The notes under the pieces: model-generated | What the model was told of the DNA's origin: nothing | Database searches by the model: none | The model's input: only the letters and a program-made list of their open reading frames with translations | DNA from: Marinobacter szutsaonensis | GTDB lineage: Bacteria; Pseudomonadota; Gammaproteobacteria; Pseudomonadales; Oleiphilaceae | Direction: 5' to 3' | Length of the DNA: 64,000 nt | NCBI RefSeq assembly: GCF_039523335.1 | Contig: NZ_BAAAFC010000001.1 | Location: 2,170,001 to 2,234,000 of the forward strand | Made by a program: the position numbers and the translations under genes | In this document: positions 1-64,000 of the stretch, piece after piece | How the letters are laid out: the number at the start of each line of letters is the position of its first letter | How positions within the stretch are numbered: the stretch's first letter is position 1

Positions 1-482
1 CCCCGGGCATAGACACGGTCACCGGCACCGGTAATGATGCGACCGTCTTCGCCTTCCAGCACATAGGGCGCGCCCTCGAGTTCTTCCGGGGTCACGATAC
101 GGGTATCGGTCAGGAAGCTGCTGATGGCATCCAGCGGAATGGCCGGGATAGGGGTATCAATCGGCTCGGAACGCACCTGAGGTGAGAGCTTCACCACGCC
201 GTTGGAAGCGACCTTGGTGATCCGCGGCTTGCCGTCGATGTAGACCAGGGCCAGGCGATCGCCGGGGTAGATGAGGTGCGGGTTGGCAACCTGGGGGTTA
301 ACGTGCCAGATTTCCGGCCAGTACCACGGATTATTCAGAAAGCGCGCCGAAATGTCCCAGAGGGTGTCCCCCTTCACGACAGTGTAACGCTCGGGATGGT
401 CGGACCGCAGTTCCGGTTGAGCCTGGGCCCAGGAAGTAAACAGCAGCGCAGTGGCTGCCAGAGCGTACAGCAGTTTCCTCAT
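1..482 (-). CDS. LysM-domain secreted protein, 3' end beyond window
   Basis: The gene reads leftward from ATG at 482 and has no stop before position 1, so only about 160 residues are seen. The N-terminus is a typical Sec signal peptide (basic MRK, hydrophobic ALAATALLF, then a WAQA cleavage-like site). It is followed by a LysM peptidoglycan-binding module at about residues 31-80, with the family features YTVVKGDTLWDIS, a WPEIWHVNP stretch and a PGDRL end. The likely place of action is the periplasm or cell wall. In related gammaproteobacteria a LysM protein sits at this spot, divergent from def. What lies in the missing C-terminus cannot be said. Confidence 0.85.
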   Translation of the reverse strand, partial: MRKLLYALAATALLFTSWAQAQPELRSDHPERYTVVKGDTLWDISARFLNNPWYWPEIWHVNPQVANPHLIYPGDRLALVYIDGKPRITKVASNGVVKLSPQVRSEPIDTPIPAIPLDAISSFLTDTRIVTPEELEGAPYVLEGEDGRIITGAGDRVYAR

Positions 483-573
483 TGTGTAAGTCCTTGATCG
501 CGTGCCTTGAGTCTTTGCATTCTGTTGGGATGCAGCCGGAGTATCTGCAGCTTATTACGTTGTTATTCCTGAT

Positions 574-602
574 ACTATAGAAGAAGTCTCGGAAATTGTG
601 AT
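574..602 (-). promoter_or_regulatory. Candidate sigma-70 promoter of the LysM gene
   Basis: On the minus strand an ATCACA hexamer (597-602) is followed after 17 bases by TATAGT (574-579). This fits a sigma-70 promoter reading toward the LysM gene, about 90 bases before its ATG. The call is from pattern only. Confidence 0.4.
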
Positions 603-669
603 GTTATCTTTTGTTCTTCCAGTGAATTCTATTCTGCCAGTGAAAGATTTTAACTATTAACTGATCAGT

Positions 670-699
670 TTGTACTCAATCGTGGAATTGGGGGATAAT
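670..699 (+). promoter_or_regulatory. Candidate sigma-70 promoter of def-fmt-rsmB-trkA
   Basis: TTGTAC (670-675), an 18-base gap, then GATAAT (694-699). It lies about 90 bases ahead of the def start and is the best plus-strand promoter match in the spacer. The -35 half is weak. Confidence 0.4.
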
Positions 700-791
700 A
701 TCGAGACTTCCTTCACAGGATTACAAAACTCAAACGGTAGCCGGGCAGATTGCCTGAACTGCCGGACATACGGACCAGAAACGCGAGCGTT

Positions 792-1295
792 ATGATACTA
801 GAAATCCTCGAATACCCGGATCCCCGTCTGCGCACCATTGCCAAGCCGGTGGACGAAGTCACAGACGACATCCGCAAGCTGATCGACGACATGTTCGAGA
901 CCATGTACGATGCGCCCGGAATCGGTCTGGCGGCGACCCAGGTCAATGTTCACAAGCAGATCATCGTGATGGACCTGTCCGAGGACAAGAGCGAGCCGCG
1001 GGTATTCATCAACCCCGAGGTGGAAGTCCTGGATGGTGACTACGAAGCCATGCAGGAAGGCTGTCTCTCCGTTCCCGGCTTCTATGAGGACGTGGAGCGC
1101 ATCGAGCACTGCCGGATCCGGGCACGGGACCGCAACGGCGAGCCGTTCGAGATTGAGGCGCAAGGCCTGCTGGCGGTGTGTATCCAGCACGAGATGGACC
1201 ACCTTAACGGCAAGCTGTTCGTGGACTATCTCAGCGCCCTGAAGCGGAACCGGATCAAGAAGAAACTGGAAAAGCTTCATCGCAAGAGTGCCTGA
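792..1295 (+). CDS. def: Peptide deformylase
   Basis: A 167-residue metalloenzyme that removes the N-formyl group from new proteins in the cytoplasm. All three family motifs are present: GIGLAATQ (43-50), EGCLS (89-93, with metal-ligand Cys91) and HEMDH (133-137, with the two His ligands and catalytic Glu). I chose ATG 792 because the protein then opens with [13 protein letters not shown], the normal deformylase N-terminus; the frame is open further upstream without family residues. It heads a run with fmt, which adds the same formyl group to initiator tRNA, so the pair carries both halves of the formylation cycle. Confidence 0.97.
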
Positions 1296-1385
1296 TCTGT
1301 TTCAGGCCACCAGAACAGACAGGCAGTGACGGACCGGGCGATGACCCGGTCTTTTCGTATTCAACGGAACAGAGACGACACCACA

Positions 1386-2321
1386 GTGCGAATCGTATTT
1401 GCCGGCACGCCCGACTTTGCCGCTACCGCCCTGACAGCCCTTCTGGCGACCCACCACGACATCGTTGGTGTTTACTCCCAGCCGGACCGGCCCGCCGGCC
1501 GGGGCCGCAAGCTGATGCCCAGCCCGGTCAAGAAGGTGGCCCTTGAAGCTGACCTGCCAGTGTTCCAGCCCGAGAACTTTCGCAGCCCGGAATCCCAGCA
1601 GGAACTGGCGATGCTGAACCCGGACGTTATGATTGTTGCCGCCTACGGCCTGATCCTGCCAAAGACCGTGCTGGAAATCCCGGCCCACGGCTGTCTCAAC
1701 ATCCACGCCTCACTATTGCCGCGCTGGCGCGGCGCCGCCCCGATCCAGCGGGCCATTGCCGCCGGCGACCGGGAAACCGGCATCACCATCATGCAGATGG
1801 ACAAGGGCCTCGATACCGGCGCCATGCTGCTGAAAGCCATTACCCCGATCCATGACGACGATACCGGCGGCAGTCTCCACGATCGGCTGGCAACCATGGG
1901 CGGAGAGGCCATCGTCAAGGCGCTGGCCCTGCTGGAAAAGGGCGAACTGTCCGGGGAAGCCCAGAACGACGACCAGGCCTGCTACGCCCACAAGCTGTCG
2001 AAAGAGGAAGGCCATATCGACTGGCACCAGGATGCCACCGGCATCGAACGGCTGGTGCGCGCCTTCAATCCCTGGCCCGGCACCTACACCGACCTCGACG
2101 ACCAGCGCATCCGCATTCACGAGGCCTGTGCCCTGGCCGATGCCTCCACCGAAACCCCGGGCACCGTGATTCGCCGGGAACGGGAAGGCATCGACGTGGC
2201 CTGTGGTGAAGGCACCCTGCGCATCACCCGCCTGCAATTGCCCGGAGCCCGCGCCCAGAGCGTGAACGACCTGATCAATGGCGGCAAGCAGCTGTTGCTG
2301 CCCGGCCAGGAGCTGAACTGA
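1386..2321 (+). CDS. fmt: Methionyl-tRNA formyltransferase
   Basis: Transfers a formyl group from 10-formyl-tetrahydrofolate to Met-tRNA(fMet) for initiation. The 311-residue length is normal. The N-terminal transferase domain opens MRIVFAGTPDFA; it carries the catalytic Asn106 and His108 in LNIHAS, the signature SLLPRWRGAAPI (109-120) and Asp in GLDTG (about 144). A C-terminal tRNA-binding domain follows. GTG 1386 is taken as the start because the Rossmann fold begins exactly there; the upstream in-frame ATG would add about 20 residues unlike the family. The stop lies one base before the rsmB ATG, so the two are likely co-transcribed. Confidence 0.95.
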   Translation: MRIVFAGTPDFAATALTALLATHHDIVGVYSQPDRPAGRGRKLMPSPVKKVALEADLPVFQPENFRSPESQQELAMLNPDVMIVAAYGLILPKTVLEIPAHGCLNIHASLLPRWRGAAPIQRAIAAGDRETGITIMQMDKGLDTGAMLLKAITPIHDDDTGGSLHDRLATMGGEAIVKALALLEKGELSGEAQNDDQACYAHKLSKEEGHIDWHQDATGIERLVRAFNPWPGTYTDLDDQRIRIHEACALADASTETPGTVIRREREGIDVACGEGTLRITRLQLPGARAQSVNDLINGGKQLLLPGQELN

Positions 2322-2322
2322 C

Positions 2323-3624
2323 ATGGGCCCCGGCCAACAACCCATGCGGTCCATGGCGGCCAGCGTCCTGCTGGCAGTCGAACAGGGCCAGTCCCTGTCC
2401 CAGTGCCTGCCGCCGGCCCTGAACCGGGTCGGGGAGGGCGAACGGGCGGAACTGCAGGCGCTGTGTTACGGCACCTGCCGCTGGTTCCACCGGCTCGATG
2501 GTGAACTGCAGGGCCGGCTGAAGAAACCGCTGCGCAAACAGGACCGCATCGTCCACCATCTGATGCTGGTTGCCCTGTTCCAGCTCCGGTTCAGCGAGCA
2601 GGCCACCTACGCCGTGCTCAATGAATCGGTGGAAGCCTGCCGGGCCCTGGACAAGCCGCACCTGACCGGTCTGGTCAACGGGGTGCTGCGCGCTGCCGAG
2701 CGCGAAGGGGCGCCGGAGCCCAAAGACGACGCCGAACGCTTCAGCCACCCCCAGTGGATCGTGGACAAACTGCGCCATAACTGGCCGGACGACTGGCAAC
2801 GGATCCTCGATGCCAACAATACCCAGGCCCCGATGACCCTGCGGGTCAATGCCCTGCGTTTCAGCCGCGAACACTACCTGGGCCTGCTGGACGAGGCGGG
2901 CATTGAGGCCACGGCGACCCGGCACGCACCCCACGCTATCCAGCTGGCCCGCCCAGTGCCGGTGGATCGGCTGCCCTGGTTCGCCGACGGTGCCGCCAGC
3001 GTCCAGGACGAGGCCGCCCAGCTCTGCACCACCCTGCTGGATCTCGCCCCCGGCCAGCGGGTGCTGGATGCCTGCGCGGCCCCGGGCGGCAAGACCTGCG
3101 CTATCCTGGAAGCCTGTGGAGAACTGTCCGAGGTGGTTGCCATCGACGAATCCGCCGAGCGCCTGCCCCGGGTTCAGGAAAACCTGGACCGCCTGGACCT
3201 CACCGCCACCCTGAAACAGGCGGATGCGGCGAATATTGACAGCTGGTGGGATGGCGCCGGGTTCGACCGCATCCTGCTGGATGTGCCCTGCAGCGCCACG
3301 GGCGTGATCCGCCGGCATCCGGACATCAAGCTGCTGCGGCGGGAATCGGACATTGCGCCACTGGCCGGGATCCAGCTGGGGTTGCTCGAAGCCATGTGGT
3401 CTATCCTCAAACCCGGTGGCCGCCTGGTGTATGCAACCTGCTCCGTGTTCCCCCAGGAAAACCACCGTATAATCCAACGGTTCATGAAACAGCAGCCGGA
3501 TGCCGGCCTGATCGAGCCGGACGTGGCCTGGGGCCGGGACACCGGCGCCGGTCGTCAGTTGCTGCCGGACCCCGACAGCCACGATGGCTTCTTCTATGCG
3601 GTACTGGAGAAACCCGAACCATGA
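2323..3624 (+). CDS. rsmB: 16S rRNA (cytosine-967-C5)-methyltransferase
   Basis: A 433-residue SAM-dependent enzyme that methylates C967 of 16S rRNA. The N-terminal part (about 8-145) is the all-helical NusB-like RNA-binding domain. The methyltransferase part carries the SAM loop [10 protein letters not shown] (249-258), the motif IV Cys in LDVPCSATG (Cys323) and the catalytic motif VI Cys in YATCS (Cys373); both cysteines needed by the RsmB/NOL1 class are present. An in-frame ATG seven codons in could also be used. The gene starts two bases after the fmt stop and overlaps trkA by ATGA at its end. Confidence 0.95.
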
Positions 3625-5024
3625 AGATCCTGATTCTCGGTGCCGGCCAGGTGGGCGGAACCCTGGCCGAAAACCTCGCCAACGAAGCCAACGATATCAC
3701 CGTGGTCGACAGTGACAGTGTCCGGCTGCGGGAACTGCAGGATCGCCTGGACATCCGGACGGTCCAGGGCAAGGCCTCTTACCCGACCGTACTCCGTCAG
3801 GCCGGCGCCGAGGACGGCGACATGGTGATTGCCGTGACCAACAGCGATGAGACCAACATGGTCGCCTGCCAGGTCACCAAGCTACTGTACAAGACGCCGA
3901 CCACCATCTGCCGGGTGCGGGCCAACGCCTACCTGGCCAAGCCCGAACTGTTCTACCAGCGGGACAAGGCCAAGGACCTGGACAGCCTGCGCGGCTTTCC
4001 CATCGACGTTCTCATCAGCCCGGAGCACCTGGTGACCAAACACATCACCCGGCTGATTGAATACCCCGGCGCCCTGCAGGTCCTGGAGTTCTCCAAGGGC
4101 CTGGCACGGCTGGTGGCGATCCAGGCCACCAAGGGTGGCCCACTGGTGGGACATGAGCTGTCCTACCTGCGCACCCACATGCCCAAGATCGACACCCGGG
4201 TAGCCGCCATCTTCCGCAAGGACCGGGCGATCATGCCCCAGGGCGACACCGTGATCGAAGACGGGGACGAAGTGTTCTTCATCGCCGGCGCCGACCACAT
4301 CCGCTCGGTGATGAGCGAGCTCCAGCCCCTGGAGAAGCCGTACAAGAAGATCTTCATCTGCGGCGGCGGCAACATCGGTCAGCGCCTGGCCAGCACCCTG
4401 GAAGGCCGCTACCAGGTCAAGCTGCTGGACCGGAACCATGAGCGCTGCGTGATGTTGTCCGAGAATCTGCGCAAGACCGTGGTGCTGGAAGGCAACGCCG
4501 CCAACAAGGACATCCTGCTGGAAGAGAACATCGAGAACACCGATGTCTTCTGTGCAGTCACCAATGACGACGAGGCCAACATCATGGCGTCGCTTCTTGC
4601 CAAACGCCTCGGTGCCCGCAAGGTCCTGACCCTGATCAACAACCCCGACTACGTGGACCTGATCCAGGGCGGGGATATCGATGTGGCCATCTCGCCGCAA
4701 CAGACCACCATCGGCAGCTTGCTCACCCACGTTCGCCGGGGCGATGTAGTAAATGTTCACTCACTGCGCCGGGGCGCGGCCGAGGCCATCGAGGCCATCG
4801 CCCACGGCGATCACCGGTCTTCGAAGGTAGTGGGCAAGCGGCTGGATGAGATCTCCCTGCCGGAAGGCACCACCATCGGTGCCATCGTCCGCCACAACGA
4901 GGTCCTGATCGCCCACGATCACCTCCGGGTGCAGCCGGACGACCACGTGATCCTGTTCCTGGTGGACAAGACCAAGGTCAGGGATGTGGAGAAACTGTTC
5001 CAGGTCGGCCTGACCTTCTTCTAG
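3621..5024 (+). CDS. trkA: Trk potassium uptake system NAD-binding subunit TrkA
   Basis: A 467-residue peripheral membrane protein that gates the TrkH channel. It has the duplicated architecture of the family: two RCK modules, each a Rossmann NAD-binding part (GAGQVGG near 7-13; CGGGNIGQ near 250) followed by a TrkA-C ligand domain. ATG 3621 overlaps the rsmB stop by four bases (ATGA), suggesting coupled translation; the frame is open much further upstream but only as an artefact inside rsmB. The matching channel gene trkH lies about 3.3 kb downstream on the other strand. Confidence 0.96.
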
Positions 5025-5051
5025 TTCAAAATCAACGCAGTGAAGACCACT

Positions 5052-5080
5052 TAGAAATACCGCTTTGGCAAGCGTATAAT
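5052..5080 (+). promoter_or_regulatory. Candidate promoter of glyQS
   Basis: A perfect -10 hexamer TATAAT at 5075-5080 in the trkA-glyQ spacer, about 70 bases before the glyQ start. The -35 side (TAGAAA at 5052-5057, 17-base gap) is poor. The exact -10 makes a start point near 5087 plausible. Confidence 0.5.
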
Positions 5081-5151
5081 GCGCCTTTTTTCGGAGTGCC
5101 CCGGAGGATGATCGGGGCGCCACACACAGACTGAATCAGCAGGCAAACGTC

Positions 5152-6180
5152 GTGACAGACAAGGCAACGAACAACTCCGCGCCGGATATCAAGACCTTCC
5201 AGGGTCTGATCCTGGCTCTGCAGAATTTCTGGGCGCAGCACGGCTGCGTGGTTCTCCAGCCCCTGGATATGGAAGTGGGCGCCGGTACGTTCCACCCGGC
5301 CACCTTCCTGCGGGCGATCGGTCCGGAGACCTGGAATGCGGCCTACGTTCAGCCCAGCCGTCGCCCCACCGACGGCCGTTACGGTGAAAACCCCAACCGT
5401 CTGCAACACTACTACCAGTTCCAGGTAGTCCTGAAGCCGTCCCCGGACAACATTCAGGAACTGTATCTGGATTCCCTGCGGGCCCTGGGCTTGGACCCGC
5501 TGGTCCACGACATCCGTTTCGTTGAGGACAACTGGGAATCCCCGACCCTCGGCGCCTGGGGTCTGGGCTGGGAAATCTGGCTCAACGGCATGGAGGTGAC
5601 CCAGTTCACCTACTTCCAGCAAGTGGGCGGCCTGGAGTGCTATCCGGTCACCGGCGAGCTGACCTATGGTCTGGAGCGGATCGCCATGTACCTGCAGGGC
5701 GTGGACAGCGTCTATGACCTGGTCTGGACCGAAGGCCCGGATGGCGTCGTCACGTACGGTGACGTGTTCCACCAGCAGGAGGTGGAGATGTCCACCTACA
5801 ACTTCGAGCAGGCGGATACCGAGTTCCTGTTCCACAGCTTCGACGTGCACGAGCGCGAGAGTGCCCGGCTGATCGAGGCCGGCCTGCCGCTGCCGGCCTA
5901 TGAACAGGTGCTGAAAGCCTCCCACACCTTCAACCTGTTGGATGCCCGCCACGCCATCTCCGTGACCGAGCGTCAGCGTTTCATTCTGCGCGTACGTACC
6001 CTGGCCCGTGCCGTGGCCCAGGCCTACTTCGACAGCCGCCGCAAGCTCGGCTTCCCGCTGGCCCCGGAGGCCCTGAAACAGGAAGTGCTGTCTGCGGCAG
6101 AAGCCGCTGAGGCCAAGGCCAACGGCAAGAAGAAAGGCAAGAAAGCGAAGAAGGCACAGCAGGAACAGGGGAACGCATAA
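5152..6180 (+). CDS. glyQ: Glycine--tRNA ligase alpha subunit, with extra basic tail
   Basis: Catalytic alpha chain of the bacterial tetrameric glycyl-tRNA synthetase. The class II core is plain from [14 protein letters not shown] through the [13 protein letters not shown] and [17 protein letters not shown] stretches, and the chain ends the core at [13 protein letters not shown]. After that comes an unusual tail of about 35 residues rich in Ala, Lys and Glu ([12 protein letters not shown]), which makes the protein 342 residues against about 300 for the family. GTG 5152 is the start given; a shorter start near the conserved DIKTFQG cannot be excluded. glyS follows two bases after the stop, so the subunits are made together. 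Confidence 0.95.
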
Positions 6181-6182
6181 CC

Positions 6183-8264
6183 ATGGCTACACAGGATTTT
6201 CTGGTTGAACTGGGCACCGAAGAACTGCCCCCCAAGGCCCTCAAGCCACTGTCTGATGCCTTTACCCAGGGTATCGCCAAGGGCCTCGAAGATGCCGGCA
6301 TCGAGTTCGGCAAGGTCGAAGCCTTTGCCGCGCCGCGCCGACTGGCTGTCCGGGTCCGTGACCTGGCCGACGCCCAGCCGGACAAACCGGTAGAGAAGCG
6401 TGGCCCGGCGGTTAAAGCCGCCTTCGACGACTCCGGCAACCCGACCCGGGCGCTGACCGGTTTCGCCACCTCCCTGGGCATCACCCCGGACCAGCTCGAC
6501 ACCATGGAAACCGACAAGGGCGCCTGGGTGGTCTATCGCACCGTGGAGAAGGGCCGTCCGACCGTGGAACTGATGCCGGAACTGGTGGAACAATCTCTGG
6601 CCGGGCTACCCATTCCCAAGCGCATGCGCTGGGGCGCCCACCGCACCGAGTTTGTCCGCCCGGTGCACTGGCTGATCCTCCTGTTTGGCAACAAGGTAAT
6701 CGACACCCCGATCATGGGCCTGAAGCCCGGCAACACCACCCGCGGCCACAGGTTCCATTGCCCGAAGCCGCTGATCGTGCCCACCCCGAATGACTACGAG
6801 GTGGTACTCAAGCAGGAAGGCTACGTGCTGGCGGATTTCGCCGAGCGCCGGGAGCATATCCGTGCTGGTGTTGCTGCCCTGGCCGAGAAGGAAGCCGGCG
6901 GCAAAGCAGTCATCGACGAGGACCTGCTGGACGAGGTCACCGCCCTGAATGAGTGGCCGGTGCCGCTGATGGGCCGGTTCGAGGAACGCTTCCTGGAGGT
7001 GCCTGCCGAAGCGCTGATCTCCTCCATGAAGGAGCACCAGAAATACTTCCACGTGGTGGACAAAGACGGCAAGATGCTGCCGCTGTTCATCACCGTGGCC
7101 AACCTGGAGAGTAAGGATCCGAGCCAGGTCATTTCCGGTAACGAGAAGGTGATCCGCCCGCGCCTGGCCGATGCCGCCTTCTTCTACGACACCGACCGCA
7201 AGACCCGCCTGGAAGACCGCATTGAGTCGCTCAAGCCGATCGTGTTCCAGGAGAAGCTGGGCAGCATCTATGACAAGTCCGTGCGGGTAGCCGCACTGTC
7301 GAAAAAGATCGCCGAGGCGATCAACAGTGATCCGGCCCTGGCCGAGCGCGCTGCCATGCTGGCCAAGACCGACCTGGTCACCGAGATGGTGCTGGAATTC
7401 ACCGACCTGCAGGGCATCATGGGCCAGTACTACGCCGCCAACGATGGCGAGCACGAGGACGTGGCCAAGGCACTGAACGAGCAGTACATGCCACGCTTCG
7501 CCGGCGATGAGCTGCCCGGCACACTGACCGGCTGCGCCGTCGCCATTGCCGACCGGATCGATTCCCTGGTCGGCCTGTTCGGCATCAACCAGCCGCCTTC
7601 CGGCACCCGCGACCCGTTCGGACTGCGCCGCGCCGCGCTGGGCGTACTGCGCATCATCATCGAGCGTGAGTTGCCGCTGGATCTGCAAACGGTCTGCGAG
7701 TGGGCCGAAGAGGAGCACTCCGCAATTACCGAGCCCAACGTTGCTGACACAGTGGTGGACTACATGCTCGAGCGCTTCCGGGCCCACTATGAGGAGCAGG
7801 GCATCGGTGCCGAGGTCTACCTCGCCGTGCACGCCCGCCGGCCCACCAAACCGCTGGACTTCGATCGCCGGGTGAGGGCGGTGGAAGCCTTCCGCCAGCT
7901 GCCCGAGGCCCAGGCCCTGGCCGGCGCCAACAAGCGGGTATCCAACATCCTGACCAAGCAGGGTGGTGACAGCATTGGGGAAACCGTGGACGAGAACCTG
8001 CTGCAGGATGCCGGGGAAAAGACCCTGGCAGCGAAGGTGGAAGAGCAGGCACAAAAGGTTCTGCCGCTGTTCGAGCAGGGCGACTACGCCAGTGCGCTGA
8101 GCTCCCTGGCGAGCCTGCGGGAGCCGGTGGATACCTTCTTCGATGAGGTCATGGTGATGGCTGAGGACGAGGCGATCCGCAACAACCGCCTGGCCCTGCT
8201 CAACCGTCTGCGCAACCTGTTCCTGCGGGTGGCGGACATTTCCCTGCTGCCTACGGCTGGTTAA
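6183..8264 (+). CDS. glyS: Glycine--tRNA ligase beta subunit
   Basis: The 693-residue beta chain, which binds tRNA(Gly). The N-terminus FLVELGTEELPPKALKPL and the internal EEIxxAL-like and GTRDPFGLRRAALG segments are characteristic, and an anticodon-binding (DALR-like) C-terminus ends near the stop. The length is normal. ATG 6183 follows the glyQ stop by two bases. A strong hairpin lies just after the stop, and the next gene, trkH, converges on it. Confidence 0.96.
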   Translation: MATQDFLVELGTEELPPKALKPLSDAFTQGIAKGLEDAGIEFGKVEAFAAPRRLAVRVRDLADAQPDKPVEKRGPAVKAAFDDSGNPTRALTGFATSLGITPDQLDTMETDKGAWVVYRTVEKGRPTVELMPELVEQSLAGLPIPKRMRWGAHRTEFVRPVHWLILLFGNKVIDTPIMGLKPGNTTRGHRFHCPKPLIVPTPNDYEVVLKQEGYVLADFAERREHIRAGVAALAEKEAGGKAVIDEDLLDEVTALNEWPVPLMGRFEERFLEVPAEALISSMKEHQKYFHVVDKDGKMLPLFITVANLESKDPSQVISGNEKVIRPRLADAAFFYDTDRKTRLEDRIESLKPIVFQEKLGSIYDKSVRVAALSKKIAEAINSDPALAERAAMLAKTDLVTEMVLEFTDLQGIMGQYYAANDGEHEDVAKALNEQYMPRFAGDELPGTLTGCAVAIADRIDSLVGLFGINQPPSGTRDPFGLRRAALGVLRIIIERELPLDLQTVCEWAEEEHSAITEPNVADTVVDYMLERFRAHYEEQGIGAEVYLAVHARRPTKPLDFDRRVRAVEAFRQLPEAQALAGANKRVSNILTKQGGDSIGETVDENLLQDAGEKTLAAKVEEQAQKVLPLFEQGDYASALSSLASLREPVDTFFDEVMVMAEDEAIRNNRLALLNRLRNLFLRVADISLLPTAG

Positions 8265-8269
8265 GGCTC

Positions 8270-8302
8270 CACAAAGCGCCGGCATCTTGCCGGCGCTTTG
8301 TG
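8270..8302. terminator. Perfect 14-bp hairpin between glyS and trkH
   Basis: CACAAAGCGCCGGC (8270-8283), a five-base loop, then the exact complement GCCGGCGCTTTGTG (8289-8302). It sits between convergent stops, where a shared terminator is expected, but no run of T follows, so its efficiency as an intrinsic terminator is uncertain. Confidence 0.55.
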
Positions 8303-8324
8303 CATATCGTTCGCGAGACTCTTC

Positions 8325-9770
8325 TCAATGTCGCCAGAACTCGGGCGATAACATCACGAAAACACTCAACAGTTCCAACCGACCCAGGAGCATCGCTCCC
8401 ATCAGCACCCATTTCGCTGTGTCAGGCAGGGTTTGAAAGTTGCCAGCCGGTCCGATCGTATCTCCGAGCCCCGGTCCGACATTGGTCAATGCCGTGGCGG
8501 CTCCCGAGAGGCTGGTTACCAGATCCAGCCCCAGGAAACCCAGAATGGCGGTGACGAACGCCAACGTGGCAAGAAAAATGAATGAGAAAGCGACGCTCGA
8601 AGCGACGATATCGTCGCCGATAACCCGACCGTTGTAATTCCTGGCAAACACCGCCCGGGGATGCAAGAGACGGCGAACCTGCTCCTTCAGAAGGAGAATG
8701 GACAGCTGGAACCGGAAAATCTTCATGCCTCCGGCGGTTGAGCCGGAGCACCCACCAATGAAGGTGATGAACAGGAAGATCACCACCGCAAACGGTCCCC
8801 ACAACGAGTAATCCTCGGACGCATACCCTGTCGTGGTCACCACAGAGGTGACGTTGAACAAAGCGTGGACAAACGCCTCCAGCGGATCCGAAGCCTGATA
8901 GACAACACGATACAGGGCCAGGATGCTCGCGATCACCAGCAGCAAAACCAGGAAAAAACGCACCTGCTGATCCCGGAACAAAGGCTCCCGCTGGCCATGG
9001 ATAAATCGGACAAACAGAAAAAACGGCATGCCGCCGAGTGCCATGAACAGAGTTGACACCAGAAGGATCGCAGAGGAATCGAATTGCCCCATGGAACTGT
9101 CCGAAGTGGAGTAACCACCAGTGGAAACCGTGGTGAGCGCATGATTGAGGGCATTGAAGAACGTCATCCCGAGCACCCAGTAGCTCAACACGCACGCAAT
9201 CGTCATCCCGAGATAGATTCCGACCAGACTTCTCGCCAGGCTGTTGGTCCGGGGCACGACTTTCTCGCTCCATTCCGACGATTCGGTGGCAAACAGCCGC
9301 ATACCGCCAATCCGCAGGAACGGCAGGATGGCCACGGCCATCCCGATGATGCCGATGCCGCCCATCCACTGCATCAGCGAACGCCAGAGCAGGATATCAT
9401 CGGGCATGGCATCCAGGCCGGTCAGCACCGTGGATCCCGTGGTGGTAACCCCCGAGATACTCTCGAAAAAGGCATCGGTCACCGTCAGCTTCATATCACT
9501 CATCAGCAGCGGCAGACTGGAGAACAAAGGGATCAGGACCCAGGCAGACACCGTGAGCATGAACATCTGCTTCTGCTTAAGGGCATGCTTCTTTCGCCCC
9601 ACCACCATCAGAGCCGCTACCCCGAGGACAAAACAGATAACCGCGGATTTGACGAACGCCAGCCAGTCCGGCGTCTCGCCGAAAACCAGCAAATTCACGG
9701 GCAGGGTCATCAGGAAGCTGAGCAGGATCAGCAAAAAACCAAGGATCTGGACAATCGGTAGAATGGTCAC
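8325..9770 (-). CDS. trkH: Trk potassium uptake channel TrkH
   Basis: Integral membrane K+ channel subunit, about 481 residues, with many hydrophobic segments. The four pore loops with the filter glycines can be seen: TTTGSTV, VSTGGYSTS, TTTGYASE and NVGPGLG. It works with TrkA, encoded at 3.6-5.0 kb. The frame is open up to 9971, but the first part would run through the tRNA-Pro gene and is not channel-like. The start is therefore placed near GTG 9770, where the first membrane segment (ILPIVQILGFLLILLSF) begins. The exact start is unsure by about 10-20 codons. Confidence 0.92.
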   Translation of the reverse strand: MTILPIVQILGFLLILLSFLMTLPVNLLVFGETPDWLAFVKSAVICFVLGVAALMVVGRKKHALKQKQMFMLTVSAWVLIPLFSSLPLLMSDMKLTVTDAFFESISGVTTTGSTVLTGLDAMPDDILLWRSLMQWMGGIGIIGMAVAILPFLRIGGMRLFATESSEWSEKVVPRTNSLARSLVGIYLGMTIACVLSYWVLGMTFFNALNHALTTVSTGGYSTSDSSMGQFDSSAILLVSTLFMALGGMPFFLFVRFIHGQREPLFRDQQVRFFLVLLLVIASILALYRVVYQASDPLEAFVHALFNVTSVVTTTGYASEDYSLWGPFAVVIFLFITFIGGCSGSTAGGMKIFRFQLSILLLKEQVRRLLHPRAVFARNYNGRVIGDDIVASSVAFSFIFLATLAFVTAILGFLGLDLVTSLSGAATALTNVGPGLGDTIGPAGNFQTLPDTAKWVLMGAMLLGRLELLSVFVMLSPEFWRH

Positions 9771-9924
9771 TGCAAGCCGGAGCTCCAGGTTGCAACGGGA
9801 GAGAATAACAAACGCGCAAGTTATACACCTACCGGCGACAGATTCCCACCGAAGAGGAACGGTTTCTGCCGAAAAAAATCGTCGCGGCGCCCCGACAGGG
9901 ACTGGTAAATTGCAAACGAATCCG

Positions 9925-9930
9925 TATAAT
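9925..9930 (+). promoter_or_regulatory. -10 element of the tRNA-Pro promoter
   Basis: A perfect TATAAT at 9925-9930 lies 13 bases before the mature tRNA 5' end, the expected place for a stable-RNA promoter with a very short leader. No good -35 is seen at 17 bases (CTGGTA). Confidence 0.5.
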
Positions 9931-9943
9931 ACCGGCCGTTGTT

Positions 9944-10020
<77 letters not shown>

Positions 10021-10116
10021 CTTTCCCGCCTTAGCTGTACATCCGGTTTATAATTCGCAAATATCGTTTCCTTATGGGTTCTTACACCCGAAGCCCATGA
10101 ATTTCTGTATCCTTTA

Positions 10117-10135
10117 TTAATCTGCTAGAGATTAA
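10117..10135. promoter_or_regulatory. Inverted repeat just upstream of the MazG-like gene
   Basis: Perfect seven-base inverted repeat TTAATCT, five-base centre GCTAG, AGATTAA. Its right edge touches the AAAGGGG ribosome-binding region (10134-10140) of the gene starting at 10148. This suits an operator for a dimeric regulator or a small RNA hairpin hiding the ribosome site. A TATAAT hexamer at 10049-10054, without a good -35, is a possible promoter about 70 bases further upstream. Function is inferred from position only. Confidence 0.45.
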
Positions 10136-10147
10136 AGGGGTATTTTG

Positions 10148-10468
10148 ATGAATGAGGCGATTGCCCGACTACGTCAGTTCCGGGACGATAGAGACTGGAA
10201 ACAATTCCACAACCCAAAAGACCTATCGCTGGCACTGAGTGTTGAGGCGGCGGAACTGCTCGAGCTTTTCCTGTGGAAATCACCGGAACAGGCTGATATC
10301 GGTAAAGTGAAGGAAGAGCTGGCCGATGTCATCGCCTATGCATTGCTACTGGCAGACAGCTATGAACTTGACGTCGAGCAGATTGTTCTCGACAAGATTG
10401 CGCTAAATGAAAAGAAATACCCTGTCAGCAAGGCTAAAGGTACCGCCAAGAAATACACCGAGCTATGA
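10148..10468 (+). CDS. MazG-like nucleotide pyrophosphohydrolase (RS21-C6/dCTPase type)
   Basis: A 106-residue all-alpha NTP pyrophosphohydrolase. It carries the metal-binding pattern of the superfamily: EAAE in helix 2 (Glu33, Glu36) and EELAD in helix 3 (Glu57, Asp60). The FHNPKDLSLALSVEAAELLELFLW stretch (split here as FHNPKDLSLA and LSVEAAELLELF) matches the RS21-C6-like branch that splits (d)NTPs to NMP plus pyrophosphate. ATG 10148 has a good AAAGGGG site; a TTG one codon earlier is less likely. Its last bases overlap the start of the helicase gene (ATGA), so the two proteins are coupled. Such enzymes clean nucleotide pools; in this setting a defence or stress role is an inference. The base composition is visibly less GC-rich than its neighbours. 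Confidence 0.85.
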   Translation: MNEAIARLRQFRDDRDWKQFHNPKDLSLALSVEAAELLELFLWKSPEQADIGKVKEELADVIAYALLLADSYELDVEQIVLDKIALNEKKYPVSKAKGTAKKYTEL

Positions 10469-12675
10469 GTCACTCGCCGATGGTAGAAATTCAGCGCTAC
10501 CCCTTCAGCCGGGAAGCCCTGAACGACCTGCGCGACAATGCCTTTGCCGCGGGCAACTGGCCACTGGTATACGTTCTCAGCGATGAAAAGCACCGGCGCG
10601 CCTACATCGGCGAGACCACCGATACGCTCACCCGCATGAGCACCCACCTGAAACATAATGAGAAGCAGCTGCTAACTGCAGTTCACCTGATCACCAGCGA
10701 ATATTTCAACAAATCAGCAACTCTGGATGTGGAATCTTTGCTGATCAAATACATGGCCGCCGATGGCAAATTCACCCTGCTGAACGGTAACCTGGGGCTG
10801 GCTGATCACAACTATTACCAGCGCGATGCACTTTATGAAGAGGTATTCCGGGAAGTCTGGAACCGGTTGATTGCCAAGGGTGTTGTATCCCGCACCCTGG
10901 ACCATCTTGATAATTCCGATGTCTTCAAATATTCCCCCTACAAATCCCTGTCATTCGATCAGCGCCAGGGACTGCTCACCATACTGCATGAACTGACCAA
11001 CCCCGGTGTCCAGAACATAGTGGTGGAAGGGGGAGCCGGAACCGGCAAGTCGGTGCTGGCCATCTTTCTGTTCAAACTACTAAATTCGGAAGATCACCAG
11101 ATTAATCTACGGGAATTTTCGGACGAAGAGGCTGAGATCCAGTCTCTGCTGAAGTCACTCAGAGAATCCCTGCCCAAACCGAAAATGGCGCTGGTGGTGC
11201 CCATGACCTCCTTCCGAACCACCCTGAAGAAGGCGTTCAAACACGTTTCCGGACTCAGCCCGGACATGGTGATCAGCCCGTCCGAGCTGACCAAACAACA
11301 CTACGATATTGTACTGGTGGACGAATCCCACCGTTTGCGCAAACGAAAGAATCTGGGTGCGTATTTTGGCAGTTTTGACAAAGCCTGTAAGGCTCTGGGC
11401 ATGGACAAGAATACCTGCAGTGAAGTGGACTGGGTCTCCCAGCAGGCGGACAAGGCAATTTTTTTCTACGACGAAGGCCAGTCCATCAAACCCTCCGATG
11501 CCGATGTGGAAGTGTTCCGTCGCCTGAAATCTGCCAAGGGCTCGGTAACACACCGATTGCTGTCCCAGTTCCGGGTCAAGGCCGGTCAGCCCTATGTGGA
11601 GTTCGTGGATAAGTTGCTCAACGGACGCCTTGATGACGGCGTGGTATTCACCGCCAAAAACTACGATTTTGAAGTGTTCGATTCGCTCAGTGACATGGTC
11701 AGTACTATTAACGAGAAAGAGGAGCAGGTCGGACTATCTCGACTGATTGCTGGCTACTCCTGGCCTTGGGCGTCCAAGAAGGATGCTGAGGCCTATGACA
11801 TAGTCATCGACGATATTCGCCTGCGCTGGAATAGCACCAACACCGACTGGATCAATAAGGAAGGCTCCCACAGGGAGGTCGGCTGCATTCATACCACACA
11901 GGGTTACGACCTGAACTACGCCGGCATTATCTTCGGTGAAGAGATCCGGTATGACCCGGAAAGCCAGTCCATCGTGATCGAGAAAGACAACTACCATGAC
12001 CGCACCGGTGGACAGGGCATCAAAGACCCGGCAGAGCTGAAGCAGTACATCATCAACATCTACCGCACCATTATGCTCCGCGGTATCCGTGGAACCTTTG
12101 TCTATGCTTGTGACAAAGCGCTGCGGGATTATCTGAAACAACACATTCCCGCCCACGCCGCCAATGCCAAAGAGCGTGAATCCGCAAACGCGGCTGATCT
12201 AGAACCCTATGTAAACGCCGTGCCGCTATTTGACCTGCAAGCCGCAGCAGGGGATTTCGGTACACTCAATGATGTCAGTGACCTTGACCCCGGTAAACAC
12301 GATGACTGGGTCGCTGTGCCCGAGGGAATCCGCGTAAATAAAGACATGTATGCCTGCCGAGTCTTCGGCGAATCCATGAACCGCGTAATCCCCAATGGTG
12401 CCCTGTGCCTGTTCAGAACCGACCGCGGCGGCTCCCGAAACGGCAAGACAGTTCTGGTTGAATGCCTAGACAGCATTGCTACCGACTCCGGCTCACGGTA
12501 CACGGTGAAGGTGTATGAAAGCTTCAAAACTGGGGACGAAAACGGCTGGCGCCATACCCATATTCAGCTGAAACCTAATTCATACGATGACAGCTTTAAG
12601 TCCATTGAGCTGACGGATGAGGAAGCTCATCAGTATCGTGTGGTAGGGGAGTTCTTTTGTGTGATCGACCAGTGA
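10465..12675 (+). CDS. GIY-YIG-like nuclease / Schlafen-group-3 (DUF2075) helicase / S24-like fusion
   Basis: A 736-residue three-part protein. (1) Residues about 30-115 resemble a GIY-YIG nuclease: VYV at 35-37 in place of GIY, YIG at 47-49, an Arg and His downstream, Glu90 in DVESLLIKY, and LLNGN. (2) Residues about 160-560 form a DUF2075/SLFN-g3 helicase: Walker A GGAGTGKS (189-196), Walker B VLVDESH (283-289), FYDEGQSIKPSD, a SQFR motif near 367-370, HTTQGYDLNYAG and MLRGIRGTFVYACD. (3) Residues about 613-734 look like a LexA/UmuD (S24) C-terminal domain: GESM with candidate nucleophile Ser637, GKTVLVE, and YTVK with candidate general base Lys682. No DNA-binding HTH is seen. The gene overlaps the MazG-like gene by four bases. 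A defence or damage-response role is inference. Confidence 0.85.
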   Translation: MSHSPMVEIQRYPFSREALNDLRDNAFAAGNWPLVYVLSDEKHRRAYIGETTDTLTRMSTHLKHNEKQLLTAVHLITSEYFNKSATLDVESLLIKYMAADGKFTLLNGNLGLADHNYYQRDALYEEVFREVWNRLIAKGVVSRTLDHLDNSDVFKYSPYKSLSFDQRQGLLTILHELTNPGVQNIVVEGGAGTGKSVLAIFLFKLLNSEDHQINLREFSDEEAEIQSLLKSLRESLPKPKMALVVPMTSFRTTLKKAFKHVSGLSPDMVISPSELTKQHYDIVLVDESHRLRKRKNLGAYFGSFDKACKALGMDKNTCSEVDWVSQQADKAIFFYDEGQSIKPSDADVEVFRRLKSAKGSVTHRLLSQFRVKAGQPYVEFVDKLLNGRLDDGVVFTAKNYDFEVFDSLSDMVSTINEKEEQVGLSRLIAGYSWPWASKKDAEAYDIVIDDIRLRWNSTNTDWINKEGSHREVGCIHTTQGYDLNYAGIIFGEEIRYDPESQSIVIEKDNYHDRTGGQGIKDPAELKQYIINIYRTIMLRGIRGTFVYACDKALRDYLKQHIPAHAANAKERESANAADLEPYVNAVPLFDLQAAAGDFGTLNDVSDLDPGKHDDWVAVPEGIRVNKDMYACRVFGESMNRVIPNGALCLFRTDRGGSRNGKTVLVECLDSIATDSGSRYTVKVYESFKTGDENGWRHTHIQLKPNSYDDSFKSIELTDEEAHQYRVVGEFFCVIDQ

Positions 12676-12690
12676 GGCATCCACTCACTG
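12670..12690. terminator. Small hairpin over the convergent stops of the helicase fusion and blc
   Basis: CAGTGAG (12670-12676), seven-base loop, CTCACTG (12684-12690): a perfect seven-pair stem that spans both stop codons. There is no T run on either side, so termination is only a possibility. Confidence 0.3.
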
Positions 12691-13197
12691 CTCGACCAAA
12701 ATCAACTCCCCAAGCTCAAACCCCTCTGCCTCGGCCCGGGCCTTGAACGTCTCCAGCACTGCGTCACTCACCTCCGGCGTGCGCGACATCAGCCACAGGT
12801 AATCCCGGCTGTAGCCCGTCAGGTAAGCCGTTGAATAGTCTTCATCCAGCCCGAATACCACGTAGGAGCCGTAAAAGGGGCCGAAGAAGGACACTTTCAG
12901 GTGGCCCACATCGCTGTCACCCACAAACACGGCGTGGCCTTCCGCCTCTTCCCACTCGCCCTCTTCGGCGTTATAACCCCGGTTGATGACTTTGATGCTG
13001 CCGTCCTCGTTCAGGGAGTATTCGGCGGTCACCTTGCTCAGGCCTTCCTCGAAGGAATGGTCCAGTCGGGCGATTTCGTACCAGGTGCCCAGGTAACGGT
13101 CTTTGTCGAAGCCGGTGACCGGTTCAATGCCTTTGGGCAGGCCGGTGCAGCCAACGAGTACCAATAGAGTGGCGGCAATCACGGGCAGGGCTTTCAT
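12685..13197 (-). CDS. blc: Outer-membrane lipocalin lipoprotein Blc
   Basis: A 170-residue bacterial lipocalin anchored in the outer membrane and thought to bind lysophospholipids or fatty acids. The signal sequence ends in a lipobox with Cys17 (VLVGC). The lipocalin fold signature follows (YLGTWYEIARLDHSFE, the G-x-W motif), with YSRDYLWLMSR near the end. It lies 13 bases beyond a phospholipase D-like lipoprotein gene on the same strand, which suggests a small envelope-lipid operon (cls-like gene first, blc second). Confidence 0.93.
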   Translation of the reverse strand: MKALPVIAATLLVLVGCTGLPKGIEPVTGFDKDRYLGTWYEIARLDHSFEEGLSKVTAEYSLNEDGSIKVINRGYNAEEGEWEEAEGHAVFVGDSDVGHLKVSFFGPFYGSYVVFGLDEDYSTAYLTGYSRDYLWLMSRTPEVSDAVLETFKARAEAEGFELGELILVEQ

Positions 13198-13210
13198 TGG
13201 GTTACTCCTA

Positions 13211-14779
13211 TTACAGCAGGGATTCGATCGGCATCAGCGACCAGAAAAACACCAGCATTCGCTTCAACGGACCGGTTCCCGGTTCATAGCTGTAGGTCAC
13301 CGTCCGGTGTTCCTGTTGTTCCAGCCAGCGCAGTTCCCCATCCTCGTTCAGCACCACTCGATAAGCGGTAAACCGCACCTGCTGGTCAAATTCCCGTTCC
13401 AGCACCCTTGCCAGTTCCGGGCTCTCGATCACGAAGCCCAGTTCGGTATTAAGGTGAATGGATCGGGGATCGAAATTAAACGAGCCGACGAACAGGGTCT
13501 CACCATCAACCGCGAAGGTCTTGGCATGCAGGCTGGACGCCGAACTGCCCATCATGCCGGTTTGCAAGTCCTGCTCCCGCGGGGGTTCGTCATCGAGCCT
13601 GCGCATCTCCCACAGCTCGACACCCGCCCGCAACAGGGGTTTGCGGTACTTGCTGTAACCGGCGTGCACCAGCGCCACGTCGTTGGCTTCGAGGGAGTTG
13701 GTCAGTACCCGCACCTCAACCCCACGTTCTTCCAGTTTCCGGAACAGTTCGACACCGGCATCCCGGGGGATGAAGTACGGGGAAACAAGGGTAATGCTCC
13801 GTTCGGGGTCATCCAGCGCCCGGGCCAGTTGCCGGCTGAGCAGGTCTTCTCTGTTGTTCCCGCCCAGAACCTTGGCGGGATCATCGCTGACCATGACCAC
13901 CGGCGCCCAGTTGAAGGCCAGTTCCCTGGCCAGCAAGCTGCGCAGGAACGCCGAATCCTCCAGGGTACGGGCATAGACCGAGGCGGCATCACTGTTCTCC
14001 GTGGTCCTGAATGACTCGGCCAGTGCCGCCAGCGGTTCCGGGCCGGGCTCGCCCAGGATCTGCCGGGCCGTTCGTGCATAACTGCTGGCCCAGTATCGGT
14101 CAAAATCCCGGGAGACTTCATCCACGGCCGGACCGATAGCCAGCACATCCAGGTCCGCAAACATCGCGCCCTGGGCGGCACCGAAGTATTCATCCGCGAT
14201 GTTGCGGCCGCCAATGATGGTGGCCTGGTTGTCCGCGGTGAAGGACTTGTTGTGCATCCGGTAATTGAGGCGCCGGAAATCCGTGAAGTAGCCCAGCCAC
14301 TTGGGATTACGGACCACAAAAGGGTTGAACAGGCGGATCTCGATGTTGGGGTGCTGACTCAAGGCCGCCAGGATGTCATCCATGCCGGCGATGCCGTTGT
14401 CATCCAGCAACAGCCGGACCCTGACTCCCCGTTCCGCCGCCCGGTACAGGGTGTACAGCATCAGAGTGCCCGTGGTGTCCGGGCGCCAGATGTAGTACTG
14501 GACATCCAGGCTGGCTTCGGCCGCCTCGGCGAGCAGGGCCCGGGCGGCAAAGGCATCGTAGGGGTCCGGTAGCAGGACAACGCCACTGTGGCCGGGATGG
14601 GCCTCGGTTTTCGGGGTAATGGCCTGGCCCAGGACGGTTTCCCGGGTCTGGGACTGGGGAATGGATCGGCTGTCAGGCCGGTCGGCCAGCGGTGGCAGGG
14701 CGCAGCCCGTTAGCAACAGCAGGAGGGTCACACCCATCCATACTCCGGCCCGAGGCACTAAAAGATTTTTTGCGGTCAA
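13211..14779 (-). CDS. clsC: Phospholipase D family lipoprotein, cardiolipin synthase C-like
   Basis: A 522-residue protein with a lipoprotein signal (LLLLTGC) and two HKD catalytic motifs: HNKSFTADNQATIIGGRN near 204-221 and HAKTFAVDGETLFVGSFNFD near 418-437. This pair, the spacing and the length match the ClsC (YmdC) branch, which makes cardiolipin from phosphatidylglycerol and phosphatidylethanolamine. The partner YmdB is not seen, so the exact reaction is inferred. blc follows on the same strand. Confidence 0.85.
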   Translation of the reverse strand: MTAKNLLVPRAGVWMGVTLLLLLTGCALPPLADRPDSRSIPQSQTRETVLGQAITPKTEAHPGHSGVVLLPDPYDAFAARALLAEAAEASLDVQYYIWRPDTTGTLMLYTLYRAAERGVRVRLLLDDNGIAGMDDILAALSQHPNIEIRLFNPFVVRNPKWLGYFTDFRRLNYRMHNKSFTADNQATIIGGRNIADEYFGAAQGAMFADLDVLAIGPAVDEVSRDFDRYWASSYARTARQILGEPGPEPLAALAESFRTTENSDAASVYARTLEDSAFLRSLLARELAFNWAPVVMVSDDPAKVLGGNNREDLLSRQLARALDDPERSITLVSPYFIPRDAGVELFRKLEERGVEVRVLTNSLEANDVALVHAGYSKYRKPLLRAGVELWEMRRLDDEPPREQDLQTGMMGSSASSLHAKTFAVDGETLFVGSFNFDPRSIHLNTELGFVIESPELARVLEREFDQQVRFTAYRVVLNEDGELRWLEQQEHRTVTYSYEPGTGPLKRMLVFFWSLMPIESLL

Positions 14780-15039
14780 TCGCTTCTCCGCATGGGTATT
14801 TCAGGAAGAATAGGATCAGATGCTGACAATATACTGCACATGCGCATCCGAACCTTAATAAAACCATACCGGGGAATTATTCCGGGTTGAGCGCGCCCGA
14901 CGCCAGGAACACCCGGCATTTCTGGCACCCCTTATATATTTATTTGATATAACGTTATACCTCTTGGTTTGTTAGTATTTGATCAATATCAACACTGGCG
15001 AGCCGGTTGATCAAACAATGACAAAAAGAGGTTCAAGGC
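14780..15039. other. AT-rich spacer between divergent clsC-like gene and SQR
   Basis: Holds the upstream signals of both genes. The half near SQR contains a perfect FNR/ANR palindrome (14979-14992) and a weak -10 (AACAAT, 15014-15019). The region around 14930-14965 is nearly pure A/T with ATAACGTTAT symmetry. No coding sequence was seen. Confidence 0.7.
14979..14992. promoter_or_regulatory. Perfect FNR/ANR-type box upstream of SQR
   Basis: TTGAT, CAAT, ATCAA: an exact match to the FNR/ANR/DNR consensus TTGATNNNNATCAA. A start site 41.5 bases from its centre would fall at about 15027, with a weak -10 (AACAAT) at 15014-15019 in the right place. This is class II activator geometry for the gene at 15040. 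The AGAGG ribosome site (15027-15031) would then sit at the very 5' end of the RNA. Confidence 0.75.
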
Positions 15040-16296
15040 ATGAGTTTGAATGCAGCACAGGAGTTCGATAAAAGACACACGGTCCTGATTGTCGGTGGCG
15101 GAGCCGCCGGTGTATCGGTGGCGTCCAGCCTTCACAAGCGGGACCGCTCCCTCGACATCGCGGTAGTGGAGCCCTCATCCACCCATCATTATCAGCCCGG
15201 GTGGACCATGGTTGGCGGCGGCGTTTTCCGTCCCGAGGTGACCTCCAGACCCATGAAAGAGGTCATGCCCTCGTTCGTCAGCTGGTACCAGCAAAAGGTC
15301 CTCTCCGTTGACCCGGACCAGAATCGCATCCAGCTCGCCGACGGATCCTGGATGACCTACGAGACCCTGGTACTGGCTCCGGGCCTTGAACTGAACTGGG
15401 GCGCCATCGATGGTCTGGAGGAAGCCCTCGGCCGGAACGGTGTGACCTCAAACTACCGTGAGGGCATGGCCAGCTATACCTGGGAAACCGTTCAGCGGCT
15501 GAAAAATGGCCGCGCACTGTTCAGCCAGCCCCCCATGCCGATCAAGTGTGCCGGCGCCCCCCAGAAAGCCATGTACCTGTCGTCGGACTACTGGCTCCGA
15601 CATGGCGTGCTGAACAATCTTGATATCCAGTTCCACAATGCTGGAGCCGTGTTGTTCGGCGTTCCCGATTACGTGCCGGCACTGGAGTCCTACATCCGGA
15701 AATACGGTATCGATGTCAATTTCCAGAGCAACCTGGTGGCAGTAAATGGTCCGGCCGGTAAAGCCACATTCCGCATGACTGATGCCGAAGGCAATACCCG
15801 GGATGAAGAGGTCGGTTTCGACATGCTGCACGCGGTGCCGCCACAGCGGGCGCCGGAATTTGTCCGGGAATCCGCCCTGGCCAATGAGGGCGGCTGGCTG
15901 GACCTGGAAGACGACACCCTGCGCCACAAACGTTTCAGCAATATCTTCGGTCTCGGGGATGTCAGCGGGACCGGCAATGCCAAGACCGCGGCAGCCGTGC
16001 GCAAACAGGCGCCGGTGGTGGCGGATAACCTGCTGGCTACGGTACGCAACCAACCTCTCAAGGCGGCCTATCTGGGCTACGGTTCCTGTCCGCTGACGGT
16101 CGAGAATGGCCGGATCGTTCTGGCGGAATTCGGCTATGGTGGCAAGCTGCAGCCCAGTTTCCCGAAGTGGCTCAACGATGGCACCAAGGCAACGCGGGCG
16201 GCCTGGTGGTTGAAGGCCAAGCAGCTACCGGGCCTTTACTGGCACGGCATGCTTAAGGGTCATGAGTGGCTGGCGAAGCCCGCACCCCGAGGGTGA
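15040..16296 (+). CDS. sqr: Sulfide:quinone oxidoreductase, type II-like
   Basis: A 418-residue FAD flavoprotein related to mitochondrial SQRDL and bacterial type II SQR. It oxidises sulfide and passes electrons to the quinone pool at the inner membrane. Seen: FAD-binding VGGGAAG (18-24), HHYQPGWTMVGGG (49-61), the redox Cys170 in PIKCAGAPQKAMYL and Cys350 in YGYGSCPLTVENG (the two active-site cysteines of the family), FGLGDVSG as the second FAD motif, and an amphipathic C-terminus. ATG 15040 has the AGAGG site. The upstream FNR/ANR box suggests induction when oxygen is low. No persulfide dioxygenase or rhodanese lies beside it; a globin gene converges on its end. Confidence 0.85.
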   Translation: MSLNAAQEFDKRHTVLIVGGGAAGVSVASSLHKRDRSLDIAVVEPSSTHHYQPGWTMVGGGVFRPEVTSRPMKEVMPSFVSWYQQKVLSVDPDQNRIQLADGSWMTYETLVLAPGLELNWGAIDGLEEALGRNGVTSNYREGMASYTWETVQRLKNGRALFSQPPMPIKCAGAPQKAMYLSSDYWLRHGVLNNLDIQFHNAGAVLFGVPDYVPALESYIRKYGIDVNFQSNLVAVNGPAGKATFRMTDAEGNTRDEEVGFDMLHAVPPQRAPEFVRESALANEGGWLDLEDDTLRHKRFSNIFGLGDVSGTGNAKTAAAVRKQAPVVADNLLATVRNQPLKAAYLGYGSCPLTVENGRIVLAEFGYGGKLQPSFPKWLNDGTKATRAAWWLKAKQLPGLYWHGMLKGHEWLAKPAPRG

Positions 16297-16306
16297 GGGC
16301 AACGGC

Positions 16307-16699
16307 TCAGTAGGCCCCGCGGATAAGATCAATCCCGGGGTTCAGGACGTCACGCCAGGCCTTGCCGAGCTCTGGTGTGTAATCGGGATCGTGCTGGCGG
16401 ACCGTTTTCAGCAGGGCCTCGAGCCACAGCGTGTACCACTCCGGCTTGATGTCATAGTGGTTGCGGTTATGGCTCTCGCCCAGGGCACGCAGCTTACGGT
16501 CCGACATACCGCGGGCGTGCAGGATCAGCTGCATGATGCCGTTTCGCAACAGGTGGCGCTGGGCTTCCATGTCGGTTTTCAGGAAGCGGTTGCGGATGGT
16601 GTCGGAACTGGACATGAAAAAGTCGTAGAAATCGACGAAAAAATCATCCTTGCGGCAGCAGCGTCCATAACTCTGGAAAACGAGATCCGTGTTGTTCAT
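16307..16699 (-). CDS. Single-domain globin
   Basis: A 130-residue protein of the globin fold, with FFVDFYDFFMSSSDTIRNRF as the A/B-C region and a proximal-His candidate, His77, in LGESHNRNHYDI, followed by the PEWYTLWLEALLKTVRQHDP helix typical of free-standing proteobacterial globins. It probably binds O2 or NO; no reductase domain is attached. I chose ATG 16699 because the family begins there; an upstream extension of 28 residues is not globin-like. It converges on sqr with ten bases between stops, and both proteins deal with diatomic or sulfide chemistry, but a functional link is only inferred. Confidence 0.82.
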   Translation of the reverse strand: MNNTDLVFQSYGRCCRKDDFFVDFYDFFMSSSDTIRNRFLKTDMEAQRHLLRNGIMQLILHARGMSDRKLRALGESHNRNHYDIKPEWYTLWLEALLKTVRQHDPDYTPELGKAWRDVLNPGIDLIRGAY

Positions 16700-16830
16700 T
16701 TGCAGTCTGTGTCCTTGTCGAAGTTGAAACCAGTCTGATAAGGGCACGCATTCTAGTTCTGCAAATAAACTTTTCCATAGCAAAATGTAACTACAGTTGC
16801 TCGAGATAGTTTATTTTTGCATATGGATCT

Positions 16831-19074
16831 TTAAAACCACCAGCGGGGCAACAGATCCCGCACCTGCGGACGCATGAATCGGTCATCGATCAGCCAGATC
16901 ACACCCTGGTCCTCCGGAGTGCGGATCACCCGGCCGGCGGCCTGGGCCACTTTCCGGAGCCCGGGAATCAGGTAGGTGTAGTCATAGCCGGCGCCGAAGC
17001 GATTCTGTAGCCGTTCCTTGAGTACCTCGTGCCACGGATCGAACGGCGGCAGCCCCAGGGTCGCCACAAACGCCCCGATCAGCTGCTCACCGGGCAGATC
17101 GATCCCCTCACTGAACACCCCACCAAGCACGGCAAACGCCACGCTCGGCTCCGGCTGCCGGAACTCCGCCAGGAAGGCCTCTCGCTCAACCTGGCTCATG
17201 CCCGGTGTCTGACAGCGCCGGGGGATGTCCGGAGCCTGCTCGGCAAGCGTCTCACTGACCGACCGGAGATACTGGAAGCTGCTGAAGAACGCCAGGTAAT
17301 GGCCGGGCCGCTCCCGGAACTGGCCGGCAATGATGTCGGCGATCGGTACCCGGGACGCTTCCCGGTGCGCCTGGCGGGTACTGATCCTGGGCGTAAAGTG
17401 GACCTGCAGCTGGTCGGCGCTGAAGGGACTGGGAAGAGAGGTGAAGGCGGTGGTTTCCGGCAGACCCAGCAAATCCCGGTAGTAGATGCCGGGGCTCAGG
17501 GTGGCCGAGAACAACAACACCGAGCCGGCGGCGGAGAAGCGTTCGCGCAGGAAGTCTGCCGGGATCAGGTTTTGAATGGTCAGTGAGGCCCGGCCGCGAC
17601 CGGCACGCCGGAATTCACACAGGGAGTGGTCACCGAAGCTGTCCGCCAGCTTCATGAAGCCGACGCTCTCGAACAACAGTTCCTGAAGCGCCAGGTCCGG
17701 CGGGTTGTCCGCCAGGTAATCAGTCAGGGTGGACACCAGCCCCTGCAGGCTGCCGATCAGACTCGACGGTAAAGCCTCGAGAAACACCGGCACAGCCGGA
17801 TCCACATCCTGGTCACGGATCAGGGTTTGCCAAGCGCGCGCGGTGCGGTCCAGCGCCTTCTTCAGCACCTTCGGGGCGGTTTTCTTTACCCGCAACAGTC
17901 GCTGCTGTTCAAGCGTTACCGAATACATGCCCCGGGCCCGATCCACCAGGTTATGGGCCTCATCCACCAGGATTGACGCCTGCCACTGATTCTGGCGAAC
18001 CAGACCATAAAGCAGGGCGGACTGGTCAAACATCCGGTTGACGTCGCCGATGACCAGGTCACTCCAGCGGGCCATCTCCTGAGCCAGGAAATAGGGACAG
18101 ATCTCATGGCCCGCGGCAATACGCGCCAGTTCGGCCCGGGTAAGTGTCCCGGATTGGACGGCCTCGGCTCGGGCATCGGGCAGGCGATCGAAAAACCCTT
18201 TCGCCAGAGGACAGGAGTCACCATGGCAGGCCTTGTCCGGATGCTCGCAGGCATCGTCCTTCGCCACCAACTCCAGAACCCTGAGCGACCAGTCAACAGA
18301 CCCGTCCTGGGCGGCCCTGAGTTTATCCACGGCGTCCAGGGCCAGCTGTCGGGCGGTATTGCGGCAGGTCAGATAGAACAGGCGGTCCTGGTCGGCCCGG
18401 GCCATCGCCATCAGGCCCGGAAACAGTGTCCCCAGGGTTTTGCCAAGACCGGTGGGCGCCTCCAGCAACAGAGTGCCGCCGGTCATGGCATTCTTGTAGG
18501 CGGTTTCGGCCAGTTGCCGCTGGCGCGGCCGGAAGTCGGCAAAGGGAAAATTCAATCGGGCGAGGGCAGCATTACGCTGGTTCCGGTGGTGTTCTTCCTG
18601 TTCGGCCCAGGCCCGAAATCGTCGGCACAGCTCTTCGAGTTCCTGCCAGAGTTCATCGGCATTGGCGGTTTCGGCAAGCTGACTTTCCTTGTCCCGACCG
18701 GTGTCGTAATACACCAGCACCAGCTCGATCTTTTTCAGCTTTTCCTGTTTGCACAGCAGGGCACCGTAGGCCCGCAACTGGGCCCGGTGCAGGGCCCGCT
18801 GGTGTTCCCTTATCCGGGCAAGGTCGCCCCGGTGGGTCTTGATTTCCTCCAGCCGGCCACGATGGGGATCATAAACGTCCGCTCTTCCGGAAAGCTTTAT
18901 TTCCAGGCACTCACCGGTCAGTAAATACTCGCTTTTGTAACCGTAGCCCCGGCGGGACTGGATGGTCTGGTGGCCGGCAATGCCCTCCTCGGAGGAGGGT
19001 GCCGGGGTGTACCGGAAGTCCAGGTCCCCGGCCCGGGCGGCAAACTCGCACAGGGTACGCACCGCCGCCTTCAT
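16831..19074 (-). CDS. PD-(D/E)XK nuclease fused to XPD/DinG-like Fe-S helicase
   Basis: A 747-residue two-part protein. The N-terminal part (about 50-110) has a PD-(D/E)XK core: Asp66 in GRADVYD, Glu77-x-Lys79 in EEIKTH, and Gln99/Tyr103 (Cas4/RecB type). The helicase part has Walker A EAPTGLGKT (205-213), four cysteines placed as in the XPD/DinG Fe-S cluster (Cys276, Cys283, Cys288, Cys326), the DEAH box (371-374) and C-terminal VAQAAGRVIRTPEDQG with RVIR as motif VI. It should unwind DNA 5' to 3' and may cut it. Its ATG overlaps the stop of the FAN1-like gene (ATGA), pointing to joint action in crosslink or recombination repair. Confidence 0.88.
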   Translation of the reverse strand: MKAAVRTLCEFAARAGDLDFRYTPAPSSEEGIAGHQTIQSRRGYGYKSEYLLTGECLEIKLSGRADVYDPHRGRLEEIKTHRGDLARIREHQRALHRAQLRAYGALLCKQEKLKKIELVLVYYDTGRDKESQLAETANADELWQELEELCRRFRAWAEQEEHHRNQRNAALARLNFPFADFRPRQRQLAETAYKNAMTGGTLLLEAPTGLGKTLGTLFPGLMAMARADQDRLFYLTCRNTARQLALDAVDKLRAAQDGSVDWSLRVLELVAKDDACEHPDKACHGDSCPLAKGFFDRLPDARAEAVQSGTLTRAELARIAAGHEICPYFLAQEMARWSDLVIGDVNRMFDQSALLYGLVRQNQWQASILVDEAHNLVDRARGMYSVTLEQQRLLRVKKTAPKVLKKALDRTARAWQTLIRDQDVDPAVPVFLEALPSSLIGSLQGLVSTLTDYLADNPPDLALQELLFESVGFMKLADSFGDHSLCEFRRAGRGRASLTIQNLIPADFLRERFSAAGSVLLFSATLSPGIYYRDLLGLPETTAFTSLPSPFSADQLQVHFTPRISTRQAHREASRVPIADIIAGQFRERPGHYLAFFSSFQYLRSVSETLAEQAPDIPRRCQTPGMSQVEREAFLAEFRQPEPSVAFAVLGGVFSEGIDLPGEQLIGAFVATLGLPPFDPWHEVLKERLQNRFGAGYDYTYLIPGLRKVAQAAGRVIRTPEDQGVIWLIDDRFMRPQVRDLLPRWWF

Positions 19075-20786
19075 TCACTGCTCCCGAGGCCGGAATCCTC
19101 GTCCCAACGAACGTAACAGACACTGGCGGGTATACCTTCCCGGACAAAGAAATCCAGCCATCGGCGCTGGTGATCCTGCAATCGGTCACCCGGGCCTTTC
19201 ACCTCCACCATTTCATATCGCGGTTCATCGTCCGGACGCTGCGGGTGGAACTGGATCAGGTCCGGGAAGCCGCTCCGATGCTCCTTCACATTCAGTAGCA
19301 GGCGCCGGAACATGGCCTCCAGGTGCTCCACCGGGATGCACTCCAGGGCCAGCTCGATCAGGGGCAAGGACAGGGCCGGCCAGATCACAAACGGATTGGC
19401 GAGCCCCTGCTTGTCATGCCAGGTATCCAGGATGCGCTGTCGGTAGCCGCCATCGCCGAGGGTGGCGAAGCAGGCCTCGAAATCGGGACGGCGGCGTTCC
19501 ACGAAATCCTCCCGGGTCAGGTCGGCGGGGCCGGTATGGAAGGGGTGGAAAAAAGCACCGGGCACCGGTTTGAAGATCACCGGCCAGCACAACAGGCCGA
19601 ACAGGCCATTGATCAGTGTGTTTTCCACATAGGCCACGGGAGCCACGGGTCGGTGCAGATATTCCGCCGCGGCCCATTCCACCGAGCCAACCGCCGGCCG
19701 GGGTAACGAAATCTGCCATTCATTGATCGGCAGTGTCGTTACCGGAGCCGGCCTGGGCTCGCCCACCTTCGGGGCCAGCCGTTTCAGGATCCGGTCCAGG
19801 CCCTGGCGTTCGGCATCACTCATTTCTTCACTCTGCCACTGGCTGGCAATGTCCCAGGCTTCCTGGTGCCGTTTCATCCGCTCCAGCAACCGCAACTGCT
19901 TCAACCGGGCTTCCCGATGCTGGCTCCGGGCCCAGGCGGTCAACGCCAGCTCCCGGTCGCCCTGGCGCTCGGCCTGTCGGCCCAATTCCAGCAGCAGCCG
20001 GTCCCGACGGCTCGCCAGCCAGGCGTTGGTCACCGGCCCGGGCACCTGAGGCCACACTTCAGATGCCGGAACCCCCTCGTCAAGCTGGTCCCGACAGGCC
20101 TGCATCGCCAGGTAGCAATCCACCTCCTCCCGGTGCGAAAAGGCCCGGGACTCGGCCGTGAATGGCACCTGCTCGTAGCTCTGGTAACCCAGCTCCACCA
20201 GCACAAAGTCGGACCAGGTCTGGCGCAGGTTGCCGAAGAACATCAATCGGATCCGGTCGAACAGCGCCATGTGTCGCAGACAAACTACCCGGGCCTCACC
20301 GGTATCGAACCATTGGTCCAGGGTCCGGGCGTCTGAAAATTGATCGGACAACACCGTTTTCATGGCCGCTTTGGACAGTGTGCGGCTGTGGCCAAGCTCT
20401 TGCAGGGTATCAGCGAAGACCGGTCGGAGCTCAGCCAGGGTAAACAGCCGGAACAGCTCATCGAAGTCGAGCAAAGGCTCCGGTTCGAGCCAGTCGGCCG
20501 ACACCAGGCGGGGCAGGATTTCAGAAACCGGCGAATCCAGCTCCGGATACACCAGTTTGTCCGCCCGGAACAGTTCGCCCGTGCGCATCACGAGACGGGT
20601 CAACAGCGCTTTTTCCTCTGTCTCAAGACCGAGGAAGGTTTCCAACACACGGAATTCGGATCCGGTCAGCAGGTCACCATGGTGATCCAGCACCCAGCGC
20701 ACCACGGTTTCCATGTTTTCCAGGTAATACAGAGGATTATCCAGGTCCGCGGTACGCGGCACAGAGGCAGGATCAAACGTGGTCAT
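19071..20786 (-). CDS. FAN1-like VRR-NUC structure-specific nuclease
   Basis: About 571 residues, like the bacterial homologues of the FANCD2/FANCI-associated nuclease. The C-terminal VRR-NUC domain shows its catalytic set: SGFPDLIQF (Asp) and YEMVEVKGPGDRLQDHQ (the E-x-K pair), with CYV at the end. The long middle part is helical with TPR-like pairs (ALTAWARSQHREARLKQL). The family cuts 5' flaps and branched DNA and helps remove interstrand crosslinks. Start 20786 (MTTFDP) is preferred; an ATG 14 codons earlier is possible and neither has a good ribosome site. The overlapping helicase-nuclease downstream makes a two-gene repair operon. Confidence 0.85.
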   Translation of the reverse strand: MTTFDPASVPRTADLDNPLYYLENMETVVRWVLDHHGDLLTGSEFRVLETFLGLETEEKALLTRLVMRTGELFRADKLVYPELDSPVSEILPRLVSADWLEPEPLLDFDELFRLFTLAELRPVFADTLQELGHSRTLSKAAMKTVLSDQFSDARTLDQWFDTGEARVVCLRHMALFDRIRLMFFGNLRQTWSDFVLVELGYQSYEQVPFTAESRAFSHREEVDCYLAMQACRDQLDEGVPASEVWPQVPGPVTNAWLASRRDRLLLELGRQAERQGDRELALTAWARSQHREARLKQLRLLERMKRHQEAWDIASQWQSEEMSDAERQGLDRILKRLAPKVGEPRPAPVTTLPINEWQISLPRPAVGSVEWAAAEYLHRPVAPVAYVENTLINGLFGLLCWPVIFKPVPGAFFHPFHTGPADLTREDFVERRRPDFEACFATLGDGGYRQRILDTWHDKQGLANPFVIWPALSLPLIELALECIPVEHLEAMFRRLLLNVKEHRSGFPDLIQFHPQRPDDEPRYEMVEVKGPGDRLQDHQRRWLDFFVREGIPASVCYVRWDEDSGLGSSE

Positions 20787-20863
20787 AGGGCAAGCAGGTA
20801 CTTCACGGAAAGCAGTCAGGTCATGCAACTGTACGCCCGCTCGTCTGTGACCTCAAATGCCCT

Positions 20864-21301
20864 TTAAATTCCCAGGTCCGCGGGCTGCAGCTGCACGCCG
20901 GCAACCCGCCAGTCGCCGTCACTGCGCACCATCCGGTAGTAGGCATCCCAGCGTTGTCCGTCCGGGCCGGTCAGTCGTACCACCTGGATATCGAACGTAC
21001 CGTGGGGGACCAGCTCGACAAATTCGATGGTCGTGGCCCGATGCACCGCAGGGTAGGCCTCCCGAACCATGCTGAAGAACACATCAGCATCACCAAACCG
21101 GCGCTTGATACCCTCGGATGCAAACGACCAGGCGGCCTCCTGGTCGTCGTTGGCAAAGGCCTCAATCTGCCGCAGGATGGTCTGCTCAATGGCCTCGTCC
21201 TGTTCCTCGGCACTGGGCACGCCCGGCAGCGCGACCACCAACAAGACGATCAGAAGAAAAAACGGTAGACGGACTCTTGTCCGGAGAGGATTCCAGGCCA
21301 T
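20864..21301 (-). CDS. DUF4864 exported protein
   Basis: A 145-residue protein with an N-terminal hydrophobic segment (FFLLIVLLVVALPG, then PSAEE, a signal-peptide-like end) and a domain that reads like the NTF2-like DUF4864 family: ILRQIEAFANDDQEAAWSFAS, YPAVHRAT, and a final YRMVRSDGDWRVAGVQLQP. ATG 21301 follows a GGAGG site, which decides it over an upstream in-frame ATG. Function unknown. It lies between the FAN1-like gene (77 bases away) and divergent recC, so it is probably the first gene of its strand here. Confidence 0.8.
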   Translation of the reverse strand: MAWNPLRTRVRLPFFLLIVLLVVALPGVPSAEEQDEAIEQTILRQIEAFANDDQEAAWSFASEGIKRRFGDADVFFSMVREAYPAVHRATTIEFVELVPHGTFDIQVVRLTGPDGQRWDAYYRMVRSDGDWRVAGVQLQPADLGI

Positions 21302-21515
21302 CTTTCTCACCTCCGCTTTTGCACCACACCCTCCTTCAATCATACGCTGCAGGCCAGCAACAGATGATTAAAAAATAACCGACCAGCAAAGCTCGCGCGA
21401 CCGTAGCTGTCGCAGCCATTGCTCAGACTGATCAGGCATAATGACCGTCTGATTTTCCAGCCATATACGGTAACCTGTGGCATCAGGATTGAACCGATCG
21501 CCAACAAGGAGCCCC

Positions 21516-24500
21516 ATGGCCGACCACTCCGCCATCCAGCCCGGCTTTCACGCCATCCATGCCAACCACCTGGAGGACCTGCGCCGTGCGGTGATCTTCC
21601 TGTGCCGGGAAAATCCTCTGCCGCCGCTGCAGAGCGAGACCTTCCTGGTCCAGAGTAACGGTATTGCCCAGTGGCTGAAGCTGGCCCTGGCGGAGAAGCG
21701 CTCGGACGACGGTGCTGAAGGGGGCCTGGGTATCGCCGCCGGCATGGACTTCCTGTTTCCGGCGCGGTTTATCTGGCAGGCATACCGGGCGGTACTGCCG
21801 GACGGCGAAGTGCCGGAACAGTCGCCCTTCGACAAGCGCCGGCTGGTCTGGCGCCTATACCGGCTGCTGCCGGACCTGGTGGACCAAGACGAGGCCTTCT
21901 TGCCGCTGGCGCGGTTCCTGGATGGCACCGACACCGACCTGCGCAACTTCCAGCTGGCGGAGAAGGTGGCGGACCTGTTCGACCAGTACCAGGTATTCCG
22001 GGCCGACTGGCTCAGTGCCTGGGAGCAGGGCCGGGATGTGGTAATCACTGCCCGCAACGAGGAAAAACCCCTGGACCCCGAGACGCTCTGGCAGCCTCTG
22101 CTCTGGCGCAAACTGGTGGAAGATGTGGGACCGGACGCCCACACCAGCCGGTCCCGGATTCACACCCGGTTCATGGCCGAAGGCCAGCGCCGGTCGGCAC
22201 CGGCGAATCGCTCCCGGCTGCCCGCGCGGATCGTGGTGTTCGGCGTCTCTTCGCTACCACGGCAGGCTCTGGAAGCGCTGTACGTGCTCAGCCGGTTCAG
22301 TCAGGTGGTGCTGTGTGTCCACAACCCCTGCCAGTACTACTGGGCCGATATTATCAGTGACCGGGAACTGCTCAGGGCCGAACGCAAACGGGGCATCGCC
22401 CATCCGGAACTGTCGAAGATCGCCGACCCGGACCAGCTGCACCAGCATGCCAACCCGTTGCTGGCGGCCTGGGGTAAACAGGGGCGGGACTACATCCGCC
22501 TGCTGGATGAATTCGACAATCCCGAGGAATACCGGGACCGGTTCGAGACCCCGGACCAGAAGATCGACATTTTTTCCGCCCACGGCGAACCGACCCTTCT
22601 GCACCAGCTGCAGAACGACATCTACAACCTGACGCCCCTGCAGGACATCCGCGCGGAAAACCGCCAGCTGGACCTGGCCCGGGACCACTCGCTGGTCTTC
22701 CACGATGCCCACAGCCCCCAGCGGGAGGTGGAAATCCTCCACGACCAGCTGCTGGCCGCCTTCAATGCCGACCCTGGCCTGCGGCCCCGGGACGTGATGG
22801 TCATGGTGCCGGACATCAATGTCTACGCACCCCATATCCAGGCCGTGTTCGGCCGCTACCGGGCCGGGCAGAAACGCCACATCCCGTTCACCATCTCCGA
22901 TCAGGGACAGCGTCATCACGAGCCGGTGCTGATTGCCCTGGAAACCCTGATGTCCCTGCCACGCAGCCGTTTCGGAGTGAGCGAGATCCTGAGCCTGCTG
23001 GAAGTACCCGGCATCCGGGACCGCTTCGGTATCGACGAAGGCGAGATTCCCCTGGCCCGGCGCTGGGTGGAAGGCGCCAATATCCGCTGGGGCCTGCACG
23101 GGCAGCACCGGCAAAGCCTGGAGCTGCCGGCAGAGCTGGAACGCAACACCTGGCAATCCGGCCTGCGGGCCATGTTGCTCGGTTACGGCATGGGCGAGGA
23201 TGAGCCCTGGGCCGGCATCGAACCCTATGGTGAAATCGGCGGGTTGCAGGCGAGTCTCGCAGGGCGGCTGGCAGAATTCGTGGAACAACTCGAGGACCTC
23301 TGGCAGGCCCTGCAAACGCCACGCACCCCGACGGACTGGGAGACCCTGTTCTCGCAGATGCTCGAACGCTTTTTCCTCCGGGTCGAGGGCAACGACCTGT
23401 TGCTGCTCAACCGCTTCCGCCGCCAGTTGGAACAATGGCTGGAAGATGCCCTGGCCGCCGGGCTAGACGCCCGGCCGCTGCCATTGAACATCGTCAAGGA
23501 TGTCCTGCTGGCGGGTCTGGACGAAGGCGGACTGAACCAGCGCTTCCTTGCCGGTAAGGTCAACTTCGCCACCCTGATGCCGATGCGGGCGATTCCGTTC
23601 CGTAAGGTCTGCCTGCTGGGCATGAACGATGGCGACTACCCGCGCTCCCGGCCGCCAGTGGACTTCGATCTGATGGCCAACGACTACCGCCCCGGGGACC
23701 GTTCCCGGCGCGAGGACGATCGCTACCTGTTCCTGGAAGCCCTGTTGTCAGCGCGGGAACAGCTCTATATCAGTTGGGTGGGCCGCAGCATCAGGGACGA
23801 TTCCGAGCGCCCACCCTCCGTGCTGGTGGGCCAGTTGCAGGACCACCTGGACAGCCTGTGGGCACTGCCGGGCGAGCCGGACGCATCGGTCACCGGGGCC
23901 CTGACCACCCGGCATCCGCTGCAGCCCTTCAGCCGGGACTATTTTCCCCGGAGCAACGGTCTGGAAGCCGGTCCCGAGAGCCCGCCCCGACCCCTGGCCG
24001 AGGTACTACAGGCCCGCAGCCTGTTCACCTTCGAGCGGGAATGGCGCAGTGCCCACGGAGCCGAGGCGACGGAACCGGATCAGGCACCACTGCCGTACCA
24101 GCAACCGGAAGAGCCGATCCGGCTGACCGACCTGTCGAACTTCCTGAAAAAGCCCATCGACACCTTCTACCAGAGACGCCTGCAGGTGCATTTCGAGGAG
24201 CTGGAGGACGATGACACCGATAACGAGAACTTTGATCTCAACGGCCTGGACCGGTGGCGGCTGGACAGCGAACTGATCCGGGAAGGCGTGATCAAAGCCG
24301 GCAGCGAGGAAGACCTGCACGAACGCCTGGAAGCGACCCTCGATCGAATGGCCCGGCGCGGCGACCTGGGCATGGGGGTCACCGAACACCGGTTGCGCAC
24401 GGAACTGGCCGGACGGTTACCGGACCTGCATCAACGCTACCGGGCCGCACTGTCCGACTGGCCGGAGGCCATCTCCGAACCATTGAACTTCGAGTACCAG

Positions 24501-25100
24501 TACCGGAACGATACCGGCTCGGTGGAAGTGGTCGACCTGATCGACAACCTGCGCACCAACCCCGACGGCCGGTTGTGCCGACTGGTGGTGGCCGGCTCCA
24601 GCCTGCTGTCCGGCTCCGGCGGCAGCAAGAAGGTGCGCTACGCCAACCTGATGCGGGACTGGGTGATTCACCTGGCCGGCCAGCTCACCGACCTGCCTTT
24701 CGAGACCCTGATTCTGGCCAGGGAGGAGAAACGCACCTTCAGTTTCACACCCATGGCTCCGGAACAGGCGAGGGAGTACCTGGAAGCCATCCTGGCCCGG
24801 TGGATGGAGGCCACCACCCGCACCCTGCCGGTCCACTGCGAGGCCGGCTTCGCCTGGATCACCAGCTACTACCAGAGCAAGAAATACCGAGGCGATGACG
24901 AGCGGGCCCGCAGTGATGCCGAACAGGCCTACACCACCGCACTGGAGCGGGACACCGGTTACCTGCGCGGGGCCTTCGACAGCCCGGAGGCCTTGCTCGC
25001 CAGCGGTGAATTCGAGGCCTTGCTGCACCAGCTGTATGTGCCCCTGTGGGAGGCAGAGCAAGACAAATCCGCCACCGAACAGATCGAGGGAGAGGCATGA
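21516..25100 (+). CDS. recC: Exodeoxyribonuclease V subunit gamma
   Basis: A 1194-residue RecC, the subunit that holds the two strands apart and recognises Chi. The N-terminus IHANHLEDLRRAVIFLC, the SNGIAQWLK segment, the VMVPDINVYAPHIQAVFG segment, KVCLLGMNDGDYPR and the inactive nuclease-like C-terminus are all characteristic. ATG 21516 has an AAGGAG site; the frame is open upstream from a GTG at 21477 but without support. The last four bases overlap recB (ATGA). Confidence 0.95.
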   Translation: MADHSAIQPGFHAIHANHLEDLRRAVIFLCRENPLPPLQSETFLVQSNGIAQWLKLALAEKRSDDGAEGGLGIAAGMDFLFPARFIWQAYRAVLPDGEVPEQSPFDKRRLVWRLYRLLPDLVDQDEAFLPLARFLDGTDTDLRNFQLAEKVADLFDQYQVFRADWLSAWEQGRDVVITARNEEKPLDPETLWQPLLWRKLVEDVGPDAHTSRSRIHTRFMAEGQRRSAPANRSRLPARIVVFGVSSLPRQALEALYVLSRFSQVVLCVHNPCQYYWADIISDRELLRAERKRGIAHPELSKIADPDQLHQHANPLLAAWGKQGRDYIRLLDEFDNPEEYRDRFETPDQKIDIFSAHGEPTLLHQLQNDIYNLTPLQDIRAENRQLDLARDHSLVFHDAHSPQREVEILHDQLLAAFNADPGLRPRDVMVMVPDINVYAPHIQAVFGRYRAGQKRHIPFTISDQGQRHHEPVLIALETLMSLPRSRFGVSEILSLLEVPGIRDRFGIDEGEIPLARRWVEGANIRWGLHGQHRQSLELPAELERNTWQSGLRAMLLGYGMGEDEPWAGIEPYGEIGGLQASLAGRLAEFVEQLEDLWQALQTPRTPTDWETLFSQMLERFFLRVEGNDLLLLNRFRRQLEQWLEDALAAGLDARPLPLNIVKDVLLAGLDEGGLNQRFLAGKVNFATLMPMRAIPFRKVCLLGMNDGDYPRSRPPVDFDLMANDYRPGDRSRREDDRYLFLEALLSAREQLYISWVGRSIRDDSERPPSVLVGQLQDHLDSLWALPGEPDASVTGALTTRHPLQPFSRDYFPRSNGLEAGPESPPRPLAEVLQARSLFTFEREWRSAHGAEATEPDQAPLPYQQPEEPIRLTDLSNFLKKPIDTFYQRRLQVHFEELEDDDTDNENFDLNGLDRWRLDSELIREGVIKAGSEEDLHERLEATLDRMARRGDLGMGVTEHRLRTELAGRLPDLHQRYRAALSDWPEAISEPLNFEYQYRNDTGSVEVVDLIDNLRTNPDGRLCRLVVAGSSLLSGSGGSKKVRYANLMRDWVIHLAGQLTDLPFETLILAREEKRTFSFTPMAPEQAREYLEAILARWMEATTRTLPVHCEAGFAWITSYYQSKKYRGDDERARSDAEQAYTTALERDTGYLRGAFDSPEALLASGEFEALLHQLYVPLWEAEQDKSATEQIEGEA

Positions 25101-28100
25101 GTACCGAGATGACCAATCGCAATCCGAACCTCGACCCTTTGACCCTGCCCCTGAACGGTAGCACCCTGATCGAGGCCAGTGCCGGTACCGGCAAGACCTT
25201 CACCATCGCCATCCTGTACGTACGGCTGGTACTGGGCCATGGCCAGACCGAAGACAGCCCGCTGGCCCAGGGCATGCTGCCCCCCAACCTGCTGGTGGTA
25301 ACCTTTACCGACGCCGCCACCAAGGAACTGCGGGACCGGATCCGCACCCGCCTGACCCAGGCGGCCGAGGTGTTTTCCGACAGTGCGGACGCCAGCGAAC
25401 CGCCGGCGGAAACCCGACTCCTGTATGAGTTGAGAGATCGCAGCTACCCGGACCCGGCCAGCTGGCCAGAGTGCCGGAAAAAACTGCTGCTGGCAGCCGA
25501 ATGGATGGACGAGGCCGCGGTCTCCACCATCCATGGCTGGTGCAACCGGATGCTCAGCGAACATGCCTTCGACAGCGGCAGCCTGTTCCGGCTGACCCTG
25601 GAAACCGACCAGAGTGAATTGCTCGACGATGTGGTCCGTGACTACTGGCGCACCTTCATCTATCCCTTGCCTCCGGTGCTGATGGACGAGGCCCTGGGCC
25701 ACTGGAAAACCCCGGAAGCCCTGCGCGGGGCCATCCGTAACCTGATTCCCGAGGCAAGCCAGCTGGGCACTCCGGAGGGCGATGTCCATCAGGTGATCGA
25801 TTCGGTGGTCAGCGAGCGCCATGAGCGCGCCCGGGAACTGAAAGCGTATCCGTGGGCCGAGTGGCAGGGCGAGGTGATTGCCCTGCTCAGCGAACTTAAC
25901 AAGAGCAAGCGCCTGCACGGCGTCAGCAAGAACGCCATGGTCAAGATCTGGGATACCCTGCTGGCCTGGGCGGAATCCGACGAACCGATTCCGGACGGCC
26001 TGGACAAGGCCGGGTTCCGCAACCAGACCCCGGAAGGCCTGGAACAGATCCTCAAGGGCGAGGACCCGGCGCCCTATCATCCGGCGTTCGACGCCATCGA
26101 GAAACTGATCGAGTTCAGCCAGAACCAGCCCAGCGCCCGGGCGGATATTCTCAGGCATGCCAGCGTCTGGGTCGCGCAACGACTGGAATCGGAAAAGCAG
26201 CAGCGCTCGGAAATGGGCTTCGACGACCTGCTCACCCGCCTGGACGATGCCCTGCACGGCCCCCGGGGCGATCAGCTGGCTGCCACCATCCGCCGCCAGT
26301 TCCCGGTGGCGCTGATCGACGAGTTCCAGGACACCGACCCGGTGCAGTACCGGATCTTCAACCGGATCTACCGGGTCTCGGACAACGATCCGCACACCTG
26401 CCTGCTGATGATCGGCGACCCCAAGCAGGCCATCTACGGATTCCGCGGCGCGGACATCTACACCTACCTGGAAGCCCGCCAGGGTGCCCGAGACCGTACC
26501 TGGACCCTGGGCCGCAACTTCCGCTCCTCCGCCAGCATGGTGGCGGCAGTGAACCGGGTGTTCGAGCATGCCGACCAACACAGCCGGGACGGCGCCTTCC
26601 TGTTCGGCAAGGGCGACAGCACGCCACTGCCGTTCCAGGGCGTCGATGCCAACGGTACCAAACGGCAATGGCGGATCGACGGCGAGGACCAACCCAGCCT
26701 CAATTTCTGGACCGTCGACAGTGAGGACGAGGACCGGAACGGCAACCGCAAGCCCCTGGCCAAGGGCACGGCCACCGCCGAAGTGGCACAAAGCTGTGCC
26801 AGCGAAGTCGCCCGAATGCTGACCCTGGGGCAACAGGGCAGGGCCGGCTTTGCGCTGCCGGATAACCCGGCCGACCTCCAGCCGGTCCGACCGGCCGACA
26901 TCGCCATCCTGGTCAATAATCGCAACGAAGCGGCGGCGGTACGTGAGGCCCTGGGCCAGCGCCGGATCAAGAGTGTGTACCTGTCCGACCGGGATTCGGT
27001 GCTGACCTCCACCGAAGCCAGCGAGGTACTGACCTGGCTCCGCGCCTTTGCCGAACCCCGGCAACTGGCCCTGACCCGGGCGGCACTGGCCACGCCCACC
27101 CTGGGGCAGTCCTGGCAGAGCCTGGATCGGCTGCTCACCGACGAAATCGCCCTGGAGCGGGAAATTGAACGGTTCATGGGCTATCACGACCAGTGGCGGA
27201 GCCAGGGCGTGCTGCCCATGCTGCGCAGCTTCCTGATGGACTTCGAGGTCCCGGCACGGCTGCTGCAACGGCCCGATGGCGAACGGCGGCTGACCGATAT
27301 CCTGCACATCGCCGAGCTGTTGCAGCAGGACAGCCTGCAGCTGGATGGCGAGCACGCTTTGGTGCATCACTACGCCCAGATCCTGAGGGCGGCGGACGAA
27401 GAGGACGAATACCGCACCCTGCGACTGGAAAGCGACGCCGGCCTGGTCAAGGTCATTACCGTGCACAAATCCAAGGGTCTGGAATACCCGCTGGTGTTCC
27501 TGCCGTTCGGGACCGCGTTCCGGGCCCAGAACGACAAGCAGGCCTATGTCCGCTACCACGATGACCAGGGCCGGCTGGTAACCGTGTTCGATCCGGAGCC
27601 CGAGGCGGTCGCCCGTGCCGACCGGGAACGGCTGGGCGAGGATATCCGCAAACTCTACGTGGCCCTGACCCGGGCCCGGTATGCCACCTGGGTGGGGGTC
27701 GCCGCCATCGACAACTGGTCCCAAAGCGGCCTGGGCTACCTGCTTGGGGGCGAAGGCCGGGAACAGTACCCCCTGGCCGACAGCCTGACTCCCCTGGCCC
27801 GGGACGAGGACACCATCACGGTCATGGCACTGCCAGAAGCCGATACGGCCTGTTATACCGAGGAGGCGCCGCAAGCCCTGGGACCGGCACTGGAAGCGAC
27901 CCGGGAAGCCCGGGAAGACTGGTGGATTGCCAGCTATTCCTCGATCGAATACACCGGCCTGGCCGGCACCGGCATCGTGTTCAGCGGGGAAGTGGAGGAT
28001 GCCGAAACCCAGAACTTGCTGGAAGAATCCGCCCAGGGCACCGGCGATGAGGGGCCGACCGCTCCCTCCGATCACTCGCTCCACCAGTTTCCGAAAGGGG

Positions 28101-28828
28101 CGGGGCCGGGCACCTTCCTCCACGAACTGCTGGAATGGTGCTGCCAGCAGGGCTTTGACCAGGTTGTGGATGACCCGGCGATGCTGCGGGAATACCTGGA
28201 GCGGCGCTGCTCGATTCGCGGCTGGGGCGACTGGACCGACACCCTGGAGCACTGGCTGCTGAGCCTGATCCGGACCCCCCTGCGCCTGGACCGCGACGGG
28301 GACACTCGCGCCGCCCTTAAGGATTTCGGCACCGTGCGGCCGGAACTGGAATTCTGGTTCGAGAGCTGTAACGTCACCACCGGTGCCCTGGACAGCCTGG
28401 TGCGCCGGCACACTCTCGAGGGTGCGGACCGGGTCCAGGTGGATAACCGCCGGTTCAACGGCATGCTCAAGGGCTTCATCGACCTGGTGTTTGAACACGA
28501 GGGCCGCTACTACGTGCTCGACTACAAATCCAATACCCTCGGCGAAGACGACAGCGCCTACACCGACCAGGCCATGGGCCAGGCCATCCTCGACAAGCGC
28601 TACGACCTGCAATACGTACTCTACCTGCTGGCCCTGCATCGCCTGCTCAAGGCCCGGTTGCCCGGTTACGACTATGACCAACACATCGGCGGTGCCGTCT
28701 ATCTGTTCCTGCGGGGTATCCATGCCTCCGGTGCCGGTGCCTTTACTGACAAACCGCCACGGGCACTGATCGAACAACTCGACGCCCTGTTCGATGGTGA
28801 CACCTTGCACGGGGAGAACGCCGCATGA
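25097..28828 (+). CDS. recB: Exodeoxyribonuclease V subunit beta
   Basis: A 1243-residue superfamily 1 helicase-nuclease of the RecBCD complex, moving 3' to 5'. Motifs: Walker A IEASAGTGKTFT, Walker B LIDEFQDTDPVQY, IGDPKQAIYGFRGAD, the VHKSKGLEYPLVF helicase motif V and VALTRARYATW (motif VI). The C-terminal nuclease has GFIDLVF and YVLDYKSNTLG, the D/D-x-K catalytic set. It is joined by four-base overlaps to recC before and recD after, so the three subunits are made together. Confidence 0.97.
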   Translation: MSTEMTNRNPNLDPLTLPLNGSTLIEASAGTGKTFTIAILYVRLVLGHGQTEDSPLAQGMLPPNLLVVTFTDAATKELRDRIRTRLTQAAEVFSDSADASEPPAETRLLYELRDRSYPDPASWPECRKKLLLAAEWMDEAAVSTIHGWCNRMLSEHAFDSGSLFRLTLETDQSELLDDVVRDYWRTFIYPLPPVLMDEALGHWKTPEALRGAIRNLIPEASQLGTPEGDVHQVIDSVVSERHERARELKAYPWAEWQGEVIALLSELNKSKRLHGVSKNAMVKIWDTLLAWAESDEPIPDGLDKAGFRNQTPEGLEQILKGEDPAPYHPAFDAIEKLIEFSQNQPSARADILRHASVWVAQRLESEKQQRSEMGFDDLLTRLDDALHGPRGDQLAATIRRQFPVALIDEFQDTDPVQYRIFNRIYRVSDNDPHTCLLMIGDPKQAIYGFRGADIYTYLEARQGARDRTWTLGRNFRSSASMVAAVNRVFEHADQHSRDGAFLFGKGDSTPLPFQGVDANGTKRQWRIDGEDQPSLNFWTVDSEDEDRNGNRKPLAKGTATAEVAQSCASEVARMLTLGQQGRAGFALPDNPADLQPVRPADIAILVNNRNEAAAVREALGQRRIKSVYLSDRDSVLTSTEASEVLTWLRAFAEPRQLALTRAALATPTLGQSWQSLDRLLTDEIALEREIERFMGYHDQWRSQGVLPMLRSFLMDFEVPARLLQRPDGERRLTDILHIAELLQQDSLQLDGEHALVHHYAQILRAADEEDEYRTLRLESDAGLVKVITVHKSKGLEYPLVFLPFGTAFRAQNDKQAYVRYHDDQGRLVTVFDPEPEAVARADRERLGEDIRKLYVALTRARYATWVGVAAIDNWSQSGLGYLLGGEGREQYPLADSLTPLARDEDTITVMALPEADTACYTEEAPQALGPALEATREAREDWWIASYSSIEYTGLAGTGIVFSGEVEDAETQNLLEESAQGTGDEGPTAPSDHSLHQFPKGAGPGTFLHELLEWCCQQGFDQVVDDPAMLREYLERRCSIRGWGDWTDTLEHWLLSLIRTPLRLDRDGDTRAALKDFGTVRPELEFWFESCNVTTGALDSLVRRHTLEGADRVQVDNRRFNGMLKGFIDLVFEHEGRYYVLDYKSNTLGEDDSAYTDQAMGQAILDKRYDLQYVLYLLALHRLLKARLPGYDYDQHIGGAVYLFLRGIHASGAGAFTDKPPRALIEQLDALFDGDTLHGENAA

Positions 28829-30999
28829 ATCTCGAGCAACTGGAAACACTGCTGGAGCAATGGCGCCAGGCTGAATGGCTACGTCCTCTGGATGTGGCCT
28901 TCGCGCGCCTGATCCGGCAACTGTGCGAAGAGCAGGGCGAGAGCCCGGACCCGCTGCTGCTGTTGCTGGCGACCCTGGCCTCACACCAGGTCGGGCGTGG
29001 GCATGTCTGCATCGACCTGGAGAGCTTGCTGGAGGACGCCGGCAACACCCTGGCCCTGCCACCGGAAGAGACCATAGCCGGATTCCCGGTCGGGGACCAG
29101 GAGACATGCCCCTCGCCATCCGAGGTGCTGGCAAAGGCCTCGCTTGAAGACTGCCTGGCTGCTCTGGCCAAGACTCAGGCAGTAAGTGATGGCTTACTGA
29201 CCACACCACTGGTTGTGAACAATACCCGCCTTTACCTGCGGCGTTTCTGGCGTTACGAACAACGGATTGCCCGGGGTATCAGCGACCGCCTGGCCCTGAA
29301 CTCCCCGCTCGATGATCCAGGCTCGGGCGCCACCCGGACCCTGACCGAAACGTTGAACATCCTGTTCCAGCCCGGGGATGAAGTGGACTACCAGAAACTG
29401 GCCTGCGCACTGGCGGCGCGCAAACGCTTTGCCGTAATCACCGGTGGACCCGGCACCGGCAAGACCACCACAGTGGTGAACCTGCTGGCGGCCTTGCAGG
29501 CGGTGGCAGGCGAGGATTCCGCGCGCGCCGGCAGGAAGTTCCGCATTCGCCTGGCCGCACCCACCGGCAAGGCGGCGGCACGGCTGAACGAATCCATTGG
29601 CGGGGCGGTCAGCCGCCTGCCGCTGGACCAACTTCCAGGCCGGGTCCGGCTGGAGGATATCCCGACCCGGGTCACCACCCTGCACCGGTTGCTGGGCAGT
29701 CGCCCGGACACCCGGAAGTTCCGCCATAACCGGGACAATCCCCTGCTGGTGGATATCCTGGTAATCGATGAAGCCTCCATGGTGGATGTCGACCTGATGG
29801 CCTCGGTGTTCGAGGCCCTGCCGGACCACGCCCAGCTGATCCTGCTCGGCGACAAGGACCAGCTCGCTTCGGTGGATGCCGGCGCGGTTCTTGGTGAACT
29901 GTGCCAACGGGCCCGACAGGCCCACTACCGGCCTGACACGGCTCAGTGGCTGGAATCGGTGACCGGGCAACCACTGCCGGATGATTTACTGGATCCACAG
30001 GGGCAGGCGCTCGACCAGGCGGTGGCCATGCTTCGCAAGAGCTACCGCTTCACCGAGGGCAGCGGTATCCGTGAGCTGGCAGAAGCGGTTAATACCAACA
30101 CCCTGGATGCCACGATGCTTGAACATTGTCGCCGCGCGCACTTCGATGATGTGGTCTGGCTCAACGGCGACGATGCCAATCCTGATCCGGAAGCGACGCT
30201 GGAGCGCATCTGTCATCACGCCATCTCCGGCAGTCCCGGGGCATTCCGCAATGAGGGCCAGGGCAGGGTACTGCACGGTAAGGAACTACCAGCCCCCGTG
30301 GGCTATCGCCACTACCTTGAACTGATGGCCAACCACAATCCGGGGATGGACAGCCCGTTGGCGGACTGGGACGAGCTGGCCCGCAGCGTGCTGGCTGCCT
30401 TCGGTGACTTCCAGCTGCTGTGTGCACTGCGTCAGGGTCCGTGGGGCGTGGAAGGAATGAACGAACGCATTGCCCGGCACCTGCTGGCGGAAAAACTGAT
30501 TCCCCGGGCGGAAGGCTGGTACGCCGGCCGGCCGGTACTGGTCACCGGCAATGACTACAATCTCGGCCTCATGAACGGGGATATCGGCATCACCTTCAGT
30601 GTGCCCTGGGACCGGGCCGAGAACGGCGAACCCCGGCCAGCGTTGCGGGTGGCCTTCCCCAGCAGCGATGGGTCCGATGGCATCCGTTGGATCTCCCCGA
30701 GCCGACTGCAGCAGCTGGAGACGGTCTACGCCATGACCGTCCACAAATCCCAGGGCTCGGAATTCAATCACACCTGCCTGGTGTTGCCGGATCGCATGAG
30801 CCCGGTGCTGACCCGGGAGCTGGTCTACACCGGCATCACCCGGGCCCGGAACTGGTTCAGCCTGATCACCGGTGATGCCGGTGTGTTCAAAGCCAGTGCC
30901 AGCCAACGGGTGGTGCGGGCCTCGGGGCTGGCCCGGGCGCTTGCCGCATCTGCGAGGCCGACCGAGTCGTATATGAACGATTCCTCAACTATAGTCTGA
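28825..30999 (+). CDS. recD: Exodeoxyribonuclease V subunit alpha
   Basis: A 724-residue 5' to 3' SF1 helicase. Seen: ITGGPGTGKTTTVVN (Walker A), APTGKAAARLNES, VIDEASMVDVDL (Walker B), LLGDKDQLASVDAG, and near the end VHKSQGSEFNHT with YTGITRARNW. The N-terminal domain (about 1-130) that docks on RecC is present. The length is somewhat above that of E. coli RecD. Last gene of recCBD, with a four-base overlap with recB; the next gene starts 33 bases later and is a signalling protein, so it may be read through. Confidence 0.95.
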   Translation: MNLEQLETLLEQWRQAEWLRPLDVAFARLIRQLCEEQGESPDPLLLLLATLASHQVGRGHVCIDLESLLEDAGNTLALPPEETIAGFPVGDQETCPSPSEVLAKASLEDCLAALAKTQAVSDGLLTTPLVVNNTRLYLRRFWRYEQRIARGISDRLALNSPLDDPGSGATRTLTETLNILFQPGDEVDYQKLACALAARKRFAVITGGPGTGKTTTVVNLLAALQAVAGEDSARAGRKFRIRLAAPTGKAAARLNESIGGAVSRLPLDQLPGRVRLEDIPTRVTTLHRLLGSRPDTRKFRHNRDNPLLVDILVIDEASMVDVDLMASVFEALPDHAQLILLGDKDQLASVDAGAVLGELCQRARQAHYRPDTAQWLESVTGQPLPDDLLDPQGQALDQAVAMLRKSYRFTEGSGIRELAEAVNTNTLDATMLEHCRRAHFDDVVWLNGDDANPDPEATLERICHHAISGSPGAFRNEGQGRVLHGKELPAPVGYRHYLELMANHNPGMDSPLADWDELARSVLAAFGDFQLLCALRQGPWGVEGMNERIARHLLAEKLIPRAEGWYAGRPVLVTGNDYNLGLMNGDIGITFSVPWDRAENGEPRPALRVAFPSSDGSDGIRWISPSRLQQLETVYAMTVHKSQGSEFNHTCLVLPDRMSPVLTRELVYTGITRARNWFSLITGDAGVFKASASQRVVRASGLARALAASARPTESYMNDSSTIV

Positions 31000-31032
31000 C
31001 AAGACCCCGAAAGTTCCAGGCAATCAATTCAG

Positions 31033-32415
31033 ATGACCGACAGATCCACAACGGAACAGAGCGCCTACCTTGGCCAGGATGAGGCCGCTCGGCTCAAGAC
31101 CATTCTTGAAGGCACCCGGGCCGGCACCTGGGAATGGAACGTCCAGACCGGTGAGACGGTGTTCAACGAGCGCTGGGCCCAGATCATTGGTTACACGCTG
31201 GAAGAGCTGCAGCCTATCTCCATCGAGACCTGGCTGAAGTTTGCCCATCCCGATGATCTGGCAGATTCCGAGCAGCGCCTGCAGGCCCACTTCCGGGGTG
31301 AGACAGACTACTACGAATGCGAAGCCCGCATGCGCCACCGGGATGGCCACTGGGTCTGGGTAAGGGACTATGGGCGCCTGGTCAGCCGAACACCCGCAGG
31401 TGATCCCGAGTGGGTGAGCGGTACCCACATCGACATCAGCGCCGCCAAGAAATACCAGCAACAACTCGAGGCGGCCCAGGCCGAGCAGCTGGAGACCATT
31501 GAACGACTGGAAAAAATGGCGGCGACAATTCCGGGGGTAATTTACCAGTTCGAGATGCAACCGGACGGCTTCATGAGTTTTCCCTATGCCAGCGCCGGGA
31601 TCGAGCGGATCTATGGGGTCAGCCCGGAACAGGTACGCAAGGATGCCTCCCTGATCTTTGACAAGATTCATCCTGACGATCTCCAGCACGTGCGCGACAC
31701 CATCGAGGCGTCACGAACCAGTGGCGGGGACTGGAACTGTGAATACCGGGTCGTGGTCAATGGCGAAGTCCGCTGGGTCTTCGGCCAGTCACGCCCTGAA
31801 TTCCGGGACAACGGCAGCATCCTCTGGCATGGCGCCATACTCGATATCAGCGCCCAAAAAGCACTGGAAGAAAAGCTTCGACAGATTGCCATCACCGACG
31901 AGTTGACCGGGGCCGCCAACCGTCGCCAGTTCATGGAGCTGCTGTCCCGGGAATACCAGCGCTATCGCCGCAACGGTCCATCCTATGCGGTCATCCTGTT
32001 TGATTTCGACTGGTTCAAGCAGGTGAACGACCGCTTCGGCCATAACGCCGGGGACATGGTGCTACAGGAGACCACCCGTCTGGTCCAGGATACCCTGCGC
32101 GCCAGTGACACCTTCGCCCGCATAGGTGGCGAGGAATTTGCCATCCTCCTGCCCGACAGCGACCAGGACAGCGCCCGCCATCTTGCCGAACGGCTTCGCA
32201 AGACCCTTTCCGAGCATTCCTTCGAGGGCCCGGAGCAGGGTATCCGGGGTTCCATAACCTGCGGTATTGCGGTCTCCTGCCAGCGGGACGGCGACGCCAA
32301 AGAAATCATGCTCCGGGCAGATACCGCTCTCTATGCCGGCAAGGCCGCGGGACGGAACCGGGTCGTGGTGTATGACCGGAGCCTGGCCCCGGCGAGGCGT
32401 CACACCGGCGACTGA
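31033..32415 (+). CDS. PAS-PAS-GGDEF diguanylate cyclase
   Basis: A 460-residue soluble sensor enzyme that makes cyclic di-GMP. Two PAS/PAC modules (about 17-140 and 160-280, both with HPDDL and a trailing DIS) feed a GGDEF domain (about 285-450). The active motif is GGEEF (365-369), the metal-binding region is FDFDWFKQVND (323-333), and an inhibitory I-site RASD lies at 356-359, five residues before GGEEF, so product feedback is expected. No membrane segments. It starts 33 bases after recD. Its last 16 bases overlap the end of the convergent ABC exporter gene. Confidence 0.93.
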   Translation: MTDRSTTEQSAYLGQDEAARLKTILEGTRAGTWEWNVQTGETVFNERWAQIIGYTLEELQPISIETWLKFAHPDDLADSEQRLQAHFRGETDYYECEARMRHRDGHWVWVRDYGRLVSRTPAGDPEWVSGTHIDISAAKKYQQQLEAAQAEQLETIERLEKMAATIPGVIYQFEMQPDGFMSFPYASAGIERIYGVSPEQVRKDASLIFDKIHPDDLQHVRDTIEASRTSGGDWNCEYRVVVNGEVRWVFGQSRPEFRDNGSILWHGAILDISAQKALEEKLRQIAITDELTGAANRRQFMELLSREYQRYRRNGPSYAVILFDFDWFKQVNDRFGHNAGDMVLQETTRLVQDTLRASDTFARIGGEEFAILLPDSDQDSARHLAERLRKTLSEHSFEGPEQGIRGSITCGIAVSCQRDGDAKEIMLRADTALYAGKAAGRNRVVVYDRSLAPARRHTGD

Positions 32416-34196
32416 TCCTGGTGCTGTTGTCGCCAGAGTCGGGCGTAATGCCCGTTCCGGCCAAGCAGATCGTTGTGATGGCCACTCTCCACGATCCGGC
32501 CGGCCTCCATCACCAGGATGGTATCGGCATCGCGGATGGTGGACAGGCGATGGGCGATGACCAGCGTCGTCCGCTGCCGGCTGACTTCCCGCAAAGCCCC
32601 GAGGATCGCCTGCTCCGACAGGGAATCCAGGGACGACGTGGCCTCGTCAAGGATCAACAGGGGAGGGTTCTTGAGGATGACCCGGGCGATGGCCACCCGC
32701 TGCTTCTCGCCCCCCGACAGTTTCAGGCCCCGCTCACCGACCCGGGTGTCATAGCCTTCGGGCAGGCTGTGGATAAAGTTTTCCAGATGCGCCATCCGGG
32801 CTGCCCGGTGCACTTCCTCTTCAGTCGCTTCCGGCCGGCCATAGGCGAGATTCCGGTACAGGGTGTCATTGAACAGAACCGTATCCTGGGGCACCACCCC
32901 GATGGCAGCCCGCAGGCTGTCCTGGGTCACGTCCCGGATATCCTGGCCATCGATCCGGATACTGCCGCTGTCCACATCGAAGAACCGGAACAACAACCTC
33001 GCCAAAGTGGACTTGCCGGCGCCACTGGCACCGACCACCGCCACCGTATGCCCGGCGGGAATGGCGAAATCCACATCCCTGAGGATCGGCCGGTCCTGCC
33101 GGTAGCCGAAGTGAACATGCTCAAACCGCACCTCACCGTTATCCACAGCCAGGGCCGGGGCATCCGGTTTATCCACAATCACCGGGCGATCATCAAGCAG
33201 CTTGAACAGGCGCTCGACGTTCACCAGGGCCTGGCGGATTTCCCGATAAACAAATCCCAGGGCATTCAAGGGGATGAACAGCTGGATCAGGTAGGCGTTG
33301 ATCATGGTGAAATCGCCCAGGGTAATCTCCCCGGCCGCCACCTCACGCACCGCCATCGCCATGATCACGATCAGGGCCACGCCGATAATCAAGGCCTGGC
33401 CACCGTTCAGGGTGGCCAGCGACAGCCGGTTTTTCAGGCGGGCCGCTTCCCAGTCCTCAAGGTCCCGGTCATAAAGCTCCGCCTCATAGCGCTCATTGTT
33501 GAAATATTTGACCGTCTCGTAATTGAGCAGGCTATCCACAGCCCTTGAATTGGACTGGTTGTCCCGGGCATTGGCCTCCCGCACAAACTTCGTGCGCCAT
33601 TCGGTGACCTTGATGGAGAACGCCACGTAGACCACCACCGCCACCAGGATCGCCAGCACGTAACCCACGTTGAACACCACCAGCAGGATGCCGGCGACCA
33701 GCAGGATCTCGAGCAGGGTGGGGACGATGTTGAACAAGGTGAAGCGAAGCAGGAAACTGATGCCGTTGGTGCCCCGCTCGATATCCCGGGCCAGGCCTCC
33801 GGTCTTCCGGTCCAGGTGGAAGGCCAGTTCCCGCTGGTGCAAGTGACGGAATACCCGAAGGGAGACCCGGCGCATGGCCCGCTCTGCCACCCGGGCGAAG
33901 ACTGCATCCCGCAGCTCGCTGAACAGGGTGCTGCCAAACCTGAGGCTGCCGTAGGCGACAACCAGCACTACCGGTATCCACAGCACCATGTCCGCCCCCC
34001 GATTCTGGTCCAGGTAATCGACGATGTACTTGAGGGCAACCGGCGTGGCCACCGTGGCCAGCTTCGCCAGCACCAGCAACGACAGCGCCAGGATCACCCG
34101 GCCGCGGAACTCCGCCAGGTAGGGCCAGAGGCCGGCTATCACTTTCCAGTCGGGTTTATGGTCGGCGGGGTAGTCGTTGTCGGCGTAGGCGCGCAC
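32400..34196 (-). CDS. ATM1-type ABC exporter (membrane and ATPase domains fused)
   Basis: A 598-residue half transporter. An N-terminal type IV exporter membrane domain (about 25-330, with the DRKTGGLARDIERGTNGI and YETVKYFNNERYE stretches typical of the Atm1/HMT1 branch) is followed by an ATPase with Walker A GASGAGKSTLAR, signature LSGGEKQRVAIAR, Walker B LLILDEATSSLD and the switch His in IAHRLST. The Atm1 branch moves glutathione-linked sulfur or metal compounds. GTG 34196 has an AAGGAAAA site and starts the family-like part; the frame runs 38 codons further back without likeness. Divergent from another ABC exporter. Confidence 0.9.
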   Translation of the reverse strand: MRAYADNDYPADHKPDWKVIAGLWPYLAEFRGRVILALSLLVLAKLATVATPVALKYIVDYLDQNRGADMVLWIPVVLVVAYGSLRFGSTLFSELRDAVFARVAERAMRRVSLRVFRHLHQRELAFHLDRKTGGLARDIERGTNGISFLLRFTLFNIVPTLLEILLVAGILLVVFNVGYVLAILVAVVVYVAFSIKVTEWRTKFVREANARDNQSNSRAVDSLLNYETVKYFNNERYEAELYDRDLEDWEAARLKNRLSLATLNGGQALIIGVALIVIMAMAVREVAAGEITLGDFTMINAYLIQLFIPLNALGFVYREIRQALVNVERLFKLLDDRPVIVDKPDAPALAVDNGEVRFEHVHFGYRQDRPILRDVDFAIPAGHTVAVVGASGAGKSTLARLLFRFFDVDSGSIRIDGQDIRDVTQDSLRAAIGVVPQDTVLFNDTLYRNLAYGRPEATEEEVHRAARMAHLENFIHSLPEGYDTRVGERGLKLSGGEKQRVAIARVILKNPPLLILDEATSSLDSLSEQAILGALREVSRQRTTLVIAHRLSTIRDADTILVMEAGRIVESGHHNDLLGRNGHYARLWRQQHQDQSPV

Positions 34197-34274
34197 GGGT
34201 TTTCCTTTTCGGTCAGGGCAAAATGATCGATTCAGCCGTATGATGGACAGCGAGCAAAGTGTACAGCACTTCCT

Positions 34275-36053
34275 GTGGATATCCGGAGGCCGACTATCAA
34301 CACCCGTCATCGCAAGGCCCTGAAACTGGTCTATGAGTTCATTAGCCCGTACCGGCGTGCCGTTGCCGGCGCCCTGGTGGCCCTGGTGATTACCGCCGGC
34401 ATCACCCTGAGCCTGGGGCAGGGGCTGCGGATCCTGGTGGATCAGGGCCTGGCTACCGAATCACCGGCCAACCTGGCCCGGGCCATCGGCCTGTTCTTTG
34501 TGCTGGTGCTGGGCCTGGCGTTCGGTTCCTTTGCCCGGTTCTACCTGGTGTCCTGGATCGGCGAGCGGGTGGTGGCGGACATCCGCAAACGGGTGTTCAA
34601 CCACCTGATCGATCTGCACCCGGGCTTCTTCGAACAGAACCGAGCGCTGGAGATCAAGTCCCGGTTCACCGCCGATACCACTGTGCTGCAATCGGTGATC
34701 GGCTCGACGGTATCCATCGCCCTGCGCAACGCGCTGATGCTGGTGGGCGGGCTGATTCTACTGTTCGTGACCAACCCGAAACTGGCCAGCATCATCCTGC
34801 TCGGCTTCCCGCTGGTGATTGCGCCAATCCTGTTCTTTGGCCGCCGGGTCCGGCAGCTGTCCCGGCTGAGCCAGGACCGGGTCGCTGATGTCGGCAGTTA
34901 CGTGGGCGAGAGCCTCACCCAGATCAAGACGGTACAGGCATTCAATCACCAGCCCCAGGATCGTCGCTATTTCGGGGAGGTGTCGGAACGGGCATTCGAT
35001 ATCGCCCGGGCCCGGATACGGCAGCGGGCCTGGCTGACCACCCTGGCGATTTCCCTGGTGATGGGCGCCGTGGGCATTGTGATCTGGATTGGCGGGCTCG
35101 ATGTCATCGAGGGCCGCATCAGCCCCGGTGAGCTGGCCGCCTTTGTGTTTTACAGCCTGTTGGTGGGCGTGGCTGCCGGTGCCATCAGCGAGGTGATTGG
35201 CGAACTGCAACGGGCTGCCGGTTCCGCCGCCCGCCTGTTCGAACTGCTGCAAACTCACCCGGAATTCGGTGAGCGGGGCAAATCCACGACCAGACTGCCG
35301 GAGCGGGTAAGCGGCCGGATCGAGATTGACCATCTGCGGTTCTGTTACCCGAGCCGTCCCGAGACACCTGCGCTGGATGACCTGTGCCTGACCATCGAGC
35401 CCGGCGAGACCCTTGCCCTGGTGGGCCCCTCGGGTGCCGGAAAATCCACCCTGTTCGACCTGCTGCTGCACTTCTATTCACCACAGGCAGGCGGCATCCG
35501 GATCGATGGTATCGACAGCTCCACGCTGGAGCTTGCTGATCTGCGTCGCTGCTTTGCCCTGGTGCCGCAGAACCCCGCACTGTTCAACGGTTCGGTCGCC
35601 GACAATATCCGTTATGCCCGCCCGGATGCCAGCGAGGCCGAAGTGGAGCAGGTAGCTCGGGTGGCCCACGCCCACGAATTCATCCACAGGCTGCCCGAGG
35701 GCTATGACACCCGGCTCGGTGACAACGGCCTGGGCCTGTCCGGCGGCCAGAAACAGCGTCTGGCCCTGGCCCGGGCACTGCTGGCCGATGCCCCGATACT
35801 GTTGCTGGACGAGGCCACCAGCGCCCTGGATGCAGAAAGTGAACACCTGATCCAGCAGGCGATGCCGGCACTGACGCGGGACCGGACTACCCTGGTGATC
35901 GCCCACCGGCTGGCCACGGTGCGCGATGCCGACCGGATTGCGGTACTGGAAGATGGCCGGTTACTGGCGATCGGCAACCATCAGAAACTCATGGAAACCA
36001 GTCCCTTGTACCAGCGCCTGGCCCGTCTCCAGTTCCGGGATCAGCAAAGCTGA
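34275..36053 (+). CDS. MsbA/BmrA-type ABC exporter
   Basis: A 592-residue half transporter with six predicted membrane segments in the first 310 residues and an ATPase domain: Walker A GPSGAGKSTLFD, signature LSGGQKQRLALAR, Walker B ILLLDEATSALD, switch His IAHRLAT. It resembles the proteobacterial lipid/multidrug exporters of the MsbA-BmrA group; the substrate is unknown. Start GTG 34275 is weakly supported because no good ribosome site precedes it and the first ten residues are not conserved-looking. The 78-base gap to the divergent exporter must hold both promoters. Confidence 0.85.
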   Translation: MDIRRPTINTRHRKALKLVYEFISPYRRAVAGALVALVITAGITLSLGQGLRILVDQGLATESPANLARAIGLFFVLVLGLAFGSFARFYLVSWIGERVVADIRKRVFNHLIDLHPGFFEQNRALEIKSRFTADTTVLQSVIGSTVSIALRNALMLVGGLILLFVTNPKLASIILLGFPLVIAPILFFGRRVRQLSRLSQDRVADVGSYVGESLTQIKTVQAFNHQPQDRRYFGEVSERAFDIARARIRQRAWLTTLAISLVMGAVGIVIWIGGLDVIEGRISPGELAAFVFYSLLVGVAAGAISEVIGELQRAAGSAARLFELLQTHPEFGERGKSTTRLPERVSGRIEIDHLRFCYPSRPETPALDDLCLTIEPGETLALVGPSGAGKSTLFDLLLHFYSPQAGGIRIDGIDSSTLELADLRRCFALVPQNPALFNGSVADNIRYARPDASEAEVEQVARVAHAHEFIHRLPEGYDTRLGDNGLGLSGGQKQRLALARALLADAPILLLDEATSALDAESEHLIQQAMPALTRDRTTLVIAHRLATVRDADRIAVLEDGRLLAIGNHQKLMETSPLYQRLARLQFRDQQS

Positions 36054-36136
36054 GACAGTGGTCGGTTTGTGGCCGGCGCCCGTACTCCTTACACTGGTAG
36101 TTAAATCTACTGACTCCCGAACAGGAGGATCGCAAA

Positions 36137-37414
36137 GTGAGCAATCAAGAATTGCAGGCACTCAAAGAACGTTACGTGGCAGCGGGCGCGGCAAGCCCCA
36201 ATGAACAGTTTGCCGATCACGCCCTGAACGCCGAGCTGTGGGACGCCGACGGCAAGCGCATGATCGACTTCGCCGGCGGCATCGGCGTGCTGAACATCGG
36301 CCACCGTCATCCCAAGGTGGTCGAAGCCGTCAAGGCGCAGCTGGACAAGCTGATGCACACCTGTCAGACGGTCATGCCCTACGAGGGCTATGTGAAGCTG
36401 GCCCAGAAGCTGAGCGAAGTGGTGCCGGTGCGCGGCCATGGCAAGGTCATGCTCGCCAACTCCGGTGCCGAGGCCCTGGAGAACGCGGTCAAGATCGCCC
36501 GGGCAGCCACCGGCAAGACCAACGTCATCTGTTTCGACGGCGGTTACCATGGCCGCACCTTCATGACCATGGCCATGAACGGCAAGGCCGCGCCCTACCA
36601 GACCGACTTTGGTCCGATGCCGGGCATGGTCTACCGCGCGCCCTTCCCGGTGCCGTACCACGGTGTCTCCGAGGACGAGGCCCTGCGCGGTCTGGCCATG
36701 ACCATGAAGGCCGATTCCCCGGCCCGTAATACTGCAGCAATCGTGCTCGAGCCGGTACTGGGTGAGGGCGGCTTCTATCCGGCACCGAAGAGCTTCCTGG
36801 AGAAGGTCCGCAAGATCTGCGACGACAACGACATCCTGATGATCGTTGACGAGGTCCAGAGTGGTTTCGGCCGGACCGGCAAGATGTTTGCCATCGAGCA
36901 CAGCGGTATCGAGCCGGACATCATGACCATGGCCAAGTCCATGGCGGACGGTATGCCGATCTCCGCGATTGTCGGCACCGACAAGGTTATGGATTCCTCC
37001 GGCCCGAACTCCCTGGGCGGAACCTATACCGGCAGCCCGACCGCCTGTGCGGCGGCCCTGGCGGTCTTCGACGTGTTCAAGGAAGAGGACATCCTCGGCA
37101 AGAGCCAACGCCTGGGCGAAAAGCTCAAGGCCCGGTTTGCCCAGTGGCAGGAGCAGTTTGAGCATGTGGATAACGTGCGCAACCTGGGTCCCATGGCCGC
37201 GATCGAGCTGGTGGAAAGCAAGGATTCCCACAAACCGATGCCGGAACTGGCCGCGGCAGTCACCAAGAAGGCCAAGGAAAAGGGTCTGATCCTGCTGAGC
37301 TGTGGCATGTACGGCAATACCCTGCGTTTCCTCATGCCGGTCACCATCGAGGACGAGATCCTCGAGGAAGGCTTGGCGATTGTCGAGGAAAGCCTGAAAG
37401 AGGCAGGCGCCTGA
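36137..37414 (+). CDS. gabT: 4-aminobutyrate aminotransferase
   Basis: A 425-residue class III PLP aminotransferase. It should convert GABA plus 2-oxoglutarate to succinate semialdehyde plus glutamate; related 5-aminovalerate activity is possible. Seen: GGIGVLNIGHRHP, ANSGAEALENAVKIARAATGK split over the PLP site, FDGGYHGRT, ILMIVDEVQSGFGRTG with the cofactor-binding Asp, the PLP Lys in TMAKSMADGMP, and GTYTGSP. GTG 36137 is set by an AGGAGG site. No succinate-semialdehyde dehydrogenase gene (gabD) lies next to it in this window, which is unlike the usual gabDT pair. Confidence 0.92.
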   Translation: MSNQELQALKERYVAAGAASPNEQFADHALNAELWDADGKRMIDFAGGIGVLNIGHRHPKVVEAVKAQLDKLMHTCQTVMPYEGYVKLAQKLSEVVPVRGHGKVMLANSGAEALENAVKIARAATGKTNVICFDGGYHGRTFMTMAMNGKAAPYQTDFGPMPGMVYRAPFPVPYHGVSEDEALRGLAMTMKADSPARNTAAIVLEPVLGEGGFYPAPKSFLEKVRKICDDNDILMIVDEVQSGFGRTGKMFAIEHSGIEPDIMTMAKSMADGMPISAIVGTDKVMDSSGPNSLGGTYTGSPTACAAALAVFDVFKEEDILGKSQRLGEKLKARFAQWQEQFEHVDNVRNLGPMAAIELVESKDSHKPMPELAAAVTKKAKEKGLILLSCGMYGNTLRFLMPVTIEDEILEEGLAIVEESLKEAGA

Positions 37415-37432
37415 TTGCCAAAGGCATTTGCC

Positions 37433-37455
37433 GGCCGGGCCCCTGTGGCCCGGCC
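37433..37455. terminator. GC-rich hairpin after gabT
   Basis: GGCCGGGCC (37433-37441), five-base loop, GGCCCGGCC (37447-37455): a perfect nine-pair stem 18 bases after the gabT stop. The following bases are not T-rich, so it may be a weak or Rho-aided terminator. Confidence 0.45.
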
Positions 37456-37462
37456 AACTCCC

Positions 37463-37491
37463 TTCGAATACCCCCGGATTCATCGTATACT
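37463..37491 (+). promoter_or_regulatory. Candidate promoter of the VC0807-family gene
   Basis: TTCGAA (37463-37468), 17-base gap, TATACT (37486-37491), lying just after the gabT hairpin and about 60 bases before the ATG at 37550. The -10 is good, the -35 weak. Confidence 0.45.
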
Positions 37492-37549
37492 GCCTGAACA
37501 CGTTTATTCACCGGGCCTGTGTGTGCAGGCTGTCCAACCAGGTAATTCA

Positions 37550-38320
37550 ATGACTCCGGACACTCCCCGATCCGTTCCCGATCACAAGCCCCGTCCCTGG
37601 GTTGATCTGCTCGTCAGCATCATTATCCCATCGGTCATCCTGATGAAGTTCAGCGGGGACGAACACCTCGGCAGCGTGAACGCCCTGATCATCGGCCTGG
37701 CATTCCCTCTGGGCTGGGGCCTGTTCGAACTGGTGCGGTATCACAAGAAGAACTTCATTGCCCTGCTGGGGCTGATCAGTGTCGGCCTTACCGGCGGCAT
37801 CGGTCTGCTCGAGCTCAATTCCCAGTGGCTGGCCATCAAGGAAGCCGCGGTACCGGCCATCATCGGGCTGGCGGTACTGGTGTCTACCCGGACCCGCTAT
37901 CCACTGGTTCGCACCCTGCTGTACAACCCGACCGTGCTGGATGTGGATAAGATCCAGGAGCGCTTGGTGCATGAGGGCAAGGAAAACGAGTTCGAGGGTC
38001 GGCTGCTGAAAGCCAGTTATTTCTTCGCCGGCACCTTCCTGTTTTCCTCGATCATGAACTACGTGCTGGCGAAATGGATCGTCACCAGCCCCTCCGGCAC
38101 CCAGGCCTTTAACGAGGAACTCGGGCGCATGACCCTGGTGAGCTATCCGATGATTGCAATTCCTTCCATGGTCATGATGATGCTGATCTTCTGGTACCTG
38201 TGGCGGACCATCCGCCGGCTGACCGGGTACACCCTGGAAGAGGTGATGGCGCCGCACCTGGTGGAAAAGGAACGTGAGAAAGAAAAGGCCAGGTCCAGGG
38301 AACAGACCTCGGGGAAATAG
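37550..38320 (+). CDS. VC0807-family inner-membrane protein
   Basis: A 256-residue protein with about five or six hydrophobic segments (LLVSIIIPSVILMKF, ALIIGLAFPLGWGLF, FIALLGLISVGLTGGIG, AVPAIIGLAVLVST, FAGTFLFSSIMNYVLA and MIAIPSMVMMMLIFW) and a charged C-terminus ending in Glu/Lys/Arg repeats. It matches the conserved but uncharacterised VC0807 family of gammaproteobacteria; the line TRTRYPLVRTLLYNP is typical. No function can be given. It stands alone between gabT and the convergent gyrB, with its own promoter candidate and a strong bidirectional terminator after it. Confidence 0.8.
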   Translation: MTPDTPRSVPDHKPRPWVDLLVSIIIPSVILMKFSGDEHLGSVNALIIGLAFPLGWGLFELVRYHKKNFIALLGLISVGLTGGIGLLELNSQWLAIKEAAVPAIIGLAVLVSTRTRYPLVRTLLYNPTVLDVDKIQERLVHEGKENEFEGRLLKASYFFAGTFLFSSIMNYVLAKWIVTSPSGTQAFNEELGRMTLVSYPMIAIPSMVMMMLIFWYLWRTIRRLTGYTLEEVMAPHLVEKEREKEKARSREQTSGK

Positions 38321-38360
38321 ACTTTAAAGCTTCTGGAAATAAAGACGAATTCTTTAAAAC

Positions 38361-38396
38361 AAAAAAGGCGGGAAGCTCTCACTTCCCGCCTTTTTT
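38361..38396. terminator. Bidirectional intrinsic terminator between VC0807-family gene and gyrB
   Basis: A6, GGCGGGAAG (38367-38375), six-base loop, CTTCCCGCC (38382-38390), T6. Read from either strand it gives a GC stem followed by a U run, as expected between convergent genes. Confidence 0.92.
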
Positions 38397-38414
38397 ATGC
38401 GTTTTTAAGGGCAC

Positions 38415-40859
<2,445 letters not shown>

Positions 40860-40909
40860 CTAGCCTGAGGGCCTCGTGGGCTTCATCATCAGGTTTGGCA
40901 TCGCCGGTT

Positions 40910-42037
40910 CTATTCTTCCGTCAATTTGCCATGTTCCACGTGGAACATTCTGTAATCCGGGGTATCGTCATTGCCCCAGAGGGACTCGGGATCCGGATGT
41001 TCAATCGATGTAATAAATACCTGGCTCCCAAGCGCCCGGAGTTTCTGGGCCAGCATGGCCCGATGGCCAACGTCCAGTTCCGCATTGATGTCGTCGAGTA
41101 AAAACGTGACCTGCCGGCCCATGTCACTCAACACCATCCCTTGGGCAATCTTCATCAATATAACCAGGGTTTTCTGCTGGCCCCGGGAAAAGGTTTCGGC
41201 AACCGGCCGCCCCTGAAACTTGAGGCGGATATCTGCCCGATTGGGTCCATACAGGGTATGGCCCATTTTCAGTTCCTGCTCCCGGTGATTCCTGAGAATC
41301 TCGGTCAGCTCGTGCGCCCGGTCCCAGCCGGGAAAAAACTCCATCTTCAAACCCCGGGTCCAGGGTACGTCCACCTGTTCAACCAGCAAGTCGAAAGCTT
41401 CCTTGAACCGGTCGAAGGTGGCCTGCCTCGAGTCGCTCAGGCGCTCGCTGAGGCCTGCGTACTGGCTATCCCAGACCCGAAGCAGGGATTCGTCTATTCT
41501 ACCATTTCTGAGCGTTTGATTCCGCTGTGATGTGACTCTCTGGCATTGCTGCCACACCGACGCGAAGGAAGGTTCCACGTGGAACACTAACCAGTCCAGA
41601 AACTGCCGCCGTTTTCCCGGCCCGCCCGCCACAATGTCAAAAACCCCCGGATCAATCACCGACACCGGGAGGTGCTTCGCCATCGAGGAAAGACTCCGCA
41701 CGTTTTCACCATCAACCCGCAACGACGTCTCTTTCGCACTCACGTCCCGGGCAATCCCCAGCCGGTGCGCAAGAGCTCCTTCATCGCCGGATACAGATTC
41801 GTCCGCGCCCCGGTCCAGACCACCGAACACGGTAAAGCGGCTTTGCCCATGGGAAACCACCGCCTGGTGATGACTCACCCGGAACGAGCGGCCAAGTCCC
41901 AGATAGCCGATCGCCTCCAGCACGCTAGTTTTGCCACTGCCGTTGGCGCCGTAGAGAAGATTGAAGGACGGCGAGAAAGACACCGGATCCGGCGCCAGAT
42001 TGCGGAAATGCTCGGTCTGGAGTCTGACAAGGGCCAT
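40910..42037 (-). CDS. recF: DNA replication and repair protein RecF
   Basis: A 375-residue SMC-like ATPase that loads RecA at gaps. Seen: N-terminal LVRLQTEHFRNL, Walker A GANGSGKTSVLEAI, the TFSRGQQKTLVI signature and the LLDDINAELD Walker B. Two parS palindromes lie inside the gene and are translated as Phe-His-Val-Glu in the protein. RecF normally follows dnaN directly; here a UbiB-like kinase gene and a terminator lie between them. Confidence 0.96.
   Translation of the reverse strand: MALVRLQTEHFRNLAPDPVSFSPSFNLLYGANGSGKTSVLEAIGYLGLGRSFRVSHHQAVVSHGQSRFTVFGGLDRGADESVSGDEGALAHRLGIARDVSAKETSLRVDGENVRSLSSMAKHLPVSVIDPGVFDIVAGGPGKRRQFLDWLVFHVEPSFASVWQQCQRVTSQRNQTLRNGRIDESLLRVWDSQYAGLSERLSDSRQATFDRFKEAFDLLVEQVDVPWTRGLKMEFFPGWDRAHELTEILRNHREQELKMGHTLYGPNRADIRLKFQGRPVAETFSRGQQKTLVILMKIAQGMVLSDMGRQVTFLLDDINAELDVGHRAMLAQKLRALGSQVFITSIEHPDPESLWGNDDTPDYRMFHVEHGKLTEE
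40932..40947. promoter_or_regulatory. parS centromere site 1 (within recF)
   Basis: TGTTCCACGTGGAACA, a perfect 16-bp palindrome matching the parS form used by Pseudomonas-type ParB. It lies near the 3' end of recF. The ParAB pair that should act on it is encoded at 62.4-64.0 kb of this window. Confidence 0.9.
41571..41586. promoter_or_regulatory. parS centromere site 2 (within recF)
   Basis: GGTTCCACGTGGAACA, whose other strand reads TGTTCCACGTGGAACC. It differs by one base from site 1 and lies about 640 bases away in the same gene. No third copy was noticed in the window. Confidence 0.9.
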
Positions 42038-42076
42038 AGAAGGGTTGGCTTTCCGGGGGGACGAAACTGGGCCATT

Positions 42077-42110
42077 AAAAAAGGCAGCGCCGGATTATCC
42101 GTGCGCTGCC
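42077..42110 (-). terminator. Intrinsic terminator between the UbiB-like kinase gene and recF
   Basis: On the minus strand the RNA would form GGCAGCGC / GCGCTGCC with an inner CGGA/TCCG extension (one bulge) and run into U6 (A run at 42077-42082). It lies 36 bases after the kinase stop and about 40 bases before the recF start, with little room for a separate recF promoter, so it may act as an attenuator. Confidence 0.8.
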
Positions 42111-42146
42111 TTAGTGTACAAAAGCTGTCCGGGGATGGCGACCAGC

Positions 42147-43418
42147 TCAGTGCAACATGTTCAATCGTTCATCCATGAACACATCCATTTCCGGTGCCAG
42201 GATATGTACGTAACGGTCGAAGTACAGGAACTGCTTCAGCAGCAGGGCAAATTCCCTCGGGAAATGCAGCCCGTGACTCTCACCAATTTTCACCATATCC
42301 ATCAGGATGTTGTTCACATCGTCTTCGGCCTGGTCCGCTTCGTAGGGCACATGATCCGGCACCATCTTGTCCATCTGCTGGTACAGCCGGCGCAGATCCG
42401 CTGCCAGATCCGAGACCTTCACGGTCTGATGAGTCACCCCGATCCGGATCATGGCCGACGCCATGCCATCAAAGTTGCCAACCATGATCGCCGAGATGAA
42501 ATCGCTCACCGCCTGCCAGGTATCCGGCTTGATCCGGCCCACGATCCCGAAATCAATGAAACCAACCCGGCCGTCCCGCAACACCATCAGATTGCCAGCG
42601 TGAACGTCCGCGTGGAAAAACTCGCACTGGGTCAGGCTGGCAAACCAGGTATTCATCGCGGTGATCAGCGTGTGCTCCGGATCCCGGGCATAACCACGAA
42701 TGCTTTCCAGATCGGTCAGGGGCACCCCGTAGAACCGTTCCATGGTCAGGATCCGGCGGGTACTGCATTGTTCATAGACCAGAGGACAGGTTGCCTCTTC
42801 ATTATGGGTATCGTGCAGGAAGTTGCGAAACACCTTCAGGTTATTCGCTTCCTTGATGAAGTCACACTCCTCCATCATCGTTCGCTGGATTTCTTCCACA
42901 ATGCCGGACATCGAGGTCCAGGACAGCTTCGGTGCCAGAGTCTCGACGATCCGCGCCGACAGATAAAGGAAGTTAAGGTCGGTGAGCAGGATGTTCTCCA
43001 CACCCGGCTTCTGGACCTTGATCACCACATCTTCCCCGGTGACCAGACGGGCGGCATGAACCTGCGCAATGGAAGCGGAAGCAAGCGCTACGGGATCAAT
43101 CTCGGAGTAGACCTCCTCAATCGGGCGACCCAGTTCCTCACGGATGATTTTCTTGATCACCCCGAATGGAAGACTCGGTGTCTTGTCCAGGCAGTACTGG
43201 AATTCCTCGACGTATTCCTTGGGGAAAAATGTCGGGGAACTGGCAATGAACTGACCGAGCTTGATGTAAGTGGCGCCCAACGATTCAAACGTCTGCCGAA
43301 GCAGACGCGGGGCAGGGGGCCGGTCGCCCCGAACCCAGTTGACACCGGCACGGCCAAGCACCGACAGCGTCTGGCCAATCCTGAATGCGCCTTTGATTCC
43401 GTTCGTCACGGTACCCAT
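42147..43418 (-). CDS. AarF/ABC1/UbiB-family protein kinase-like
   Basis: A 423-residue atypical kinase of the ABC1/UbiB family. Diagnostic pieces: the family-only KxGQ helix (YIKLGQFIASSP), the Ala-rich nucleotide loop ALASASIAQVHAA, VIKVQKPG with the catalytic Lys, the ECDFIKEANN helix, the catalytic HADVHAGN and metal-binding DFG (FIDFGIVG). The long C-terminal membrane anchors of true UbiB are not evident. Such proteins support ubiquinone or lipid metabolism by ATP-dependent means; the exact role here is unknown. It follows dnaN by 28 bases on the same strand, an unusual place between dnaN and recF. Confidence 0.88.
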   Translation of the reverse strand: MGTVTNGIKGAFRIGQTLSVLGRAGVNWVRGDRPPAPRLLRQTFESLGATYIKLGQFIASSPTFFPKEYVEEFQYCLDKTPSLPFGVIKKIIREELGRPIEEVYSEIDPVALASASIAQVHAARLVTGEDVVIKVQKPGVENILLTDLNFLYLSARIVETLAPKLSWTSMSGIVEEIQRTMMEECDFIKEANNLKVFRNFLHDTHNEEATCPLVYEQCSTRRILTMERFYGVPLTDLESIRGYARDPEHTLITAMNTWFASLTQCEFFHADVHAGNLMVLRDGRVGFIDFGIVGRIKPDTWQAVSDFISAIMVGNFDGMASAMIRIGVTHQTVKVSDLAADLRRLYQQMDKMVPDHVPYEADQAEDDVNNILMDMVKIGESHGLHFPREFALLLKQFLYFDRYVHILAPEMDVFMDERLNMLH

Positions 43419-43446
43419 GGTCTGTCTCCCTTACCCGGCACCCCGG

Positions 43447-44550
43447 TTACAGCCGCATTGGCATGACCACGTACAGGCACCGGTTGTCGCTTTCCGATTC
43501 GATCAATGCGCTGCTGTTTGGATTCGACAGGGTAATCTTCACCTGATCATCATCCAGCGCATTCATTACATCCACCAGGTAGCCTACATTAAAGCCAATC
43601 TGGAGTGATTCGCCCTGATACTCCACCGGCAGCGCGTCTTCGGCCTGTTCCTGATCCGGGTTGTTGGCAAACACCTGGAGCTGGTTCGGTCCCAGGTTCA
43701 GCCGGACACCGCGGATATTTTCGTGGGAAAGAATGCCCGCGCGCTGAAGCGTGTTCTTCAGGGTGGAGCGGTCAGCCAGCACGACCTTGTCACCGCCCCT
43801 GGGGATAACCCGGTTGTAATCCGGGAACTTGCCTTCGATCAGCTTGGAGGTGAAGGTATAGGCACCCACGGTGGCGCGCAGGTGGTTATCCCCGATCACC
43901 AGGGTCACCGGCGTTTCCACGTCATCCAGCAGACGGGCCAGTTCCAGCACGCCTTTTCTGGGTACGATAACCTGGCGCAGTTCCGGGCATCCGGTCTCCA
44001 TATCCACATGGGCCATCGCCAGCCGGTGGCCATCGGTGGCCACTGTGCGCACGTGATCCGAGGACACTTCCAGCAACAGGCCGTTCAGGTAGTACCGGAC
44101 ATCCTGCTGCGCCATGGCGAACGCCGTCGCATCCAGCATCCGCCCAAGTTCCTTCTGGGGAAGTTCCAGCCGGAAGCTCTCGTCTTCATCCTCCACGTTG
44201 GGGAAATGCTCCGCCGGCAACGTGGACAGGGTGAAATGACTGTTGCCGGAGCGCAGGTGCAGGCGATCTCCCTCCAGGGACAACTCGATCGGTGACTCGT
44301 CACCCAGGGCCCGACAGATGTCGGCCAGCTTCCGGGCGGGCACCGTGATCCGGCCAGACTGGTCCACATGCACCGGGGTGACCCGGCCCACCAGTTCAAC
44401 CTCCATATTGGTCCCGGTCAGGGTCAGCGTATTGTCCTCGGCCACCAGCAGTACGTTGGACAGCACGGGCATTGTCTGTTTCTTCTCCACCACGCCGGCA
44501 ATGCTTTGCAGCGGGGTGAGCAGGGATTCACGGCTGATCGTCAGTTTCAT
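43447..44550 (-). CDS. dnaN: DNA polymerase III beta sliding clamp
   Basis: A 367-residue ring subunit that tethers DNA polymerase III. The three repeated clamp folds are recognisable, with LLTPLQSIAGVVEKKQTMPVL at the N-terminus (the conserved clamp start) and YVVMPMRL at the C-terminus (the P-M-R-L end typical of the family). The length is normal. It lies 55 bases after dnaA on the same strand, and the usual recF is displaced by the UbiB-like gene. Confidence 0.98.
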   Translation of the reverse strand: MKLTISRESLLTPLQSIAGVVEKKQTMPVLSNVLLVAEDNTLTLTGTNMEVELVGRVTPVHVDQSGRITVPARKLADICRALGDESPIELSLEGDRLHLRSGNSHFTLSTLPAEHFPNVEDEDESFRLELPQKELGRMLDATAFAMAQQDVRYYLNGLLLEVSSDHVRTVATDGHRLAMAHVDMETGCPELRQVIVPRKGVLELARLLDDVETPVTLVIGDNHLRATVGAYTFTSKLIEGKFPDYNRVIPRGGDKVVLADRSTLKNTLQRAGILSHENIRGVRLNLGPNQLQVFANNPDQEQAEDALPVEYQGESLQIGFNVGYLVDVMNALDDDQVKITLSNPNSSALIESESDNRCLYVVMPMRL

Positions 44551-44605
44551 GGCACTCAGCTTTCTTTGGTGTTGGAAGGGTGAATGTTGTCGCTAACGCC
44601 CGGCA

Positions 44606-46060
44606 TCAGGTGGTCAGCAATCTCATAAAGTTCTGATAATCCTCACGGATACCCGGATCCGTATCCTGCAGTTCCAGGATCTTCTTGCACGCGTGCAGCA
44701 CCGTCGTATGGTCCCGCCCGCCGAAGGCGTCGCCGATTTCCGGCAAACTGTGATTGGTCAGTTCCTTGGCCAGCGACATGGCAACCTGCCGGGGCCGGGT
44801 CACAGTCCGGGTCCGGCGCTTAGACAACAGGTCCGCCACCTTGATCTTGTAATACTCCGCCACCGTGCGCTGGATATTGTCGATACTGACCTGCTTTTCA
44901 TGCAGGGCCAGCAGGTCTTTCAGGCTCTCACGGATAAACGGCGGAGTAATCTCCGACCCCGTGAAGTGAGCATTCGCTATCACCAGGCGCAGCGCCCCTT
45001 CAAGCTCTCGCACGTTGGAACGGATCTTCTGGGCAATAAAAAAAGCCGCTTCGCTACTGAGCTTGACGTTGGCCTGTTCCGCCTTCTTCATCAGGATTGC
45101 GACCCGGGTTTCCAGTTCCGGCGGCTCCACCATTACGGTCAGGCCCCAGCCGAACCGGGACTTCAACCGCTCTTCCATATCAGAAATTTCTTTCGGGAAG
45201 CGATCACAGGTCACGATCACCTGCTGTCCGCCCTCCAGCAAGGCATTGAAGGTGTGGAAAAACTCTTCCTGGGAACGTTCCTTACGCGCGAAGAACTGGA
45301 TATCGTCGATCAGCAGGGCATCCACCGACCGGTAATAGCGCTTGAATTCGTTGATGGCATTGAGCTGCAACGCCTTGACCATATCTGCCACAAAGCGTTC
45401 GGAGCGCAGGTAAGCCACCTTGGCCCGGGGATTACGCCGAACGATCTCATTACCAATGGCGTGCATCAGGTGGGTTTTACCCAGGCCCACACCACCATAC
45501 AGAAAGAGCGGGTTATAGGCGCCGCCCGGATTTTCCGCGACCTGCATGGAAGCGGCCCGGGCCAGCTGGTTCGATTTGCCTTCCACGAAGGTTTCGAAGG
45601 TAAAGCCCTCATTGAGGAAACTCTGGTGCTTGATGTCACCTTCTACCTGAACTTCCCGGCGATCATTGTCGGTTTTCGGCTTTACACTCACCGGCCCCGC
45701 CACGGTGGCAGCGACACCCTTTTCCTCTTCCGTGACCTGGTTGCCGGTTTCTTCCTGCAGCCGGCCATTAACCGCTGGTTTGTCGGCGGCGCGATTTACC
45801 GGTGCCTGTTCCCGGGGGGCCGACCCCACCTTCATGTTTACCCGGGGTGCCTGGCCCCCGTTCAGATCCTTGAGTACTTCCTCTATACGGCGAAGATATT
45901 TTTCGTTAACCCAGTCCATGACAAACCGGTTGGGAGCAAACAGCACCAGCTGACCTTCCCTGTGATCAGACTGTAGCGGTCTCAACCAGGTATTGAACTG
46001 TTGTGCGGGAAACTCGTCCCGGAGTACTTCAAGACATTGATGCCAGATACTGTTCGGCAC
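44606..46060 (-). CDS. dnaA: Chromosomal replication initiator DnaA
   Basis: About 484 residues. Domain I starts [15 protein letters not shown]; domain II is a Gln/Val/Pro linker; domain III has [10 protein letters not shown], Walker [16 protein letters not shown] and Walker [11 protein letters not shown]; domain IV ends with the DnaA-box binding helix region [19 protein letters not shown] 46060 is chosen because a GGGAG site precedes it and the protein then opens MPNSIWHQ as in relatives; an ATG 17 codons upstream is less likely. The spacer upstream holds degenerate DnaA boxes, so autoregulation is plausible. Confidence 0.97.
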
Positions 46061-46135
46061 GACCGTCTGCTCCCGATAACCCAGAAATTCTTCTCTCCGG
46101 AATGACTGCATCCGGTAGTAAAGAGGCGATCACGG

Positions 46136-46163
46136 ATTCTAACCCGAGTGCCCTGGCAGTAAA
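46136..46163 (-). promoter_or_regulatory. Candidate dnaA promoter
   Basis: On the minus strand TTTACT (46158-46163), 16-base gap, TAGAAT (46136-46141), about 75 bases before the GTG at 46060. A TTTCCACA-type DnaA box lies 30 bases further upstream (46191-46199). Confidence 0.5.
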
Positions 46164-46604
46164 AGTGCAAAACTGAACTCATAAACAGCCTGTGGAAATT
46201 TAAAATTATTAAAAACAAATTCTTAGAGACTTACCTACAGGCTTGTGTACAGTAAAGCTCCTACAAAAAAGTTACCCACAGCCCTGTGTGTACACCCTGC
46301 GTGCAACCCTGTGCGAAAGCCCGGGACCGATGAGGGGATAACTCGCACCTTTTGGACAAAGTCGACTTTCCCACATTTCGTCATTGCTTCCTCCACAGGC
46401 CTCACGCCACCTTGTCAATACCCTTGTCAACGACAGAAGAAATTGAATTTGAAACAAAAATCCGGCTTTTCCACAGAAATCATGCCCCCTAATAACAGTA
46501 ATAATTAATCCTTAAAAGAATTCATAAAAGACCTAATGATTTTATTATCTGACCGCCACGCAACCGCACCCACCGACCCCGTATTGTCCCTGACACAATA
46601 ATCA
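46164..46604. other. dnaA-rpmH spacer: candidate oriC with degenerate DnaA boxes
   Basis: No gene. AT-rich blocks at 46196-46223 and 46488-46552 could serve as unwinding elements. DnaA-box-like 9-mers: 46191-46199 (minus, ATTTCCACA), 46272-46280 (TTACCCACA, one mismatch), 46367-46375 (TTTCCCACA) and 46467-46475 (TTTTCCACA, one mismatch). No perfect TTATCCACA was found here. In Pseudomonas the origin occupies the same spacer, which supports oriC; a rival site lies before mnmG. Confidence 0.65.
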
Positions 46605-46633
46605 TTGAATTCTCACCGGTATTTGCATAGAAT
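46605..46633 (+). promoter_or_regulatory. Promoter of rpmH-rnpA
   Basis: TTGAAT (46605-46610), exactly 17 bases, TAGAAT (46628-46633). This is a strong sigma-70 match placed about 75 bases ahead of rpmH, as expected for a ribosomal-protein promoter. Confidence 0.7.
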
Positions 46634-46707
46634 GCCGCTCCTGTTTTGGCTGTACATTTTCCAGCCAGTTACTGAATTTCAAACTTACGAAATGTGAGAT
46701 CGTCACC

Positions 46708-46842
46708 ATGAAAAGAACGTTTCAACCAAGCGTCCTGAAGCGTAAGCGCGTCCACGGTTTCCGTGCCCGTATGGCTACTGCCAACGGCCGCAAGGTTCTG
46801 TCCCGTCGCCGTGCCAAAGGTCGCGCGCGCCTGTCAGCGTAA
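46708..46842 (+). CDS. rpmH: 50S ribosomal protein L34
   Basis: A 44-residue, very basic protein beginning [19 protein letters not shown] and ending [12 protein letters not shown], the full L34 signature. It opens the rpmH-rnpA-yidD-yidC-mnmE run that faces away from dnaA. Confidence 0.98.
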
Positions 46843-46856
46843 GACCTGTTCGCCTG

Positions 46857-47264
46857 ATGAAGGCTTTGGGTTTCCCGAAATCCGCCCGTCTCTTGCGGCC
46901 AGCGGATTACAGCAAAGTCTTCGATGACGTACAGCTGAAGGTTCCGCACCGGAATTTCCTGATCCTGGCTACGCCGAACGATCTCGGTCATGCCAGGATC
47001 GGTCTGGTTTTTTCCAAGAAGAACCTCAAGCTGGCCGTCCAGAGAAACCGGGTAAAACGTCAGGTCAGGGAGACTTTCAGGCTCCAGAGTGACCTGCCCG
47101 GCGTGGACATCGTGATCCTTGGGCGTCAAGGCCTGGCCAATCTGGATAATCAGACCATCCGGGATTCCCTGAACGATCTCTGGCGCCGGCTCAAGAAAAA
47201 ATACCACCAGTCATCGCCATCCCGCGCAGCTGAATCCAGGCCTGCCGGTAGAGGAACGGGGTAA
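46857..47264 (+). CDS. rnpA: Ribonuclease P protein component
   Basis: A 135-residue basic protein that binds RNase P RNA in tRNA 5' maturation. The signature [13 protein letters not shown] lies at about 61-73, preceded by [11 protein letters not shown]. The C-terminus is slightly longer than usual and Ser/Arg rich. The stop shares bases with the yidD ATG (TAATG). It starts 14 bases after rpmH. Confidence 0.96.
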
Positions 47265-47512
47265 TGCGCAAGCTCTTGCTTCTGCCCATTCGCTTCTATC
47301 AATACGCAATCAGTCCTCTGATGGCGAGTCACTGCCGCCACTATCCCACGTGCTCGCAATACGCGGTTGAAGCCATTACTCTGCACGGTGCTGCCAAAGG
47401 TTCGGTGCTGGCCATCCGGCGTTTAGGCAGGTGTCACCCCTGGAGTGAAGGCGGCTACGATCCTGTTCCAGGTACTGAGCATTCCCCTCAAACCACCCAG
47501 ACCAGACAGTAA
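47264..47512 (+). CDS. yidD: Membrane protein insertion efficiency factor YidD
   Basis: An 82-residue member of the YidD family: [16 protein letters not shown] amphipathic helix, then [16 protein letters not shown] with the conserved cysteines, and [17 protein letters not shown]. It helps YidC and SecYEG at the inner membrane. It overlaps rnpA by one base and ends four bases before yidC, the usual order. Confidence 0.97.
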
Positions 47513-47516
47513 TCCT

Positions 47517-49232
47517 ATGGATATTCAACGCATTGTTTTGTTTGCCGGCCTGGCGATTGTCAGTTATCTGATGGTGCTGGCCTGGAACGAGGATTATCAT
47601 CAGCAACCGCAACCTACTGAAACTGCTCAGGTTGCCAGCACAACCAATGGCAACGGTAGCAATGGTGATGACGGCATGGTGCTTCCGGAACAGGGCACCA
47701 CGTCCCCGGATGGCAGCGAAGAGTTTTCCACACCCGAATCCGGCCAGGCGACAGTCTCGACAAGCGCAGAAGGCACCAGCGTCGACAATCAGTTCATCAC
47801 CATCCGTACTGATGTCTACGACCTGACCATCGATCGGGTCAGCGGTAATCTTGTCCACAGCTCACTGCTCAATTACGACAAGTCCCTGAACAGCGAAGAA
47901 CCACTGAAGCTGCTGACCAACACCGAAACCCGCACGTACCTGCTGGAGAGTGGTCTGATCGGTCGCGACGGCCCGGACAGCCAGAAGAACGGCACTGCAC
48001 CGGTGTACCAGGCCACGGCTGATCATTATCAGCTCGATGAAGGCCAGGATCAGTTGACCGTCGATCTCACCTACACCACCGATACCGGCGTCAAGATCAC
48101 CAAACGCTACCAGTTCGAGCGTGACAGCTATGAAATCGGGGTTCGTTACCTGGTGGAAAACAATTCCGGGGAGCCCTGGCAGGCAAACTTCACCGGCAAG
48201 ATCGTCCGTGATGAAGCACCCGACCCCACCAGCCAGGCCAGTATGGGTATCCGCGCCTACCTCGGCATGGTGATGAGCTCGCCGGAAGATCCCTACGAAA
48301 AGTTCGACTTTGACGACCTCAAGGAAAATCGCGTCAACCAGCAGGTCACCAATGGTTGGCTGGCGTTCCTGCAGCATTACTTCCTGAGTGCCTGGATTCC
48401 CGAACGGGATATGCCGGCCCAGTTCCAGACCACCCAGCGTGGCGCGCTGCACGTGATGGGCTTTGTCTATCCGGCCACCACCGTGGCGCCGGGCGAGACC
48501 GCCGAAGTGGGCGCCACCGCCTATGTTGGTCCGAAGATCATCGACCGGCTTGAGGCCATTGCCCCGAATCTCGACCGCACCGTGGACTTTGGCTGGCTGT
48601 TTTTCATCTCCCTGCCGCTGTTCTACATCCTGCAGTGGTTCCACAGCCTTGTGGGTAACTGGGGCGTGTCCATCATCCTGCTGACTGTGCTGGTGAAGGC
48701 GGTGTTCTTCCACCTGTCCGCCACCAGTTACAAGTCCATGGCCAAGATGCGCGCGGTGGCCCCGCAGCTGACCCGGCTCAAGGAGCTCTATGGCGATGAC
48801 CGCCAGCGCATGTCCCAGGAAATGATGGCCCTGTACAAGCGGGAGAAGATCAATCCGCTGGGCGGCTGCCTGCCGATCCTGGTGCAGATGCCGGTGTTCA
48901 TCTCCCTGTACTGGGTTCTGTTCGAGAGCGTCCAGCTGCGCCACGCGCCGTTCATGCTGTGGATCCAGGATCTGTCCCAGATGGATCCGTACTTCATCCT
49001 GCCGATTCTGATGGGCGCCAGCATGTTCCTGCAGATGCACCTGAACCCGACACCACCGGATCCCATGCAGGCGAAGATCATGAAGATGATGCCGCTGATC
49101 TTCACCGTGTTCTTCCTGTGGTTCCCGGCGGGTCTGGTTCTGTACTGGCTGGTGAACAACATTCTGTCCATTGCCCAGCAGTGGTACATTACCCGCAAGA
49201 TCGAAGCGGAAGTGGCAGGCAAGAAGCACTGA
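47517..49232 (+). CDS. yidC: Membrane protein insertase YidC
   Basis: A 571-residue insertase. The N-terminal anchor is IVLFAGLAIVSYLMVLAWN, followed by a low-complexity Gln/Thr/Ser/Gly linker, the large periplasmic beta domain (about 95-330) and the conserved five-helix core, with KREKINPLGGCLPILVQMP and a final FFLWFPAGLVLYWLVNN. ATG 47517 lies just after yidD; upstream in-frame codons fall inside yidD. A terminator-like hairpin follows before mnmE. Confidence 0.97.
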   Translation: MDIQRIVLFAGLAIVSYLMVLAWNEDYHQQPQPTETAQVASTTNGNGSNGDDGMVLPEQGTTSPDGSEEFSTPESGQATVSTSAEGTSVDNQFITIRTDVYDLTIDRVSGNLVHSSLLNYDKSLNSEEPLKLLTNTETRTYLLESGLIGRDGPDSQKNGTAPVYQATADHYQLDEGQDQLTVDLTYTTDTGVKITKRYQFERDSYEIGVRYLVENNSGEPWQANFTGKIVRDEAPDPTSQASMGIRAYLGMVMSSPEDPYEKFDFDDLKENRVNQQVTNGWLAFLQHYFLSAWIPERDMPAQFQTTQRGALHVMGFVYPATTVAPGETAEVGATAYVGPKIIDRLEAIAPNLDRTVDFGWLFFISLPLFYILQWFHSLVGNWGVSIILLTVLVKAVFFHLSATSYKSMAKMRAVAPQLTRLKELYGDDRQRMSQEMMALYKREKINPLGGCLPILVQMPVFISLYWVLFESVQLRHAPFMLWIQDLSQMDPYFILPILMGASMFLQMHLNPTPPDPMQAKIMKMMPLIFTVFFLWFPAGLVLYWLVNNILSIAQQWYITRKIEAEVAGKKH

Positions 49233-49257
49233 CCAGAGTGCTGACCTGACCCGACAG

Positions 49258-49285
49258 AGGCTCCTTCATGGAGCCTTTGTTATTT
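49258..49285 (+). terminator. Hairpin with U-rich tail between yidC and mnmE
   Basis: AGGCTCC (49258-49264), loop TTCAT, GGAGCCT (49270-49276), then TTGTTATTT. It is a small intrinsic terminator that could lower mnmE transcription relative to yidC. mnmE starts only 17 bases later, so some read-through is likely. Confidence 0.7.
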
Positions 49286-49301
49286 CAGCCGGGGAATTTT
49301 C

Positions 49302-50672
49302 ATGCAGCAGAGTTCAGATACCATTGCCGCGATTGCCACCGCGCCGGGCCAGGCCGGCGTCGGTATTGTCCGGGTCTCCGGCCCGAAAGCCCGGGAAATC
49401 GCCCAGCGCATGCTGGGATTCGAACCCAGACCCCGGTACGCCCATTACGGTCCCTTTGTGGATAACTCCGGCCAGCTCATCGACGAGGGTATCGGGCTGT
49501 TTTTCCCCAACCCCCATTCCTTCACCGGCGAGGATGTATTCGAGCTCCAGGGCCATGGCGGTACCGTCATCCTGGATCTGTTGCTCCGGGAAGTCTGCAG
49601 CCTCGGTGCCCGTCTGGCCCGACCGGGTGAATTCTCCGAACGGGCGTTCCTGAACGACAAGCTCGACCTGGCCCAGGCCGAGGCCATTGCCGATCTGATC
49701 GAGAGCAGTTCGGAGCAGGCGGCGCGCTGTGCAGTGCGCTCCATGCAGGGGGTCTTCTCCCGTCGGATCGGCGATCTGGTGGAAGCGGTTACTCACTTAC
49801 GGATCTATGTCGAGGCTGCCATCGACTTTCCCGAGGAGGAAATCGACTTCCTCGCCGACGGCAAGGTGGCCACCGACCTGAATGCATTGATTGAACGGGT
49901 CCATACCATCCTGGCCGAGGCCCAGCAGGGCACCATTCTGCGCGACGGCATGAAAGTGGTCATCGCCGGCCGCCCCAATGCCGGCAAGTCCTCCCTGCTC
50001 AACGCCCTGGCCGGCCGGGAAGCCGCCATTGTGACCGCCATCGAGGGCACCACCCGCGACGTGCTCCGGGAACATATCCACATCGACGGCATGCCCCTGC
50101 ATATCATCGATACCGCTGGCCTTCGGGACAGTCCCGATGAGGTGGAGCAGATCGGCATCGCCCGGGCCTGGGATGAAATCCGCCAGGCCGACCGGATCCT
50201 GCTGATGGTGGATGCCACCACCACCGACAAGACCGAACCCCACGAAATCTGGCCGGACTTCATCGATCGTTTGCCCGCGAATGCGCCGGTGACCGTGATC
50301 CGCAACAAGGTGGACCTGTCCGGGGAAACGGTGGGCATTACCGCCGAACCCCACCAGGCGGCGCCGGTAATCCGGCTGGCCGCCAAGTCCGCCGAAGGAC
50401 TTGAGGTATTGCGGGATCATCTGAAGCAGTGCATGGGCTTTGTTACCACCACAGAGGGTGGCTTCCTGGCCCGCCGCCGGCACCTGGATGCCCTGGAGCG
50501 GGCCAGGGATTCGCTGCTGCAGGGCCAGACCCAGCTGGAAGGCTACGGCGCCGGCGAACTGTTGGCGGAAGACCTGCGCGCAGCCCAGGATGCCCTGGGG
50601 GAAATTACCGGGCACCTGACACCAGATGAACTTCTGGGCAAGATATTCAGCAGCTTCTGTATCGGTAAATAG
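49302..50672 (+). CDS. mnmE: tRNA modification GTPase MnmE
   Basis: A 456-residue GTPase that with MnmG adds a carboxymethylaminomethyl group to U34 of certain tRNAs. The N-terminal folate-binding domain (about 1-120, opening [19 protein letters not shown]) is followed by helices and a G domain with [19 protein letters not shown] and NKVD. It ends in the catalytic C-terminal CIGK motif. Its partner mnmG lies about 9 kb away, beyond the accessory genes, on the same strand. Confidence 0.97.
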
Positions 50673-50684
50673 AGGAATACAGCC

Positions 50685-51347
50685 ATGGAACAGTCACACA
50701 GCCGGGTGCTCGCGCTCGCTTCCGCGTTTCTCCTTGCCCTGGCACTGGGCGGCTGCAGCACGGTGTACTACAACACCATGGAAAAACTCGGTTTCGAGAA
50801 GCGGGATATCCTGGTAGATAGGGTAGAAGATGCCCGGGATGCCCAGTCCGAGGCCCAGGAAACCTTCCGTTCGTCCCTGGCCCGGTTCCAGAGCGTGGTG
50901 GCCACGCCTGATACCGAACTCAAGGAAAAATACGAGGAAATCCGTGACGCCTACGAGGACAGCGTCGATGCCGCCGACGAGGTGAGGGATCGCATTGACG
51001 GTGTCGAGGATGTGTCCGAGGCCCTGTTCGCCGAATGGGAAGAGGAGCTGGCTCTGTACGAGAGTGCTTCTCTGCGGCGTAGCAGCGAGCAGCAGTTGCG
51101 GGAAACCCGGAGCCAGTACCAGCAACTGATCACCCGCATGCATCAGGCCGAAGATCGCATGGATCCTGTCCTGCAGGCCTTCGAGGATCAGGTGCTGTAC
51201 CTCAAGCACAACCTCAATGCCCAGGCCATCGGTGCCCTGGAAAACGAACTCGGCCGCATCCGTAGTGATGTCGACAGCCTGATTCGAAACATGGAAGCCT
51301 CCATCGCCGAATCCGAAGCCTTTATCCAGCGGTTCCGGGATCAGTAA
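50685..51347 (+). CDS. DUF2959 lipoprotein
   Basis: A 220-residue protein with a lipoprotein signal (LLALALGGC) and an almost wholly helical, Glu/Asp/Arg-rich mature part with coiled-coil character. The STVYYNTMEKLGFEKRDILV line after the Cys is typical of the DUF2959 family found in marine gammaproteobacteria. Function unknown; it is expected in the outer membrane facing the periplasm. It follows mnmE by 12 bases and ends at a strong terminator. Confidence 0.85.
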   Translation: MEQSHSRVLALASAFLLALALGGCSTVYYNTMEKLGFEKRDILVDRVEDARDAQSEAQETFRSSLARFQSVVATPDTELKEKYEEIRDAYEDSVDAADEVRDRIDGVEDVSEALFAEWEEELALYESASLRRSSEQQLRETRSQYQQLITRMHQAEDRMDPVLQAFEDQVLYLKHNLNAQAIGALENELGRIRSDVDSLIRNMEASIAESEAFIQRFRDQ

Positions 51348-51369
51348 CCCGCATCGGGGGTAAGAGACA

Positions 51370-51403
51370 AAAAAGGGAAGCCTGATCATGGGCTTCCCTT
51401 TTT
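51370..51403. terminator. Bidirectional terminator between DUF2959 gene and ectD
   Basis: AAAAAGGGAAGCC (51370-51382), eight-base loop, GGCTTCCCTTTTT (51391-51403): a 13-pair stem that gives a GC part plus U run in both directions. It lies between convergent genes. Confidence 0.9.
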
Positions 51404-51427
51404 CATTTTCGTGGGGTTGGTCAGAGC

Positions 51428-52363
51428 TCAGCCGGTCTTGCGGACGTCGTCCTCCGCCACTGGCTGCAGTGCTTCGGTGTTGGTCCGGTTACCCAGAAAA
51501 TCCGGCCGGGGCTTGTTGCCGCAATAGGGCTGTTCCAGCTGGTTTTCCACACTGTTGTAGACAAAGAACAGGTTGCTCCGAGGCCAGGGTGACATGTTGG
51601 CGTTGGAGGCGTGCAGGGTGTTGCACTCGAAAATGATCAGCGAGCCGGCCGCGCCGGTGGGCGCCTTGATACCGAACTCGTCTGCCATCCGCTTCAGATC
51701 CCCGTCATTGGGTACGCCCAGCTCCTGCTTTTTCAGGGAGGACTGGTAGTTGTCCTCCGGGGTGCGGCCGACGCAGGGCACGAAAGTCTTGTGGGAACCG
51801 GGGATCAGCATCAGCGGCCCGTTGAACGGGGTGTTATCGGTCAGGGCGATGGAGAAACTGACGGCGCGCATGCGCGGCATGCCATCCTCAGCGTGCCAGG
51901 TCTCGAAATCCGAGTGCCAGTCGAAGCCCTTGCCGTGAAAGCCCGGCTTGAAGTTGATGCGGGACTGGTGGATGTAGGCATCGCTGCCCAGCAGCTGACG
52001 CACCATGGCGAGGATTTTCGGGTCCCGGGTCAGGCGGTCAAAGCGATCGGACAACTCGTGGATACCGAAGATCGAGCGGATCTCCTGCTTGCCCGGCTCG
52101 GTGATGGTTCCTTCCGAGCGCAGGATGCTGTCGTCATCCTCATAGGCGCGCAGATCGTCACGAAATTTCTGTACTGTGGCCTGATCGAGGAAATGGTTGA
52201 TGGCCAGGAAACCGTCGCGCTCGTATTGGGCCAGTTCGGTTTCGCTCAGGGGACCGTTGGTACGGTCGTCTCCGGTGCTGTGGATAACCGGGTCCCGGCG
52301 TTCAAAGCTCGGGGTGGGGCGTTCCAGGCGGGTTGGATAAAAGTCGTCAGAACGAGTTTCCAT
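51428..52363 (-). CDS. ectD: Ectoine hydroxylase
   Basis: A 311-residue Fe(II)/2-oxoglutarate dioxygenase that turns the osmolyte ectoine into 5-hydroxyectoine. The family signature is complete: FDWHSDFETWHAEDGMPRMR (148-167) with iron ligands His150 and Asp152, TDNTPFNGPLMLIPGSH, and the third ligand His251 in NTLHASNANMSPWPRSN. ATG 52363 is fixed by AAGGAGG. It stands alone: ectABC, which make ectoine, are not in the window. Its own promoter must lie in the spacer up to the terminator at 52482. Confidence 0.93.
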   Translation of the reverse strand: METRSDDFYPTRLERPTPSFERRDPVIHSTGDDRTNGPLSETELAQYERDGFLAINHFLDQATVQKFRDDLRAYEDDDSILRSEGTITEPGKQEIRSIFGIHELSDRFDRLTRDPKILAMVRQLLGSDAYIHQSRINFKPGFHGKGFDWHSDFETWHAEDGMPRMRAVSFSIALTDNTPFNGPLMLIPGSHKTFVPCVGRTPEDNYQSSLKKQELGVPNDGDLKRMADEFGIKAPTGAAGSLIIFECNTLHASNANMSPWPRSNLFFVYNSVENQLEQPYCGNKPRPDFLGNRTNTEALQPVAEDDVRKTG

Positions 52364-52481
52364 ATTCGAACCTCCTTACTTTTATTCAATAACTGAAATT
52401 TTCCTTTCACCTCATGAAGTTAATGGCTTTGGCATGGAAAGGCACCAGAAAGGTGGGGTTGCCTTTTCCGATTTCAAGGGC

Positions 52482-52513
52482 AAAAAAAATCCCGGGGCGG
52501 GGCACCCCGGGAT
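52482..52513 (-). terminator. Intrinsic terminator of the acyl-CoA dehydrogenase gene
   Basis: On the minus strand ATCCCGGGG, a seven-base loop, CCCCGGGAT, then U8 (A run at 52482-52489). It lies 19 bases after the dehydrogenase stop and insulates ectD from it. Confidence 0.92.
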
Positions 52514-52531
52514 CAAGAGTCACCGGCCGGA

Positions 52532-54352
52532 TCAACCGGTGAAGGCCATATGATCGGAATCCAGCTGCATCAGGCTCCGGGTCGGGCTGAGCATGCTGGT
52601 GGCGTGGGCCTGGGCCCGGGGTAACAGGCGCTCGAAGTAGAATTCCGTGGTGGCCAGCTTGGCCTGATAGAAATCTTCCGAGTCCTCGCCGCCGTTATCC
52701 AGTTTATCCACAGCTACTGCGGACTGGCGCAGCCACATGTAAGCCATCGTCACGTAGCCGCTGTACATCAGGAAGTCGTTGGCGGCAGAGCTCACCACAT
52801 CGCGGTCCTTGCGTGCCGCCAGCATCACCCGCACCGTCAGCAGGTTCCACTGGGCCGTCAGCTTGAGCAGTTCCACCGCATACGGGCGCAGGCGCTTGTC
52901 GGTCAGATGTTTGCGGGCAAAGTTGGCGATCTTCAGGGTGAATTCCCGGACCGCGCCGCCCTGGGTCATCAGCAGCACCTTCCGGCCCAGAAGATCCAGG
53001 GCCTGGATGCCGGTGGTGCCCTCGTACAGGGTGGCGATGCGGGTATCCCGAACGATCTGTTCCATGCCGTGCTCGCGGATGTAGCCGTGGCCACCGAATA
53101 CCTGCATGCCCAGATTGGTGCACTCGTACCCGAGTTCGGTCAGGAAACCCTTCAGGATCGGGGTCAGGAAGCCGAGTTTGTCGTCATAAGCCTCGGCTCT
53201 CTTGTCATCCCCCCGGGTGTGGGCCTCCACCATGTGGTCCGCCAGTCGGGCCGCGTAATAGAGCATAGCCCGGCCGCCCTCGGCCACCGCCTTCTGGGTC
53301 AGCAGCATGCGACGGACATCGGCGTGGTGGATGATGGCGTCGGCCACCTGCTCCGGTTCCTTCTTGCCGGACAGCGCCCGCATGGAACGGCGTTCCCTGG
53401 CGTAGTCCAGGGCCCACTGATAGGACAGCTCGGCTGGCCCGACACCCTGGATGGCGGTACCGATCCGGGCTGTGTTCATGAAGGTGAACATGCACTCCAG
53501 TCCCTTGTTCTCCGGGCCGATAAGGTAACCGGTGGCACCGTCGAAGTTCATGACACAGGTGGCGGAGGCCTTGATACCCATTTTCTTTTCCAGGCTGCCA
53601 CAGCTGACGCCGTTGCGATCGCCGACACCACCGTCGGCGTCCGGCAGGAACTTGGGCACGATGAACAGGCTGATACCCCGGGTGCCCTTGGGTGCATCGG
53701 GCAGTCTGGCCAGGACGATGTGGACAATGTTCTCGGTCAGGTCATGCTCACCGGAAGAAATGAAGATCTTGGTGCCGGTGACCCGGTAGCTGCCATCACC
53801 CTGGGGTTCCGCTTTGGTCTTCACCTGGCCCAGGTCAGTACCACACTGGGGCTCGGTCAGGCACATGGTGCCGCCCCAGCGGCCCTCGGTCAGGGGTACC
53901 AGATAGGTCTGCTTCTGTGCTTCACTGCCATGGAGGTAGATGGTGTTCATCGCACCCAGGGACAGACCGGGGTACATGGAGAATGACCAGTTGGCAGTGC
54001 CCATCATTTCCTGCTTGAGCAGACCCATGGACGCGGGCAGACCCTGGCCGCCGTATTCCTCGGGGGCGGACAGGCCCTGCCAGCCGCCCATCATGTACTG
54101 GTGGTAGGCTTCCTTGTACCCGGCGGGGGTGGTCACTTCGCCATTTTCCAGCTTGCAGCCTTCCTCGTCGCCGGACTGGTAGAGCGGGCTCAGGACTTCT
54201 TCACAGAACTTGCCGCATTCGGCCAGGATGGCATCGACGATGTCCGGCGTGGCGTTTTCGCCACTGGCCAACGACTCATAGTGTTTCGGGTAATCGAACA
54301 CTTCATTGAGCAGGAATTTCATGTCGCGCAGGGGCGCCTTGTAGACCGGCAT
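52532..54352 (-). CDS. Long-form acyl-CoA dehydrogenase
   Basis: A 606-residue FAD enzyme for fatty acyl-CoA beta-oxidation. It has the usual three-domain core: APEEYGGQGLP, MCLTEPQCGTDLGQVKT (FAD-binding loop), FISSGEHDL, a middle beta domain and a C-terminal helical domain with VFGGHGYIREHGMEQIVRD and YEGTTGIQALDLLGRK (catalytic Glu in YEGT). An extra C-terminal domain of about 120 residues makes it the long FadE/DmdC-like type known in Pseudomonas. The substrate chain length cannot be read from sequence. It is monocistronic, with its own terminator. Confidence 0.9.
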   Translation of the reverse strand: MPVYKAPLRDMKFLLNEVFDYPKHYESLASGENATPDIVDAILAECGKFCEEVLSPLYQSGDEEGCKLENGEVTTPAGYKEAYHQYMMGGWQGLSAPEEYGGQGLPASMGLLKQEMMGTANWSFSMYPGLSLGAMNTIYLHGSEAQKQTYLVPLTEGRWGGTMCLTEPQCGTDLGQVKTKAEPQGDGSYRVTGTKIFISSGEHDLTENIVHIVLARLPDAPKGTRGISLFIVPKFLPDADGGVGDRNGVSCGSLEKKMGIKASATCVMNFDGATGYLIGPENKGLECMFTFMNTARIGTAIQGVGPAELSYQWALDYARERRSMRALSGKKEPEQVADAIIHHADVRRMLLTQKAVAEGGRAMLYYAARLADHMVEAHTRGDDKRAEAYDDKLGFLTPILKGFLTELGYECTNLGMQVFGGHGYIREHGMEQIVRDTRIATLYEGTTGIQALDLLGRKVLLMTQGGAVREFTLKIANFARKHLTDKRLRPYAVELLKLTAQWNLLTVRVMLAARKDRDVVSSAANDFLMYSGYVTMAYMWLRQSAVAVDKLDNGGEDSEDFYQAKLATTEFYFERLLPRAQAHATSMLSPTRSLMQLDSDHMAFTG

Positions 54353-54598
54353 AACGAAACCTCTGTACCTGTAATGGATTCGGGGGAGGGCGATCGGCCT
54401 CCGATGGTTTTTGTTTTACGGCATTCCCGGGGCGCTGCCATTGACGAAAAGCGCCGGTGGCTATGTCACCAAAGACAATTGGCTGAAATGACGATCTGCA
54501 GTTCCGCAGCGCCGCCGGTTTCTGATCGAACCCCGGCCGGGTTTCGTATGTTTCAGATCAGCATTCCGAATTTTCTGCAGCACGGGAGTGTAAAAGTC
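54353..54598. other. Spacer between divergent acyl-CoA dehydrogenase and DUF3833 genes
   Basis: About 245 bases with no gene that I support. TTGACG at 54444 and nearby TATGTC give at best a weak plus-strand promoter (15-base gap). A short open stretch (MFQISIPN) runs in frame into the DUF3833 gene but does not look like its N-terminus. Confidence 0.5.
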
Positions 54599-55159
54599 AT
54601 GCAAAAGCGTCGGTTTCGGTCCCGGGGTACTGGCCCTGTCACACTGCTATGGTTATGTTTGAGCCTGGTGCTGTTGTCCGGCTGTGCGTCCCCGTCACTG
54701 GAGGACTACGCGGACCGCTCGCCGAAACTGGTCCCGGAACAATTCTTTAGCGGCGAACTTTCTGCCCGTGGGGTGGTCAAGAATTTCTCGGGTGAGGTAA
54801 TTCGAACCTTCGACGCCGACATCTCGGCCTCCTGGGATGCCAACGGCGTCGGTACCCTGGATGAGGTGTTCCGCTTCGATGACGGTGAGGTCCAGACCCG
54901 GGTCTGGACCCTGGAGCCCACCCCGGAGGGCTATCATGCCGATGCCGGTGACGTGGTTGAACCTGGCACCATGCGCTGGCAGGGCAACGCCATTCATATG
55001 AATTACGTACTCCGGGTTGCCTATGGCGACGGCACCATTGACGTGCGCATGGACGACTGGATGTACCTGATTACCCCGGACACCCTGATCAACCAGACCA
55101 CCATGAGCAAGTGGGGGATCGATGTCGGGGAGATCGTATTGGTCATCCAGAAAAAATAA
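54599..55159 (+). CDS. DUF3833 lipoprotein
   Basis: A 186-residue protein with a basic start (MQKRRFRSRG), a hydrophobic stretch and a lipobox Cys (LVLLSGC). The mature part matches the DUF3833 family: FFSGELSARGVVKNFSGEV, DEVFRFDDGEVQTRVW and MDDWMYLITPDTLINQTTMSKWG. ATG 54599 follows a GGGAG site; the frame is open far upstream inside the dehydrogenase region but only by chance. Function unknown. It precedes an RND pump by 46 bases on the same strand, so it may be an accessory envelope part of it. Confidence 0.85.
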   Translation: MQKRRFRSRGTGPVTLLWLCLSLVLLSGCASPSLEDYADRSPKLVPEQFFSGELSARGVVKNFSGEVIRTFDADISASWDANGVGTLDEVFRFDDGEVQTRVWTLEPTPEGYHADAGDVVEPGTMRWQGNAIHMNYVLRVAYGDGTIDVRMDDWMYLITPDTLINQTTMSKWGIDVGEIVLVIQKK

Positions 55160-55205
55160 CCGGACGGGTACGCCGGATCATTAATCAACAGGCAGTCTTA
55201 CCATC

Positions 55206-56300
55206 ATGTGGAAACAATGGGTCATCGCGCTGGTTCTCGTCGCCGTTGCTGTCGGCGGAGCCTGGGTCTACCGGACATACGACAGCGGCTCGGAACAGCA
55301 GGCCGGTGGTGAGCGTCCTGCCAGCGCGGTGAATACGGTGCGCCCGGAGCGCGATACGGTCAGGGATGTGGTCAAGACGGTGGGGAATCTCCAGGCGCTG
55401 AATGCTGTGGAGTTGACCACCGAGGTCAGTGGTCGGGTCACTGAAATCAACCTGGCGGCCGGTCAGAAAGTGGCGGAAGGGGATTTGCTCCTGCGTCTCG
55501 ATGACCGCCAGGCCCGGGCCGACCTGGCTGAGATCGAAGCCCGACTGGTCGATGCCCGGCGGCAACTGGAGCGGGCCAATCGCCTGCGCTCCAATAACAG
55601 CATTTCCCAGTCCCAGGTGGATGAACTGAGAACCGCGGTCGACGTCGCCCTGGCCCAGCGCCAGGCCGCCCGCGTGCGGCTGGATAATCATCGGATCGAG
55701 GCCCCGTTTTCCGGCGTGGTTGGTCTCAGCGATATCAGCATCGGTGCCTATGTCACGGCCGGAACCGCGATTACCACCCTGGATACCACCGAACGCATGG
55801 AGCTGAATTTCAGTATTCCTGAACGGTTTCTGGGGCAGGTGAGCGTGGGGCAGGAGGTCCGGGGGATATCGCCGGCCTACCCCGATCAGCCTTTTGGTGG
55901 CGAACTGGTGGAACTGGGTACCCGCATCAACGAGCTGAGCCGGAGCCTGCCGGTCCGGGCCCTGATTGATAACACCGACGGACGGCTGCGCCCGGGCCAG
56001 TTCATGTCCGCCACCCTGACCCTGCAACAGCGGGAGGCCCTGGTCATCCCGGAACAGGCGGTGATGATCCGCGGTGATGAGCAGTACGTGTTTGTCGCCG
56101 AAGATGGAGCTGCAAAGCGGGTATCGGTGCAGCTGGGTTCTCGGATGCCCGGTATGGTCGAAGTGGTCAGCGGCATACAGCCTGAGGATGAAGTGATCGT
56201 TACCGGTCAGGATCGCCTGAGTTCCGGTGACCGTATCCGCGTGCTGGACGGCGAGAACGTTATCCCGGAAAACCGCTTCGTCAGCTCCTTGGAGTCCTGA
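55206..56300 (+). CDS. RND efflux periplasmic adaptor (membrane fusion protein)
   Basis: A 364-residue HlyD/AcrA-family adaptor. An N-terminal anchor (WVIALVLVAVAVGGAWV) without a lipobox Cys is followed by a lipoyl-like half (VELTTEVSGRVTEIN), a short helical hairpin (ADLAEIEARLVDARRQLERA), the second lipoyl half (HRIEAPFSGVVGLSDISIG), a beta barrel (LNFSIPERFLGQV) and a membrane-proximal domain. It links the inner-membrane pump to an outer-membrane channel. The pump gene begins three bases after the stop; no TolC-like gene is near. Confidence 0.93.
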   Translation: MWKQWVIALVLVAVAVGGAWVYRTYDSGSEQQAGGERPASAVNTVRPERDTVRDVVKTVGNLQALNAVELTTEVSGRVTEINLAAGQKVAEGDLLLRLDDRQARADLAEIEARLVDARRQLERANRLRSNNSISQSQVDELRTAVDVALAQRQAARVRLDNHRIEAPFSGVVGLSDISIGAYVTAGTAITTLDTTERMELNFSIPERFLGQVSVGQEVRGISPAYPDQPFGGELVELGTRINELSRSLPVRALIDNTDGRLRPGQFMSATLTLQQREALVIPEQAVMIRGDEQYVFVAEDGAAKRVSVQLGSRMPGMVEVVSGIQPEDEVIVTGQDRLSSGDRIRVLDGENVIPENRFVSSLES

Positions 56301-56303
56301 GCC

Positions 56304-59300
56304 ATGGTGCTGTCCGATATTTCCATCAAACGACCGGTTTTTGCCACGGTCCTGAGTCTGCTGATCGTGGTTTTCGGCCTTGCAGCCCTGTTCGAGTTGC
56401 CGGTCCGGGAATACCCGGACATTGATCCGCCGGTGGTGTCCATCTCCACCGATTACACCGGTGCCGCCGCCGAGGTGGTGGATACCCAGATCACCCAGGT
56501 GATCGAGGGGGCGATCAGTGGCATTGAGGGTATCCGCTCCATCGAGTCTTCCACCGAGCAGGGTGAGTCCCGCACCAGCATTGAATTCAACATTTCCCGG
56601 GATGTGGATATCGCCGCCAACGACGTGCGCGATGCGGTCTCCCGGGTTGCCAACCAGCTCCCCGATGAGGCCGATGCCCCGGTGGTGCGCAAGGCCGATT
56701 CCGATGCCCGGCCGATGATGTGGATAACTTTGCGCAGTCAGGTCTGGGACAGTGCCGAGCTCAGCGATTTTGCCGACCGGGTGCTGGCGGACCGGTTATC
56801 GGTACTCGACGGGGTGGCGGATGTCCGTATCGGTGGTGAGCGCCGGTACGCCATCCGGGTCTGGCTGGATCGCGAGCGGCTGGCGGCCCGGAACATCACC
56901 GTGGCCGAGGTGGAACGGGCGCTCCGGGCCAACAACGTGGAACTGCCGGCCGGGTCGGTGGATTCCTCCACCCGCAACTTTACGGTTCGGGCCGAGGGCC
57001 GGTTATCCACAGTCGAACAGTTCCGGGATCTGGTCATCCGGCGTAATGGCAATGACCTTTTGCGCCTCGGTGAGGTGGCCAACATTCAGATGGGCGTGGA
57101 GTCGGATGTCAGCCGCCTGCGGGCTAACGGCGAAACGGCCATCGGGATGGGCATCATCCGCCAGTCCAAGGCCAACACTGTGGCGGTGTCGGATGGCGTT
57201 CGGGCCGAGCTGGACCGGATCCGGGAAACTCTGCCGCCGGAAGTCACCATCGCCGAGAGCTACGACGAATCCATCTTCATCCGGGCGTCGATCAAGGAGG
57301 TGGTCATTACCCTGGCCATTGCGGTCTCCCTGGTCATCCTGGTGATCTTCCTGTTCCTGCGCTCCTGGCGCGCGACCCTGATTCCGGCCGTGACCATTCC
57401 GGTCGCGGTCATCGGTGCTTTCATCGGCCTGGGTTTCCTGGGATTTTCAATCAACGTGCTGACCCTGCTGGCGGTGATCCTGGCCATCGGTCTGGTGGTG
57501 GACGACGCCATCGTCATGCTGGAGAACATCCAGCGCCGGATTGATGAGGGCGAGCCGCCCTTGCTGGCCGCTTATCGGGGGGCCAAGCAGGTGGCCTTCG
57601 CGGTAATCGCCACTACTCTGACCCTGGTGGCGGTGTTCGTGCCCATCTCCTTCATGGGAGGCAACGTCGGCCGGCTGTTCGCCGAGTTTGGCTTCACCCT
57701 CGCCGCGGCTGTGGTGTTCTCCAGTCTCGTGGCCCTGACCCTGGCCCCGATGCTCTGTTCCAAATGGTTGCGCCACAGTCCGGAGAGCGCCGAGGGACAT
57801 CGGCTCTGGGCGGCCAGCGAGAAGGTCCTGAACGGGCTGACCCATGGCTATGAGCGGTTGTTGCGATTTTCACTGAGCATGCCCGGCCTGCTGATCGGCC
57901 TCGGGGTTGCAGGGCTTGTGGTAGCAGCGGTGGTCTATCCGAAGCTGCCCCAGGAGCTGGCGCCCACCGAGGACCGGGGCGTCATCATCATGCCCACCAG
58001 TGCGCCCCGGGGCTCCACCGTGGAATTCACCGACCACTATGTCCGTCAGGCCGAGGAGAAGTTGTTGCCTTACCTGGATGACGGCATCGCCAACCGGCTG
58101 CTGTCCATCGTTGGCTTCCGGGATGAGGAAGATAACGCCTTCATGATCATGGGCCTGGTGCCCTGGGAGCAGCGGGACATCAAGCAGCAGCAGGTGACCA
58201 GCGAGATCCGCCAGAAGCTCAGTGACATCTCCGGCATCCGGACCGTGGCCGTGAACCCCCCGGGTCTGGGCCAGCGCGGCTTCAGCCAGCCGGTGGAGTT
58301 CGTGGTCGCCGGTCCCGATTACGAGTCGGTACAGGCCTGGAGTGAAGAGATTGTCGAGCGGGCGAAGGAGAACCCGAACCTGCTCAACCTGGAAACGGAT
58401 TTTGAGCTGACCCGCCCGGAACTGCGGGTGGACATTGACCGGGAGCGGGCCGCGGACCTGGACATTACCGTCGAGGATGTCGGCCTCACCCTGCAGACCA
58501 TGCTGGCGTCCCGCCAGGTCACCACTTACCTGGACCGGGGCCGGGAGTACGATGTCATCATCCAGGCGACAGAAGCCGATAGGGCAACGCCGGCCGACCT
58601 GGGCCAGATCTTCCTGCGCCCGCGGGAAGGTGGCAACCTGATTCCGCTGCAGGCCCTGGTATCGGTGGAGGAAATCGGTGCCAACCCGGACCTGCGCCGG
58701 ATTGACCGGCTGCCGGCGGTGGTGATCAGTGCCTCCCTGGCCGATGGTTATGATCTCGGGTCGGCGCTGACCTATCTCAACAACCTGGCTGTGGATAATC
58801 TGCCCCCGGAGGCGCGAACCAGTTACAAGGGACTGTCCCGGGAATTCGAGGAATCCTCCAACGCCATCTACGTGACCTTTGGCCTGGCCTTCGTGATTGT
58901 GTTCCTGGTGCTGGCGGCTCAGTTCGAGAGCTGGATCCACCCGCTGATCATCATGCTGACGGTGCCGCTGGCGGTAACCGGAGCCTTGCTGGCGCTGTTC
59001 TGGTCGGGCATCAGCCTGAATATCTACAGCCAGATCGGCATCATCATGTTGCTGGGGTTGATGGCCAAGAACGGGATACTGATCGTGGAGTTTGCCAACC
59101 AGCTCCGGGACAAGGGCTATGAGGTCCGGGAAGCGATCCTCGAGGGCGCCGTGCTGCGGTTTCGTCCGGTCTTGATGACCACCATCTCCACCGTGTTTGG
59201 TGCCGTACCGCTGGTGATTGCCACCGGTGCCGGTGCCGAGAGCCGGGCCGCTATCGGTATGGTGATCCTGGGCGGGTTGCTCTTTGCCACCACCCTCACC

Positions 59301-59450
59301 CTGTTCCTGATTCCGGTGCTTTATAACCTCCTGGCCCGGTTCGCCAAATCCACCAATGCGGTGGAACTGGAACTTGAACGCCTCGCCGCTGGCCAGGCGG
59401 GAGGCGCCGGACTGGCGACGGCACCGCAGAAACGGGCGGATGATTTCTGA
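56304..59450 (+). CDS. RND multidrug efflux permease (AcrB/HAE1-like)
   Basis: A 1048-residue proton-driven exporter with twelve predicted membrane helices and two large periplasmic loops (after helices 1 and 7). The N-terminus SDISIKRPVFATVLSLLIVVFGL is typical. In helix 4 the acidic pair of GLVVDDAIVMLENIQR is the proton relay, and the G-x-x-x-DxxG-like and FVPISFMGG segments are present. Helix 10-11 shows GLMAKNGILIVEFANQ. The substrate is unknown. It forms an operon with the adaptor. A DnaA-box-rich spacer follows. Confidence 0.95.
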   Translation: MVLSDISIKRPVFATVLSLLIVVFGLAALFELPVREYPDIDPPVVSISTDYTGAAAEVVDTQITQVIEGAISGIEGIRSIESSTEQGESRTSIEFNISRDVDIAANDVRDAVSRVANQLPDEADAPVVRKADSDARPMMWITLRSQVWDSAELSDFADRVLADRLSVLDGVADVRIGGERRYAIRVWLDRERLAARNITVAEVERALRANNVELPAGSVDSSTRNFTVRAEGRLSTVEQFRDLVIRRNGNDLLRLGEVANIQMGVESDVSRLRANGETAIGMGIIRQSKANTVAVSDGVRAELDRIRETLPPEVTIAESYDESIFIRASIKEVVITLAIAVSLVILVIFLFLRSWRATLIPAVTIPVAVIGAFIGLGFLGFSINVLTLLAVILAIGLVVDDAIVMLENIQRRIDEGEPPLLAAYRGAKQVAFAVIATTLTLVAVFVPISFMGGNVGRLFAEFGFTLAAAVVFSSLVALTLAPMLCSKWLRHSPESAEGHRLWAASEKVLNGLTHGYERLLRFSLSMPGLLIGLGVAGLVVAAVVYPKLPQELAPTEDRGVIIMPTSAPRGSTVEFTDHYVRQAEEKLLPYLDDGIANRLLSIVGFRDEEDNAFMIMGLVPWEQRDIKQQQVTSEIRQKLSDISGIRTVAVNPPGLGQRGFSQPVEFVVAGPDYESVQAWSEEIVERAKENPNLLNLETDFELTRPELRVDIDRERAADLDITVEDVGLTLQTMLASRQVTTYLDRGREYDVIIQATEADRATPADLGQIFLRPREGGNLIPLQALVSVEEIGANPDLRRIDRLPAVVISASLADGYDLGSALTYLNNLAVDNLPPEARTSYKGLSREFEESSNAIYVTFGLAFVIVFLVLAAQFESWIHPLIIMLTVPLAVTGALLALFWSGISLNIYSQIGIIMLLGLMAKNGILIVEFANQLRDKGYEVREAILEGAVLRFRPVLMTTISTVFGAVPLVIATGAGAESRAAIGMVILGGLLFATTLTLFLIPVLYNLLARFAKSTNAVELELERLAAGQAGGAGLATAPQKRADDF

Positions 59451-59596
59451 GATGGGGCACGTGCTTCGTTGAATCCAGAGAATTCTGTGGAAAAATAAAT
59501 GAACAAACCGCGGATAACCTCTGGATGCATTTTATAGAGTTTAATTAAAACAATAAGTTAAGGTGTTTTTTCGGGCTAACGGCAAGCTCCTGAATC

Positions 59597-59605
59597 TGTG
59601 GATAA
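59597..59605 (-). promoter_or_regulatory. Perfect DnaA box upstream of mnmG
   Basis: TGTGGATAA on the plus strand, TTATCCACA on the minus strand. It is the only exact consensus box that I found outside coding sequence in the window. Confidence 0.7.
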
Positions 59606-59792
59606 CTCTTTGAAAACTTTTCTGAGAAGAGTCTTCCAAGCCACTGAAAAAGCAAAAATTTCGGTTATTGCTTATACAGATTCGGGGTTATTCCGGCGGT
59701 TATCAACAACTGCTCCTGCACGGTGACTTTCAAGTATCGCCGACTCTGGTTAAAATTTGCACATCCTGACTGCATTTTCCACGGCGAGGCGT

Positions 59793-59798
59793 TATACT
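59793..59798 (+). promoter_or_regulatory. -10-like element of mnmG within a small hairpin
   Basis: TATACT at 59793-59798, about 40 bases before the mnmG GTG. It lies within a GGCGAG (59783-59788) / CTCGCC (59797-59802) inverted repeat. No good -35 stands at the normal distance, so the call is weak. Confidence 0.35.
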
Positions 59799-59837
59799 CG
59801 CCGCCCTGTTTTTATCCCCCGATTTCCGAGGTGAAGA

Positions 59838-61724
59838 GTGGAGTTTCCGACCCGTTTCGATGTCATTGTCATTGGTGGTGGCCATGCCGGTACCGAAGCC
59901 GCACTGGCCGCAGCGCGCATGGGTTCGCAAACCCTGCTGCTGACCCACAACATTGAGACCCTGGGCCAGATGTCCTGTAATCCGGCTATCGGCGGGATCG
60001 GCAAGAGCCACCTGGTCAAGGAAATCGACGCCCTGGGCGGCGCCATGGCCCGTGCCACCGACCAGGCTGGTATCCAGTTCCGGGTACTCAACAGCCGCAA
60101 GGGTCCGGCGGTGCGCGCCACCCGTGCCCAGGCCGACCGGGTGCTGTACAAGGCGGCAATCCGCCATGTGCTGGAAAACCAGCCCAACCTGACGCTGTTC
60201 CAGCAGGCGGCAGACGATCTGGTTGTGGAAAACGACCAGGTGGTGGGTGTAGTGACCCAGACCGGTATCCGCTTCAACGCCAAAACCGTGGTGCTGACCA
60301 CCGGTACTTTCCTCGGCGGCGTTATCCACATCGGTATGCAGCACCACTCCGGTGGCCGTGCCGGGGATGCGCCGGCCAATGCCCTGGCCAAACGCCTGCG
60401 CGAACTGCCGTTCAACGTCGGCCGGCTGAAAACCGGCACCCCGCCCCGGATCGATGCCCGCTCGGTGGATTTCTCGAAGATGGACAAGCAATGGGGCGAC
60501 AACCCGACCCCGGTGATGTCCTTCATCGGCAGCCGGGACGAGCACCCCGAGCAGGTCTGCTGTTACGTGACCCGCACCACCGAGCAGACCCACGACATCA
60601 TCCGCAGCGGTTTTGACCGCTCGCCGATGTTTGCCGGCAGCATTGAGGGCGTGGGCCCGCGCTACTGCCCGTCCATCGAGGACAAGGTGAACCGGTTTGC
60701 CGACAAGGATTCACACCAGATTTTCGTGGAGCCCGAGGGCCTGACTACCAACGAACTGTATCCGAACGGCATCTCCACCAGCCTGCCGTTTGATATCCAG
60801 CTGGCGGCGGTGCGCTCCATTCCCGGGTTCGAGAACGCCCACATCACCCGGCCGGGCTACGCCATCGAATACGATTACCTGAACCCGCAGGACCTGCGCC
60901 ACACCCTGGAAACCAAGTTTATCCAGGGCCTGTACTTTGCCGGCCAGATCAACGGCACCACCGGTTACGAAGAAGCCGGCGCCCAGGGCCTGCTGGCAGG
61001 TATCAACGCGTCCCTGCGTGCCCAGGACAAGGACGAATGGTACCCGCGCCGGGATGAAGCCTATCTCGGCGTGCTGGTGGACGACCTGATCACCATGGGC
61101 ACCAGTGAGCCCTATCGCATGTTCACCAGCCGTGCCGAATACCGGCTGATCCTGCGAGAGGACAACGCCGACCTGCGCCTGACCGAGACCGGTCGCAAGC
61201 TGGGGCTGGTGGATGATGAGCGCTGGCAGAAGTTCAACGACAAGCGTGAAGGTATTGCCCGGGAACGCAGCCGGCTGGAATCCACCCGGATCCACCCGAA
61301 TACCGAGGCCGGCGAGCGCGCCAATGGTTTCCTGAAACAGCCCATGGCCCGGGACCAGTCCCTGGCCGAACTGCTGCGTCGCCCGGAGATTGCCTACGAC
61401 CAGATTGCCGAAATAGGCGGCGAGCGGACGGATGATCCGAACGTGGCGGATCAGGTGGAAATCGAGATCAAGTACGAGGGTTACATCTCCCGCCAGGCGG
61501 ACGAGATCGAGCGCTTGCGCAAGAACGAGAACACCGCTCTGCCCATCGACCTGGACTACGATGTGATCGGCGGCCTGTCCAACGAGATCAAGCAGAAGCT
61601 CAAGGACGTGCGGCCGGAGACCGTGGCCCAGGCCTCCCGCATCCAGGGGGTCACCCCGGCGGCGGTGAGCCAGATCCTGGTGCACCTGAAAAAGCGGGAC
61701 CTGCTGCGCAAGCAGAGCGCCTGA
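59838..61724 (+). CDS. mnmG: tRNA uridine-5-carboxymethylaminomethyl modification enzyme MnmG
   Basis: A 628-residue FAD enzyme, partner of MnmE in U34 modification. Seen: FAD-binding [70 protein letters not shown] and the C-terminal [21 protein letters not shown] 59838 has a GAGG site and puts [14 protein letters not shown] at the start, as in relatives. It heads mnmG-rsmG-parA-parB, the classic gidA-gidB-par order. Confidence 0.97.
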
Positions 61725-61733
61725 GCCCGGCCC

Positions 61734-62378
61734 ATGACGCAAGCACTCTGGCAACGCCAGCTCCGGGACGGGCTGGCCGAGATGAACCTGTCCCTGACCG
61801 ACGGCCAGCAGCAACAGCTGTTGGCCTTTCTGGCTTTACTCAACAAGTGGAACAAGGCGTATAACCTGACCGCCGTGCGTGATGAGCAGGTGATGGTTTC
61901 GCGCCAGCTGCTGGACAGCCTGAGCATCCTGCCCTGGATCACCACGGACCACCTGCTCGATGTTGGTGCGGGTGGTGGTCTGCCGGGTATCCCCCTGGCC
62001 ATCGCCCTGCCGCACAAGCGTTTCACTTTGCTCGACAGCAATGGCAAGAAGACCCGCTTCCTGAACCAGTGTGTACTGGAACTTGGGCTGGACAATGTCG
62101 ACGTGATTCATGGCCGGGCCGAGGACTGCCAGCCAGAGCAGCCCTTTACCCAGATCAGCAGCCGCGCCTTCACGGCTCTGGAGAACCTGGTGACCTGGTG
62201 TGGCTCGTTGCTGGACAATGAGGGCGAGTTCCTTGCCATGAAAGGTCAGTTTCCGGATGATGAGGTAGCTGCCCTTCCGGCCGGCTGGCAGGTAAAATCC
62301 AGCCATTCCCTGAAGGTTCCCGGCGCAGATGGCGAGCGGCATTTGCTGGTCGTTGCCCGGGCAGAGCATTCCCGGTAA
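61734..62378 (+). CDS. rsmG: 16S rRNA (guanine-527-N7)-methyltransferase
   Basis: A 214-residue SAM methyltransferase (GidB) that modifies G527 of 16S rRNA. The SAM loop LLDVGAGGGLPGIPLAIA lies near 80, preceded by the LLDSLSILPW stretch, and FTLLDSNGKKTRFL follows. The length is normal. It starts nine bases after the mnmG stop. Confidence 0.96.
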   Translation: MTQALWQRQLRDGLAEMNLSLTDGQQQQLLAFLALLNKWNKAYNLTAVRDEQVMVSRQLLDSLSILPWITTDHLLDVGAGGGLPGIPLAIALPHKRFTLLDSNGKKTRFLNQCVLELGLDNVDVIHGRAEDCQPEQPFTQISSRAFTALENLVTWCGSLLDNEGEFLAMKGQFPDDEVAALPAGWQVKSSHSLKVPGADGERHLLVVARAEHSR

Positions 62379-62398
62379 CCCGCAACAGGAGGCAAAAC

Positions 62399-63193
62399 AT
62401 GGCGCGCGTGATTGCAGTGACCAATCAGAAAGGCGGTGTGGGCAAGACCACCACCTGCGTCAACCTGGCTGCCTCCCTGGCCGCAACCAAGCGCCGGGTG
62501 CTGCTGGTGGATATGGATCCCCAGGGCAACGCCACCATGGGCAGCGGTGTGGACAAGAATGCCCTGGAGTTGTCCGGTTATGACGTCCTGACCAAGCGTG
62601 CGACGCCGGCCGAGGTGATCGTCACCGTGGAAAACGCCGGGTTCGACCTGCTGCCGGCGAACGGCGACCTGACCGCCGCGGAAGTGGAGCTGATGAACGA
62701 GATCGGTCGGGAACACCGCCTGCGCCTGTCCCTGAACAGCATCCGGGACAGCTACGATTACATCCTGATTGATTGTCCGCCGTCCCTGAACCTGCTCACC
62801 GTCAATGCCTTGTCGGCCGCGGATTCGGTGCTGATCCCCATGCAGTGCGAGTACTATGCCCTGGAGGGGCTGGCGGCGTTGATGAACACGGTGGAGCAGA
62901 TCCAGGAAACGGTGAATCCCAACCTGGAGATCGAAGGTCTGTTGCGCACCATGTACGATCCGCGCAACAGTCTGACCCTGGATGTATCCGCCCAGCTGGC
63001 GGAGTTTTTCGGTGACAAGGTCTACCGTGCCGTGATTCCCCGCAATGTGCGGCTGGCGGAAGCGCCCAGCTACGGTCTGCCGGCCCTGAAGTACGATCGT
63101 GCCTCCAAGGGCGCCGTGGCCTACCTGGCCCTGGCCGGTGAAATGGTTCGCCGCCATGGTTCGAAAAAGACATCCGAGCCGGTTGCGGTGTAA
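62399..63193 (+). CDS. parA: Chromosome partitioning ATPase ParA (Soj)
   Basis: A 264-residue Walker-type ATPase. It opens RVIAVTNQKGGVGKTTT with the deviant Walker A, has LLVDMDPQGNATMGSGVD, the Walker B-like YILIDCPPSLNLLT and the C-terminal LAEAPSYGLPALKYD. With ParB bound at parS it moves the origin region. Its ATG follows rsmG by 20 bases with an AGGAGG site. Confidence 0.97.
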   Translation: MARVIAVTNQKGGVGKTTTCVNLAASLAATKRRVLLVDMDPQGNATMGSGVDKNALELSGYDVLTKRATPAEVIVTVENAGFDLLPANGDLTAAEVELMNEIGREHRLRLSLNSIRDSYDYILIDCPPSLNLLTVNALSAADSVLIPMQCEYYALEGLAALMNTVEQIQETVNPNLEIEGLLRTMYDPRNSLTLDVSAQLAEFFGDKVYRAVIPRNVRLAEAPSYGLPALKYDRASKGAVAYLALAGEMVRRHGSKKTSEPVAV

Positions 63194-63241
63194 CATACCG
63201 GGCCGTTGGTACACGACACACAACGCTTTTCAACGGGAAGA

Positions 63242-64000
63242 ATGACAGACACCATGGCGGCTAAGAAACGAGGATTGGGTGAGCGTGGACTGGGAGCCCT
63301 GCTGCAGGGTTCAAAGGTCAACCTTAACCAGGAGGTGAAGGACCACGACGGCGAGCTGCGCGAGATTCCCATCGATCTGGTTCAGCGTGGCCGCTACCAG
63401 CCCCGCCGGGACATGGATCCCGCCGCCCTGCAGGAACTGGCCGACTCCATCCGCCAACAGGGTGTGATGCAGCCGGTGGTGGTTCGCCCCATCGCCGAGG
63501 GGCGCTTCGAGCTGATTGCCGGTGAGCGCCGCTGGCGGGCCGCCCAGATTGCCGAACTCGACAGCCTGCCTGCCATCATCCGCGATGTGCCCGATGAAGC
63601 CGCCATCGCCATGGCGCTGATCGAGAACATCCAGCGCGAGAACCTCAACCCCATCGAGGAAGCCTTTGCCCTGCAGCGCCTGCAGGACGAGTTCGGACTG
63701 ACCCAGGCCCAGGTCGCCGAGGCTGTGGGTAAATCCCGGACCACCATCACCAACCTGCTGCGGCTGATCGGCCTGACCGAGGATGTCCGGCTGATGCTCG
63801 AACACGGTGACCTGGAGATGGGTCACGGCCGGGCCATGCTGACCCTGCCCCCGGAACTGCAGATGCAGGTGGCCCGCCAGGTGGTGGCCAAGTCCCTGTC
63901 GGTGCGCCAGACCGAAGCGCTGGTGCGCCGCGTTCAGCAACAGTCGCCGGAAGGCAAGTCGAAAGACAAGGGCACCGTTGATCCCAATATCCGTGCCCTG
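63242..64000 (+). CDS. parB: Chromosome partitioning protein ParB, 3' end beyond window
   Basis: The first 253 residues of ParB. Seen: the KKRGLGERGLGALL N-terminal ParA-interacting segment, the CTPase/ParB-box region with RGRYQPRRDMDP and GERRWRAAQI, ENIQRENLNPIEEA, and the DNA-binding HTH with QAQVAEAVGKSRTTITNLLRL. The gene runs off the right edge, so the dimerisation domain is not seen. The start is at ATG 63242 (GGGAAG site); ATG 63254 (MAAKKRG) is the other choice. Its likely targets are the two parS sites in recF, about 22 kb away. Confidence 0.96.
   Translation, partial: MTDTMAAKKRGLGERGLGALLQGSKVNLNQEVKDHDGELREIPIDLVQRGRYQPRRDMDPAALQELADSIRQQGVMQPVVVRPIAEGRFELIAGERRWRAAQIAELDSLPAIIRDVPDEAAIAMALIENIQRENLNPIEEAFALQRLQDEFGLTQAQVAEAVGKSRTTITNLLRLIGLTEDVRLMLEHGDLEMGHGRAMLTLPPELQMQVARQVVAKSLSVRQTEALVRRVQQQSPEGKSKDKGTVDPNIRAL

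Follow-up and report, generated by a model that had tools for sequence, protein, structure and literature searches.

A MazG-like gene overlaps a gene encoding a nuclease-helicase with an S24 tail

The window analysed here is a 64,000-nucleotide stretch of the Marinobacter szutsaonensis contig NZ_BAAAFC010000001.1 (positions 2,170,001 to 2,234,000, forward strand; assembly GCF_039523335.1). It carries a MazG-like gene that overlaps, by ATGA, the gene of a triple-fusion protein (Table 1), as the preliminary description had stated. The four domains named there (MazG, GIY-YIG, DUF2075 helicase and S24) are upheld as well, since motif conservation agrees with profile or structure comparison. NCBIfam gave no useful name.

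Table 1. Features of the locus (positions in the window)
Feature	Position	Strand	Evidence or conservation
tRNA-Pro (CGG), neighbour, judged outside the system	9944..10020	+	
Promoter-like element, conserved, upstream of the pair (tentative)	10102..10133	+	alignment with other loci
MazG-like all-alpha NTP pyrophosphohydrolase, 106 aa	10148..10468	+	PF12643, 8.1e-18
GIY-YIG / SLFN-g3 SF1 helicase / S24 fusion protein, 736 aa	10465..12675	+	
GIY-YIG nuclease domain, residues ~30-110 (Y36, Y47, G49, R57, H61, E90, N107)	10552..10794	+	
SLFN-g3 (DUF2075) SF1 helicase core, residues ~161-565	10945..12159	+	PF09848
Walker A, residues 189-196	11029..11052	+	G194, K195 in 120/120
Walker B (DESH), residues 286-289	11320..11331	+	D286, E287 in 120/120
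S24 (LexA/CI-type) autoprotease module, residues 584-736	12214..12672	+	
Predicted cleavage motif A593-A594-A595/G596	12241..12252	+	
Predicted nucleophile Ser637	12373..12375	+	118/120 type A; one Leu, one gap
Predicted general base Lys682	12508..12510	+	118/120 type A; two gaps

A sequence like the promoter-like element precedes the pair in Marinobacter loci and, by alignment, in the Nitrincola locus L014, which lies at another site. The window motif scan found no LexA-box match near position 10148 or this element, and an SOS promoter was rejected: the window holds 13 LexA-box matches with at most one mismatch, against 18.75 expected by chance. No methyltransferase gene was recognised beside the pair by reading the open reading frames at 6000-18000, which would speak against a classical restriction-modification unit.

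Both genes are under purifying selection. Compared with four orthologues, dN/dS is 0.02-0.05 for the MazG-like gene, 0.03-0.06 for the GIY-YIG part, 0.06-0.08 for the helicase and 0.09-0.29 for the S24 module, while the 18 codons before this module reach 0.3-1.5.

GIY-YIG and helicase domains of the fusion protein

By its catalytic set and profile similarity, the fusion protein belongs to the GIY-YIG superfamily. The set (Tyr...Tyr-x-Gly, Arg, Glu) is present in 118/118 proteins covering the sites, the Asn in 119/119, and the set is invariant (the Asn nearly so) across 17 sequences with identity down to 27%. The profiles matched are those of I-TevI (8e-5), UvrC (0.005) and T4 EndoII (0.009). 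Of 63 aligned proteins, 53 are of the GIY-YIG form, hereafter type A; the Pfam GIY-YIG domain was found at 1e-3 in 28 of the 63.

The central part is an SLFN-g3 (DUF2075) helicase, as judged from the PF09848 match and the Walker A and B motifs. PF09848 covers residues 184-550 (4.1e-64; 217.5 bits for a cut-off of 24) and is found at 1e-3 in all 63 aligned proteins. Comparison of the predicted structure of the helicase core returned UvrD, Dda, SLFN11 and one chain of a Gabija AB complex. The DUF2075 family is large: of 7999 candidates scored, 5611 match at E <= 0.001.

The MazG-like partner

The MazG-like protein scores 64.9 bits against PF12643 (cut-off 27), and the ExxE ... ExxD metal-site residues are kept in 41/41 proteins. 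Its best named solved relatives are RS21-C6 / dCTP pyrophosphatase 1 (about 2e-19). A dCTP pyrophosphatase activity is possible from sequence likeness, and so is depletion of dNTPs. The gene matches no PADLOC model.

The coupling of the two genes, proposed earlier for this locus, extends to the genus: the MazG gene adjoins the helicase gene in all 21 genus genomes carrying the latter (21 of 124), whereas a PF12643 gene is present at all in 23 of the 124 (P 8e-22, shared ancestry ignored). The same arrangement was observed in the phylum, where homologues occur in 9/398 genomes at E <= 1e-34 (13 at E <= 1e-3) and MazG stands beside the helicase in 9/9 of the former, broken in one (G089).

The association is exclusive in neither direction. 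PF12643 was found in 68/398 phylum genomes, and a helicase profile match lies in reach of the PF12643 gene at 6 of 28 newly fetched loci (30 listed). Conversely, a separate lineage of DUF2075 proteins of 658-666 aa (L088-L091, L094-L096, plus the partial L098) is without MazG in the fetched flanks, as are L035, L077, L079, L081 and L084, and of the 8 relatives on plasmids or in phages, 4 have no MazG gene next to them.

An S24 module with an intact cleavage set

By predicted fold, Ser-Lys dyad and Ala-Gly bond, the C-terminal tail is a LexA/CI-type S24 module. The best fold match of its predicted structure is lambda CI bound to RecA, and in an alignment the Ala-Gly motif falls on the VAAG of the LexA encoded by this genome. 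A594, A595 and G596 are kept in 120/120 type A proteins, and Ala-Gly, Ser and Lys are all kept in 115/116 type A proteins of at least 700 aa. This conservation indicates that the module is probably self-cleaving. Pfam S24 was found at 1e-3 in 59 of the 63 aligned proteins, which include three S24-less type C proteins. The window protein itself scores just under the Pfam cut-offs for both S24 and GIY-YIG; sensitive profile or structure comparison matches both domains, as the preliminary description had expected.

Moreover, the same S24 subfamily ends other restriction-type proteins. Among 120 listed of 138 S24 matches, assigned by their listed Pfam domains, 44 are YprA/DruE-like helicases, 16 HIT-helicase proteins, 9 type IIG/ISP, 4 HsdR and 47, as the remainder, ResIII-type. 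Ala-Gly, Ser and Lys are kept in 118 of these 120 non-type-A proteins, and the two residues preceding the predicted cut are Ala-Ala in 240/240; it should be noted that the matches were found by similarity to the S24 query among long proteins, which biases both the conservation and the architectures given here. One type A protein (P0074) is without the Ser, two other proteins are without the Gly, and the sister form described below has VA before the predicted cut in 2/11.

In a six-sequence BLASTP database, the sister-form and YprA/DruE-like S24 modules match that of the fusion at 1e-29 to 1e-44, whereas the genome's own LexA shows no significant similarity (E 0.28). That one S24 subfamily, separate from the LexA of this genome, is spread over restriction-type enzymes is newly noted here. 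Its presence on several such enzymes suggests a built-in switch, off or on, that would respond to DNA damage.

Distribution, sister form and genomic context

The homologues are patchy in both genus and phylum, rather than occurring only as core genes. Within the genus, 12 of 124 genomes carry type A and 9 a sister form, and one more genome has the S24 part only. None has both forms, but mutual exclusion was rejected (P 0.39). In 10 of the 12 type A genomes the pair lies in one common region among core genes, and because of this the observations are consistent with single-site inheritance of the type A pair. In one genome (G002) the pair has apparently been deleted, leaving its first and last codons behind.

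The adjacent tRNA gene had been taken as a sign of mobility, which is not borne out: the region is common to these 10 genomes, and a tRNA-borne mobile element was rejected since a second tRNA 3' end (at most three mismatches) is absent from the window. At L049 the tRNA lies 4.5 kb away from the pair, though the region is common. Relatives are present in 4/50,697 phage and 39/72,556 plasmid records, all below 60% identity and none covering more than 80% of the query; of 28 stretches of viral contigs that fitted a pattern, not one encodes a relative.

In the sister form, a PD-(D/E)XK-like N-terminus replaces GIY-YIG, while MazG and S24 are kept. This call rests on a conserved D80, E98, K100 pattern, which we take to be the PD-(D/E)XK motif, because the structure search with the predicted model (mean pLDDT 69.2, pTM 0.46) gave no row restricted to the N-terminus; the Foldseek lists for this model and that of the fusion hold mostly helicases. 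Relatives without S24 also exist, namely type C and the Bacillota GIY-YIG forms.

Neighbourhood enrichment in defence genes had been put forward as a check. In the sister form, a type IV restriction-like gene follows the pair in 7/9 genus loci (the one member scanned matches PADLOC type IV restriction at 1.5e-111), an 880-aa SMC-like gene with a weak LmuB match (3.6e-15) precedes it in 5/9, and both are found at 4/9. L065 and L066 are without the type IV-like gene, L065 also without the SMC-like one. Around type A, defence-gene counts are not clearly above control: 56 PADLOC families matched among 84 neighbours, versus 11 among 84 control proteins, and by our reading the distinct proteins behind the matches listed (25 of the 56 for the neighbours) are about 8 versus 4-6, the latter mostly housekeeping look-alikes. 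The neighbours were proteins of at least 150 aa from nine loci, with L017, a near-duplicate, and L048-L056, the tRNA-Pro loci, left out. For the control, seven 18-kb stretches supplied 96 proteins, of which the first 84 were used. Two Bacillota relatives lie beside MutT, MrcB_N and type I restriction-modification genes (L082), or beside another NTP pyrophosphohydrolase and a PLD-DEAD-DUF3427 helicase (L080).

Overall, the MazG linkage, the swap of the N-terminal nuclease and the restriction-type genes by sister-form loci support the earlier proposal that this is an under-described system of accessory or defence type.

A proposed restriction-type cassette and its alternatives

The pair very probably has an accessory restriction or defence-type role. 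We hypothesize, in a model whose prospects we consider nearly even with doubt slightly prevailing, that it is a cassette with a RecA-triggered, self-cleaving off switch and a dCTP-cleaning MazG. The helicase would load on DNA that is damaged, being replicated or modified, and the nuclease would cut this DNA, harming phages or plasmids. Upon damage to host DNA, RecA filaments would bind the S24 module and induce self-cleavage between A595 and G596, severing the 595-residue nuclease-helicase from its presumed dimerising tail and exposing a C-terminal -AAA. This end resembles that of cleaved LexA, which is a ClpX signal, and the severed nuclease-helicase would for that reason be dismantled, so that the enzyme would carry its own means of restriction alleviation. 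Its MazG partner would most likely remove dCTP or base-modified dCTP, either cleaning the pool so that host DNA escapes targeting or starving the phage. RecA is a rather likely trigger; it is not assured, because EcoKI alleviation reportedly does not belong to the SOS response (available part of PMC11109961) and a LexA-like protein departing from the RecA rule is known (available part of PMC7101444).

That HsdR, type IIG and further restriction-type enzymes carry the same tail fits an off switch at least as well as activation, and we lean slightly towards off rather than on. In the opposite arrangement, the view taken in the preliminary description, S24 would hold the nuclease-helicase inactive until RecA filaments, raised by phage replication or DNA damage, bring about the cleavage that frees it to destroy phage or cell DNA, with MazG depleting dNTPs. 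The intact cleavage set would suit this equally, and the free evolution of the short segment ahead of the module is what one would expect of an exposed linker. Furthermore, the S24-less relatives suggest that residues 1-595 can work alone, so the cleaved product may be active, which favours activation or no effect unless that product is broken down; the conserved -AA end, for its part, might serve cleavage and not act as a degron. We nevertheless regard activation as rather unlikely, given that HsdR, type IIG/ISP and ResIII-type proteins share the tail, that incoming DNA is what restriction enzymes act on, and that type I enzymes are known to require shut-off after host DNA damage.

It is improbable that the module serves without cleavage, dimerising or docking onto RecA so as to bring the enzyme to RecA-coated DNA or join monomers. 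S24 C-terminal domains do dimerise, and a CI domain bound to RecA is the top fold match, but such a module would have no need for the Ala-Gly, Ser and Lys that type A and the other listed proteins keep almost without exception. More improbable still is a housekeeping pair outside defence, in which a damage-repair nuclease-helicase would work with a dNTP-sanitising partner. The shared region among core genes and the strong purifying selection would agree with it; against it stand the patchy occurrence (21/124 in the genus, 9/398 in the phylum at E <= 1e-34), the apparent deletion in G002, the restriction-type genes that accompany most sister-form loci of the genus and an S24 module common to restriction-type enzymes.

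The off-switch model may be extended, tentatively and with more doubt than the model itself, to a transferable LexA-type self-destruct module on unrelated restriction or defence nucleases, RecA-triggered and with a latent -AA ClpX degron, MazG providing a second self-protection. Its carriers, at or near the C-terminus, would be HsdR, IIG/ISP, ResIII-type, YprA/DruE-like and HIT-helicase proteins and both the GIY-YIG and PD-(D/E)XK SLFN-g3 forms. How restriction nucleases tell invading from host unmodified DNA has been called unresolved (available part of PMC3874165). If true, the extended model would offer a simple, testable answer to how they spare the host chromosome: the DNA-damage signal would be tied directly to defence enzymes, bypassing transcription, while MazG would prevent dCTP that is modified or in excess from entering host DNA. 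The large DUF2075 family thereby gains a concrete functional hypothesis.

Comparison with known systems

The literature search returned nothing on DUF2075 with GIY-YIG, MazG or 'defense system', nor on MazG with LexA-like or S24 proteins, and among the titles and opening abstract lines listed none dealt with this pair. Of the papers searched, five mention DUF2075, none of them in its title or abstract. The main text of the YprA paper (PMC12458937) contains no S24, LexA, MazG, peptidase, DUF2075 or GIY-YIG; the available part of the Druantia III paper (PMC13192584) has no S24 or MazG, and LexA only for SOS inhibition and in references.

No PADLOC model spans the whole fusion. Nhi (7.5e-11) and AbiO (3.9e-11) match its helicase part, with which they share the SF1 core, and exclude the N-terminal GIY-YIG, the C-terminal S24 and the MazG partner; a whole-protein match was not found, the best stretches lying within helicase residues 162-421 (profile positions 183-375 of 470 for Nhi, 254-372 of 468 for AbiO). 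PDC-S14 matches residues 9-116 of the fusion (6.6e-9) and PDC-S41 the sister and type C proteins (best stretch in L034 at the N-terminus, residues 4-295, 2.9e-17), both matches being weak and partial. Gabija, Hachiman and Druantia are also nuclease-helicase defence systems, but their nuclease modules differ from that of the fusion.

RS21-C6 / dCTP pyrophosphatase 1 resembles the MazG-like protein in sequence, whereas the latter is coupled to a nuclease-helicase. Likewise, LexA, lambda CI and UmuD have the fold, Ala-Gly site and Ser-Lys dyad in common with the fusion S24; LexA-type repressors bind DNA, and here the module sits behind a nuclease-helicase instead. The closest parallel in purpose is type I restriction alleviation upon DNA damage, which is established and in which ClpXP degrades HsdR (available parts of PMC3874165 and PMC11109961). 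The proposed purpose is alike, namely to keep the nuclease off while host DNA is damaged; unlike in EcoKI, the enzyme would carry the switch itself, in the form of its S24 tail.

The two genes and their site

The genome is Marinobacter-like, with several close protein matches bearing that genus name. The start of the fusion gene overlaps the end of the MazG-like gene by the sequence ATGA. The best named solved relatives of the MazG-like protein are RS21-C6 and dCTP pyrophosphatase 1, at about 2e-19.

Features at the site of the MazG-helicase pair
Feature	Position in the window	Strand	Remarks
Gene between glyS and tRNA-Pro	8325-9776		presumably TrkH-like
tRNA-Pro gene	9944-10020		one flank of the pair
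MazG-like all-alpha NTP pyrophosphohydrolase	10148-10468		PF12643 at 8.1e-18; dUTPase_2 and MazG match less strongly
GIY-YIG, SLFN-g3 helicase and S24 fusion	10465-12675		domains supported by profile or structure comparison
Neighbouring gene	12685-13197	minus	other flank of the pair; presumably lipocalin-like, judged by sequence

The pair is under strong purifying selection, yet its distribution is patchy. The glyS gene of genome G002 is the most similar among the 37 other genomes searched (97%), and at its tRNA-Pro site (L130:1130-1240) the first MazG codons are joined to the last helicase codons. This scar is best read as a deletion that would have taken both genes together; G002 has the sister form, which differs in its N-terminus, elsewhere. 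The presumed TrkH-like gene of the window has matching DNA after glyS at L131 and L132; at L130, L133, L145 and L146 such DNA is absent from that place.

Around the GIY-YIG form (type A), the 84 flanking neighbours gave Pfam matches to phage integrase and Fic, and matched the SoFic, RmrA/T, PDC-S02, DpdF and AbiEi models. This evidence is mixed, and we do not claim defence-gene enrichment, because a control of 84 proteins also matched 11 PADLOC families.

Pairing of MazG with the helicase

The fusion gene was matched in 22 of the 124 genus genomes, in G008 by its S24 part only. In the 21 others (12 type A, 9 sister form), a MazG-like gene directly adjoins the helicase, with a 4-base overlap in type A and a spacing of a few bases in the sister form. 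PF12643 is present in 23/124 genomes, and the co-occurrence of MazG and helicase has a hypergeometric P of 8e-22 when genomes are taken as independent and shared ancestry is ignored. Across the phylum, 13 of 398 genomes match the fusion gene at 1e-3; where the match is 1e-34 or better, MazG is adjacent in 9/9 (upstream in eight, downstream in G102). The adjacent MazG gene is broken in G089, and a truncated remnant in G070 likewise has MazG beside it. In G350 a further helicase, more distantly related, lacks a MazG neighbour (L035), and no MazG was found within the flanks fetched for a separate SLFN-g3 lineage.

Among the eight plasmid or phage loci fetched, MazG lies near the helicase in four (L078, L080, L082, L083) and not in the other four. 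In L082, from Bacillota, the order is MutT, MrcB_N, MazG and DUF2075, followed by an N-6 methylase and a specificity subunit; its DUF2075 protein gave no GIY-YIG match. In L080, on a mobilizable plasmid and also from Bacillota, an annotated NTP pyrophosphohydrolase, a PLD-DEAD-DUF3427 helicase, MazG and GIY-YIG-DUF2075 follow one another. Given these mixed loci, a nucleotide-cleaning enzyme next to a nuclease-helicase is a recurrent, not a universal, arrangement. The PLD-DEAD-DUF3427 helicase immediately precedes the MazG-DUF2075 pair at both L080:2324-7719 and L083:2477-7731.

The two remaining MazG-like genes of the genus (G534 and G461) each overlap a gene of ~330 aa (L120:491-1890 and L121:1411-2753). 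The products of these partner genes are mutually related (28%, 2e-47) and gave no Pfam match at 1e-3; their C-termini look HNH nuclease-like. With MazG, these genes would form a second kind of MazG-nuclease pair within the genus.

The N-terminal swap and the sister form

The sister form (about 795 aa) retains the helicase and S24 parts behind a different N-terminus. Its conserved D...ExK pattern (D80, E98 and K100 in A2) is read as PD-(D/E)XK, a putative assignment. In type C (L026, L027, L029), this N-terminus occurs without S24.

At the nine sister-form loci of the genus (L059-L067), a gene of a 1282-aa cluster lies directly downstream in 7/9 and an 880-aa SMC-like gene lies upstream in 5/9, being in pieces in a sixth; both are present in 4/9 and neither in L065. 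The one member profile-scanned from each cluster matched type IV methyl-directed restriction (1.5e-111) and, weakly, LmuB (3.6e-15), respectively. A 374-aa gene in 6/9 and a 957-aa gene in 4/9 were also observed.

Origin and spread of the S24 module

Apart from the fusion, LexA is the one PF00717 protein that the genome was found to encode. With BLASTP against a six-sequence database, the match of the S24 module to LexA was not significant (E 0.28), as against 4.6e-29 to a 1981-aa YprA/DruE-like protein of G008 and 1e-34 to 1e-44 to the sister form; a recent transfer from the genome's own LexA was therefore rejected as its source. Sister-form S24 modules reach 44-47% against the YprA/DruE-like one and 40-43% against type A; this closer match to the YprA/DruE-like module suggests shuffling. 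The G008 locus (L075:201-17044) holds this helicase with its S24 tail in one run with IIG/DrmMI-like methylase, MkoA-like and MkoB-like genes.

A search among long proteins with the YprA/DruE-like module gave 138 hits, of which 120 (P0121-P0240) were classified: 44 YprA/DruE-like, 47 ResIII-type (about 1200 aa), 16 HIT-hydrolase helicases, 9 IIG/ISP methylase-nucleases and 4 HsdR. Among these 120, the Ala-Gly-Ser-Lys set is complete in 118, and the module ends no more than 20 residues from the C-terminus in 117. Whole-genome profile searches at E <= 1e-12 matched 5/398 phylum and 22/124 genus genomes, every match lying within one of these helicase-type proteins.

A possible damage-responsive switch

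Gene structure, domains, residue conservation, pairing, the N-terminal swap and the spread of the S24 subfamily are established computationally. Restriction enzymes threaten their host once damage to its DNA gives rise to sites that are unmodified or single-stranded. After such damage type I enzymes are switched off, EcoKI through degradation of HsdR by ClpXP, as described in PMC3874165 and PMC11109961. A putative RecA-responsive tail on HsdR, IIG and helicase-nucleases would most simply be an off-switch of similar kind. PMC11109961 reports that EcoKI alleviation is not an SOS response function; the RecA trigger is therefore not transferable from that case.

The preliminary description proposed the opposite direction, in which self-cleavage would release and so activate the nuclease-helicase. 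We regard this as less likely than an off-switch, and leave it some weight because S24-less relatives exist, showing that the core is able to stand alone.

For the off-switch, the residues that cleavage would expose provide a comparison. Those preceding the predicted cut are Ala-Ala in 240/240, and in 9/11 for the sister form. Cleaved LexA likewise ends in -VAA (VAAG in this genome), an end that is recognised by ClpX.
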